This document shows positions 1 through 35,971 of a stretch of 35,971 bases of DNA, one piece after another; the first letter of the stretch is position 1, and every line of letters begins with the position of its first letter. The notes beneath the pieces are model-generated. The model was not told where the DNA came from, made no database searches, and saw only the letters and a program-made list of their open reading frames with translations. The translations under genes and the position numbers were made by a program. The stretch lies in the NCBI GenBank assembly GCA_902500775.1, contig CABVRZ010000043.1:1-35971 (forward strand), read 5' to 3'. This DNA comes from an uncultured Nitrospira sp. Its GTDB lineage: Bacteria; Nitrospirota; Nitrospiria; Nitrospirales; Nitrospiraceae.

Positions 1-43
1 CCGATCGGCTGTTGAACCAGTGTGGTTGCGCTCATCGTGAATA

Positions 44-913
44 ATGCAGGCTAGTGCTCTCCTCAAGACCAAAGTACTCTTGCATAGCATTGGCAAGAAG
101 GATCTCGCTAGCTGGGTCACTCACGAACTGAAGGGTTACCCCGACGGGGACAGTATCCCCGAGTACCGTAGAATTAGCTCGGAAGTGCACGGCCATGTAG
201 CATCCATTGCGTGGCAGATGGCTGACACTAAGCTACCAATCATGCACTTGAAGGATACGCAGAGAAAGGACCTTACTTCGATGACTTGCACTATGTCCAT
301 CTCGAGCATCGAAGAATCCGTACGCGGGCATCGATCCCAAAGTGACCATAAGCTGATTCGGCCTCTCCCGCCTGAATTTGGCCGCCTCCTCAGGAAAGGA
401 CTAGCACCTGGGGTAAACGTCATCTCGGCCTGGTGCGAGATAAACATGATTGAAGTCGAAGGCATCTTGACCGAGGTCAGATCTCGCCTGCTCGACTTTG
501 CGTTGGAACTTCGCGATGTTGTCGGGCTGAACACGCCTGAGAAAGAACTGGCCGGGAAGGTCGCCAGTGTAGACACCGAAAAGATGTTCGCGACGGCTGT
601 CTACGGTTCTGGCAACACCATCATCGTTGGGAGCCATTCGTTCCAGTCGGTCAACAATCAGAAAGACGACATAGAGGGGCTAGTCGCTGCTATCGGGCAG
701 CTTGGCTATCAGCAGCCGATGCTTCTAGAACTGCGAGAGGCGGTTCAGAAGGATCAGACGGCAGGAAAGGAGCCCAACGTCGTCGACGGAAAGACAGGCG
801 AATGGTTCAGCAAGGCTCTCAAAGAAGCTGGAAAGAATATCGTCAAGACCGGGGTCGACATCGTTTCGACGGTCATCGTCAAGGCACTAAAAGCGTATAC
901 AGGGACGCCGTAG
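44..913 (+). CDS. AbiTii-domain protein (putative phage-defence related)
   Basis: The N-terminal 60 residues carry the pattern of the AbiTii domain found in abortive-infection and other defence proteins: a helix of the type ALLKTKVLL, then WVTHELKGY and IPEYRRI. The rest is a soluble helical protein without membrane segments, with a VGSHSFQSVNN stretch near residue 205 and a basic helical C-terminus. Other members usually have about 20 residues before the LLKTKVL helix. Here an in-frame TGA lies 4 bases before the ATG and no clear ribosome binding site is visible, so the protein is either naturally short or lost its first residues. The biochemical activity of this family is not settled. The neighbours (HEAT protein, toxin-antitoxin pair) fit an accessory, defence-type region. 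The domain call is by eye; the function is inference. Confidence 0.65.
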   Translation: MQASALLKTKVLLHSIGKKDLASWVTHELKGYPDGDSIPEYRRISSEVHGHVASIAWQMADTKLPIMHLKDTQRKDLTSMTCTMSISSIEESVRGHRSQSDHKLIRPLPPEFGRLLRKGLAPGVNVISAWCEINMIEVEGILTEVRSRLLDFALELRDVVGLNTPEKELAGKVASVDTEKMFATAVYGSGNTIIVGSHSFQSVNNQKDDIEGLVAAIGQLGYQQPMLLELREAVQKDQTAGKEPNVVDGKTGEWFSKALKEAGKNIVKTGVDIVSTVIVKALKAYTGTP

Positions 914-965
914 GCAATGCTTTTTGCTCCATCCTTCCTCCTTTAATCGACTGGAAACTATCTCC

Positions 966-1075
966 CCTACATCTTTGAGTCGCTCGATGTAGCCCTGGCC
1001 TTTCACAGCCTGGCCTTGCTTAGTCCCGGTCACCGCCACCGCCCCTTCCTAATAGGAGACCTTGGAATCCAGTAC
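966..1075 (-). pseudogene. Relic of the 3' end of a second AttH/CrtC-like lipocalin gene
   Basis: Read on the minus strand this stretch gives SKVSY-stop-EGAVAVTGTKQGQ, then VKGQGY and ERLKD. That matches the C-terminus of the intact gene at 2866-4026 (VAYWEGAVAVTGSKQGQ, then IKGQGYVELTGYAERLKM). The conserved Trp codon TGG has become TAG, and about 18 bases (six codons) before ERLK are missing. The rest of the gene is gone. It lies in the same orientation as the intact copy, about 1.9 kb away, with the HEAT protein and the toxin-antitoxin pair in between. It is a decayed paralogue fragment, best explained by an old duplication followed by deletion. Confidence 0.8.
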
Positions 1076-1128
1076 GTGTCAGGCATGTGTATTGACTTAT
1101 TCGCCTGCGGGCAGAAATAACTCTTGGC

Positions 1129-1992
1129 ATGCCTCGAAGACCTCTCACAGCCAGTAGACCACGCCTTCCCACTGCCCCGCGCTCGATTCAGAAAGGCAGC
1201 TCGCTTGCGGATTTGCTCGATCGGGAAGCGATCGAATGTCTCGCGCACAATATCAGCCTTGTGCATCCCGACTTTGACGGCAAGGCCTTCCAGCGGTCGG
1301 CATTGAACGGGCTGAAGCCGCTCAGCATTATGCAGCGAGGGCACCATTTGGCGAGGGCACTCCGCGAGCATCTACCGGCATGCTATGAACAGGCCGTTCG
1401 GATTCTCCTCAAGTCGCTGACTCCGCCGCTGACAGGCACGGAAGATCTAGGATTGGCCGTATTTTTCTACCTGCCGCATGTGAGCTTTGTTGCGACTTAT
1501 GGGTTGGATCCGGCTCACAATGACGGCCGTGATCCGTTCGATATATCAATGCTGGCGCAATACGAATTAACCAAGCGCTTCAGCGCAGAATTCTCTATCC
1601 GCCCCTTCCTCATTCGATGGCCCGAACGTACTCTCGCCCAACTACAACAATGGGCGAACGACCCAGATCCCCATGTGCGGCGGCTCTGTTCGGAAGGAAC
1701 ACGCCCGCGCCTCCCCTGGGCAACCAGGATTCCAGCCTTTATCAAAGATCCTCGTCCGGTGCTGCCGATTCTTGAAGCGCTGAAGGACGATGCCGATCTC
1801 TATGTCCGGCGCAGTGTGGCCAATCACCTCGGCGATATTGCCAAGGACCATCCCCATCTCGCCTTTGAGCTCTGCGAGCAATGGCTTGATGGTGCGACGA
1901 CGGAGAGAAAGTGGCTGCTGCGACATGCCGTGCGTCATCCTGCCAAGAAAGGTGTGAAGGAAGCACTGCGCATACGAAAACTGGCGAGGTAA
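1129..1992 (+). CDS. HEAT-like DNA alkylation repair family protein (COG4335 type)
   Basis: The protein has the hallmark stretches of the COG4335 'DNA alkylation repair' group: FFYLPHVSFVATYGLD near residue 110, FSAEFSIRPFL, WPERTLAQLQQWANDPD, HVRRLCSEGTRPRLPWA near 180 and YVRRSVANHLGDIAKDHP near 225. These are alpha-helical HEAT-like repeats related to the AlkD fold, which grips DNA without base flipping. Whether this group has glycosylase activity is not established. The first 25 residues (MPRRPLTASRPRLP) are basic and proline-rich, look unlike the family, and lack a clear ribosome binding site, so the true start may be further downstream. It ends with KKGVKEALRIRKLAR, shorter at the C-terminus than many relatives I recall. 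It stands alone on the plus strand after the AttH relic. Confidence 0.75.
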   Translation: MPRRPLTASRPRLPTAPRSIQKGSSLADLLDREAIECLAHNISLVHPDFDGKAFQRSALNGLKPLSIMQRGHHLARALREHLPACYEQAVRILLKSLTPPLTGTEDLGLAVFFYLPHVSFVATYGLDPAHNDGRDPFDISMLAQYELTKRFSAEFSIRPFLIRWPERTLAQLQQWANDPDPHVRRLCSEGTRPRLPWATRIPAFIKDPRPVLPILEALKDDADLYVRRSVANHLGDIAKDHPHLAFELCEQWLDGATTERKWLLRHAVRHPAKKGVKEALRIRKLAR

Positions 1993-2172
1993 CCCTCTGG
2001 TAATCTGGTGCTGCTGAAATATACTAGGCGCCGGACACGCCTGACTCATCTCGCCCGCACGTGATGCCATTCATAATTTAGCGCGCCTGGCCCAAGTATT
2101 GGCTCATAATCTCTGGAGACATTTTGTGACCCTCCAGCGCTATTCTCTACTTGCTAATCCGCTCACAGGCCT

Positions 2173-2487
2173 CTATTCGGAAAGGAGATGGCAGATGTCG
2201 CGTGCACCGTGGAGTATCCGGTACACCAGAATAGTCGTCCTCTTCACTTTGTAAAACGCCAGATAGTTGTCAATCACCAGCACGCGATAGCCGAGTGCGA
2301 TCAGTTCGGAATCACGAGGGACACGGCCGGCGAATGGATGGGTGGCGAGGCTCTGGAAACGAGATTCGATGCGGTCGAGCGTTTCGGCAGCTGCACTCGG
2401 ATTCTCAGCGGCCAGATAGGAGATCAGCTCCGTCAAATCCTGCTCGGCGATGCTGAGCAGGTGAACGCGATATTTATTTGAAGGCAC
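2173..2487 (-). CDS. RelE/ParE-family toxin
   Basis: This 104-residue protein has the ParE/RelE layout: a first strand YRVHLLSIAEQDL, the helix pair DLTELISYLAAENPSAAAETLDRIESRFQ (two helices), SLATHPFAGRVPRD, then strands GYRVLVIDNYLAFYKV and ILVYRILHGARDI. HPFAGR and YRILHGARD are typical family signatures. ParE-type members poison DNA gyrase and RelE-type members cut mRNA at the ribosome; the signature leans to ParE but does not prove the target. Its start lies inside the 3' end of the upstream antitoxin gene (14-base overlap), the usual arrangement for translational coupling in type II systems. The reading frame is intact. Confidence 0.88.
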   Translation of the reverse strand: MPSNKYRVHLLSIAEQDLTELISYLAAENPSAAAETLDRIESRFQSLATHPFAGRVPRDSELIALGYRVLVIDNYLAFYKVKRTTILVYRILHGARDICHLLSE

Positions 2488-2749
2488 GAATGCGCTTTCT
2501 CAAATCAGCCATCACTCGATCCAGAGATCGCCCCTTGTTGCCGGCTGTTGCCTGCGCCTCGGCGACCGCCAGCTTCCCATAGAGTTCCAATGTTCGTTCC
2601 ATCTCTCCATACTTTGCGAGCGACATCAGTACCATATCACCTTCTCCGTTTTTGGTAATAAACACAGGCTCATGGCTCTTATGGACGAGTTCGGAGAGAT
2701 GATTGGCCTTGTTCCGAAGATCTGAGATGGGCTTGATAATAGGCATGGC
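2474..2749 (-). CDS. Phd/YefM-family antitoxin
   Basis: The N-terminus (PIIKPISDLRNKANHLSELVH, in two parts around residues 2-22) followed by PVFITKNGEGDMVLMSLAKYGEME is the classical Phd/YefM fold: an N-terminal DNA-binding dimer, with a C-terminal helix that wraps the toxin (residues about 55-91). I chose the ATG at 2749 because GGAGGG lies about 9 bases upstream; a TTG at 2767 would add six residues and would read through that ribosome binding site. It is the first gene of the operon, overlaps the toxin by 14 bases, and is preceded by paired TATCATGATA-type palindromes that suit its expected autorepression. Confidence 0.88.
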   Translation of the reverse strand, partial: AMPIIKPISDLRNKANHLSELVHKSHEPVFITKNGEGDMVLMSLAKYGEMERTLELYGKLAVAEAQATAGNKGRSLDRVMADLRKRIRAFK

Positions 2750-2771
2750 ACGTCTCCCTCCAGTCAATCAT

Positions 2772-2797
2772 ATCACGATCATGATTCTATCATGATA
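2772..2797. promoter_or_regulatory. Palindromic operator of the toxin-antitoxin operon
   Basis: Directly upstream of the antitoxin start there are two perfect palindromes, ATCATGAT at 2778-2785 and TATCATGATA at 2788-2797. Their centres are 11 bp apart, about one helical turn. A one-mismatch copy, ATCACGAT, overlaps on the left at 2772-2779. Phd/YefM antitoxins bind such repeated short palindromes next to their promoter and repress it together with the toxin. The repeats are directly visible; the binding is inferred from the family. Confidence 0.7.
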
Positions 2798-2865
2798 GGC
2801 ACCGCAGCGCCATCTTGCTATCATGCGCGCGTGTGTCCTTTGCCAAAACGCTTCCCCCACCTTCC

Positions 2866-4026
2866 CTACATCTTCAACCGCTCAGCATAGCCGGTCAACT
2901 CCACGTAGCCTTGGCCCTTTATGGGCTGGCCTTGTTTGCTTCCGGTCACCGCCACCGCCCCTTCCCAGTAAGCGACGCGGCTGCTGCGCGATGTGCGCAG
3001 CTCCTGATCGGCCAGCAGCGGGACGACGTCCAGCACGACATCCAGGGAAGGGAATTTCAACTGCCATTTAGCGGGATACGTCGCTTTGCTCTCGGCGCTG
3101 GTCCAGGTGCCGCTCGATTCGATCTGAAAATCCGCCACGTCCATATGACGACTCCGTCCGTCAGAGAAGACGACCGTGCCGCTCGACGCCAGATCGGACG
3201 ATCCATCTTCCAGCCGCATGCGGTACAGCATCAGCTCGGTGCTGTCTTCCAATTGTATGCTGAACCAGTCCCATCCCACCTGATCGGCCCCGAGGTCGCC
3301 TGACCCGAATTCATGATCCATCCAGCTGAGGCCGGTGACGTCGAAGGATTCTCCATCGATCGTCAACCTCCCGTTCGTGATGAGCCTCGTGAATGAGTAG
3401 TAGTGGGAGGCTTGGCCTACCTTTTTCCCTTTTTTGCTGATGCCGGCGGCGCCGTGCGCAACGAGTGGCTTGGCTGGTTGTAGCGTCAGTTCGAGGCTCA
3501 GAGTGGCATCTTTGGCCACCAGCGTGTGAGCCCCTCTCTGATCCGGCGCCGCCTCGGCCCGCCAATCATCGATCCAGACCCGAAGCCTCGACTCGTCGGC
3601 ACCAGCTTTCCCAAGACCTTCACGGCTGAGCTTCTCGGAAAAATGAAATCGTTTCCCTTGGAGATCGGTCACTGCAAAATGGGCCAGGTACAGGTCCTTC
3701 ACCGACCATTTGGAGGGGAGCGTGGTCACATCCTCAGGCGGGATGCCCCGTCGAAAGAATGTCAGCTCAAAGCCGAATGATCGACCACCCTGCGCATGCA
3801 GATGGCCCGTGTAGTACCACCATTCGGTCCGGTAGGTCGGATGCGAGCCATGGTCCCTTGGAAAGGTGTACTGGTAGCCAGCCGTCGCCGGCTGAAACGG
3901 GGTGGAGGCAGTACTTCCGGCGAGCGCAAGCGACACGCCCGCAGTCAGCCAGATGCCGACTAGTCCGATCCGCCAATAATCGATCATCCGCTGCCTCGCC
4001 CCTTGATCCACGTTCAAGTCTGTCAC
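2866..4026 (-). CDS. AttH/CrtC-like lipocalin-fold secreted protein
   Basis: After a hydrophobic signal segment (LVGIWLTAGVSLALAG, about residues 21-36) the mature part begins with the YQYTFPRDHGSHPTYRTEWWYYTGHL pattern (in pieces around residues 51-75), followed by FGFELTFFR, LYLAHFAVTD and GLSWMDHEFGSG. These are the conserved features of the AttH/CrtC (carotenoid 1,2-hydratase-like) double lipocalin domain. Most members are periplasmic or lipid-anchored proteins of unknown activity; no carotenoid genes are nearby, so hydratase activity should not be assumed. The reading frame can open with a GTG at 4026 or an ATG at 3987 (MIDYWRIG), which leaves a shorter n-region and follows the purine-rich AAGGGGCGAGG. 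A relic of a second copy lies at 966-1075. Confidence 0.78.
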   Translation of the reverse strand: MTDLNVDQGARQRMIDYWRIGLVGIWLTAGVSLALAGSTASTPFQPATAGYQYTFPRDHGSHPTYRTEWWYYTGHLHAQGGRSFGFELTFFRRGIPPEDVTTLPSKWSVKDLYLAHFAVTDLQGKRFHFSEKLSREGLGKAGADESRLRVWIDDWRAEAAPDQRGAHTLVAKDATLSLELTLQPAKPLVAHGAAGISKKGKKVGQASHYYSFTRLITNGRLTIDGESFDVTGLSWMDHEFGSGDLGADQVGWDWFSIQLEDSTELMLYRMRLEDGSSDLASSGTVVFSDGRSRHMDVADFQIESSGTWTSAESKATYPAKWQLKFPSLDVVLDVVPLLADQELRTSRSSRVAYWEGAVAVTGSKQGQPIKGQGYVELTGYAERLKM

Positions 4027-4176
4027 GTCACGAGAGCCCCCGAACGACGTTGTTTATACCATGCGTCAAGACCGTGAACCAATCGGCAGTCTGAGAGCGG
4101 TGTTTCGCATTTCACTCTGGATCAATGGCCGGCAACCAGCGTTGACAACTTTCACAAGCGTCAGCTATCGTGGCCC

Positions 4177-4866
4177 ATGCAGACTGATCATGAGCGGGGG
4201 CCGTCGAGTCGAGGCTCATCCAAAACGAATGAACCGTTTCCGATTCCCGACCGGCTTCCGGTGTTTCCATTACCCAATGTGGTCTTCTTTCCGAAAACCT
4301 ATCTCCCACTCCATGTCTTTGAGCCACGATATCGCCAGATGGTGGCGGATGTCACGGTCGGTGGCCAATGCATTGCCATGGCGCTCCTGAAGGAAGGATG
4401 GGAAACGGACTACTATGGGAACCCTGCCGTCTTTCCGGCACTCTGTATCGGACGAGTCGTCAGCGTGCAGCCCTTACTGGATGGTCGCTCCAACATCTTA
4501 CTGCAAGGGCTCGAACGGTGCGAGATAACCGAGGAACACTTCGACAAACCCTATCGCGAAGCCACGATTCGGGTGACGCCCATGCGCAACGAGGAAGGCT
4601 TGACCACGGCTGTGCGGAAGGCACTCATTGACGTGCTCGGGCGATACCTACAACAGCGAGAGGACAGTGCGGCATGGCAAGGATTCTTCCGCGAAGAAGT
4701 CAGTGATGAAGTATTGGTCAATACCTTGTCAACGTATTTAGACTGTACACCGTTGGAAAAACAATTTCTGCTGGAAGCCGAGGGGCTGCACCAGCGCGCT
4801 CGTCGACTGAACGACCTCGTTCAATTCATGTTACACGAGCATCACGGCATAAAGGGCTGGGACTAA
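4177..4866 (+). CDS. LON substrate-binding domain protein
   Basis: The protein matches the N-terminal domain of Lon protease and nothing else: LPVFPLPNVVFFPKTYLPLHVFEPRY (in two parts, residues about 26-51), IAMALLKEGWE, then CIGRVVSVQPLLDGRSNILLQGLERCEI, followed by a helical C-terminal half. There is no AAA or protease domain, so it is one of the stand-alone LON-domain proteins thought to bind unfolded or specific substrates; the role is unknown. Its stop codon directly abuts the ATG of the ABC ATPase gene at 4867 with no gap, implying co-transcription. No strong ribosome binding site precedes the ATG at 4177. Confidence 0.82.
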   Translation: MQTDHERGPSSRGSSKTNEPFPIPDRLPVFPLPNVVFFPKTYLPLHVFEPRYRQMVADVTVGGQCIAMALLKEGWETDYYGNPAVFPALCIGRVVSVQPLLDGRSNILLQGLERCEITEEHFDKPYREATIRVTPMRNEEGLTTAVRKALIDVLGRYLQQREDSAAWQGFFREEVSDEVLVNTLSTYLDCTPLEKQFLLEAEGLHQRARRLNDLVQFMLHEHHGIKGWD

Positions 4867-5841
4867 ATGGACCGCACGATCGCGATTGACGTCAACCGTC
4901 TCTGTAAAACCTATGACAGCCATAAGGCTGTCGATGACCTCTCGTTTCAGGTCTACGCCGGAGAGATTTTCGGCTTGCTGGGACCGAACGGCGCTGGCAA
5001 AAGCACGACCCTGCGCACCATGATCACGTTGCTGCACCCGACATCGGGAACGGCGACCATTATGGGGCACGATACCGTGCGTGAGGCTGACAAGGTCCGA
5101 ACGCTCATCGGCTACGTACCGCAAGAACGAGCAATCGACCGGTTTCTCACGGGCCGTGAACACCTCCAACTGCTCGGAGCACTCTATCATTTGACCAAGG
5201 ACGAAGCGACGAAGCGAATCGGCGAGCTGCTCAAGTTGGTCGAATTGGAAACCCACGCGGATCGGCCGGCAAAAACCTATTCAGGCGGTATGAAGCGCAA
5301 GCTGGACATTGCCTGCGGCCTCTTACCGGACCCCAAGATTTTATTCCTTGATGAGCCCACCTTGGGCCTTGACGTCCAGAGCCGTCTTCGCATTTGGGAC
5401 TATGTCCGCATGCTCAAGGCCCGTGGCATGACCGTCGTCATGACGACGAACTATTTGGACGAGGCCGATCAACTGTGTGATCGGCTCGCGATCATCGACG
5501 GCGGCAAGATTAAAACGCTCGGGTCTCCGGTCGAGCTCAAGATTGCGCTTGGAGGGGACATCGTATCCCTCACCCTCAAGGAACTGGATCGGATCCCCTC
5601 GCTGGAAGCCGAGTTGAAAGGCCGTCCGGCGATCACCTCTGTCCGCACAACCACCAAAGGCCTGGACATCAGGGTGGAGTCGCCCGAGAAGGCGCTGCCC
5701 GCCATTCTCGAAGCAGCCAATCGATTGGGCTGCAGCATTGAATTCATTCAATACAACCGACCGCGCCTGGACGATGTGTTCATCGCCCATACGGGCCGAG
5801 CCATTACCGAGTCTATCCCTGAGGCCGAGTCGGTGTCATAG
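4867..5841 (+). CDS. ABC-2 exporter ATP-binding protein (DrrA-like)
   Basis: This is an ATPase subunit of a drug/polysaccharide-type ABC exporter. It has Walker A GPNGAGKST (residues 39-47), Q-loop YVPQE (82-86), signature YSGGMK (137-142), Walker B ILFLDEP (157-163) and D-loop GLD. At the switch position it has MTTNYLDEAD with Asn194, where His is canonical; related DrrA-type ATPases also carry Gln or Asn here. Residues 225-324 form the extra C-terminal domain common in this group (QYNRPRLDDVFIAHTGR). The partner permease follows after a 201-base gap that holds an interspersed repeat. Confidence 0.92.
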   Translation: MDRTIAIDVNRLCKTYDSHKAVDDLSFQVYAGEIFGLLGPNGAGKSTTLRTMITLLHPTSGTATIMGHDTVREADKVRTLIGYVPQERAIDRFLTGREHLQLLGALYHLTKDEATKRIGELLKLVELETHADRPAKTYSGGMKRKLDIACGLLPDPKILFLDEPTLGLDVQSRLRIWDYVRMLKARGMTVVMTTNYLDEADQLCDRLAIIDGGKIKTLGSPVELKIALGGDIVSLTLKELDRIPSLEAELKGRPAITSVRTTTKGLDIRVESPEKALPAILEAANRLGCSIEFIQYNRPRLDDVFIAHTGRAITESIPEAESVS

Positions 5842-5917
5842 CAGGCTGCGGAGAAACTTGGTTGATGCCAACAAGATGGCTAAAATCGTCCGTACGGTAC
5901 GGATGCTGACATAACGT

Positions 5918-6028
5918 CAGGATGCTCAAAATGGCTGTCCGGCAAGGCCGCAGCGAGCAAAGAAGCGACGGTACGTTGAGCGGCTGAGCGACGCGAGAAC
6001 GTCGCTGGCGGCCTTTTTTAACATCCTG
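5918..6028. repeat. Interspersed repeat, copy 1 (111 bp, terminal inverted repeats)
   Basis: The element runs from CAGGATG(CTCAAAA) to its inverted partner (TTTTTAA)CATCCTG; the 14-bp ends match at 12 positions. The interior contains GGCTGTCCGGCAAGGCCGCA and GAGCGGCTGAGCGACGCGAG. A clearly related copy in inverted orientation lies at 7786-7907. It carries no gene; the short reading frames across it are by-products. It sits between the ABC ATPase and permease genes. I recall similar sequences scattered through Nitrospira genomes, but that needs a search. A dyad TCCGTAC-G-GTACGGA lies just upstream at 5889-5903. Confidence 0.75.
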
Positions 6029-6042
6029 CTAAAAGGAGTCAC

Positions 6043-6822
6043 GTGGAGCACTACTGGCAAGAAATCAGCGCATTGACCATGCGATGGGTCCGTCGGCTCA
6101 GCCGGGAAAAATTCAGCATGCTGTTCACCCTGGTGCAGCCGATGTTGTTTTGGCTCATCTTCTTCGGCAACCTCTTTCAGCGAGCCGCGGACACCCAGGT
6201 CATGCAGGCACCCAACTACATCAGTTTTCTCGCTGCCGGTGTCGTCATCATGACGGTCCTGAACAACGGCTTGGCCGGTGGAGTTGATCTGCTGTTCGAT
6301 AAGGAAAACGGATTTCTTGAACGGTTGATGTCCACGCCGATCCACCGTACCTCCGTCATTCTCAGCCGCTTCATCTTCGTCATGGCGATTACGTCGATGC
6401 AGGTCCTCGTCATTCTCGGTGTGTCGTACCTCTTCGGCGTCCATCCGGCCACCGGCATCCTGGGCGTGGCGACCATTCTGTTGATCGGCATGATGTTCGG
6501 CGTCGGCTTGACGGCCATCTCCATGGCAATGGCTTTTTCCGTGAAGAGTCACGGGGATTTCTTTTCCGTCCTAGGATTTCTGTCGCTGCCTATGATTTTC
6601 CTCAGCTCTGCGCTTGTACCACTCAACGCCATGCCTGGCTGGATGAGCTTTCTTGCGCAATTCAACCCGATGACCTGGGCGATCGATGCCGTACGTCCGT
6701 TGATCTTGTCAGGTTGGACCGAAGCCTTGCCGCATGTCGGTATGGTGATCCTGGTCATGCTCGTATTCGATGCCCTCTGTCTGTATGGCGGAGCCAAGGC
6801 GTTCCGGCGAGCCATGGGATAA
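6043..6822 (+). CDS. ABC-2 type exporter permease
   Basis: This integral membrane protein of 259 residues has six predicted hydrophobic segments (about 22-42, 58-78, 102-125, 138-160, 168-190, 226-246). It has the ABC-2 pattern around LSLPMIFLSSALVPLNAMPGW and FNPMTWAIDAVRPL. It would form the channel of the exporter powered by the ATPase at 4867-5841; the substrate cannot be read from the sequence. I take the GTG at 6043 as start because AAAAGGAG lies 5 bases upstream and MEHYWQEISALTMRW is a normal family N-terminus. The gap to the ATPase is filled mainly by the interspersed repeat, so co-transcription may be weakened. Confidence 0.9.
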   Translation: MEHYWQEISALTMRWVRRLSREKFSMLFTLVQPMLFWLIFFGNLFQRAADTQVMQAPNYISFLAAGVVIMTVLNNGLAGGVDLLFDKENGFLERLMSTPIHRTSVILSRFIFVMAITSMQVLVILGVSYLFGVHPATGILGVATILLIGMMFGVGLTAISMAMAFSVKSHGDFFSVLGFLSLPMIFLSSALVPLNAMPGWMSFLAQFNPMTWAIDAVRPLILSGWTEALPHVGMVILVMLVFDALCLYGGAKAFRRAMG

Positions 6823-6846
6823 TCCCACCCACGAAGCACTGATCCC

Positions 6847-7785
6847 TTGACTGACACAAAAATCCGTCGGATGATGACGGTATCGGTGTCAGGCGCCAGG
6901 CCTGTGATCGACCATGAGTGTGACATGATAATCCCGGAAAGCCAGATACGTGCTCTGATTCGTCTCCTCTCCGATGAAGATGACCGCATCGTCCGCACCA
7001 TCAGCGGGAGACTGATCGATATCGGCCCTTCAGCCGTCCCTCTTCTGCAAGAAGCAGAAATTGAACAGCCGGAAATGGCTGATCGCATTGCCTCCGTCCT
7101 AGAGGAAATCCGCGGAAGCAAACTGGAGGAAGAGCTGACGGAGCTGACCTCCCTCTCGGATGAGGCCATGAGCCTTGAGACTGGGGCCTTCCTGATCGCG
7201 CGGTACGCCTATCCGGCGCTGGACGTGGCACGCTACCAGGACCAATTGGATACCATGGCTGCCGAAGTTCGAGCCCGTATCGGCCATCGAGCCTCCGGGG
7301 AGGAGGCCGTCAACGCCCTCAACCGCTATCTGTTCACGGAGCAAGGGTTTAAGGGAAATACCAAGAACTATTACGAGATTGAAAACAGCTATCTCAACTG
7401 CGTCATGGACCGACGAGTTGGGATCCCGATCAGTCTGTCGGTCGTGTACCTTCTCATTGGACAGCGACTCGCCTTTCCTCTCTTCGGCATCGGTATGCCG
7501 GGACATTTCTTGGTCAAGTACGAGTCCGACCGGTACAAGATTTTCATCGACTGTTTCAACGGAGGAGCCCTGCTGACGGAAAAGAACTGCGCTCGGTTTC
7601 TCACCGAAGCAGGGTACGGATTTGAGGAGAAATACCTCGAAAAAAGTCAGGTTCGAGCGATCTTGTCACGCATGCTCAAGAACCTCTTGGCCATTTACTC
7701 TAAGGCCGGCGACTCCGTGAAGATCACTCGTTTGACCAAGTTCATTGAGATCCTTGGCGGCGCGCCTCGCGAAGAAGGTCTCTAA
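6847..7785 (+). CDS. Transglutaminase-like SirB1-type protein
   Basis: Residues about 90-300 match the SirB1/transglutaminase-like core-2 family: FLIARYAYPALDVARYQ, then LNRYLFTEQGFKGN, YYEIENSYLNCVMDRRVGIPISLSVVYLLIG (in parts), FPLFGIGMPGHFLVKY and FIDCFNGGALLT. The Cys-His-Asp-like residues of the papain fold may be C(NCVMD), H(PGHFL) and D(FIDCF), but enzymatic activity of this family is unproven. The N-terminal segment (PESQIRALIRLLSDEDD) looks like a HEAT-type helix pair. The open frame begins at a TTG (6847); ATG codons at 6871 or 6925 (MIIPESQIR) are plausible alternatives, and 6925 fits relatives best. The stop codon TAA is followed directly by the second interspersed repeat. Confidence 0.82.
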   Translation: MTDTKIRRMMTVSVSGARPVIDHECDMIIPESQIRALIRLLSDEDDRIVRTISGRLIDIGPSAVPLLQEAEIEQPEMADRIASVLEEIRGSKLEEELTELTSLSDEAMSLETGAFLIARYAYPALDVARYQDQLDTMAAEVRARIGHRASGEEAVNALNRYLFTEQGFKGNTKNYYEIENSYLNCVMDRRVGIPISLSVVYLLIGQRLAFPLFGIGMPGHFLVKYESDRYKIFIDCFNGGALLTEKNCARFLTEAGYGFEEKYLEKSQVRAILSRMLKNLLAIYSKAGDSVKITRLTKFIEILGGAPREEGL

Positions 7786-7907
7786 CAGGCTCCTGAAAAG
7801 GTTCGCCCGCTGCGTTCTCGCATCGCTCAGCCGCTCACCGTACAGGAGCGTATACCTCGCCGCTACACTCGCTGCAGTCTTGCCGGACAGCCTTCTCGAA
7901 CGGTCTG
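7786..7907. repeat. Interspersed repeat, copy 2 (inverted relative to copy 1)
   Basis: The reverse complement of copy 1 aligns along the length of this element: GCGTTCTCGCATCGCTCAGC here against GCGTTCTCGCGTCGCTCAGC (in the complement of copy 1), then CCGCTCA-CGTAC, CTCGCTGCAG/CTCGCTGCGG and TTGCCGGACAGCC. Its ends are CAGGCTCCTGAAAAGG and an imperfect inverse of it (CGAACGGTCTG). It begins at the base after the stop codon of the transglutaminase-like gene and fills most of the 198-base gap to the convergent MBL gene, where it could also act as a hairpin-rich terminator. Confidence 0.75.
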
Positions 7908-7983
7908 TAGGAAACACTCGTCTGACATTCAGATGAGCTGATCAGTTTATCTCAGCACACCCAGAAAGCCTTCCACTAACCTG

Positions 7984-8739
7984 CTAAAGCTTAATCGAGA
8001 GGAGATCCTTTCCCTTCCAAATCTTGCCGTGGTACTCCTCACCAGCCTGAGCTTTGACATCGTAGCGGTCCGCAATCGGGTAAAAATGCGACAGCACGAG
8101 TTGCCCCACTCCGGCCTCTTTCGCCACCTGTCCGCACTGTCCGGCGTGAAGATGAGCGGCCCCGGGACGATTGGCCGGGAAGGAGCAATCGAGCACGGCG
8201 AGATCGGCATCAGTGCACAACCGCACGAGCGCATCGCAATAGAGTGTGTCCCCCGAGTACACCAATGTCTTGCCCCGATATTCGATCCGATAACCCACCG
8301 ACGAGAGATCTGGAACATGCTCGACAGGTTTGGGAACGACGCGCGTACTCCCGATCGAGAAGGGTCGACCGGAGACCTCCTTGAAGGTGACCTGAAATGG
8401 AGCCGGTGAAAAGCTGGGGAAGCTCTGCATGATCGAGCGCAGAAGGCGGATGGTTCCTTTCGGCCCGATCAGCGTCATCCCCGGCCGACTGCCGCCCCCA
8501 TATTTTGTGTAAATCACCGCGTCGAAGAAGAAGGTAATAAAATCAGAAAAGTGATCGGCGTGAAAATGCGAAAACAAGATGTGCGTGATGCGATGCCGAT
8601 CGACGCCGGTCTTGATCAAGTTCATCAAGGTGCGCGGCCCAAAATCGAGCAGAATGTTGCGATCCGTCCGCACCAAATAGCCGGCGGCAGCCCGGGTCGG
8701 ATGCACATTCGTACCGGAGCCAAGAATCGTTAGACGCAT
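7984..8739 (-). CDS. MBL-fold metallo-hydrolase (RNase Z/arylsulfatase-like)
   Basis: The protein starts with MRLTILGSGTNVHPTRAAAGY, split by the usual beta-lactamase-fold strand and loop, and carries the zinc motif HFHADH at residues 58-63. It also has VEHVPDLSSVGYRIEYRGKTLVYSGDT (in parts) with the GDT metal ligand, FPANRPGAAHLHAGQCG and LVLSHFYP. The length (251) and motif set place it in the RNase Z-like branch, whose members include tRNA processing nucleases and many uncharacterised phosphodiesterases. Lying 23 bases downstream of a nucleotide cyclase gene, it could degrade a cyclic nucleotide or related product, but that is inference. A relic of a second copy of its 5' end lies at 12157-12231. 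Confidence 0.85.
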   Translation of the reverse strand: MRLTILGSGTNVHPTRAAAGYLVRTDRNILLDFGPRTLMNLIKTGVDRHRITHILFSHFHADHFSDFITFFFDAVIYTKYGGGSRPGMTLIGPKGTIRLLRSIMQSFPSFSPAPFQVTFKEVSGRPFSIGSTRVVPKPVEHVPDLSSVGYRIEYRGKTLVYSGDTLYCDALVRLCTDADLAVLDCSFPANRPGAAHLHAGQCGQVAKEAGVGQLVLSHFYPIADRYDVKAQAGEEYHGKIWKGKDLLSIKL

Positions 8740-8762
8740 AAGTCAGACCAATCAGCCATGAA

Positions 8763-11700
8763 TTATGGAGCGAGGCTCAGTTCATCAAGGATGGTTTGTG
8801 CTGCAACCACGTCTGGGTTCGTACTGTGTCGGCTGAATCTGAACCGGACTGAACCTAAGACCTCTGTAGCCATATCTGGTTTGTTGAGTTTTCTCAAGAG
8901 CCGGGCCATGCTCGTTGCGGCGCGTAGTTCGAATAGCCTCGCCTGCTGACTCTGGGCTACCGCTAAGGCTTTGGAGAAGCACTGCTCCGCCGCCGTAACC
9001 GGTTGGCCGGATTGCATGAGTACGAGTTCGCCCTGTATTCGAAACAGCTCAGCCTGCCAACACAACTCCCCTTGCGTCGCAACAAGCTCCTCTGCCTGTT
9101 GGATCGCAGCCAAGCCGTCCGTCACATGATGCACCCGCACATGACACTCTGCAAGCAACGCCAAGATACAGGTATTGATGAGACTCGCTTTCGCGCTCTG
9201 TGCCGCCGAGAGTCCCGCTACTACTCGCTCGATCCCTTTTTCTTGCCCTTGTTCGGCTAGGGCCCATCCCTGAAACGACATCGCCCATGCCAGCGGCACC
9301 TCGAATGAAAATTTGGTGGAAATCTGGATCGCTTCTTCGGTCACATCCAACGTTCTCTTGCTATCGCGGAGAGTGGAATAGACCCAGGCGGTTGTCGCTA
9401 AGGTGAAGGCCAGGGTGAAGGGATGTTCTAATGCTCTTGCCAGGGTAATGGCTTCCTCCACTAAGCCTTCGACCTCATCAACCTCTCCGGAAATCAATGT
9501 GTTTTGTGCCAGCATCATTCGCGCAGTAATGCCGGGATCTTGGGTATAGGGCAATCCATTCGAGCGATCCCGCGGGCGGTCCATGAGGGATTTGGCTTCG
9601 CGCAAATGGATCTTCGCTTCCTCGAACCGACCAAGAAACGTATCGGTGGACCCCACGCTTTCGTGCGCCCGAATCATCAAGGCGGGCTTGTCTTGCCTGA
9701 TAGCCAACGAGAGAAGCTCTTCGCCCAAGCCGCGAGCCTCGGCAAGCGGTCCTCTGGATAAACGAAACACCCATAATCCCCACAGAGAAAGAAAGTAATC
9801 CTCTGAACCAGGATTGGTTTCCGAAAGACGTTTGGCACTGAGAAAGTTTCGCTCAATGTCGTCCGACGCATACCCCTTGAGGATCAACAAGGGCGCTCCA
9901 CGTGCGATAAGCAGCGCCAGCTCCAACCCATCACGCACCGGATCTTTCGGCAACTCCTTGAGCAGATGGAGCGCACGATCAAAATGACTGATCGCTTCGA
10001 CATTCGCAGATCGCGCGATATCCCGCTCCGCCGCGCGACGCCAATACTCAATGGCCTGGCTCGGCAATCCCGCTTGTTCATAGTGATAGGCCAGTAATTC
10101 CGGCTCCGTCGTGACGCGCTCGGCAAACCGGCTCTCTAAGGTCTTTGCAATACGGGCATGAAGCGCTCGGCGTGATTTTTTGGGCAATGTGCTGTAAGCG
10201 GCATCTTGAACAAGCGCGTGTTTAAACAGATATTTTGCGGCAGGGATCTCGCCCGTTTGAAAAATGATCCCTGAGGCGCTCAATAAGTTCAGGGCAGTGT
10301 GTAACTCACCTTCCGTGACATCGGCGGTCTCGCGCAACAGCTCGTAGCTGAACTCTCGTCCGATCACGGCTCCCAGTTGGATGATATCCTTGGCAGGCCC
10401 CAATCGATCGATCCGTTCCATCAACAAGGCTTGGAGGGAGTCCGGAATGGAGAGGTCTTGTAACGGTGCCTTCAGACTGAACGAGTTGTCTTCTTCGATC
10501 AGCAATCCCGACTTGAGCACGTTGTCTGCCAATTCTTCGATATACAATGGAATCCCGTCGGTCTTCGCCAGAATGGCTTGTTCCACTTCCGACGGAAGGG
10601 CTTTTCCTTTGGTCATTGCGGCAAGCAGCTCCAGGCTATAACGTCGAGGGAGTCGGCTCAAGGTCAGGAACGTCACATGGCTGGACTCCGCCCACCCGAG
10701 TTTCACGTTCGGTCGAAGCGTCACGACCATCAAGACTCGCATCCGTTGGATCTGATCGAGAATCAGAGTCAGAAGATCCATGGTGGTCGGATCAAGCCAA
10801 TGCGCATCTTCCACGATAAAGAGAGTCGGAGTACGATCGGCGAGTCCACGGAGCTGTTGGACCAGCGCGTCAAGGGTCATTTCCTTGCGCTTTTCTGCCG
10901 ACATATTCGGGAGTTGATCCCGGGCATCACTGCGAATGGACAGCAGATCAGCCAGCAATGCTCGAGTGCGCTGACCATCGATGTCGTTGTGCTCTGTCCA
11001 TGCGTCAAGCTTCTGCAACTGCAGTGCGGGAGGATCTTCATCGCGTAGGCTCGCTGCCTGTCGTAGATAAGTGATGACCGGATAGAGCGCGGTATTGGTG
11101 TGATATGGGGAGCATTGGAATTGCATCGTTCGGCAGCCCTCTTCGGCAAGTCGGTCGCCTACGTTGTGGACCATGCGGGATTTGCCGATGCCGGCTTCTC
11201 CGCACAACACGACCACCTGTCCTTCACCGTCGACGGCTTCGCGCCAGCGCCCCATAAGCAGCGCCGTTTCCTGCTCTCTGCCGACGAAACTGCCGAGCCG
11301 ACCGGACCGATACGATTCAAACCGGCTGACCGAAGGCGTTGCGCTTAGAACCTGCCAGACGTGCACCGGCCCTTCAAATCCCTTGAGAGCCACGTCGCCT
11401 CGATCCTCGAACTCGAACTCACTTCCGACCAACCGTTTTGTCGCTGCGTCGATGACGACTTGATTGGGCGCCGCCACGGCCTGCAGCCGGGCGGCGAGAT
11501 TCGGAGTTTCACCGAATACCGATCGCTCCTTCGCGTGGTCCTGTCCCAAAATTTCCCCCACGATGACATGCCCGGTTGCAATCCCGATTCTTGCCCCGAA
11601 GTCAACATTCCGGTGGTCCGACTCTTCTCTGGGAAGACCTTTGACCAAATCCAGCACGGCCAGCCCGGCATGGACGGCTCGCTCTGCATCGTGCTCATAC

Positions 11701-12164
11701 GCACTAGGATAGCCGAAATACGCCAAGATCCCGTCACCCATATATTTAGCGACATATCCGTTGAATCGACGGATAGCCTCGCTTGAGGTATCCAGAAAAC
11801 GCCGGATGGTTGTCTGAAGATCCTCGGGGTCCAATTGACAGGCTAAGGACGTCGACCCCACAAGATCGCAAAACATGATCGTCAATTGGCGCCGCTCTGC
11901 GTGATCTCGATCTGATGGAGCCGGGTGGCGTTCCTGAGCGGGTGCAGGAAGCGGAGGATTCACATGCTCGCCTTCACCGCTGTTCGGCAGATGCGCAATA
12001 GCCCGCAGGAGCTTTTTCCGATGGCCCAGGAGCACACCCAAAGACGTCAAGTCTTCGTCGGTCAGCTCAGGCAACACATCCCACGTGATGGCATTCTGCT
12101 GAAATACGTCCCGATAAGTCCCAAGTCCGAGACCCTCCAGCCATATTGACACGCGATCATCCAT
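8763..12164 (-). CDS. SAM - class III nucleotide cyclase - AAA ATPase - TPR signalling protein (copy A)
   Basis: From the ATG at 12164 the protein has 1133 residues. A SAM domain spans about 3-60 (VSIWLEGLGL, ITWDVLPELTDEDLTSLGV). A class III cyclase catalytic domain spans about 91-273 with metal-binding Asp100 (FCDLVGS) and Asp144 (KYMGDG) and the NLAAR transition-state pair at 222-226; a Ser stands where many adenylate cyclases have Asp. An AAA/STAND ATPase begins near 294 (GREQET) with Walker A GEAGIGKS at 322-329 and Walker B TLFIVEDAHW. The last 450 or so residues are TPR-like helices. It probably makes cAMP or cGMP in response to a signal sensed by the ATPase-TPR part. The open frame extends upstream to 12215, but that extension overlaps the MBL relic and is not shared with copy B. 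Confidence 0.88.
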   Translation of the reverse strand: MDDRVSIWLEGLGLGTYRDVFQQNAITWDVLPELTDEDLTSLGVLLGHRKKLLRAIAHLPNSGEGEHVNPPLPAPAQERHPAPSDRDHAERRQLTIMFCDLVGSTSLACQLDPEDLQTTIRRFLDTSSEAIRRFNGYVAKYMGDGILAYFGYPSAYEHDAERAVHAGLAVLDLVKGLPREESDHRNVDFGARIGIATGHVIVGEILGQDHAKERSVFGETPNLAARLQAVAAPNQVVIDAATKRLVGSEFEFEDRGDVALKGFEGPVHVWQVLSATPSVSRFESYRSGRLGSFVGREQETALLMGRWREAVDGEGQVVVLCGEAGIGKSRMVHNVGDRLAEEGCRTMQFQCSPYHTNTALYPVITYLRQAASLRDEDPPALQLQKLDAWTEHNDIDGQRTRALLADLLSIRSDARDQLPNMSAEKRKEMTLDALVQQLRGLADRTPTLFIVEDAHWLDPTTMDLLTLILDQIQRMRVLMVVTLRPNVKLGWAESSHVTFLTLSRLPRRYSLELLAAMTKGKALPSEVEQAILAKTDGIPLYIEELADNVLKSGLLIEEDNSFSLKAPLQDLSIPDSLQALLMERIDRLGPAKDIIQLGAVIGREFSYELLRETADVTEGELHTALNLLSASGIIFQTGEIPAAKYLFKHALVQDAAYSTLPKKSRRALHARIAKTLESRFAERVTTEPELLAYHYEQAGLPSQAIEYWRRAAERDIARSANVEAISHFDRALHLLKELPKDPVRDGLELALLIARGAPLLILKGYASDDIERNFLSAKRLSETNPGSEDYFLSLWGLWVFRLSRGPLAEARGLGEELLSLAIRQDKPALMIRAHESVGSTDTFLGRFEEAKIHLREAKSLMDRPRDRSNGLPYTQDPGITARMMLAQNTLISGEVDEVEGLVEEAITLARALEHPFTLAFTLATTAWVYSTLRDSKRTLDVTEEAIQISTKFSFEVPLAWAMSFQGWALAEQGQEKGIERVVAGLSAAQSAKASLINTCILALLAECHVRVHHVTDGLAAIQQAEELVATQGELCWQAELFRIQGELVLMQSGQPVTAAEQCFSKALAVAQSQQARLFELRAATSMARLLRKLNKPDMATEVLGSVRFRFSRHSTNPDVVAAQTILDELSLAP

Positions 12165-12231
12165 GATCAAGATCCCCGGCGGCATGCGTGGGATGGACGT
12201 TGGTTCCAGAACCAAGGATGGTCAGGCGCAT
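12157..12231 (-). pseudogene. Relic of the 5' end of a second MBL-hydrolase gene
   Basis: Read on the minus strand from the ATG at 12231 this gives MRLTILGSGTNVHPT-HAAGDLDHG-stop. The first 15 residues are identical to the start of the intact MBL protein at 7984-8739, while 12 of those 15 codons differ at the third base. After codon 15 similarity stops after a few residues and a TGA ends the frame, overlapping the ATG of cyclase copy A (CATGGATGA). It lies 28 bases after the stop of cyclase copy B, as the intact MBL gene lies 23 bases after copy A. The remnant therefore marks an ancestral cyclase-MBL, cyclase-MBL tandem. It might still act as a coupled leader ORF for copy A. Confidence 0.82.
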
Positions 12232-12259
12232 GATTCAGATGGAGTTGATTGCAACGCGT

Positions 12260-15200
12260 TCATGATGCCACGGCAAGCTGATCAAGGAGAGCTTGCGCCG
12301 CCATGACGTCAGGATTGGCACATTGCCCACCAAACCTGGAGCGGATCAAACTGAGAGTACGTTTCGCAAGATCGAGCTTGTTCTGCTTTCTCAATAGCCT
12401 TGCCAAACTCACGGTGGCGCGTAGTTCCAACATGGTAGCATGCTGAGCTTGAGCGATCTCTCTTGCCTCAACAAAACACTGTTCCGCTGCACTGGCCAAT
12501 TGGCCCGATTGCGCCAGAAAGAGCTCGCCTTTCATGCGCAGCAGTTCTGCATGCCAACAGGCCTCTCCCTGCGAATGAACCAGTGCAAGGGCTTCCTCAA
12601 GCGCCCCTAACCCTTCGTCGATACGCTGTTTACGCAGATACACTTCCGCGAGCAACGCCAACATATGCGTATTGTTAAGGCACGCTTTGGCTGCTCGCAG
12701 TGCAGACAGCCCATCCAGGATACTTCCGAGGCCATGGTCTTTTCCCATTTCATCTATCGCCCAGCCATGAAAGAATGTCGCGTATGCCAAGGGCACTTCA
12801 AATGAGTATTTTTTCGAAAGAGTAATACTTTCTTCAGCAAGACTCAAAGTTCGTCTTGGGTCGCGAAGAATGGAATAGACCCATGGAACAGTTGCTAAGG
12901 CAAAAGCCAATGTAAAGGGGTGTTCCAATTTTCTCGCCATGCCAAGAGCTTCCTGCACCAACGCTTCGACATGATCAACTTCCCCCGAAATCAGTAGCGT
13001 CCTCGCGGTCATGACTCGCGCGGCGATACCAGGTTCCGCGATGTAGGGTAATACTAGTGGCCGATGTTTTTCACGAGTATAACCGACGGAACTAAGGACC
13101 GCCTTCGCAGTAACCAAATGAGTCTTGGCCTCAGCAAGTCGACCAAGAAATGAACAGGTTGTCCCCTGTGCTGTATGTGCCCGAATCAGGAACTCTTGAT
13201 TCCTGTGATACTGAGCCCACGAGAAAAGATTGTCCGCCAGATCACCAGCCGTGACAAGCGGCCCTCTGACCAGATGGAAAAGCCATAAACCCCACATGGC
13301 GAAAAAATAATACTCGGGATTGTTGCTCCCTTGTGATAGTTCCTTCACCCTGTGATAATTGTGCTCAGTTTCGTCGGAGGCATAGCCCTTAAGGCTAATG
13401 ATGACAGGGCCTCTGGCGACGAGAAGATCCAGCTCCAATGCATCACGCTCCGAATCTTGTGGCACACACCCCAATAACTCTAACGCCTTGTCAAGGTGAT
13501 ACAGCGCTTCGATGTGGGCTGAGCGTGCTACATCTCGCTGAGCCGCCAGAAACCAATACTTGATAGCTAGGCCCATCGATTCTGCCTGTTCATAGTGATG
13601 AGCCAGAAGCTCCGGTTCGTCCGCTGTCCGCTCGGCAAATGTATTCTCGATCGCTTGCGCAATGCGTATATGGAGCGTGTGCCGAGAGGCCTTGGTCAGA
13701 ATACCGTAGGCCGCATCCTGAATCAGGGCATGTCGAAACACATAGCGTGCGAGAGGGATCTCCTCCTCCTGCACAATGAGCCCGGACACAGCCAGGACAG
13801 AGAGCGCGTTCTGCAATTCACCTTCGGCCACGTCAACGACCTCTCGTAACAGCTCATAACTAAACTCCCGCCCAAGCGCGGCGCCGATTTGGGCAATCTC
13901 CTTGGCAAGCCCGAGCCGGTCGATCCGTTCGATGAGCAACGCGTGCAGAGAGTCCGGAACCGGTAAGTCTTTGAGCGGTGCCTTCAGACGGTAGCCATGA
14001 GTCTCCTCGATCAGTAACCCTGACTTGATCACGCTGTCCGTCAACTCTTCGACATAGAGCGGAACCCCCTCGGTCTTGGCCAGGATGGCTTGCTCGACTT
14101 CGAGTGGAAGGACTTTCCCTCCTGTCGTCGAGACCAGGAGCTCGGCGCTCTGTCGACGAGAGAGCCGACCCAGTGTCAGGAACATCACATGATTCAATTC
14201 CGACCACTTCGGTGTGAAGTCCGGACGAGCGGTGATCAGGAGCAGGCCTCGCATCCGCTGGATCCGAGCCATGACCCGGGTCAGAAACTCCATGGTGGTT
14301 GGGTCAATCCAATGGGCGTCCTCCACAATGCACAATGTTGGGCAACGATCGGCCATGTTCTGCAGGAGTTGCCCGAGCGCCTCAAGTGTCAGTTCTTTGC
14401 GCCTGTCCGGCGAGATCGTCAAGGATGAGTGCTCGTCGCCACCCGGAATGGAGAGGAGATCCGCCAATACCGCGATCGTGGTCTGATCAGATACGCCGTA
14501 GGTGTCGGCGAAGGTCTGGAGTGTCTGCAGTTGATTGATGGGACTGTCCTCACCGATCACTCCCATCGCCCGTCGAAGCGCATGAATCACGGGATAGAGG
14601 ACGGTGTTGGCATGGTGCGGGGAACACTGCAATTGTACCGTGTCGTGAGACTCCTCCCTCACCAGTTCGCATAAATGCCGGACCAGCTTAGACTTTCCAA
14701 TTCCCGCCTCTCCGGACAAGAGCACGACCTGTCCTTCACCCTCGACAGCCTCACACCAGCGGCTGAGCAACAGCGCGATTTCGCTTTCTCGGCCGATAAA
14801 ATGGGCTCGCCGATCTGCACGATATGATTCAAAGCGACTGACGGAGACATTCCTCCCGACGACCTGCCAGGATTGAACCGGCCGGTCAAATCCTTTGAGC
14901 GCAACCGCACCGCAATCCACACACTCAAATTCGTTTCCCACGAGACGCCTGGTCGTCGCATCGACAATCAATTGATTGGGCCCCGCCATCGACTGGAGAC
15001 GTGCCGCGAGATTCGGCGTTTCCCCGAACACCGACCGTTCTCTGGCGGTGTGTTCTCCGATGAGCTCGCCCACCAGCACGTGGCCGGTCGCGATCCCAAT
15101 GCGCACCGCAAGATTGTCTTCCTGCTGTCCATCACGCGGAAGGGCCTTCACCAAATCCAGCACGACCAGTCCGGCATGGATTGCTCGCTCGGCATCATGC

Positions 15201-15670
15201 TCACGGGCATGAGGGTATCCAAAATAGGCCAACAGGCCATCCCCCATGTATTTCGCAATATAGCCGTGGAATTGGCCAATGGCCTGACCACAAGTGTCCA
15301 AAAACCGTCGGAGAATCTGGTGAAGGTCTTCAGGATCCACCCGACGAGCCAGCGCGGTGGACCCGACGAGGTCGCAAAACATGATGGTCAGCTGCCGCCG
15401 TTCGGCTTGCCCTCGACTGGAAGAGGGCAGCGTGAATGGTTCCACAGCCGGTACGGCTTGAGCAGCCGCATGGTTTCCTTCACTGTCTTGTAACAGATGC
15501 GCGATAGCCCGCAGGAGCTTTTTCCGATGGCCCAGGAGCACACCCAAAGACGTCAAGTCCTCGTCGGTCAGCTCAGACAACACATCCCACGTGATGGCAT
15601 TCTGCTGAAATACGTCCCGATAGTGATCAAGGCCGAGGCTTTCGAGCCAGACTGAGACGCGATCACTCAT
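12260..15670 (-). CDS. SAM - class III nucleotide cyclase - AAA ATPase - TPR signalling protein (copy B)
   Basis: This is a paralogue of the gene at 8763-12164 with the same domain order and almost the same length (1136 residues from the ATG at 15670). It has SAM (VSVWLESLGLDHYRDVF), cyclase with FCDLVGS, KYMGDG and SVFGETPNLAARLQ, Walker A GEAGIGKS, Walker B LCIVEDAHWIDPTTM, and TPR-like repeats to the end. All catalytic residues are kept, so both copies look active. The open frame extends to an ATG at 15712 (MTTLSSFSSAQQYP), but the homologous start shared with copy A is the ATG at 15670. A 126-bp part of the SAM region is nearly identical between the two genes while other regions are much more diverged. 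The gene is transcribed away from the HEAT membrane protein gene. Confidence 0.88.
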   Translation of the reverse strand: MSDRVSVWLESLGLDHYRDVFQQNAITWDVLSELTDEDLTSLGVLLGHRKKLLRAIAHLLQDSEGNHAAAQAVPAVEPFTLPSSSRGQAERRQLTIMFCDLVGSTALARRVDPEDLHQILRRFLDTCGQAIGQFHGYIAKYMGDGLLAYFGYPHAREHDAERAIHAGLVVLDLVKALPRDGQQEDNLAVRIGIATGHVLVGELIGEHTARERSVFGETPNLAARLQSMAGPNQLIVDATTRRLVGNEFECVDCGAVALKGFDRPVQSWQVVGRNVSVSRFESYRADRRAHFIGRESEIALLLSRWCEAVEGEGQVVLLSGEAGIGKSKLVRHLCELVREESHDTVQLQCSPHHANTVLYPVIHALRRAMGVIGEDSPINQLQTLQTFADTYGVSDQTTIAVLADLLSIPGGDEHSSLTISPDRRKELTLEALGQLLQNMADRCPTLCIVEDAHWIDPTTMEFLTRVMARIQRMRGLLLITARPDFTPKWSELNHVMFLTLGRLSRRQSAELLVSTTGGKVLPLEVEQAILAKTEGVPLYVEELTDSVIKSGLLIEETHGYRLKAPLKDLPVPDSLHALLIERIDRLGLAKEIAQIGAALGREFSYELLREVVDVAEGELQNALSVLAVSGLIVQEEEIPLARYVFRHALIQDAAYGILTKASRHTLHIRIAQAIENTFAERTADEPELLAHHYEQAESMGLAIKYWFLAAQRDVARSAHIEALYHLDKALELLGCVPQDSERDALELDLLVARGPVIISLKGYASDETEHNYHRVKELSQGSNNPEYYFFAMWGLWLFHLVRGPLVTAGDLADNLFSWAQYHRNQEFLIRAHTAQGTTCSFLGRLAEAKTHLVTAKAVLSSVGYTREKHRPLVLPYIAEPGIAARVMTARTLLISGEVDHVEALVQEALGMARKLEHPFTLAFALATVPWVYSILRDPRRTLSLAEESITLSKKYSFEVPLAYATFFHGWAIDEMGKDHGLGSILDGLSALRAAKACLNNTHMLALLAEVYLRKQRIDEGLGALEEALALVHSQGEACWHAELLRMKGELFLAQSGQLASAAEQCFVEAREIAQAQHATMLELRATVSLARLLRKQNKLDLAKRTLSLIRSRFGGQCANPDVMAAQALLDQLAVAS

Positions 15671-15889
15671 GGGGTACTGTTGAGCAGATGAGAACGATGA
15701 CAGGGTTGTCATGCATCGCGCTGTTCTGAGAGAGATGGTCCATCATCCCTATGAACCTCGTCGACGACGATGAATGGCCGAGTATGACCAGTGCCGCAAG
15801 AGCTTGTCAATTACGACGCTCCTGCACCAACCCTGACTTGACGTTGCTCGAATGGGAACGACATGAAGTGAGAGCTCTCTGTCGATTCG

Positions 15890-15919
15890 TTGACGATCGG
15901 TTGATTGCACCCGTATGAT
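15890..15919 (+). promoter_or_regulatory. Sigma-70-type promoter of the HEAT membrane protein gene
   Basis: TTGACG at 15890-15895 and TATGAT at 15914-15919 are separated by 18 bases, close to consensus. Transcription would start near 15926, only a few bases before ATG codons at 15929 and 15938. The mRNA would then be leaderless or nearly so. Confidence 0.55.
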
Positions 15920-15928
15920 TCCCCACCC

Positions 15929-16591
15929 ATGATCACGATGCGGCATCGCGAGCAGGGGCAGGTGAATCCCGCGCTCCTCGTCATTCTCATCATTTGTCTC
16001 ATCACAGGCGTCTGGGTCTGGAAACGGCTTTCGCTCGAGACACAAGAGTACCTCGTCGATCAAGCCGTGCCCATGACCATTATCGGACTGGTCTGTGCCC
16101 TGCTCCTGTTCATTCCAATCAGATTGTTTCGTCGGCGCCAGGTGCGATCGCAAGAGCGAACGAGACTGCTGACGTTGTTTACCCGAGAAACTGCCCACGA
16201 AAAAAGACTGAATTTCGCCTTTGCCATCCTGGAAAATAACGAGTACCACATCGATGGGCTTGAATCCGCCATCCCAGCCCTGAAAGAGCTGTTGGCAACC
16301 ACGCTCCAACGGGCGTTGGGCGACAAACAGCATCGCGTCAGAGGGATGGCCGCCAGTCATTTGGGTGCCTTACAAGACAGGTCCGTAGTCCCGTTGCTGA
16401 TGAAGGCCTTGGACGACGACCATGCCTACGTGCGGGCCTGTGCGGCCTTAGGGCTCGGACGATTGCGGGCGACCGAAGCGCGAGAGCGTTTGAAGACAGC
16501 GATGGAGCATGATTGGGATCAAACCGTCAGAAGCCGAGCCAGGGAGGCACTGGAGCGGCTGCGTGAAGAAGCACCAACCCAACGGCCCTGA
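15929..16591 (+). CDS. Membrane-anchored HEAT-repeat protein
   Basis: From the ATG at 15929 the protein is 220 residues. Two transmembrane segments (NPALLVILIICLITGVWVW and VPMTIIGLVCALLLFIPI) are followed by a soluble helical domain. The C-terminal half has HEAT/PBS-lyase-type repeats: HRVRGMAASHLGALQDRSVVP, then AYVRACAALGLGRLRATEA and QTVRSRAREALERLRE. Such repeats normally mediate protein-protein contacts, so a scaffolding role at the inner membrane is likely; no enzyme motif is seen. The frame opens at a TTG (15905), but the promoter at 15890-15919 covers that codon, so 15929 or 15938 is preferred. It is divergent from cyclase copy B. Confidence 0.72.
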   Translation: MITMRHREQGQVNPALLVILIICLITGVWVWKRLSLETQEYLVDQAVPMTIIGLVCALLLFIPIRLFRRRQVRSQERTRLLTLFTRETAHEKRLNFAFAILENNEYHIDGLESAIPALKELLATTLQRALGDKQHRVRGMAASHLGALQDRSVVPLLMKALDDDHAYVRACAALGLGRLRATEARERLKTAMEHDWDQTVRSRAREALERLREEAPTQRP

Positions 16592-16610
16592 TTGTGCCGA
16601 AGCTCATCGA

Positions 16611-16740
16611 TATCCTTCCAGCTAACAGTCCTCCTCCCGCTTAACCCCGTACCGGTTCATACCCAACTCCCTCACTTTCCCCCCTCCTGCTCGATCATTC
16701 TTCATATCCTTGCGGATACGTCTCCATATCTTTTTAGATA
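16611..16740. promoter_or_regulatory. Paired dyads, candidate activator binding sites upstream of the sigma-54 promoter
   Basis: Two 14-bp dyads of the same form TATCY-N4-RGATA lie at 16705-16718 (TATCCTTGCGGATA) and 16727-16740 (TATCTTTTTAGATA). They are 22 bp apart centre to centre, two helical turns. A weaker copy (TATCC-TTCC-AGCTA) lies at 16611-16624. The pair lies about 140-165 bp upstream of the expected start of the sigma-54 promoter, the usual range for enhancer sites of NtrC/NifA-type activators. The dyads are visible; activator binding is inference, and A/T-rich dyads of this size can also occur by chance. Confidence 0.4.
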
Positions 16741-16851
16741 AGCCTTTCATCAGCCAATGCGCCCACCACAGCGAGACACCACGCACACGGCTGCTCACAT
16801 CCAGTTGAAGTGCTGGATGATTTCTCCTGTTCTTTGGTCGTGAATCCCGAG

Positions 16852-16866
16852 TGGCACTGATGTTGC
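16852..16866 (+). promoter_or_regulatory. Sigma-54 (-24/-12) promoter
   Basis: TGGCAC-TGATG-TTGC matches the sigma-54 consensus TGGCAC-N5-TTGC exactly, with GG and GC 10 bases apart. It points towards the small membrane protein at 17061 and the two RTX genes, with an expected start near 16878. A sigma-54 activator gene lies at 21092-22606. The stretch 16592-17060 holds no gene I can support, only this promoter and the dyads upstream. Confidence 0.72.
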
Positions 16867-17060
16867 CCTATCTCTCTGCATCGGGCTGCTGGAGACCACC
16901 GACATCGACGCTCCTCTGGAGCCACCCAACCCGGGACAGAGGGTAGTGAGAAGGAGCAGGACGCCGGTGGAGCCGAGCAGACAGACATGAACCAAGAGTC
17001 CCGCGTTGATGGCGCAGGACTCATCAACAGGAACAGCACAGAGAAGAAGGGATCACGATC

Positions 17061-17342
17061 ATGCACGACATGGAAATCATCACTATCTGGTTTTGGTCGG
17101 TCAGTGCCGGAGTCCTCCTGATGCTCCTGATGACACAGCTGGCCACAGCACCAGGCCGCAGGAACCACGTGCACAACGCAGCGACCGCTCAACTCTCGCA
17201 GAACGCGGGCGACGAACAAATAGATGTGCTGGTGCGGACAGACCAGGAACCGGCCCTCACGCTCGTGTCGACCTCATGGGCAAGGGATATGCCTCGTACC
17301 GTCCCAGACCACAGAGCACGCGATCAGGACCAGGCCGCCTGA
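17061..17342 (+). CDS. Small single-span membrane protein (hypothetical)
   Basis: This 93-residue reading frame has one hydrophobic segment (about residues 6-27, IITIWFWSVSAGVLLMLLMTQL) followed by a polar tail without recognisable motif. AGAAGGGA lies about 9 bases upstream of the ATG. It lies between the sigma-54 promoter and the first RTX gene, so it would be in the same transcript. I do not recognise a family. The frame is supported by the ribosome binding site and the clean transmembrane segment only; it may not be a real gene, since competing frames cover the same region. Confidence 0.4.
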   Translation: MHDMEIITIWFWSVSAGVLLMLLMTQLATAPGRRNHVHNAATAQLSQNAGDEQIDVLVRTDQEPALTLVSTSWARDMPRTVPDHRARDQDQAA

Positions 17343-17465
17343 CGCACACGTACCGAGACAGGGCACCGAGGGAAGGAACGAGCAGCAGGACACAGCAAAC
17401 TAGGAATGCATCATGAGGGAGCCTGAGGCCTCGACAGAGGCAGCTCCATCGCAACAACCATATAC

Positions 17466-17489
17466 CCGGGCCTGGATGAGCTGGCCTGG
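17466..17489 (+). promoter_or_regulatory. Leader hairpin of RTX gene 1
   Basis: CCGGGCC and GGCCTGG pair with one G-U wobble around a 10-base loop (TGGATGAGCT). The hairpin ends exactly 14 bases before the AAAGGAG ribosome binding site of the gene at 17519. A matching hairpin at the same distance precedes the second RTX gene, so it is probably a functional RNA element (mRNA stability or translation control). Confidence 0.5.
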
Positions 17490-17518
17490 AATACAAGATA
17501 CATAAAGGAGATTCCATC

Positions 17519-19315
17519 ATGGCAAATATCATTGGCACCAATAGCAACAATACCCTCAATGGCACCGCCAGTGCGGACACCCTCATCGGCCGGGCTGGCA
17601 ACGATACGTTGAACGGCTCGGGCGGAAATGACCGGCTGAACGGAGGCGTCGGCACCGACATCCTGAACGGCAGCACCGGCATCGACACCGCCGACTACAG
17701 CAACCTCGTCATCAACGGGACAACGTACACTGGCGCCACCGCCGGCGTGACCGTCAACCTTGGGCTGACAAGCGCCCAGAACACCGGCGGCGCGGGGACC
17801 GATACGCTCAAGAGTATTGAGAACCTCATCGGGACGAGTTTCGCCGATCGCCTCACGGGCAATAGTGGGAACAACGTGCTGTCCGGTCTGGCGGGCAACG
17901 ATACGTTACTCGGCGGCGGTGGCAACGACCGATTAAACGGAGGGGCAGGCGATGACCGATTGGATGGCGGCACCGGCAACGACACGGCTGACTACAGCAC
18001 CGCGACGGCTGGGATTCAGGCTCGTCTCGGCTTGATCTTCTCGCAAGATACCGTCGGAGCCGGGGTTGACACCTTTGCGAGTATCGAGGACCTGATCGGC
18101 TCGAACTTCGCCGACCGACTTGGTGGTGATCAGGGAAACAATAGGCTCACCGGCCTGGGTGGTAACGACGTCATCCTGGCGGGCGATGGCGACGACACCC
18201 TCAACGGAGGAGATGGCATCGATCAGCTCTTTGGCGACTACGGAAGCGATACCTTGGCTGGTGGAAGTGGTCTGGACCATCTCGAGGGATGGGAGGGGGA
18301 CGATCGACTGGACGGAGGCACGGGGGCCGACGTCATGTATGGCGGCAACGGAGATGATACCTATGTCGTCGACCACGTGGGCGATGTGGCAGCAGAGGTA
18401 ATTGGCGTGGTGTCCTATGATGGGGTTGACGAGGTGCAGTCATCCGTGACCCATACGCTGGGCTTCGAAATCGAGTACCTCACCCTGACCGGCACAGCGG
18501 CCATCAATGGGACGGGCAACGAGCTGAACAATCGGATGATTGGGAATGCGGCCAACAACGTGCTCACTGGGCTGGGGGGCGACGACTTTATAGACGGCGG
18601 TGCTGGGGCAGACCGCATGGTTGGCGGAGACGGAAACGATAAATATATCGTGGACCAGGTGGGCGATGTGGTGGTGGAAGCCCGTGACGATGCGGCCGGC
18701 GGAATTGACAGAGTGCAATCGTCCGTGAGCTATACGCTGGGCTTCGAGATTGAGGATCTCTACTTGGCCGGCACGGCTGCCATCAATGGTACGGGCAACA
18801 CAAAGAGCAATGTCCTCGTAGGCAATACCACCAACAACGTACTCTCTGGTCTGGATGGTTCTGATTTCATCTTCGGCTATGAGGGCAATGACCAGCTCAG
18901 CGGTGGCAACGGCGATGACCGGCTCAACGGCGGCAACGGCAATGATTCTCTGGGAGGTGCGCTCGGAGCCGATCTTCTGAGCGGCGGTTTGGGGAACGAT
19001 AAGTTCATTTATAAAAAGATCAGCGATAGCCCGTCGGGCACAGACCTGGATGCCATCCTCGACTTCACGGGAAACGACGCGGGGATCGGGGACGTGATTG
19101 ACCTGAAATCTCTCGACACTAATATTGAGTTAGCCGGTAACCAGGACTTCACCTACATTGGCAGCACAGCCTTTACGGCGGCTGGCCAACTCCGCTATGC
19201 CGGCGGGCTCTTGCAGGGCAACACCGATGCAGATGCGGCAGCGGAGTTTGAAATTGAGCTGGTCGGGGCTCCGGCCCTCACCGTGGGAGGAGCAGGCACG
19301 GACATCTTGTTGTAA
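17519..19315 (+). CDS. RTX calcium-binding repeat protein 1
   Basis: This 598-residue acidic, cysteine-free protein is built almost wholly of RTX nonapeptides of the GGxGxDxLx type (GRAGNDTLNG, GGGGNDRLNG, GGNGDDTYVVD). Blocks of the type ADYSTATAGIQARLGL and two copies of a VDxVGDV...SSVxxTLGFEIE...LxGTAAINGTGN module (about residues 285-350 and 380-440) separate the repeats. The last 110 residues (ILDFTGND, TYIGSTAFTAAGQLRYAGGL, EIELVGAPALTVGGAGTDILL) resemble the serralysin C-terminal domain and uncleaved type I secretion signals. It is probably exported by a type I system and folds on calcium outside; no enzymatic domain or exporter gene is in the window. AAAGGAG lies 8 bases before the ATG. 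Confidence 0.92.
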   Translation: MANIIGTNSNNTLNGTASADTLIGRAGNDTLNGSGGNDRLNGGVGTDILNGSTGIDTADYSNLVINGTTYTGATAGVTVNLGLTSAQNTGGAGTDTLKSIENLIGTSFADRLTGNSGNNVLSGLAGNDTLLGGGGNDRLNGGAGDDRLDGGTGNDTADYSTATAGIQARLGLIFSQDTVGAGVDTFASIEDLIGSNFADRLGGDQGNNRLTGLGGNDVILAGDGDDTLNGGDGIDQLFGDYGSDTLAGGSGLDHLEGWEGDDRLDGGTGADVMYGGNGDDTYVVDHVGDVAAEVIGVVSYDGVDEVQSSVTHTLGFEIEYLTLTGTAAINGTGNELNNRMIGNAANNVLTGLGGDDFIDGGAGADRMVGGDGNDKYIVDQVGDVVVEARDDAAGGIDRVQSSVSYTLGFEIEDLYLAGTAAINGTGNTKSNVLVGNTTNNVLSGLDGSDFIFGYEGNDQLSGGNGDDRLNGGNGNDSLGGALGADLLSGGLGNDKFIYKKISDSPSGTDLDAILDFTGNDAGIGDVIDLKSLDTNIELAGNQDFTYIGSTAFTAAGQLRYAGGLLQGNTDADAAAEFEIELVGAPALTVGGAGTDILL

Positions 19316-19406
19316 AGAGAACGGGGCTTCACCCAGAGAACTGACCCTGAATCGAAAGACATGGAGCGACCTCCACGTGAGCCTCCCCCGTAACCAAGAT
19401 GAATAC

Positions 19407-19430
19407 CCGGGCCGGCGTGAGTCGGCCAGG
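19407..19430 (+). promoter_or_regulatory. Leader hairpin of RTX gene 2
   Basis: CCGGGCCG and CGGCCAGG pair with one mismatch around an 8-base loop (GCGTGAGT). As for RTX gene 1, the stem ends 14 bases before the AAAGGA ribosome binding site. The stem bases and distance are kept while the loop and flanks have drifted, which favours a conserved RNA structure. Confidence 0.5.
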
Positions 19431-19459
19431 CACACAACAGCGATAAAGGACATTCCATC

Positions 19460-20950
19460 ATGGCAAATATCATTGGCACCAACAGCAACAATACCCTCAA
19501 TGGCACCGCCAGTGCGGACACCCTCATCGGCCGGGCTGGCAACGATACCTTGAATGGCTCGGGCGGTAATGACCGTCTGAATGGGGGCACCGGCACCGAC
19601 ATCCTGAACGGCGGCACCGGCATCGACACGGCTGACTACAGCAACGTGGTGCTCAACGGCACGACGTATATCGGCGCCACCGCTGGCGTGACCGTCAACC
19701 TTGGCCTGACAAGCGCCCAGAACACCGGCGGCTCGGGGATCGATACGCTCAAGAGTATTGAGAACCTCATCGGGACGAATTTCGCCGACCGCCTCACCGG
19801 CAACAGTGCGAACACCGTGCTCTCCGGCTTGGCGGGCAACGATACATTACTCGGTGGCGGAGGTAACGACCGATTGATCGGAGGAGCTGGCAACGACCGT
19901 TTAGATGGGGGCACCGGCCTCGACACGGCTGACTACAGCACGGCCACGGCTGGAGTTGAGGCCATTCTCGACGTGTTCTTCTCACAGAACACCGTCGGCG
20001 CGGGTGTTGACACCCTCGTGAGTATCGAGAACCTCATCGGCTCGAACTTTGCCGATCGCCTCGAGGGTGATGAGGGCCACAATGTGCTCTCCGGGTTGAG
20101 GGGAAATGACCTCTTAGTCGGAGGTGACGGCAACGACACTCTCAACGGAGGGGATGGCACCGATCTGCTCTTTGGCGACTACGGGAACGATACCGTGGCT
20201 GGTGGAAGTGGTCTGGATCATCTCGAGGGATCAGAGGGGGACGACCGGTTGGACGGAGGCACGGGGGCTGACGTCATGCGTGGGGGTAATGGGAATGATA
20301 CCTATCTCGTCGACCATGTGGGCGATGTGGTGGCGGAGTTGGTTGGCCCCGTGTTATTTGACGGATATGACAGAGTGGAGTCATCCGTGACCCATACGCT
20401 GGGATTCGGAATCGAGTCCCTCGCCCTGACCGGCACCGCAGCCATCAATGGGACGGGCAACACGGAGGATAATGTCCTCAGCGGCACAAACACCAACAAC
20501 GTGCTCTCGGGACAGGAGGGTGACGACGCGCTCTACGGTATCATAGGCAATGACCAGCTGTTCGGTGGAAGCGGGGATGACCGATTGATCGGGGGAGCTG
20601 GGGCGGACATTATGGATGGCGGCGCGGGGAACGATCGCTTTATTTATGGCTCGTTCAGCGAACGTCTCGACGGAACAGATCGGGATACCATCCTCGACTT
20701 CATTGGAGCGGGGGCGGGGATCGGAGACCAGATCAATCTAGGGGCTATAGATGCCAATAGCCTGGTGGCCGGGGACCAAGCCTTTACCTACATTGGCAGC
20801 GCGTCCTTTTCGACAGCAGGTCAGCTCCGCTATGCCGGAGGGCTTTTACAAGGCGATGTCGATGGGAATGGGGTGGCGGACATCGAGATTCAGCTGATCG
20901 GGGCTCCGGCCCTCACCGTTGGGGGTGCAGGCACTGACATCATTCTGTAA
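19460..20950 (+). CDS. RTX calcium-binding repeat protein 2
   Basis: This is a tandem paralogue of RTX protein 1 with a nearly identical start (MANIIGTNSNNTLNGTASAD) and the same order of blocks. It is 496 residues long because one of the two roughly 100-residue modules (VDHVGDV...TLGFGIE...INGTGN) is absent. The C-terminal secretion-type domain is kept (ILDFIGAGAGIGDQINLG, TYIGSASFSTAGQLRYAGGL, ALTVGGAGTDIIL). The gap to RTX gene 1 is 144 bases and repeats the leader hairpin and ribosome binding site of the first gene. No separate promoter is obvious, so it is probably read through from the sigma-54 promoter. Role as for RTX 1: a secreted or surface calcium-binding protein. Confidence 0.92.
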   Translation: MANIIGTNSNNTLNGTASADTLIGRAGNDTLNGSGGNDRLNGGTGTDILNGGTGIDTADYSNVVLNGTTYIGATAGVTVNLGLTSAQNTGGSGIDTLKSIENLIGTNFADRLTGNSANTVLSGLAGNDTLLGGGGNDRLIGGAGNDRLDGGTGLDTADYSTATAGVEAILDVFFSQNTVGAGVDTLVSIENLIGSNFADRLEGDEGHNVLSGLRGNDLLVGGDGNDTLNGGDGTDLLFGDYGNDTVAGGSGLDHLEGSEGDDRLDGGTGADVMRGGNGNDTYLVDHVGDVVAELVGPVLFDGYDRVESSVTHTLGFGIESLALTGTAAINGTGNTEDNVLSGTNTNNVLSGQEGDDALYGIIGNDQLFGGSGDDRLIGGAGADIMDGGAGNDRFIYGSFSERLDGTDRDTILDFIGAGAGIGDQINLGAIDANSLVAGDQAFTYIGSASFSTAGQLRYAGGLLQGDVDGNGVADIEIQLIGAPALTVGGAGTDIIL

Positions 20951-20963
20951 GGGTGAGTCCTCC

Positions 20964-20997
20964 CCGCCGGGCACTCCTGATGAGGAGTGCCCGGCGG
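20964..20997. terminator. Strong hairpin between RTX gene 2 and the sigma-54 activator gene
   Basis: CCGCCGGGCACTCCT pairs perfectly with AGGAGTGCCCGGCGG (15 bp) around a GATG loop, 13 bases after the RTX stop codon. It lies between convergent genes and can serve both directions. There is no T-run on either side, so it may act as a transcript-end stabiliser or a Rho-assisted end rather than a classical intrinsic terminator. Confidence 0.7.
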
Positions 20998-21091
20998 AGT
21001 ACGATCCAAGAATCGTCACGGCCTCGTCCTTCCTACCAGGCTGCGCACCATTGTGAGCAGGCTGCATAGTAGACCCCGGTTTCTCTCGACC

Positions 21092-22606
21092 TTACGAAAT
21101 ATTGAACTGTTTACACAGCCGAGACAGGTAGCTCGGCTGAAGTTCCAGCGCCTGGGCCGCCTTTGTTTTGCTGCCGCCGGATTGCACAAGCGCCTCCTGC
21201 ACTCGCTGGCGTTTGAACTGCTCCACCGACTCATGAAACGGCAAATCCATCAGTGGGTCCGTCCCATGCCCATGCTCATCGGGTGCTTCCTGTTCAAGGG
21301 AAAGATCGTCCACCGCAATGACGTCGCCAGGCGCCAACACAACGGCTCGCTCGATGATGTTCGCCAGCTCACGCACATTGCCGGGCCAGGCATAGTGCTG
21401 CAGCGCCTCAATAGCCTTCGGATGGATCTCCAGCTGAAGCCGCTTCGTCTCTTTGGCATAGCGGGCGACGAAGAACCTGGTCAGTGTCGGGATATCGTCC
21501 CGCCGCTCGCGGAGGGGTGGAATCACGAGGCTGATCACGTTCAGCCGAAAGAAGAGGTCGGTCCGAAACCGTCCCTCGGCAATTGCGCGTTGCAGATCTT
21601 GGTTGGTCGCCGCCAGCACATGAATGTCCACTTTGATCGGCTGCGTCCCCCCCACCCGCTCGAACTCGCGATCTTGCAGCACCCGGAGCAGCTTCGCCTG
21701 CAAAGAGGGCTTCATGTCGCCGATCTCGTCGAGAAACAAGGTCCCGCCCTGCGCGACTTCCAAGAGCCCTTTCTTCTGTTGATGGGCTCCTGTGAACGCC
21801 CCTTTTTCATGCCCGAAGAGTTCGCTCTCAAGCAGGTGGTCGGACAGCGCCACGCAATTGACCGCGACGAATGGTTTGGCGGCCCGCGGGCTCCAGTTGT
21901 GAATCGACCGGGCCAAAATTTCCTTCCCGACGCCGCTCTCGCCGAGGAGGAGGACCGTGGTGTCGCTCTGCGCCGCCCGCTTCGCCATCTCCACAACTTG
22001 CTGCATTGACGGACTCTCAACAATCAGGGTGCGGTACCGTTCTTCCACTGAGCTTTTGATGATCTGGTGTTCGTCCTGCAGTGAAGCCACCAGATTGGCG
22101 TTCCTGACTGCTACGGCGGCATAGGCACTGAACGCCGTCAACAGCTCCAGGTCGGCCTGGTCAAATTGTTTTGCCTTGGCCGTATTCAGCGTTTGCAACA
22201 CCCCAACGACCTGCTGGCGGTCAACCAGCGGTACGGCCAACACCGACCTGGTTTCAAATCCCGTCGTACGATCGACCTTCGTATAAAAACGCGGATCGTG
22301 CTGGGCATCGTTCACGATCAACCCCTGCCGATGTGTGGCAACCCAGCCGGCAATGCCTTCGCCCATATTCAAGCGCAGCTCTTTTACCTCCCCGCTCACA
22401 GGTCCCGTGGCAACCTTGAGCACCAGTTGTTGCCCGGTTTGATCGACGAGAAATAGACTACTGGCTTCGCAGGCCAGCAGTTCTTCGGCGGACTTGACGA
22501 TCAAGTTCAAGAGAGCGGGCAGATCGATCGACGAGGTGAGCAACCGGCTCACGGAAAGGAGCGCGGCCAGTTGGGCTTTCATGGACTGAAAAGGTGAATC
22601 GAGCAT
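21092..22606 (-). CDS. Sigma-54-dependent activator: GAF - AAA+ - Fis HTH
   Basis: This 504-residue enhancer-binding protein of NifA-like layout has a GAF sensor domain at about 20-170 ([34 protein letters not shown]). The AAA+ domain follows with Walker A GESGVGKE (222-229), the sigma-54 contact loop GAFTGA (269-274), Walker [13 protein letters not shown] (287-298) and [11 protein letters not shown] near 347. A Fis-type helix-turn-helix occupies the last 40 residues ([22 protein letters not shown]). There is no phosphoreceiver domain, so the input is probably a small ligand or redox signal through GAF. It converges on the RTX genes, whose sigma-54 promoter makes them a plausible target. ATG codons at 22606 and 22582 both lack a strong ribosome binding site. 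Confidence 0.93.
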
Positions 22607-22946
22607 TACGACGTTTCGGCAGCGTCATCGCAGAACAATCGAGACGACGGATCAACACCAACAAGAGCGTCGTCATCCTACGCCATAAGCCTGAAAGGAG
22701 CAAACAGCGCCACGGCGTACAAGTTCCAGGACTATTCCGAAACATCTGGGCAATGGCTAGACGACACATCGTAATCCAGACTGACGCAGCTGCACAGCAC
22801 AGTACCGGTGCGTCCATCACTGAGAAGGAAGCCGGTTCCTGGCTCAATACCTTCACCAATCCTAGACCTTTCTCGACATCCTCAAGTACCATCACGTATT
22901 ATGATGAGCGTAAGAACAAATCTCATATTTTTGAAAGAGTGACGTC
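22607..22946. other. Intergenic stretch without supported gene
   Basis: This 340-base gap is the upstream region of both the sigma-54 activator gene (minus strand) and the hicBA relic (plus strand). Reading frames crossing it show no family pattern and overlap neighbouring genes. I looked for -24/-12 promoters: a GCAA...GCCA candidate near 22697 has the wrong spacing. No convincing terminator or operator is seen. Confidence 0.5.
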
Positions 22947-23108
22947 ATGGAGCGAATTGTCAATCTCCACATAGCAAAACTTCCTGAAGGGATGTACCTC
23001 GCGACATCGGACGCCATCCAAGGCCTCGTTGCGCAAGGGCGGACGATTTAGGAAACGATCGACACCGCTCGTGATGAATTCGATTATCCCCTCATCGTCC
23101 ATGCCTGA
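22947..23108 (+). pseudogene. hicB: Broken hicB-type antitoxin gene
   Basis: The frame starts ERIVNLHIAKLPEGMYLATSD, then IQGLVAQGRTI, the usual N-terminus of HicB-like antitoxins. It then hits an in-frame TAG at 23049-23051 (codon 35). After the stop the same frame continues ETIDTARD and jumps to EFDYPLIVHA-stop, the typical C-terminal end of this family. The middle segment, about 20 residues that relatives carry between ETIxxARD and FDYPLIV, is missing. Its TGA overlaps the ATG of hicA (TGATG). GAAAGAG lies upstream as a ribosome binding site. The antitoxin is thus doubly damaged while the toxin frame is open. Confidence 0.78.
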
Positions 23109-23332
23109 TGGGACGATTGGCTAGATTCTGGTATTGTGAGATCGTTCAGCGGCTGAAAACCCTCGGATTTCAGTTCGATCGACAGGCCGCCGGCAGTCAT
23201 GAAATCTGGTTCAACCCTGCTAGTCGTCGCCACACAACCATCCCCAATCATACAGGTGATATACCCGAAGGCACGCTTCGCGCCATCCTCAAGCAGGCAA
23301 GAATAACTCCAGAGCAATTCATCGAGACCTAA
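23108..23332 (+). CDS. hicA: HicA-family toxin
   Basis: This 74-residue protein has the HicA/YcfA double-stranded-RNA-binding-like fold pattern: EIVQRLKTLGFQFDRQAAGSHEIWF with the catalytic His in GSHEIW (residue 31), then TTIPNHTGDIPEGTLRAILKQARITPEQF. HicA enzymes cleave mRNA. The ATG overlaps the stop of the hicB relic (TGATG), the normal coupled arrangement. The N-terminal GRLARFWYCEIV departs from the common GxLPGLSGKEV. With the adjacent antitoxin broken, the toxin is either weak, silenced by poor expression, or neutralised from elsewhere. Confidence 0.82.
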   Translation: MGRLARFWYCEIVQRLKTLGFQFDRQAAGSHEIWFNPASRRHTTIPNHTGDIPEGTLRAILKQARITPEQFIET

Positions 23333-23382
23333 ATGGGGGGTGGGGTTTGTCGGTAGGCTAGTTATGGAGTCCGGTTCTCGAC

Positions 23383-24216
23383 CTAGACCCACTCGATGAC
23401 GGCAATCTCAGGACGGCAGTTCAAACGAAATGGGAGAAAGGACCACCCTAGTCCTCGATTGACGTACAGCCTGTGCACACCGGACCGGTGCCAGCCCGCG
23501 ATCCGGCCATGACATCCAGGCGGAAGCCAGAAGGTCCGGACTCCCGGCACACGCCACTGCCCACCGTGGCTGTGCCCGCACAAGATCAAATCGATGGCGT
23601 GGTGCGGCTCTACTTGGTCGAGAATATTTGGTGCATGGGCCAACAGCAGCGTAAAGCGATGGTCCGCGCGAGGTGGCAGACATCGCAGATCAGCCCGGTG
23701 GAGCGAAGGATCATCGACACCGACGATCACCAGCTCTCCCTCTGCCACTGAGACGACCGCACATTGGTTCACCAGCAGGGTGACCTTGTGCCGGTCGGCC
23801 TGTTCGGCATACTCTGCTACCGGCACACCACTGTAATGATCGTGATTGCCCAGCGTCATATAGAGCGGCGCGATGGCGCGAAGACGGCCAAGAAGCCGGA
23901 ACAGATGCGGCACCCCTTCTGGTACATTGAGCAGATCTCCAGTGATCACGATCCAATCTGGCTGGAGATCGCCGACGATCCGGATGAGGCGGTCATGGCG
24001 CGGATGGTACCGGTCGAGATGCAGATCGGTGAGGTGGATGGCACGACGACCAGCAAGTATGCCATGCAGATGGGTATGTCGCGTCACCTCATAGTCGGAG
24101 AGGCCGAATTCCCACTCTGGGGCACAGCTAAACAACCGATAGAGGGGATGGCCCAGGGCATGGCCAATGGAAGATCTCAGGACATCGGGCCATGATGCTG
24201 TGCTTCGCGTGGTCAT
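23383..24216 (-). CDS. Calcineurin-like metallophosphoesterase
   Basis: The metal-binding motifs of the calcineurin-like family are in order: HLTDLHLD (Asp-x-His), VITGDLL, LGNHDHY, then LLLAHAPNI and LCGHSHGGQ. The layout resembles YaeI-type phosphodiesterases, with a C-terminal VNRGLGWSFLPFRLNCRPEIAVIE that is typical for them. I set the start at the ATG at 24216 (MTTRSTASWPDVL) because AGGAAAGGATC precedes it. The open frame continues another 40 residues upstream, but that part overlaps the divergent truD start region. Substrate unknown; YaeI relatives can act on lipid-type phosphoesters. It is divergent from truD with 37 bases between the chosen starts. Confidence 0.85.
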   Translation of the reverse strand: MTTRSTASWPDVLRSSIGHALGHPLYRLFSCAPEWEFGLSDYEVTRHTHLHGILAGRRAIHLTDLHLDRYHPRHDRLIRIVGDLQPDWIVITGDLLNVPEGVPHLFRLLGRLRAIAPLYMTLGNHDHYSGVPVAEYAEQADRHKVTLLVNQCAVVSVAEGELVIVGVDDPSLHRADLRCLPPRADHRFTLLLAHAPNILDQVEPHHAIDLILCGHSHGGQWRVPGVRTFWLPPGCHGRIAGWHRSGVHRLYVNRGLGWSFLPFRLNCRPEIAVIEWV

Positions 24217-24253
24217 TTTGATCCTTTCCTCATCGGACAAGAAAAAGTATAGC

Positions 24254-25327
24254 ATGCAGCAACAACCAGCCCATCGAACAAGCCACCGCATGGAACCACC
24301 GGCCGAGCCCTTTCTGACGAGCGACCTTCCTGGCATCGGTGGACGAATCCGTTCCGTGCCAGAGGACTTTCAGGTTGAGGAGCGGCCGCTCTATCTGCCT
24401 TGCGGGTCAGGAGAACATCTGTACGTCACCATCACGAAACGAGGCCTGTCCACACCCGACCTCGTTCGGCGGCTCTCCTCGACATTAGGAATCAAAGCGC
24501 AAGCCATCGGGGTCGCAGGCTTGAAAGACGCACGGGCCGTCACGACACAGATGATCTCCTTGCAAGGTATTGTCCCCGAACAGGTGGCTCGCCTGCCCAT
24601 TGATGAGACCCTTCTGAACGTGACCGTCCTCGGACGCCATCGTAATCGGCTCCGCACGGGTCACCATGCCGGCAATCGTTTCCGCCTAACCATTCGCGAC
24701 GTCGCCGGCCACGCCAAGGACACTGTCTCCATGATTCTTGAGCGATTGACCAGGCGCGGAATCCCCAACTACTTCGGCCCTCAACGTCAAGGGAAAGACG
24801 GCACCAATTATCAAACCGGGGCCGCCTTGCTCCACGATGCCCGGCGACGTGAAAAAATGAACCGCAATCAACGCATCTGGTATCTCAATACCTATCAGTC
24901 GTTTCTATTCAATCAAATCCTCGCCCGCCGAATCGAACAGATCGACCGAGTCTTCATCGGCGATTGGGCTATGAAATCCGAGAACGGCGCCTGCTTTCAG
25001 GTCGACGATGCCGAGCAGGAACAACCACGCGCGGATCGGTTTGAGATCAGCCCGACCGGGATTCTCTTTGGATCGCGTGTATCGTGGGCCGGCGGTGAGC
25101 CCGGTGCCATCGAAGAGGCCGTCATCGCTGAGGCCGGTGCGACGAAAGACACGCTCGTCTCCGCCGCGAAGGCTTGCGGATTCCGAGGTGAGCGCAGAGC
25201 GTTGCGTGTTCCCCTTTCAGACCTGGAGTGGGCTCTGGACGGTGACACTCTCACCATCTGCTTTCGTTTACCTCCCGGCGCCTATGCCACGAGCGTACTC
25301 AGAGAACTGATGAAGTTCTCCGGATAG
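24254..25327 (+). CDS. truD: tRNA pseudouridine(13) synthase TruD
   Basis: This is the TruD family of pseudouridine synthases, which modify U13 of tRNA. Motifs are GGRIRSVPEDFQVEERPLY at the N-terminus, catalytic GLKDARAVTTQ (Asp as nucleophile), RNRLRTGHHAGNRFRLTIR, then NYFGPQRQGKDG and RNQRIWYLNTYQSFLFNQIL, and near the end GERRALRVPLSDLEW and FRLPPGAYATSVLREL. The length (357 residues from the ATG at 24254) is normal. An ATG at 24290 (MEPPAEPF) is an alternative start; neither has a strong ribosome binding site. The frame also opens further upstream into the divergent phosphoesterase gene, which is unlikely to be used. Confidence 0.93.
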   Translation: MQQQPAHRTSHRMEPPAEPFLTSDLPGIGGRIRSVPEDFQVEERPLYLPCGSGEHLYVTITKRGLSTPDLVRRLSSTLGIKAQAIGVAGLKDARAVTTQMISLQGIVPEQVARLPIDETLLNVTVLGRHRNRLRTGHHAGNRFRLTIRDVAGHAKDTVSMILERLTRRGIPNYFGPQRQGKDGTNYQTGAALLHDARRREKMNRNQRIWYLNTYQSFLFNQILARRIEQIDRVFIGDWAMKSENGACFQVDDAEQEQPRADRFEISPTGILFGSRVSWAGGEPGAIEEAVIAEAGATKDTLVSAAKACGFRGERRALRVPLSDLEWALDGDTLTICFRLPPGAYATSVLRELMKFSG

Positions 25328-25409
25328 CGCTCCCGCGCGAACACTCTGCATTTTCTTTTTCCATCTGCCTCGAGTGGTAGAATAGGGTCACATCCCGCGA
25401 GGCGCTGTT

Positions 25410-26654
25410 ATGGACCACCACCAGGAATACGTGCTCCTTGAGGGCCACATCATCGATTCGCTCGTGCTCGCGAAGGTCCTCGACCTCATTCTGATGATGG
25501 GAGGCTCCTTCGACCTGGCGGACGTACAGATCGGCAAGACCCGGACGGAACCGTCTCGTGCCCGCATTCTGGTTCGCGCACCGTCGAGAGCTCTTTTGGA
25601 CGAGATTCTGAAGGCGATTCAGCCCCATGGTGCGTCAATTGAGCGTGAGGCAGACTGCCGGACTGAACCGACGCCGGCTGATGGGATCCTTCCCGACAGC
25701 TTCTATGCCACCACCCATTTACCCACCCAGGTCCGAATTGATGGTCGCTGGGTCAATGTCGATCGGATCGAGATGGATCTGGCAATCCTGGTCAACACGG
25801 AAGGCTCCCTGGCCCATGCCATTCCAATGGGAGAAGTTCGCCGCGGAGATCGCATCATCGTCGGGCGAGAAGGTGTCCGAGTCATCCCGTTACCACGTCC
25901 ACAAGAACGAGATGTCTTTGGCTTCATGGAGTCCCAGGTGTCCACTGAACGACCTCACGGCCATATCATCTCTGACATTGCCGCACGGATGCGCCAATTG
26001 CGGAAAGGTCATCGGCAGGCACAGACGGATTCCAAGATCCTATTAGCTGGTGGGCCGGCGATCATTCATGCCGGTGGGCGAGACGCACTCACCTGGTTGA
26101 TCGAACAGGGATTCGTTCAGGTGCTGTTTTGTGGCAACGCCCTGGCCGCGCACGATATGGAAGCAGACCTCTACGGCACCTCGCTTGGCTATGGATTGAC
26201 GGCAGGTCATGCCGTTCCACACGGTCATGAACACCATTTGCGGACCATCAATCGGATTCGAGCCATCGGCAGCATTGAGCGCGCTGTCACCTCCGGTGTG
26301 ATCACGCATGGGATCATGGCCGCCTGTGTTCGGCAGGGTGTGTCGGTCGTCATGGCTGGTACCATTCGCGACGACGGTCCTCTACCCGGGGTGATCACCG
26401 ACTCGGTCCAGGCCCAACAGGCCATGCGAGCCAAGATTCCTACTGTCGGCCTGGCCCTGTTGGTCGCATCGACGCTGCACTCCGTTGCCACAGGAAACCT
26501 GCTTCCGGCGACCGTGCCCGTGGTTTGTGTGGATATCAACCCGTCGGTTCCGACCAAACTGGCGGATCGAGGCAGTTTTCAGGCGGTCGGGCTCGTCATG
26601 GATGCCGCCTCATTCCTCATAGAGTTGGCCCGAACCTTGGAGAGATCTGCATGA
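25410..26654 (+). CDS. TIGR00300-family ornithine cyclodeaminase-type enzyme (LOR/SDH domain)
   Basis: This 414-residue protein matches the TIGR00300/LOR-SDH-type family: YVLLEGHIIDSLVLAKVLDLI, GGSFDLADVQIGKT and SRARILVRAPS in the N-terminal regulatory-like part. A Rossmann-type C-terminal half follows with ILLAGGPAIIHAGG, FCGNALAAHDMEADLYGTSLG, ERAVTSGVITHGIM and VVCVDINPSVPTKLADRG. The homologous C-terminal half of cyanobacterial ArgZ/AgrE and the archaeal stand-alone enzyme convert ornithine to proline with release of ammonia. The gene overlaps the next (arginine dihydrolase-like) by 4 bases (ATGA), so the two products are made together. The family call is firm; the ornithine cyclodeaminase activity here is inferred from the pair. 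Confidence 0.85.
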   Translation: MDHHQEYVLLEGHIIDSLVLAKVLDLILMMGGSFDLADVQIGKTRTEPSRARILVRAPSRALLDEILKAIQPHGASIEREADCRTEPTPADGILPDSFYATTHLPTQVRIDGRWVNVDRIEMDLAILVNTEGSLAHAIPMGEVRRGDRIIVGREGVRVIPLPRPQERDVFGFMESQVSTERPHGHIISDIAARMRQLRKGHRQAQTDSKILLAGGPAIIHAGGRDALTWLIEQGFVQVLFCGNALAAHDMEADLYGTSLGYGLTAGHAVPHGHEHHLRTINRIRAIGSIERAVTSGVITHGIMAACVRQGVSVVMAGTIRDDGPLPGVITDSVQAQQAMRAKIPTVGLALLVASTLHSVATGNLLPATVPVVCVDINPSVPTKLADRGSFQAVGLVMDAASFLIELARTLERSA

Positions 26655-27451
26655 CCCGACTCCTGGTCTGCCCACCGGATTTTTTTGGGATCGAATATGA
26701 GATCAATCCCTGGATGCGGCTCAGCAACCGAGTCGACCACGAACGGGCCGTCTCGCAGTGGGATACTTTGATGGGGATTTTTGAACAGGATGTGGGTGTC
26801 GTGCTCGAACGAATGACGCCCGTTCCCGGATTGCCGGATCTCGTGTTTACGGCGAACGCCGGGCTGGTGGTGGGACGAACGGCCGTCGTCAGTCGTTTTC
26901 GATATCCTGAGCGCCAACGCGAGGAACCTTATTTTGAGCAGTGGTTTCGCGAACAGGGTTATGACGTGATGCTGATCGACGCAGGCCTACACTTTGAAGG
27001 TGCAGGCGATCTCCTGGGGTTTTCCGACACCTGGTTCGGTGGCTATCGGCAGCGGTCGGATATCGGTGTGTACCCGATCCTCAGTGAGCGCTTCCAGAAA
27101 GAAATCATTCCGCTCGAACTCATCGACAATCGGTTCTACCATTTAGACACCTGCCTCTGCCCATTAAGCGGCGGCGAGCTTCTGTATTTCCCCGCTGCAT
27201 TTGATGAATATGGTCAGCAGGCGATTGCCGATTGTGTTCACGACGCGCTCCGTTTCGCAGTCCCACGGGATGAAGCCATTCAATTCGCCTGCAACGCCGT
27301 CTGTATCGGTACGCACATCGTCCTTCCAGCCGGATGTCCCACCACTCAGGACTGGCTCCATCGTCGAGGGTATACCACGCACCCGGTTCAGCTCGATGAA
27401 TTCATAAAATCAGGAGGCGCTGCCAAGTGCCTCACGCTGTTGCTGGACTGA
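26651..27451 (+). CDS. argZ: Arginine dihydrolase-like guanidine-modifying enzyme
   Basis: This 266-residue amidinotransferase-fold protein resembles the N-terminal domain of cyanobacterial ArgZ/AgrE, which turns arginine into ornithine, 2 ammonia and CO2. Active-site positions are all present: Asn19 (INPWM), Asn69 (TANAG), Glu116 and Asp120 (HFEGAGD), His164 and Asp166 (YHLDTCL) and nucleophile Cys260 (GGAAKCLTL). Asn19 and Asn69 are the features that separate dihydrolases from plain deiminases or dimethylargininases. The gene starts inside the stop codon of the ornithine cyclodeaminase-type gene. Together they are a two-gene, reversed-order version of the fused enzyme. Dimethylargininase is the main alternative. 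Confidence 0.82.
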   Translation: MTRLLVCPPDFFGIEYEINPWMRLSNRVDHERAVSQWDTLMGIFEQDVGVVLERMTPVPGLPDLVFTANAGLVVGRTAVVSRFRYPERQREEPYFEQWFREQGYDVMLIDAGLHFEGAGDLLGFSDTWFGGYRQRSDIGVYPILSERFQKEIIPLELIDNRFYHLDTCLCPLSGGELLYFPAAFDEYGQQAIADCVHDALRFAVPRDEAIQFACNAVCIGTHIVLPAGCPTTQDWLHRRGYTTHPVQLDEFIKSGGAAKCLTLLLD

Positions 27452-27542
27452 GGCAGCGGGACAGCATTCAGCAAGTAATTCAAACCGAGACGATGAGATG
27501 CCGAACACTGATGGTTGATCCCTGAAGGCGCGTTTCCTGTTT

Positions 27543-27899
27543 TCATTTCTTCCGAAACAGAAATGCCCCATACATCCCGGCAATCGCAATCGTGACCAGC
27601 TCAATCGTGAGGAGCATGCGGCTCACCACGGCTTCGGGAGATGGAGGGGAGAGAATAAAATGCATCCCGAGAAATTCCGGTGTCTGACTCGGTGGCGTTT
27701 CCCATGGTGGAAACAGCAGTGCCAGAATCAGCACCACGACCATGCCGTAGAGAATGGAGAGGTTCAACTGATCCGAAGGGATTGGGCGAGGTCCGACCCC
27801 AGACATAGGGCCCGCAGTTCCATCAAGCCGCCGACCACACTGCGTGCAGAATCGATTAATTTCTGGTTGTGACCGGTCACAGAAGGGACAGATTTGCAT
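27543..27899 (-). CDS. Zinc-ribbon membrane protein (hypothetical)
   Basis: An N-terminal zinc ribbon (CPFC-x11-CTQC, residues 4-22) is followed by a proline-rich linker. Two hydrophobic segments follow, at about 48-66 (ILYGMVVVLILALLFPPW) and 95-114 (LLTIELVTIAIAGMYGAFLF), and the protein ends in a basic FRKK. Such small zinc-ribbon membrane proteins are common and of unknown role. The gene is convergent with the arginine dihydrolase-like gene and lies 58 bases from the start of the outer-membrane barrel gap. Confidence 0.72.
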   Translation of the reverse strand: MQICPFCDRSQPEINRFCTQCGRRLDGTAGPMSGVGPRPIPSDQLNLSILYGMVVVLILALLFPPWETPPSQTPEFLGMHFILSPPSPEAVVSRMLLTIELVTIAIAGMYGAFLFRKK

Positions 27900-27957
27900 G
27901 GATAGGCATTCCCAGTATTCCCCTACATACCTGGAAATGCCCCTATGATGCTAGCGG

Positions 27958-28725
27958 CTAGAAGTGGTAACTGACTCCGAAAGAAAAGATAACCGGATTA
28001 TAGGTCGCCTTAAAACCAAACGATCCGGACTCGGTTGCATCAAATTCGAACCGCGTGTGGTTGTACCGCATTTCCCCATATCCCGAGAGGTGTTTCGTAA
28101 AGAAGTATTCACCCCCGACCTTCACGTTCACACCGACCGTCGTTGAACTCTGCGTCCCTTCGAACCCGACCTCCGTCGTCTTGATTCGAGACAAGAATAT
28201 CGCCGGACCAACCCCGACGTAGGGCTGAAATCGCATCTTGTTGTAGCGAAACATGAGGTTGAACGGGGCAATGGTAATCACTCGAAAGTGGTCACCCGGA
28301 AATATCTGCACATCATCTCCACCCGGAACAGTTCCCCCCGCGACGACGGTTCCAGGAAGAATACTGACCCTTGTCGGTCCCTGCTCTATATGCGGGGTGG
28401 TGTAGGAAGCCTCTAGCTCCACCCCGAACCAGCTTACGCGTGGGAAGTAGTAGCCGATCTTCCCACCCCACACGGGAGAACTAGCCAAATTTCGACCTGA
28501 CATCGAACCATGAGGAGAGAGAAACGATCCGGGGGGGCCACCGAGGTCAGTCATATCGACTCTCGTGAGCTTTTGGTGATCGCCAAAGAATGTCGTTCCA
28601 ACTTGTCCACCCACGTACATTTCTGAATAGACGTTGGAGACACTCAGTGATGCCAGGAGAGCCGTAAGACACAAGGCTCGCATCCCGATTCCTGAGCGAT
28701 TTCCTCTCGCAAGCCATCGTTTCAT
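27958..28725 (-). CDS. Outer-membrane beta-barrel protein
   Basis: A signal peptide (ALCLTALLASLSVSNVYS, cut near residue 35) precedes EMYVGGQVGTTFFGD, the first strand of an OmpA/OmpW-like eight-stranded barrel. Alternating strands follow: GGKIGYYFPRVSWFGVELEASY (in parts), FNLMFRY, FQPYVGVGPAIFLSR, VGVNVKVGGEYFFTKHLSGYGEMRYNHT (in parts), and it ends in the C-terminal aromatic signature FGVSYHF needed for BAM recognition. AGGAGGAAGCG precedes the ATG at 28725. Function beyond an outer-membrane protein cannot be read. The 261 bases upstream of it, to gpsA, carry the divergent promoters but no further gene. Confidence 0.85.
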   Translation of the reverse strand: MKRWLARGNRSGIGMRALCLTALLASLSVSNVYSEMYVGGQVGTTFFGDHQKLTRVDMTDLGGPPGSFLSPHGSMSGRNLASSPVWGGKIGYYFPRVSWFGVELEASYTTPHIEQGPTRVSILPGTVVAGGTVPGGDDVQIFPGDHFRVITIAPFNLMFRYNKMRFQPYVGVGPAIFLSRIKTTEVGFEGTQSSTTVGVNVKVGGEYFFTKHLSGYGEMRYNHTRFEFDATESGSFGFKATYNPVIFSFGVSYHF

Positions 28726-28986
28726 CAACGCTTCCTCCTGGTCACCGTGCCTGTTGCCTCGCCCGTCCCATGACCTGGCTCGGTCTGGACCGCAGGCATT
28801 TCAAATCCGCACCAGACAACTCAGCAGTTTCCATGCCATCTCATAAGAGTTTGGTTCCTCTACCTCTCTGGCGGACTTGAACCACCAGAAGTGCCTACCC
28901 CATTCGTTGACAGGCTCTCGAGGCCGTTTCTATAATCGGCTCCCACGACTGTGTTGGTGATCATGTGGCCATCAGACTGATTGCGT

Positions 28987-30003
28987 ATGACCGTTTCTCT
29001 CAGCAAGATGTGTGTGATCGGCGCCGGGGCTTGGGGTACGGCTTTGGCCAAACATCTGGCCGAGAAGGGATTGGAGGTTCGTCTCTGGGCCTATGAACCA
29101 GCCGTTGTGCACGCCATCAACACCGCTCACGAAAACCCGATTTTTCTCAAAGGAGTCACACTCCCACACGGATTGATCGCCACCTCATCGCTTGAAGAAG
29201 CGACGCGATCAAGTGATGGACTGATATTCGCCGTGCCGTCCCACGCCACGCGATTGGTGCTTCACAAGCTGAGATCCTGCTTATCTGATCCCGTTCCATT
29301 GATCTGTGCGACCAAGGGCATCGAGGAAGAGACGGCCAAATTGATGACCCAGGTGATGGAGGACGAGTTACCGCCCGCTATGCACGGGGCTCTGATGGTG
29401 CTGTCTGGGCCAAGCTTCGCCGCTGAGCTCAGCGCGGGTCAACCGACGGCCGTCTGCCTGGCCGGCCATGACGCGACGCTCGTCCGGCGGTTTCAGAGCG
29501 CGTTGATGACGCGGGTATTTCGTGTCTATGCCGACAGCGATCTGCTGGGTATCCAGCTCGGTGGAGCACTGAAGAATGTGATGGCGCTGGCCGCCGGCGT
29601 GATCGATGGCCTGGAACTCGGCCTGAATGCTCGTGCCGCCCTCATTACCCGTGGACTGGCAGAAATCATCCGGCTCGGTGTCGCCATGGGAGCTGACCCC
29701 CGTACATTTTATGGACTCTCCGGCGTTGGTGATTTGGTCCTGACCTGCACCGGCACTCTCAGTCGGAATCACTCGGTGGGTGTGCGCCTCGGCAAAGGCG
29801 AGCGGCTCGAGGCCATCGTCAACGGGATGCAGGCCGTCGCTGAAGGCGTCCGCACGGCTCGCGCCGCGTTCACACTCGCCCAACGCCACCAGGTTGAGAT
29901 GCCCATCATCCAGGAGATCAACTCTGTCCTGCATGAGAACAAGTCTTGCCGCAAAGCGGTCAGTGACCTGATGGAACGGGATGCAAAACTCGAGAAGGGA
30001 TAA
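28987..30003 (+). CDS. gpsA: Glycerol-3-phosphate dehydrogenase [NAD(P)+]
   Basis: GpsA reduces dihydroxyacetone phosphate to glycerol 3-phosphate for phospholipid synthesis. Motifs are the dinucleotide-binding CVIGAGAWGTALAKHLAEKG near the N-terminus, then ICATKGIEEET, LSGPSFAAELSAGQPT, the catalytic LKNVMALAAGVIDGLELGLNAR (in part) and LSGVGDLVLTCTGTLSRN. ATG at 28987 gives 338 residues, normal for the family; a TTG at 28981 and an ATG at 29008 (MCVIGAG) are alternatives, none with a good ribosome binding site. larB follows after 2 bases, so they are co-transcribed. Confidence 0.95.
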   Translation: MTVSLSKMCVIGAGAWGTALAKHLAEKGLEVRLWAYEPAVVHAINTAHENPIFLKGVTLPHGLIATSSLEEATRSSDGLIFAVPSHATRLVLHKLRSCLSDPVPLICATKGIEEETAKLMTQVMEDELPPAMHGALMVLSGPSFAAELSAGQPTAVCLAGHDATLVRRFQSALMTRVFRVYADSDLLGIQLGGALKNVMALAAGVIDGLELGLNARAALITRGLAEIIRLGVAMGADPRTFYGLSGVGDLVLTCTGTLSRNHSVGVRLGKGERLEAIVNGMQAVAEGVRTARAAFTLAQRHQVEMPIIQEINSVLHENKSCRKAVSDLMERDAKLEKG

Positions 30004-30005
30004 TC

Positions 30006-30767
30006 ATGAATCCAGAAGGACTTGAGCAGTTACTTCGACAGGTCCACCGGGGACAGCTGACCGTCGAGCAAGGGCTCCAACGCCTGCGATCACTCCCGTA
30101 TGAAGATCTCGGTTTTGCGTCGCTCGACCACCATCGGTCGTTACGGCAAGGATTCCCCGAAGTCGTACTCTGTGAAGGAAAAACGACGGAACAAGTCGTG
30201 ACGATCGCTCGAGCTCTGATCAAAAAAGGAGGACCGTTCCTCGCCACCCGTGCGGAACCGACGGTCGGCCGGGCTATCCGCCGCCTCGATCGCCGCGCAC
30301 GGTACTATGCCGATGCACGCCTTGTTGTGATCCACCCGACACCACAGAAGGCACGAGGCCACATTCTGGTCGTGACCGCCGGCACCGCTGATGTGCCGGT
30401 CGCGGAGGAGGCTCGCATCACGGCCGAAGTGATGGGGAGTCGTGTTGAACGACTGTACGACGTGGGAGTGGCCGGGATCCATCGTTTGCTCGGAAGGAAA
30501 GATCGCTTATTTGAGGCCCAGGTCATTGTCGTGGTCGCCGGAATGGATGGTGTCTTGCCCAGCGTCGTGGGGGGACTCGTTCACTGTCCGGTCATCGCGG
30601 TCCCGACAAGCCGAGGGTATGGAGCAAGTTTCGGCGGAGTGGCGGCACTCTTGACGATGCTCAATTCCTGTGCGGCCGGTGTGGGCGTCATGAATATCGA
30701 CAACGGCTTCGGTGCCGCCTGTCTCGCACATCGGATCAATATGTTAGGCGTGAAGAGTGAGCGGTAA
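30006..30767 (+). CDS. larB: Nickel-pincer cofactor biosynthesis protein LarB
   Basis: LarB carboxylates nicotinic acid adenine dinucleotide and hydrolyses it, the first step to the nickel-pincer nucleotide cofactor of lactate racemase-type enzymes. The AIR-carboxylase-like core is clear: PEVVLCEGKTTEQVV, ILVVTAGTADVPVAEEA, YDVGVAGIHRLL, VVVAGMDGVLPSVVGGL, VIAVPTSRGYGASFGG and LNSCAAGVGVMNIDNGFGAA. Length (253) is normal. GAAGGGA precedes the ATG, which lies 2 bases after the gpsA stop. larC is found 0.8 kb downstream beyond an opposite-strand gene; larE and larA are not in the window. Confidence 0.94.
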   Translation: MNPEGLEQLLRQVHRGQLTVEQGLQRLRSLPYEDLGFASLDHHRSLRQGFPEVVLCEGKTTEQVVTIARALIKKGGPFLATRAEPTVGRAIRRLDRRARYYADARLVVIHPTPQKARGHILVVTAGTADVPVAEEARITAEVMGSRVERLYDVGVAGIHRLLGRKDRLFEAQVIVVVAGMDGVLPSVVGGLVHCPVIAVPTSRGYGASFGGVAALLTMLNSCAAGVGVMNIDNGFGAACLAHRINMLGVKSER

Positions 30768-30774
30768 ACGGCTG

Positions 30775-30824
30775 GACAAAGGTCCTTCGCGTTATCGTCT
30801 CACTTTTCCCGTTTCACCTTTGTC
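30775..30824. terminator. Inverted repeat between convergent larB and secreted-protein genes
   Basis: GACAAAGGT at 30775-30783 is exactly inverted at 30816-30824 (ACCTTTGTC), with a 32-base loop that contains the T-rich CTCACTTTTCCCG. The position, between two convergent stop codons (30767 and 30829), suggests a shared transcription end. The long loop makes this a weak call. Confidence 0.3.
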
Positions 30825-30828
30825 AACA

Positions 30829-31377
30829 TCACTTCACTTCCAGCGTGCCTCGTTTCGGCCAGGCGACCATCACGGTCCGTAGTCCTCGTTCTCCGTTGGC
30901 CAGCAATTTTGTCCGAACTTCATAGGAATAGGTACCGACTCCAGCCACCTGTTTGCGATGATCCTGGCCATCCCACAGGAGTTCAACCACCATCGTGGGG
31001 CGCTCCTGTTCCCCATTCCTGGGTGGTTCGATCTGAACCGGCTGTCGATGCGTGAGAAACCGAAGCGAGGTCTTCGACGGAGAACTGATGAGGGCGGTCA
31101 CTTCCAACGTCCTGGTTCGATCCACTTCTTTTGGAAGCTGGATGGTCACGGAGAACTGAAGCGGTCCATTACCCTGGGTATAGGGCACCGGAGTAATATC
31201 GAGATCGATGATTTTGAGCTGCGGTTCTGGCCTGGGCACACGAGGTGGCTTTTCCTTTGCGAGACTCTCGTTCGGCGAAAACCCCACCAGAACCCCGGAC
31301 AGACAGAGCAGTCCGAGTGCAAGCCCGTTACATCGTTGCTGGCACGATCTCATCAACAACAGAACACCTGCCTTCAT
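30829..31377 (-). CDS. Secreted hypothetical protein
   Basis: A signal peptide (CNGLALGLLCLSGVLVGFSP, cut near residue 40) is followed by a proline-rich segment (KPPRVPRPEPQLKI) and a beta-rich domain of about 125 residues (IDLDITPVPYTQGNGPLQFSV, VELLWDGQD, GVGTYSYEVRTKLL). The last pattern is seen in Ig-like and FlgD-type beta-sandwich proteins. I do not recognise a family. An internal ATG at 31353 (MRSCQQRC) is an alternative start. The upstream region has a TTGACA -35 and a cluster of GTGAC motifs. Opposite in orientation to larB and larC, it interrupts the lar genes. Confidence 0.7.
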   Translation of the reverse strand: MKAGVLLLMRSCQQRCNGLALGLLCLSGVLVGFSPNESLAKEKPPRVPRPEPQLKIIDLDITPVPYTQGNGPLQFSVTIQLPKEVDRTRTLEVTALISSPSKTSLRFLTHRQPVQIEPPRNGEQERPTMVVELLWDGQDHRKQVAGVGTYSYEVRTKLLANGERGLRTVMVAWPKRGTLEVK

Positions 31378-31386
31378 GCGAAATGG

Positions 31387-31468
31387 GTGACGGACCCACA
31401 GTGACGGACTGTCACTGCACGTGACTCATCTTTTAATGGGGGATAACATAGCCACTCTCACCTGTCAA
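31387..31468 (-). promoter_or_regulatory. Promoter and GTGAC motif cluster upstream of the secreted-protein gene
   Basis: On the minus strand TTGACA (complement of 31463-31468) stands 16 bases before TTATCC (complement of 31441-31446), a plausible promoter. Between it and the gene lies a cluster: GTGACGGAC occurs twice (31387-31395 and 31401-31409), CAGTGAC-ggact-GTCACTG forms a perfect dyad (31399-31417), and another GTGAC lies at 31421. The spacings of 14, 10 and 10 bases suggest a regulator operator or a 5' UTR hairpin. Confidence 0.4.
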
Positions 31469-31556
31469 CGAAGCGTCGACAACGAACCAATGATTGCCGT
31501 TCAGTCACACCTTCGGTAAGATGTGCGGTCTTTTTGCCTGCTGAGTGAGGGGAACC

Positions 31557-32762
31557 GTGGGCCGTCATCTGCATTTCGATTGTTTTTCTGGCGTGAGCGG
31601 GGACATGGTCTTGGGCGCCTTGGTCAGCGCGGGGCTGCCATGGGCAGACCTCGTGAACGGTCTCAATCGTCTCAAGCTGTCCGGCTACAAACTACGGAAA
31701 CGTGAGGTGCATCGTGGCGCACTTCATGCCGTCAAAGTCGATGTCCTCATCCAACGGGGATTTCAGCGGCCCCTGACGCTCTCTCGTATTCGGAACATCA
31801 TTACTCGCAGCACACTCCCAGACTTGGTCAAGGCACGCAGCCTCTCGGTCTTTGACCGATTGGCAGACGCAGAGGGACTGGCCCATCAGGTTCCGGCCAA
31901 AGACGTACACTTTCATGAAGTGGGAATCATCGACTCATTTGTTGATGTGGTGGGAGGGGTCCTGGGCTGCTATCTCCTGAATGTGACCCGCGTGACCTCT
32001 TCTGCGATCAATGTGGGCGCTGGTTCGATTCACACGTCCCACGGCCGCTTGCCTGTACCGGGACCGGCTGTGACTGCCTTATCCAAAGGCATTCCCGTCT
32101 ACTCTGAGGGGCCACGGCATGAGCTTGCCACACCGACCGGGGTAGCACTCATGCGGACTTTGGCATCGGAGTTTGGCCCCTTGCCAATCATGCGTAGCCT
32201 CGCGGTCGGCCATGGAGCCGGAGACCGAGATCCAGCGGACTGGCCAAATGTGTTACGCGTCTTTCTTCAGGATGACTCCATACCGGATCTCCATCACACC
32301 GAACGCATCATGCAAATCGAGACAAATCTCGACGACCTCAATCCACAGATCTACGAGTACGTGATGGAGCGACTCTTTGACCTCGGCGCCGTCGATGTCG
32401 CCCTGACTCCCGTGATCATGAAAAAAAGTCGACCGGGTGTGGTACTGACCTGCCTGACACCGAAAGAGCAGACAAATGCAGTGCTCGAAATCCTCTTCCA
32501 GGAAACGCCCACACTCGGCGTGCGCCTGCAGGAAGTCACCAGGCAGGTCCTCCCGCGCCGTATTGTCCCTGTCGCAATCCAGGGAGGAACCGTCCGCATC
32601 AAGATTGCCGAGCTGGGTGCCGGGTGGGACAAGGCGGCACCGGAGTATCTTGACTGCCAGTCTCTCGCGAGACGATCGGGGCGACCACTCAAAACCATCA
32701 TGGAGGAAGCCTTGCGAACCTATCGACAGACCACTCAAAAGCAACGGAGAGGCCGCGCATGA
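31557..32762 (+). CDS. larC: Nickel-pincer cofactor biosynthesis protein LarC
   Basis: LarC inserts nickel into the pincer nucleotide using CTP. Family motifs are HFDCFSGVSGDMVLGALVSAG at the N-terminus (read in parts), VHFHEVGIIDSFVDVVGGV, INVGAGSIHTSHGRLPVPGPA (in parts), ELATPTGVALM, then ETNLDDLNPQIYEYVMERLF and VDVALTPVIMKKSRPGV. In some lactobacilli LarC is made by a frameshift of two frames; here one frame covers both domains. GTG at 31557 (VGRHLHFD) is favoured because GAGGGG lies 4 bases before it; a GTG at 31545 is the alternative. It overlaps the cation exchanger gene by 4 bases. Confidence 0.93.
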   Translation: MGRHLHFDCFSGVSGDMVLGALVSAGLPWADLVNGLNRLKLSGYKLRKREVHRGALHAVKVDVLIQRGFQRPLTLSRIRNIITRSTLPDLVKARSLSVFDRLADAEGLAHQVPAKDVHFHEVGIIDSFVDVVGGVLGCYLLNVTRVTSSAINVGAGSIHTSHGRLPVPGPAVTALSKGIPVYSEGPRHELATPTGVALMRTLASEFGPLPIMRSLAVGHGAGDRDPADWPNVLRVFLQDDSIPDLHHTERIMQIETNLDDLNPQIYEYVMERLFDLGAVDVALTPVIMKKSRPGVVLTCLTPKEQTNAVLEILFQETPTLGVRLQEVTRQVLPRRIVPVAIQGGTVRIKIAELGAGWDKAAPEYLDCQSLARRSGRPLKTIMEEALRTYRQTTQKQRRGRA

Positions 32763-33763
32763 GCACCCTCTACTATGTTCTCCTCTTCCTCGTCTCCGTG
32801 GTCGTCACACTGGGAGGGTGTGCGCTATTCACTAACGCGATCGAATGGCTGGGCAAACGGCTCGGGATTTCTGAAGGAGCAGTCGGGAGTATCTTTGCGG
32901 CCATTGGGACCACGCTCCCTGAAACCTCGATCCCGATCATTGCCATTTTCTTCGGCGAAAGCCAGGAGGAGACCGAAGTCGGATTAGGCGCCATCCTTGG
33001 TGCGCCGTTTATGCTCAGCACGCTGGTGCTGCCGATCTTGGCTCTATTGGTGGTGCTGTACGCACGAGCGGGCAAACGCACCGCACAATTTCATCTCAAC
33101 TACCGCGAGGTGCTCACAGATCTCACGTTCTTTATGATCGGTTATCTGGTGGCGTTGGGTTGCGCCTTTGACCGATCGAGGCTCATCCATCTGATTGCCG
33201 CCGGCGGGTTGATTTGTTTATACATCTACTACATGAAACTGAAGTTTGCACCGACTGGAGGGAGCGACGAAAGCAGTGAACTGGAACCTCTCATTTTTGA
33301 TAAAACCGCGGCAACTCCCTCGCATCCAATGATTGCCTTTCAAGCGTTGCTGGGATTGGGTGGTTTGATCCTGGGGGCACATTTGTTTGTAATGGCTGCG
33401 GAATCGATGGCGGGACTCTTCTCGATGTCACCGCTGATTTTGACGCTCCTCATCGCGCCACTGGCCACCGAATTGCCGGAGATGTCCAATAGCTTTTTGT
33501 GGCTGTATCGGAAGAAAGACCGGCTCGCCGTCGCCAATGTGACGGGCGCCATGGTGTTTCAAGGCACGCTCCCCGTCTCACTCGGATTGATCGGAACTGA
33601 ATGGGTGATCGCTCCCTCCGCGTTGACGACCATGGTCCTGGCGGTGCAGGCGGTGGGACTCTGTCTCCTCCAGATTCTGCTTGGAGGGCGTTGGCGACCA
33701 TGGTTGCTGGTGGCCGGCGCTCTCTTCTATATCGGCTATACCCTGTACCTCTATGCCAGCTAA
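32759..33763 (+). CDS. Sodium/calcium exchanger-family cation antiporter
   Basis: This 334-residue membrane protein has about ten hydrophobic helices and the two inverted alpha-repeats of the CaCA superfamily: SIFAAIGTTLPETSIPI near residue 45 and LLIAPLATELPEMSNSF near 230, each with the conserved acidic residue in TLPET/ELPE. It would move calcium or another divalent ion against H+ or Na+ across the inner membrane. The ATG overlaps the larC stop by 4 bases, so it is translationally linked to a nickel-cofactor gene; nickel or cobalt as substrate is possible but unproven. Its end overlaps the pdxA start by 11 bases. Confidence 0.85.
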   Translation: MSTLYYVLLFLVSVVVTLGGCALFTNAIEWLGKRLGISEGAVGSIFAAIGTTLPETSIPIIAIFFGESQEETEVGLGAILGAPFMLSTLVLPILALLVVLYARAGKRTAQFHLNYREVLTDLTFFMIGYLVALGCAFDRSRLIHLIAAGGLICLYIYYMKLKFAPTGGSDESSELEPLIFDKTAATPSHPMIAFQALLGLGGLILGAHLFVMAAESMAGLFSMSPLILTLLIAPLATELPEMSNSFLWLYRKKDRLAVANVTGAMVFQGTLPVSLGLIGTEWVIAPSALTTMVLAVQAVGLCLLQILLGGRWRPWLLVAGALFYIGYTLYLYAS

Positions 33764-34820
33764 AACCCGCCCAACCAGAAAAGCCTCCGCATCGTCATTG
33801 CTCCCGTCGCTCGGCATCACGATGGGAGACCCGGCGGGGATCGGCCCGGAAGTGATCGCAAAAGCTTTGTCCGGAGGACGACTGCACAAGATTTGCCGAC
33901 CGCTGGTGATCGGAGCGCTTCCTGTCATGGTTCGTACCATCAAGACGCTGCGACTCAAGCTGACTGTACTCCCCGTTGATGACCATGGCACACCAGCACC
34001 ACGCCCGGGTACTGTGGCCGTACTGGATCCGCTGAGCACCCCATTGGGCCGATTTGCACCAGGTCTCGCAGCGGCTGAAACAGGCGCGGCATCGGTCACC
34101 TTCATTGAGAAGGCCGTTGAACTCGCCCAGGTGGGTTGTCTCGGTGGCATCGTGACGGCTCCGATCAATAAAGAAGCCATCAACATGGCTGGCTGTCGAC
34201 ACCCCGGACACACCGAATTGTTGGCTGACCTGACCCAGGCGAAAGAATCCGGCATGATGATTGTGGGCGGCCCGTTACGGATCATGTTTGTCACGACACA
34301 TGTCGCCATCAAAGACCTTCCAACGCTGCTCACCCAAGCAAAGATTGAAAAAGCGATCCGGTTGGCCCACATGGCACTCACCACGTTATTCGGAATCAAA
34401 CGACCGAAGATCGGAGTGGCCGCACTCAATCCGCATGCAGGCGAACATGGCCTGTTCGGAAATGAGGAAGCTCGCCTCATTCTTCCAGCAGCTCGGACCG
34501 CCCAGGCACGGGGCATTCTTGCCAGTGATCCATTGCCCGCCGACACGCTGTTTGGAAAGGCGGCAAAGGGACACTATGACGGGATTGTTGCCTTGTACCA
34601 TGATCAAGGCTTGATTCCACTAAAGCTGGTGGCGTTCGGCACATGCGTGAATCTTACCGTCGGCTTACCCATCATTCGCACCTCCGTCGATCATGGAACG
34701 GCATTTGACATTGTGGGTAAAGGGATTGCCGACCCGGGAAGCCTGATTGAAGCGGTCACCTTGGCCGCACGGATCGCTCAGCGAGGTATCAAGAAGGGAC
34801 GTCCCAACCATGCCGCTTGA
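33753..34820 (+). CDS. pdxA: 4-hydroxythreonine-4-phosphate dehydrogenase
   Basis: PdxA oxidises 4-phosphohydroxy-threonine in the DXP-dependent vitamin B6 pathway. Motifs are GITMGDPAGIGPEVIAKAL, GGIVTAPINKEAI, CRHPGHTELLADLT with the metal-binding His, MFVTTHVAIKDLP, ALNPHAGEHGLFGNEE, then GIVALYHDQGLIPLKLVAF (in parts) with a metal His and RTSVDHGTAFDIVGKG. The start at 33753 (MPAKTRPTRKAS) overlaps the exchanger gene by 11 bases. The protein is 355 residues, slightly longer than the E. coli enzyme because of a basic N-terminal tail. Confidence 0.94.
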   Translation: MPAKTRPTRKASASSLLPSLGITMGDPAGIGPEVIAKALSGGRLHKICRPLVIGALPVMVRTIKTLRLKLTVLPVDDHGTPAPRPGTVAVLDPLSTPLGRFAPGLAAAETGAASVTFIEKAVELAQVGCLGGIVTAPINKEAINMAGCRHPGHTELLADLTQAKESGMMIVGGPLRIMFVTTHVAIKDLPTLLTQAKIEKAIRLAHMALTTLFGIKRPKIGVAALNPHAGEHGLFGNEEARLILPAARTAQARGILASDPLPADTLFGKAAKGHYDGIVALYHDQGLIPLKLVAFGTCVNLTVGLPIIRTSVDHGTAFDIVGKGIADPGSLIEAVTLAARIAQRGIKKGRPNHAA

Positions 34821-35127
34821 TCGCTCCAAGCAGCTGGCCGCCATTCGGCAACAGATTGCCGAACTGGATGCGCTTGCCCAACAGACCTGTCAGGACCTGA
34901 ACACCGTTGCGGGAACGGAACGCATAGTCAAATGGAAATCACGCACCGTCACACTCATTACCACCGCTGTCAGCCGTGAAGATGGGGAAACGTTCGCCCA
35001 GATCCAGCCAGGTCCGTCCTTCACCAACGATTTGCTCGAAGAATTTACCGATCTCGTGGAGTGTTACCGTACGCCGCTGGTCCGCCTCGCCGACACACTT
35101 GCTCGTTCCTCTTCACCCGGGAGTTGA
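34810..35127 (+). CDS. Conserved-context small protein between pdxA and rsmA (hypothetical)
   Basis: This 105-residue protein begins MPLDRSKQLAAIRQQIAELDALAQQTCQ, best seen as an N-terminal helix (read in parts), then a small domain with VAGTERIVKWKSRTVTLITTA and DLLEEFTDLVECYRTPLVRLADTLA. I do not recognise the family. The ATG overlaps the end of pdxA by 11 bases, and rsmA starts 3 bases after its stop, so it is part of the operon. Codon use does not stand out from its neighbours. It is not a fragment of pdxA or rsmA. Confidence 0.75.
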   Translation: MPLDRSKQLAAIRQQIAELDALAQQTCQDLNTVAGTERIVKWKSRTVTLITTAVSREDGETFAQIQPGPSFTNDLLEEFTDLVECYRTPLVRLADTLARSSSPGS

Positions 35128-35129
35128 GG

Positions 35130-35942
35130 GTGGACTCATCGCCTCCCCCTGCGGCAATCAGACGACTGGGACAAAATTTTCTTATCGACCCGAACATCGT
35201 TCGCAAGATCGTCGCACTCGCGGAACTTTCACCCGCTGACACCGTTCTAGAGATTGGCCCAGGCCGAGGCATCCTGACGGAAGCCCTGTGCCGAGCTGCC
35301 GGTCACGTGACAGCCATCGAGGTTGATCCTCGTCTCCACACGTTTCTCTCTGAACGAACCGCGCAGCTTCCGAATCTGACCCTCCTACTCGGCGATGCCC
35401 TGACCCACCCAATTGATCATTTACCGACCGGCACGATCGTTGTCGCGAATCTTCCCTACTATATTTCTACCCCGCTCCTCTTTCGGTTCCTTTCGCAAGG
35501 CAACCACTTCGCCCGCATGGTCCTTATGCTGCAAAACGAAGTCGCGGATCGTCTTGTCGCAAAACCTAGAACGTCTGATTACAGTGTCCTGTCTGTCACG
35601 GCTCAATACTCCGCGCATATTTCGAAGGCTTTCAAAGTCTCCCCACAATGTTTCCGACCTCGACCTGAGGTTGACTCTGCTGTGGTTCTGCTACGTGCCC
35701 ACGAGCCAAGACTGCGGAGGCCCGAAGAGGAGCAACGGTTCGCCTCCCTTGTACGAGCCTCTTTTGCCCACCGGCGCAAGACCCTCGTGAACTCGCTCAG
35801 GAATGAAGGCTATGATTCGAAACAAGTCGAAGCCGCGTTGACGAGACTCCACCTCTCCCCATCGCTTCGTGCGGAGACCTTGACGCTCGAGCAGTTTCTT
35901 GCCTTGACCCGCCTCCTAGCCCGGATAATTCACGACTGGTGA
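35130..35942 (+). CDS. rsmA: 16S rRNA (adenine(1518)-N6/adenine(1519)-N6)-dimethyltransferase
   Basis: RsmA (KsgA) dimethylates two adenines in the 3' end of 16S rRNA. The SAM-binding motif is VLEIGPGRGILTEAL, preceded by RLGQNFLIDPNIVRKIV, and the catalytic motif is VANLPYYISTPLLFRFL. The C-terminal part has RPRPEVDSAVV and SFAHRRKTLVNSL. The GTG at 35130 (VDSSPPPAAIRRLGQNF) gives 270 residues, the family norm, and GGGAG lies 8 bases upstream, overlapping the previous stop; a TTG at 35124 is close by. The frame is open further upstream inside the previous gene, which is not used. It is the last gene of the larC-exchanger-pdxA run, and the last 29 bases of the window hold nothing recognisable. 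Confidence 0.95.
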   Translation: MDSSPPPAAIRRLGQNFLIDPNIVRKIVALAELSPADTVLEIGPGRGILTEALCRAAGHVTAIEVDPRLHTFLSERTAQLPNLTLLLGDALTHPIDHLPTGTIVVANLPYYISTPLLFRFLSQGNHFARMVLMLQNEVADRLVAKPRTSDYSVLSVTAQYSAHISKAFKVSPQCFRPRPEVDSAVVLLRAHEPRLRRPEEEQRFASLVRASFAHRRKTLVNSLRNEGYDSKQVEAALTRLHLSPSLRAETLTLEQFLALTRLLARIIHDW

Positions 35943-35971
35943 CAGAAAAGAGCCATCGGGTCTCCAATCTG

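Follow-up and report, generated by a model that had tools for sequence, protein, structure and literature searches.

The window, by which we mean the whole stretch of DNA analysed here (35,971 nt from an uncultured Nitrospira sp.), contains two tandem cyclase genes that lie between a gene for a HEAT-repeat protein and a gene for an intact MBL-fold hydrolase, followed by a gene for a transglutaminase-core protein (Table 1). Pfam searches matched the MBL protein to Lactamase_B_2 and both cyclases to SAM_1, Guanylate_cyc and AAA_16, with TPR also detected in cyclase B. Comparison of 175 genomes of the family indicated that the MBL gene is near-universal and mostly single copy (113 of 114 good genomes), and that its usual neighbours across the family are a HEAT-repeat gene and a transglutaminase-like gene. 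Only in the genus Nitrospira were one or two cyclases found between the HEAT and MBL genes, giving the order HEAT / cyclase(s) / MBL / transglutaminase, with a SAM-adenylate cyclase-AAA-TPR gene directly upstream of the MBL gene. Several Nitrospira genomes have no cyclases between these two genes, and no cyclase adjoined the MBL gene in the other genera looked at. Further along the window, two adjacent plus-strand genes (17519-19315 and 19460-20950) encode proteins of 598 and 496 aa made up mostly of RTX calcium-binding repeats.

Table 1. Positions of the features discussed at the cyclase-MBL locus
Feature	Position in window	Strand	Description
Transglutaminase-core (SirB1-like) protein	6847..7785	plus	conserved flank, MBL side
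Intact MBL-fold hydrolase	7984..8739	minus	251 aa, YhfI/Rv1339-like; recombinant gene, judged from sequence identities
Cyclase B (MBL-proximal)	8763..12164	minus	SAM-class III cyclase-AAA-TPR, ~1133 aa, likely ATG 12164
MBL 5' stub	12157..12231	minus	24-codon frame, homologous to MBL codons 1 to ~22, one codon deleted
Spacer, cyclase A stop to stub	12232..12259	minus	28 nt, homologous only to G113 stub-array spacer
Cyclase A (HEAT-proximal)	12260..15670	minus	~1136 aa, likely ATG 15670
HEAT-repeat protein	15905..16591	plus	conserved locus flank

The short frame between the cyclases translates as MRLTILGSGTNVHPTHAAGDLDHG and a stop, and the intact MBL protein begins with MRLTILGSGTNVHPTRAAAGYLV. 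The initial annotation had described this frame as repeating the first 15 MBL residues with 12 of 15 codons changed synonymously, which is exact: relative to the MBL gene of the same genome, codons 1, 6 and 13 are identical and the other 12 carry synonymous differences. Residues 17-18 match as well. The TGA of the stub (12159-12157) lies within ATGGATGA, where the frame overlaps the likely start of cyclase B. Local alignment of the stub to the MBL gene scored 87, against 49 for the best shuffle, and the stub was the sole additional place found when the whole genome was searched at the protein level with the MBL start. When a 41-base degenerate pattern was used (two mismatches allowed, with the reversed pattern as control), only a few of the 175 family genomes yielded a second copy; the reversed pattern gave zero matches in the same genomes. 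Chance resemblance of the stub to the MBL gene is ruled out by the shuffles and genome searches. A complete second MBL gene was not found elsewhere in the window's own genome, which encodes only a distant MBL protein (30% identity).

Identity of the MBL-fold hydrolase and the cyclases

The predicted structure of the MBL protein (pLDDT 92) was searched by fold, and YhfI (6kns/6knt) took ranks 1-6 (E 5e-21 to 6e-20, TMq 0.81-0.85); YhfI was also the best match in a phmmer search of the PDB (1.8e-17), and it came ahead of RNase Z in both the sequence and the fold searches. The motif SHFHADH at residues 57-63 fits [T/S]HXHXDH, and among 34 family MBLs D62, H63 and D164 are invariant and S57, H58 and H60 are at least 90% conserved. 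RNase Z fits [T/S]HXHXDH too, so the motif does not discriminate between the two. The best NCBIfam match in 34 of 34 members was NF041851 (cyclic nucleotide-degrading phosphodiesterase), with a score of 123.9 bits for the MBL protein that lies far below the curated equivalog cut-off of 400; models of RNase Z came close to this score. Rv1339, Corynebacterium glutamicum CpdA and YhfI have been classed together as atypical class-II phosphodiesterases that carry [T/S]HXHXDH, and Mycobacterium tuberculosis Rv1339 hydrolysed cAMP in extracts and lowered cAMP in cells (PMC9293780, PMC9995111). With Rv1339, CpdA and Bacillus subtilis YhfI the Nitrospira protein shares the MBL fold, the motif, an alignment to NF041851 over its full length and YhfI as best fold match; unlike them, it remains far from the equivalog score (124 versus 400 bits), and it has a cyclase as its operon-order neighbour in some members of a single genus only. 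The gene thus probably encodes a YhfI/Rv1339-like cyclic-nucleotide phosphodiesterase.

The main alternative is that the MBL protein could be a housekeeping nuclease in the role of RNase Z, with no link to cAMP, in which case the cyclase merely landed upstream of it and the MBL debris described below marks that location. RNase Z (tRNase Z) belongs to the same superfamily and is similar in its N-terminal and HxHxDH regions, and a near-universal, mostly single-copy gene would suit such a role, as would the finding that no RNase Z scored above cut-off in the window's genome or in 29 relatives, with the MBL protein among the matches of the model. However, the RNase Z model TIGR02651 reached 95 bits on the MBL protein, far below its cut-off of 293, and in the genome search its match was split into two pieces at the MBL gene (54.5 and 40.1 bits), leaving unmatched model positions 150-200, about where we take the tRNA-binding flexible arm of RNase Z to be located. 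Moreover, CCA was encoded in all 35 of the 35 tRNA predictions checked, so an RNase Z role is not required for CCA ends and the idea of a need arising from CCA-less tRNAs found no support. Since YhfI also ranks above RNase Z in both the sequence and the fold comparison, we regard the nuclease role as rather unlikely.

The cyclases scored above the cut-off of PF00211, in line with class III adenylate cyclases. In an alignment of 44 sequences, the motifs FCDLVGST, AKYMGDG and GETPNLAARL were conserved in nearly all copies, and the two metal-binding Asp, the base-contacting Lys and the transition-state Asn and Arg were kept, save for one copy with H in place of Asn; the roles of these residues are assumed from general knowledge of the class III family. 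The base-specificity position, read by eye, is Ser, presumably as in class IIIb. Conserved catalytic motifs are shared with the TIGR03903-type class III adenylate cyclases that carry AAA and TPR regions (TOMM kinase/cyclase fusions), but the Nitrospira cyclase differs from these in its N-terminal SAM domain, in its linkage to the MBL gene and in a score of 540 bits against a cut-off of 706, obtained from model position 252/280 on.

MBL sequences behind Nitrospira cyclases

Cyclase-MBL neighbours in other genomes, which the initial annotation had proposed to look for, were found within Nitrospira. We considered 51 cyclases, comprising all fetched Nitrospira copies of the family with a visible 3' end after removal of repeats. 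An intact MBL gene follows 43 of them, on the same strand, within 17-64 nt and behind a spacer of 13-54 nt, and MBL debris follows the remaining eight, likewise no more than 64 nt away. Four of the debris cases are 5' stubs (the window, G113, G061:C32 and G053). The other four, all in tandem arrays, consist of MBL codons 204-225: these RVAQGAGAGQLILSHFYPIAD-like fragments lie 27-30 nt past the stop of the first cyclase, between tandem cyclases, at loci L034 (G083), L037 (G107), L054 (G109) and L071 (G104).

Extra copies also occur away from the HEAT locus. Genomes keeping both MBL copies, likewise sought, were found in G067 (L107) and G085 (L108), each of which has a complete second cyclase-MBL pair at a distance from the HEAT locus and retains the original MBL gene. 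The dispersed cyclase of G061 (C32, locus L104) is trailed by the stub MHPTVLGSGTNVHPTPACPG, and that of G053 (L117) by RLTILGS, seven codons that are the sole MBL remainder there and whose start codon is ACG. The G053 debris did not score above shuffles and is accepted as real because in position and spacer it agrees with the intact G067 pair. Spacers in G053 and G061:C32 are as long as those of intact G067/G093-type pairs, and the G053 spacer is similar to these in sequence also. Resemblance of the spacers to the G093/G060 subgroup in length, and partly in sequence, suggests that the dispersed loci of G067, G085, G053 and G061 arose by horizontal transfer of a cyclase with all or part of the MBL gene.

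Since all 51 of the 51 Nitrospira cyclases are followed by MBL or its debris, the cyclase would have been amplified from the MBL locus, carrying pieces of the MBL gene with it. The initial annotation, which had proposed duplication of a cyclase-MBL cassette with loss of one MBL gene, therefore holds in so far as the stub is MBL debris from cyclase-MBL amplification, given the debris behind extra Nitrospira copies and the complete second pairs; the course of events that it envisaged at this locus fares less well (see below). Debris of this kind offers a clean record of the spread of a signalling gene from one locus.

Age, origin and possible constraint of the truncated junction

Among the 175 family genomes, stub arrays were carried only by the window's genome and G113, both of them draft assemblies. 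Across 84,980 species genomes, possibly without the window's own, a scan returned G113 only, and G113 was still the only carrier besides the window when the search was repeated with a completeness filter of 0. The G113 array consists of a cyclase, a 28-nt spacer, the stub and the ATGGATGATC of the next cyclase, with the join at the same MBL codon as in the window. The two 28-nt spacers aligned with a score of 6, reached by 0 of 1,000 shuffles, and are unlike any spacer preceding an intact MBL gene. When scanned in 150-nt windows, the two arrays were mutual best matches around the junction, and the cyclase bodies on both sides of it matched different species. As the junction is common to both, the cut predates the split of the two lineages, and the truncation is old and probably of single origin. 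The simplest reading would be that the MBL gene was truncated once, long ago, and that the cyclases on either side were exchanged afterwards, although it may instead have been cut twice, independently, at this codon.

Cyclase B shares 88-89% identity with the G084 cyclase, and cyclase A groups with G070/G057. Cyclases at the window locus are mosaics, and because of this no single cyclase tree fits; trees of these genes were accordingly set aside for dating the array. The intact MBL gene of the window is 92-99% identical to G057/G059 over its last ~150 nt and ~80% identical to all relatives outside them, and from these identities we infer that it is a recombinant. It follows from such an origin that the 12 synonymous changes reflect divergence between lineages rather than the lifetime of a paralogue. 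The stub itself is closest to the MBL starts of G057, G059, G062, G088 and G095 (41/45), compared with 33/45 for the MBL start of its own genome.

These comparisons bear on the claim of the initial annotation that the second MBL gene was long under selection before being cut, that is, on a history in which a complete cyclase-MBL cassette was duplicated here, both MBL genes were selected for a long time and one was then deleted except for its start. Larger parts of the MBL gene did travel, as the codon 204-225 debris between tandem cyclases in four genomes attests, and two complete pairs are kept elsewhere in G067 and G085. Yet the same truncation junction recurs in G113, a genome with cyclases far removed in sequence from those of the window, the stub is nearer to the MBL starts of G057/G059/G062 than to the one in its own genome, and the MBL gene of the window is recombinant. 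We consider the complete-cassette history improbable, and prolonged selection on a second MBL gene does not follow from a cut that is old and synonymous changes that separate lineages. A tandem duplication with its end point within the MBL gene would account for this picture equally, with no complete second MBL involved.

We also asked whether the stub is still under constraint. Between the stubs of the window and G113, all seven changes in codons 2-15 are synonymous (7/7), in a comparison of two sequences only with 12.3 synonymous and 29.7 nonsynonymous sites; the probability of the all-synonymous pattern was 2-5e-4 analytically and 0.6-1.3e-3 by simulation. Codon positions 1 and 2 differ at 1/28 sites, compared with 11/28 in the adjacent spacer, and the sole indel is a whole codon that keeps the frame. 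The signal is weaker for the whole stub (P 0.009-0.02), in which codons 16-22 of the window copy changed freely. Among other debris, differing 3' fragments have 0-1 synonymous versus 4-8 nonsynonymous changes, and 3-4 of 7 changes in the G061:C32 stub are nonsynonymous. These two sequences are suggestive of constraint that possibly persists on the window/G113 stub.

Such a pattern would be expected if the stub were a maintained leader, at which ribosomes start, stop in ATGGATGA and reinitiate on the second cyclase while selection continues; the synonymous bias in codons 2-15, the slow change at positions 1 and 2 and the preserved frame are consistent with this, as is the decay of other MBL debris without synonymous bias. 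The comparison has two members, however, and its signal is diluted by the freely changing codons 16-22. The overlapping TGA comes with the cyclase start ATGGATGATC itself, no Shine-Dalgarno sequence was found by eye, and gene conversion from an intact MBL gene or two independent truncations would also preserve the residues. We therefore treat a maintained leader as a tentative possibility, with the odds against it. It is doubtful that the truncated gene start was recruited as a leader constrained at the protein level, its first 15 codons coupling the second cyclase to a cyclase-phosphodiesterase operon.

A putative cyclase-phosphodiesterase operon

The reading that we favour, and consider fairly likely, is that the cyclase came to form an operon upstream of a phosphodiesterase-like MBL gene and that its copies carried parts of that gene. 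A SAM-adenylate cyclase-AAA-TPR gene would have been placed directly upstream of the core MBL gene, creating a two-gene operon, and further copies of it would later have arisen both in tandem and elsewhere in the genome, each with all or part of the following MBL; the 24-codon frame would be the remaining 5' end of one MBL gene carried along in this way, at an array junction that Nitrospira G113 also has. This account builds on the observed homology, gene order, debris behind the extra Nitrospira copies and shared junction. The two genes would be co-transcribed, with the cyclase predicted to make cAMP and the MBL protein to degrade it, and any role left to the stub would be no more than that of a short upstream frame, its stop overlapping the second cyclase's start.

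The proposal that the two proteins pair as maker and remover of a nucleotide signal is plausible and reasonable, though the pairing is not obligatory because the MBL gene mostly stands alone and, in the sister genus g17, the cyclase occurs with no MBL gene beside it. In g17, members of the same cyclase family (64-67% identity) lie away from the MBL locus, and neither MBL nor MBL debris was found downstream of them. Conservation of the MBL gene without a nearby cyclase, together with these g17 cyclases, means that the linkage may just reflect the place at which the cyclase happened to land. The g17 cyclases (L174-L178) form tandem pairs too.

A full-text literature search retrieved no paper centred on linkage of a cyclase and a phosphodiesterase-like hydrolase in Nitrospira, and nothing relevant on a Nitrospira adenylate cyclase or a cyclase-MBL operon. 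A cyclase adjoining a phosphodiesterase-like hydrolase, with pieces of the hydrolase gene marking all examined Nitrospira copies, is a sign at the genome level that nitrite oxidisers may use cAMP signalling, and the linkage opens a direct test of the near-universal MBL protein as remover of the cyclase product. Five matches to cNMP-binding domains were detected in the window's own genome, and the proteins bearing them are possible receivers of the signal. A region of ~21 kb on another contig of this genome (C19, 51843-72501) encodes two more class III cyclase domains alongside two cNMP-binding domains and the distant MBL protein noted above.

Follow-up and report, generated by a model that had tools for sequence, protein, structure and literature searches.

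Cyanobacteria provide the best-known case of a conversion of arginine into proline in which all the guanidine nitrogen is released; their enzyme AgrE breaks arginine down to proline, three ammonium and one CO2 (Flores 2021, PMC8262935). In Mycobacterium tuberculosis, the loss of Rv2323c results in impaired growth on arginine and in less arginine carbon passing to proline, according to the part of PMC4569260 that deals with this mutant. A further question concerns the nickel-pincer nucleotide (NPN): around 15% of the analysed genomes, many of them cyanobacterial, contain larB, larE and larC but no larA, and the protein that uses the cofactor is not identified in the sections of PMC11796402 on these genomes; Haloferax likewise has larBCE without a known user, in the passage of PMC8305020 that mentions it.

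The window, by which we mean the whole stretch of 35,971 nucleotides that was analysed, comes from a genome of 4.53 Mb (79 contigs, 99.7% complete) which belongs to the same family (f1) as G055, a genome of another genus. The ornithine cyclodeaminase coordinates in G055 are identical to those of L147, that is, Candidatus Nitrospira defluvii (genome G221), and the attribution of the DNA to a nitrifier-like bacterium in the original prediction is thus upheld by a shared family. The gene pair under study is real and mostly ordinary, and the features to which we refer are the following:

24167..25327, + strand, truD, tRNA pseudouridine synthase (TIGR00094, 174.1 bits, cut-off 172.2), 82 bp upstream of OCD
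25410..26654, + strand, ornithine cyclodeaminase (OCD) of the TIGR00300 / ArgZ C-terminal type, 414 aa
26651..27451, + strand, arginine-dihydrolase-like (ADH) guanidine-modifying enzyme, 266 aa, with a 4-nt overlap with the OCD gene
28981..30003, + strand, gpsA, glycerol-3-phosphate dehydrogenase (NF000942, 424.3 bits, cut-off 257), ending 2 bp before larB
30006..30767, + strand, larB, NPN synthesis (NF033503, 289 bits, cut-off 175)
31545..32762, + strand, larC, nickel insertion into the pincer cofactor (TIGR00299, 180.3 bits, cut-off 90; NF052512, 141.6 bits, cut-off 50)
G000:C4:141353-142123, on another contig of the window genome, larE (313 bits, cut-off 150)

Elsewhere in the window, the minus strand carries two adjacent ORFs (8763-12215 and 12260-15712), both 1150 aa long and perhaps a tandem duplicate.

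At the OCD/ADH junction the sequence reads ATGA, with the ADH ATG inside it and the OCD stop within, so that the expected TIGR00300-type gene overlapping a second gene by 4 bases is found with coordinates right to the base. Indeed, OCD scores 468.4 bits against TIGR00300 (NCBIfam 20.0), above the curated cut-off of 410.8, and matches the Pfam families PF04455, PF21571 and PF21570 (Saccharop_dh_N, ArgZ-like_C_1st and ArgZ-like_C_2nd). These three are the only families detected in the Pfam scan (E <= 0.01), which gave no match to the OCD/mu-crystallin family, that of the mu-crystallin-type ornithine cyclodeaminases, nor to the Lar_N domain; a weak match to the NCBIfam GSU2086 family amounts to 20.3 bits. 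ArgZ (Sll1336) and AgrE (Alr4995) are first or among the first PDB matches for both proteins, the relatives of OCD being the OCD half of AgrE/ArgZ and the Methanococcus maripaludis protein 3c2q. The description of the pair as a split version, in reversed order, of the cyanobacterial fusion likewise agrees with the data, as the two ORFs are arranged OCD-first, whereas in the fused order of ArgZ the ADH half comes before the OCD half (NF052231 profile positions 5-268 and 287-694, respectively).

The assignment of the second protein is less direct. The best NCBIfam model for ADH is NF052232, Arg_dihydro (281 bits, E 8e-84), which lies under the curated cut-off of 450, a value passed in none of the 198 genomes of the phylum sample; the second is NF045659, the M. 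tuberculosis-type dimethylargininase (233.1 bits, cut-off 300), and ADH also falls under the cut-off of every dimethylargininase model, so that the substrate is not settled by profile. The best solved relatives are ArgZ chains, 6jv0 among them, and the aligned N19, N69, E116, H164 and C260 of ADH are the active-site residues of ArgZ; in the PDB rows 6juz and 6jv1 Ser replaces the aligned Asn and Cys. The dihydrolase residues that had been listed for this protein (Asn19, Asn69, Glu116, His164 and Cys260) are therefore all present, and they are invariant in 154/154 aligned ADH rows, a number that includes repeat fetches of some genomes. As a general rule, DDAH/ADI-type hydrolases have Asp at the column of Asn69. 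A genome of the same order as the window genome (G081) has a second guanidine-modifying enzyme, L164, the one DDAH-like protein that we checked:

L164:1446-2231, additional DDAH-like guanidine-modifying enzyme, in genomes of the sister family f2

Its best scores are to dimethylargininase/DDAH models and not to the dihydrolase, and it has Asp at this column where the window ADH has Asn, a contrast which, short of proof, speaks for a dihydrolase chemistry of ADH rather than that of DDAH or ADI. We have weighed the alternative that ADH is a hydrolase of dimethylarginine, or an arginine deiminase forming citrulline, and that its adjacency to OCD is incidental or serves another route. The score of ADH against the M. 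tuberculosis-type dimethylargininase is not far under that against the dihydrolase, both being below cut-off, and OCD-less relatives score slightly higher with the former model, L071 for example reaching 265 bits with it versus 251 with the latter. Nevertheless, this alternative appears unlikely in view of Asn69, of the position of ADH next to OCD in all 52 OCD genomes and of the fact that citrulline is no OCD substrate; moreover Rv2323c, the namesake of the competing model, is itself required for arginine use, as stated in the relevant part of PMC4569260. By score, ADH stands outside the NCBI arginine dihydrolase model; judged by its residues and its partner, it would work as an arginine dihydrolase.

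We have carried out profile searches with curated cut-offs over the 198 phylum genomes and observed TIGR00300 above cut-off in 51, whereas a 52nd (G195) carries OCD in two overlapping frames (G195:C22:696045-697341), a frameshift or assembly error. In 52/52 OCD genomes ADH lies downstream of OCD on the same strand, with no more than 60 bp between the profile matches in 41 of them and a maximum of 273 bp, a pairing far above chance. ADH matches exceeding 100 bits occur in 61 phylum genomes, nine of which (G129 and eight f17 genomes) are without OCD, indicating that the two steps are separable. Relatives of ADH were also collected by profile search of genome contigs with the patterns YEINPWM and PD[LM]VFTAN, the best 80 of 581 being taken, a selection from which the commonness of fused forms is not readable. 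A full-length OCD is directly upstream on the same strand in 46 of these 80 loci; in the others OCD is 2 kb upstream (L120), partial (4 loci) or not found locally (29 loci, four of which have less than 1.4 kb of upstream sequence). Of the genomes that carry these selected loci, 50 were tested; 45 of them encode a TIGR00300 protein above cut-off, including 18 of the 23 without OCD at the locus, in which the gene is found elsewhere. No arginine genes were detected among the eight neighbours scanned at the OCD-less ADH genes of L067 and L071. The 80 best loci belong to Nitrospirota, Planctomycetota, Verrucomicrobiota, Chloroflexota, Omnitrophota, NC10 and others, and the 4-nt overlap of the ADH ATG with the OCD stop recurs in 31/87 distinct junctions. 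Clearly, the constant adjacency and the same order across phyla make the split, OCD-first pair a widespread one, and any notion that it is special to the window organism has to be abandoned, given the same order in several phyla and in 46 of the best 80 relatives.

What was observed, namely the order and overlap of the genes, their family scores, the residues of the active site and the co-occurrence, is consistent with a two-enzyme arginine catabolic unit, the split, OCD-first counterpart of ArgZ/AgrE, which very probably converts arginine into proline, CO2 and three ammonia. By homology, the substrates, products and step order are most likely as follows. ADH would carry out two successive hydrolyses of the L-arginine guanidine group, by way of a thiouronium-type intermediate on Cys260, giving L-ornithine, CO2 and two ammonia. 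OCD would next strip ornithine of its alpha-amine in a hidden redox step, in which a nicotinate-derived cofactor takes a hydride, ring closure proceeds with loss of ammonia and the hydride is returned, yielding L-proline and the third ammonia. The predicted release of three ammonia per arginine would thereby equal the figure published for AgrE (PMC8262935). Should the split pair act likewise, an arginine route with one CO2 and three ammonia would exist in nitrite oxidisers and in several phyla represented mostly by MAGs, and the fact that the two proteins are separate makes each step easily assayed alone.

The role of such a unit would be the recycling of nitrogen and carbon from free arginine. 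ProC is present in the window genome and above cut-off in 184/198 phylum genomes, so that proline synthesis is independent of the pair and OCD is ruled out as the sole proline route. Three small genomes of the window's family (G102, G159 and G163) are without OCD and ADH and have kept ProC; in our reading, the pair recycles arginine and is dispensable. The original prediction also proposed nitrogen storage, and by analogy with cyanobacteria, in which AgrE acts with cyanophycin (PMC8262935), the pair might feed or drain a nitrogen reserve. However, the cyanophycin synthetase (TIGR02068) is above cut-off in 0/198 phylum genomes, and the best match in the window genome reaches 121 bits over one half of this model only; a cyanophycin-type store is thus unsupported, and we hold a function in such a reserve to be most improbable.

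The interest of the finding lies in the cofactor of OCD. Downstream of ADH, larB and larC start 2.6 kb and 4.1 kb after its end, respectively (spanning 2.6-5.3 kb), and opposite-strand ORFs lie in between, so that we refer to linkage and not to one operon; the original prediction makes no mention of these two genes. The truD neighbour also occurs in N. defluvii L147, L152, L130, L154, L114, L080, L079 and L078, and five of these (N. defluvii L147, L152, L130, L080 and L079) share the complete series truD-OCD-ADH-gpsA-larB-larC. A larB gene no more than 6 kb downstream of OCD is found in 42/52 OCD genomes, corresponding to 42/43 in family f1 and 0/9 outside it. The domain search detected no Lar_N domain, and hence no larA, in the window genome, in which larB, larC and larE are present; NPN there needs another client. 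We incline slightly towards OCD being this client in larB/C/E-bearing, larA-less organisms, with H220, H248 and K383 in or near the site of a deoxyhypusine-synthase-like domain. The title of TIGR00300 in NCBIfam 20.0, 'ornithine cyclodeaminase, nickel-pincer nucleotide-dependent', points in the same direction and suggests that someone has already reached NPN dependence for the family, although our literature search found no paper linking the nickel-pincer nucleotide to ornithine cyclodeaminase; a search combining Nitrospira with ornithine cyclodeaminase found nothing on the subject in the portions of the records returned. If OCD were NPN-dependent, this would answer the user question left by the sections of PMC11796402 on larA-less genomes and would provide an NPN enzyme beyond the LarA family.

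A different picture results if OCD uses NAD+ and the nearby larB and larC are ordinary neighbours in the service of a different enzyme; we consider this a real possibility, somewhat short of even. The PDB entry 6lrg is entitled 'Ternary Complex of AgrE with Ornithine and NAD+', and the linkage of larB to OCD, tight as it is in family f1, vanishes in the nine OCD genomes outside it. In the phylum sample LarB is over cut-off in 148/198 genomes, versus 51 for OCD and 15 for the LarA domain (Lar_N), and is kept in G102, G159 and G163 without OCD or LarA; other NPN users must exist, and the idea that LarB strictly marks OCD or LarA was rejected, its distribution being much wider. LarC was similarly rejected as a strict OCD partner, being a weak link at best: 35/45 OCD genomes have it and 10/45 do not, and it occurs in 3/5 OCD-less genomes. 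Some of these gaps may come from incomplete MAGs; LarB is nevertheless present and LarC absent in all three Omnitrophota OCD genomes in which both were looked for (G200, G216 and G224). Among 14 control genomes, M. jannaschii and Haloferax have TIGR00300, and Thermotoga and M. acetivorans have Lar_N; LarC occurs in all four and also in Synechococcus elongatus and Corynebacterium glutamicum. Many phylum genomes also contain proteins of around 320-390 aa with a weak TIGR00300 match at positions about 184-257, for example:

G159:C32:1211-1432, weak partial TIGR00300 match
G163:C3:54747-54965, weak partial TIGR00300 match

These proteins may form another family that shares the domain, and they are possible further users of NPN.

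The fold of OCD counts on the side of NAD+. The predicted structure (pLDDT 88.0, pTM 0.82) replaced a first model from 7 sequences that was weak in the K383 region, and it superimposes on M. maripaludis 3c2q with Z 40.6 and 44% identity. In this prediction, residues 180-414 match deoxyhypusine synthase (DHS), which works with NAD, over lengths of 214-228 residues (Z 15.6-18.9), and 17/29 OCD C-terminal domains have a weak match to the Pfam DS (deoxyhypusine synthase) family. By sequence, the OCD profile against the PDB (E up to 10) retrieved nothing beyond the OCD family, DHS included; the modelled likeness is one of shared fold and not of family membership. LarA is not among the PDB matches listed for OCD, which excludes nothing. 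The catalytic lysine of DHS is Lys329, and a K329A entry is among the structural matches listed. The stretch around K383 resembles by eye the DHS stretch from residue 328, which contains Lys329, and K383 may therefore be a catalytic lysine of NAD chemistry.

We have also compared OCD residues across genomes with and without LarB, in an alignment comprising 33 rows from LarB-bearing genomes, 4 from scattered LarB-less ones and 13 from Verrucomicrobia, all of these last without LarB over cut-off. H220, H248, K383, R387 and G388 are conserved in 33/33 and 4/4 rows of the first two sets (in the larB-less L085, L097, L098 and L150, H220, H248 and K383 are all kept), whereas the 13 Verrucomicrobial rows keep H220 in 3, H248 in 1, K383 in 3, R387 in 3 and G388 in 1. 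This loss of His and Lys in a larB-less lineage argues against the use of NAD+. In the tree, the larB-bearing L141, Verrucomicrobial and with intact residues, is sister to the larB-less lineage, in which L121 and L156 (H220 and K383 kept, and most residues overall) are followed by L139 and then by ten mostly replaced sequences, an order that fits cofactor loss followed by residue decay. In essence, the residues and LarB were lost together once, in Verrucomicrobia, and this single event gives no statistical support: independence of LarB and K383 or H248 on the tree was tested with 3 independent pairs (sign test, p 1). Under the NPN reading, the order truD-OCD-ADH-gpsA-larB-larC and the residue loss in larB-less Verrucomicrobia would be its genomic traces, and the loss of larB would be a natural experiment pointing to residues to mutate. 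In L108, L112, L116, L118, L128, L131, L134, L137, L145 and L161 the conserved His, Lys and Arg of OCD are mostly replaced and the ADH beside it is intact; these Verrucomicrobial OCDs may have taken on a new function or use a different cofactor.

Comparison with the known systems summarizes the position of this locus. The Rv2323c type (NF045659) is related to the window ADH, at 233 bits, although the latter is closer to the dihydrolase model; Rv2323c is clustered with rocE and rocD and not with OCD, in the part of PMC4569260 describing its locus. The lar system, made of LarA with LarB, LarE and LarC, is shared as regards LarB, LarC and LarE, but the window genome is without LarA and its OCD domain is deoxyhypusine-synthase-like. 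The archaeal OCD of M. maripaludis belongs to the same family, with the Z score and identity given above; unlike the window OCD it was solved as a stand-alone protein, and we know of no ADH partner for it. The closest systems are ArgZ (Sll1336) and AgrE (Alr4995). These are single bifunctional chains with ADH first, whereas the window pair consists of two genes with OCD first and lacks the NF052231 architecture, the window ADH lying well below the curated model cut-off; in a quick OCD tree with one archaeal outgroup, the two fused sequences fall outside all 50 split ones. In spite of these differences, both halves are homologous over their full length, the catalytic residues of ADH are the same, and W114, H220, H248, D322, N363, K383, D386, R387 and G388 of OCD are conserved.
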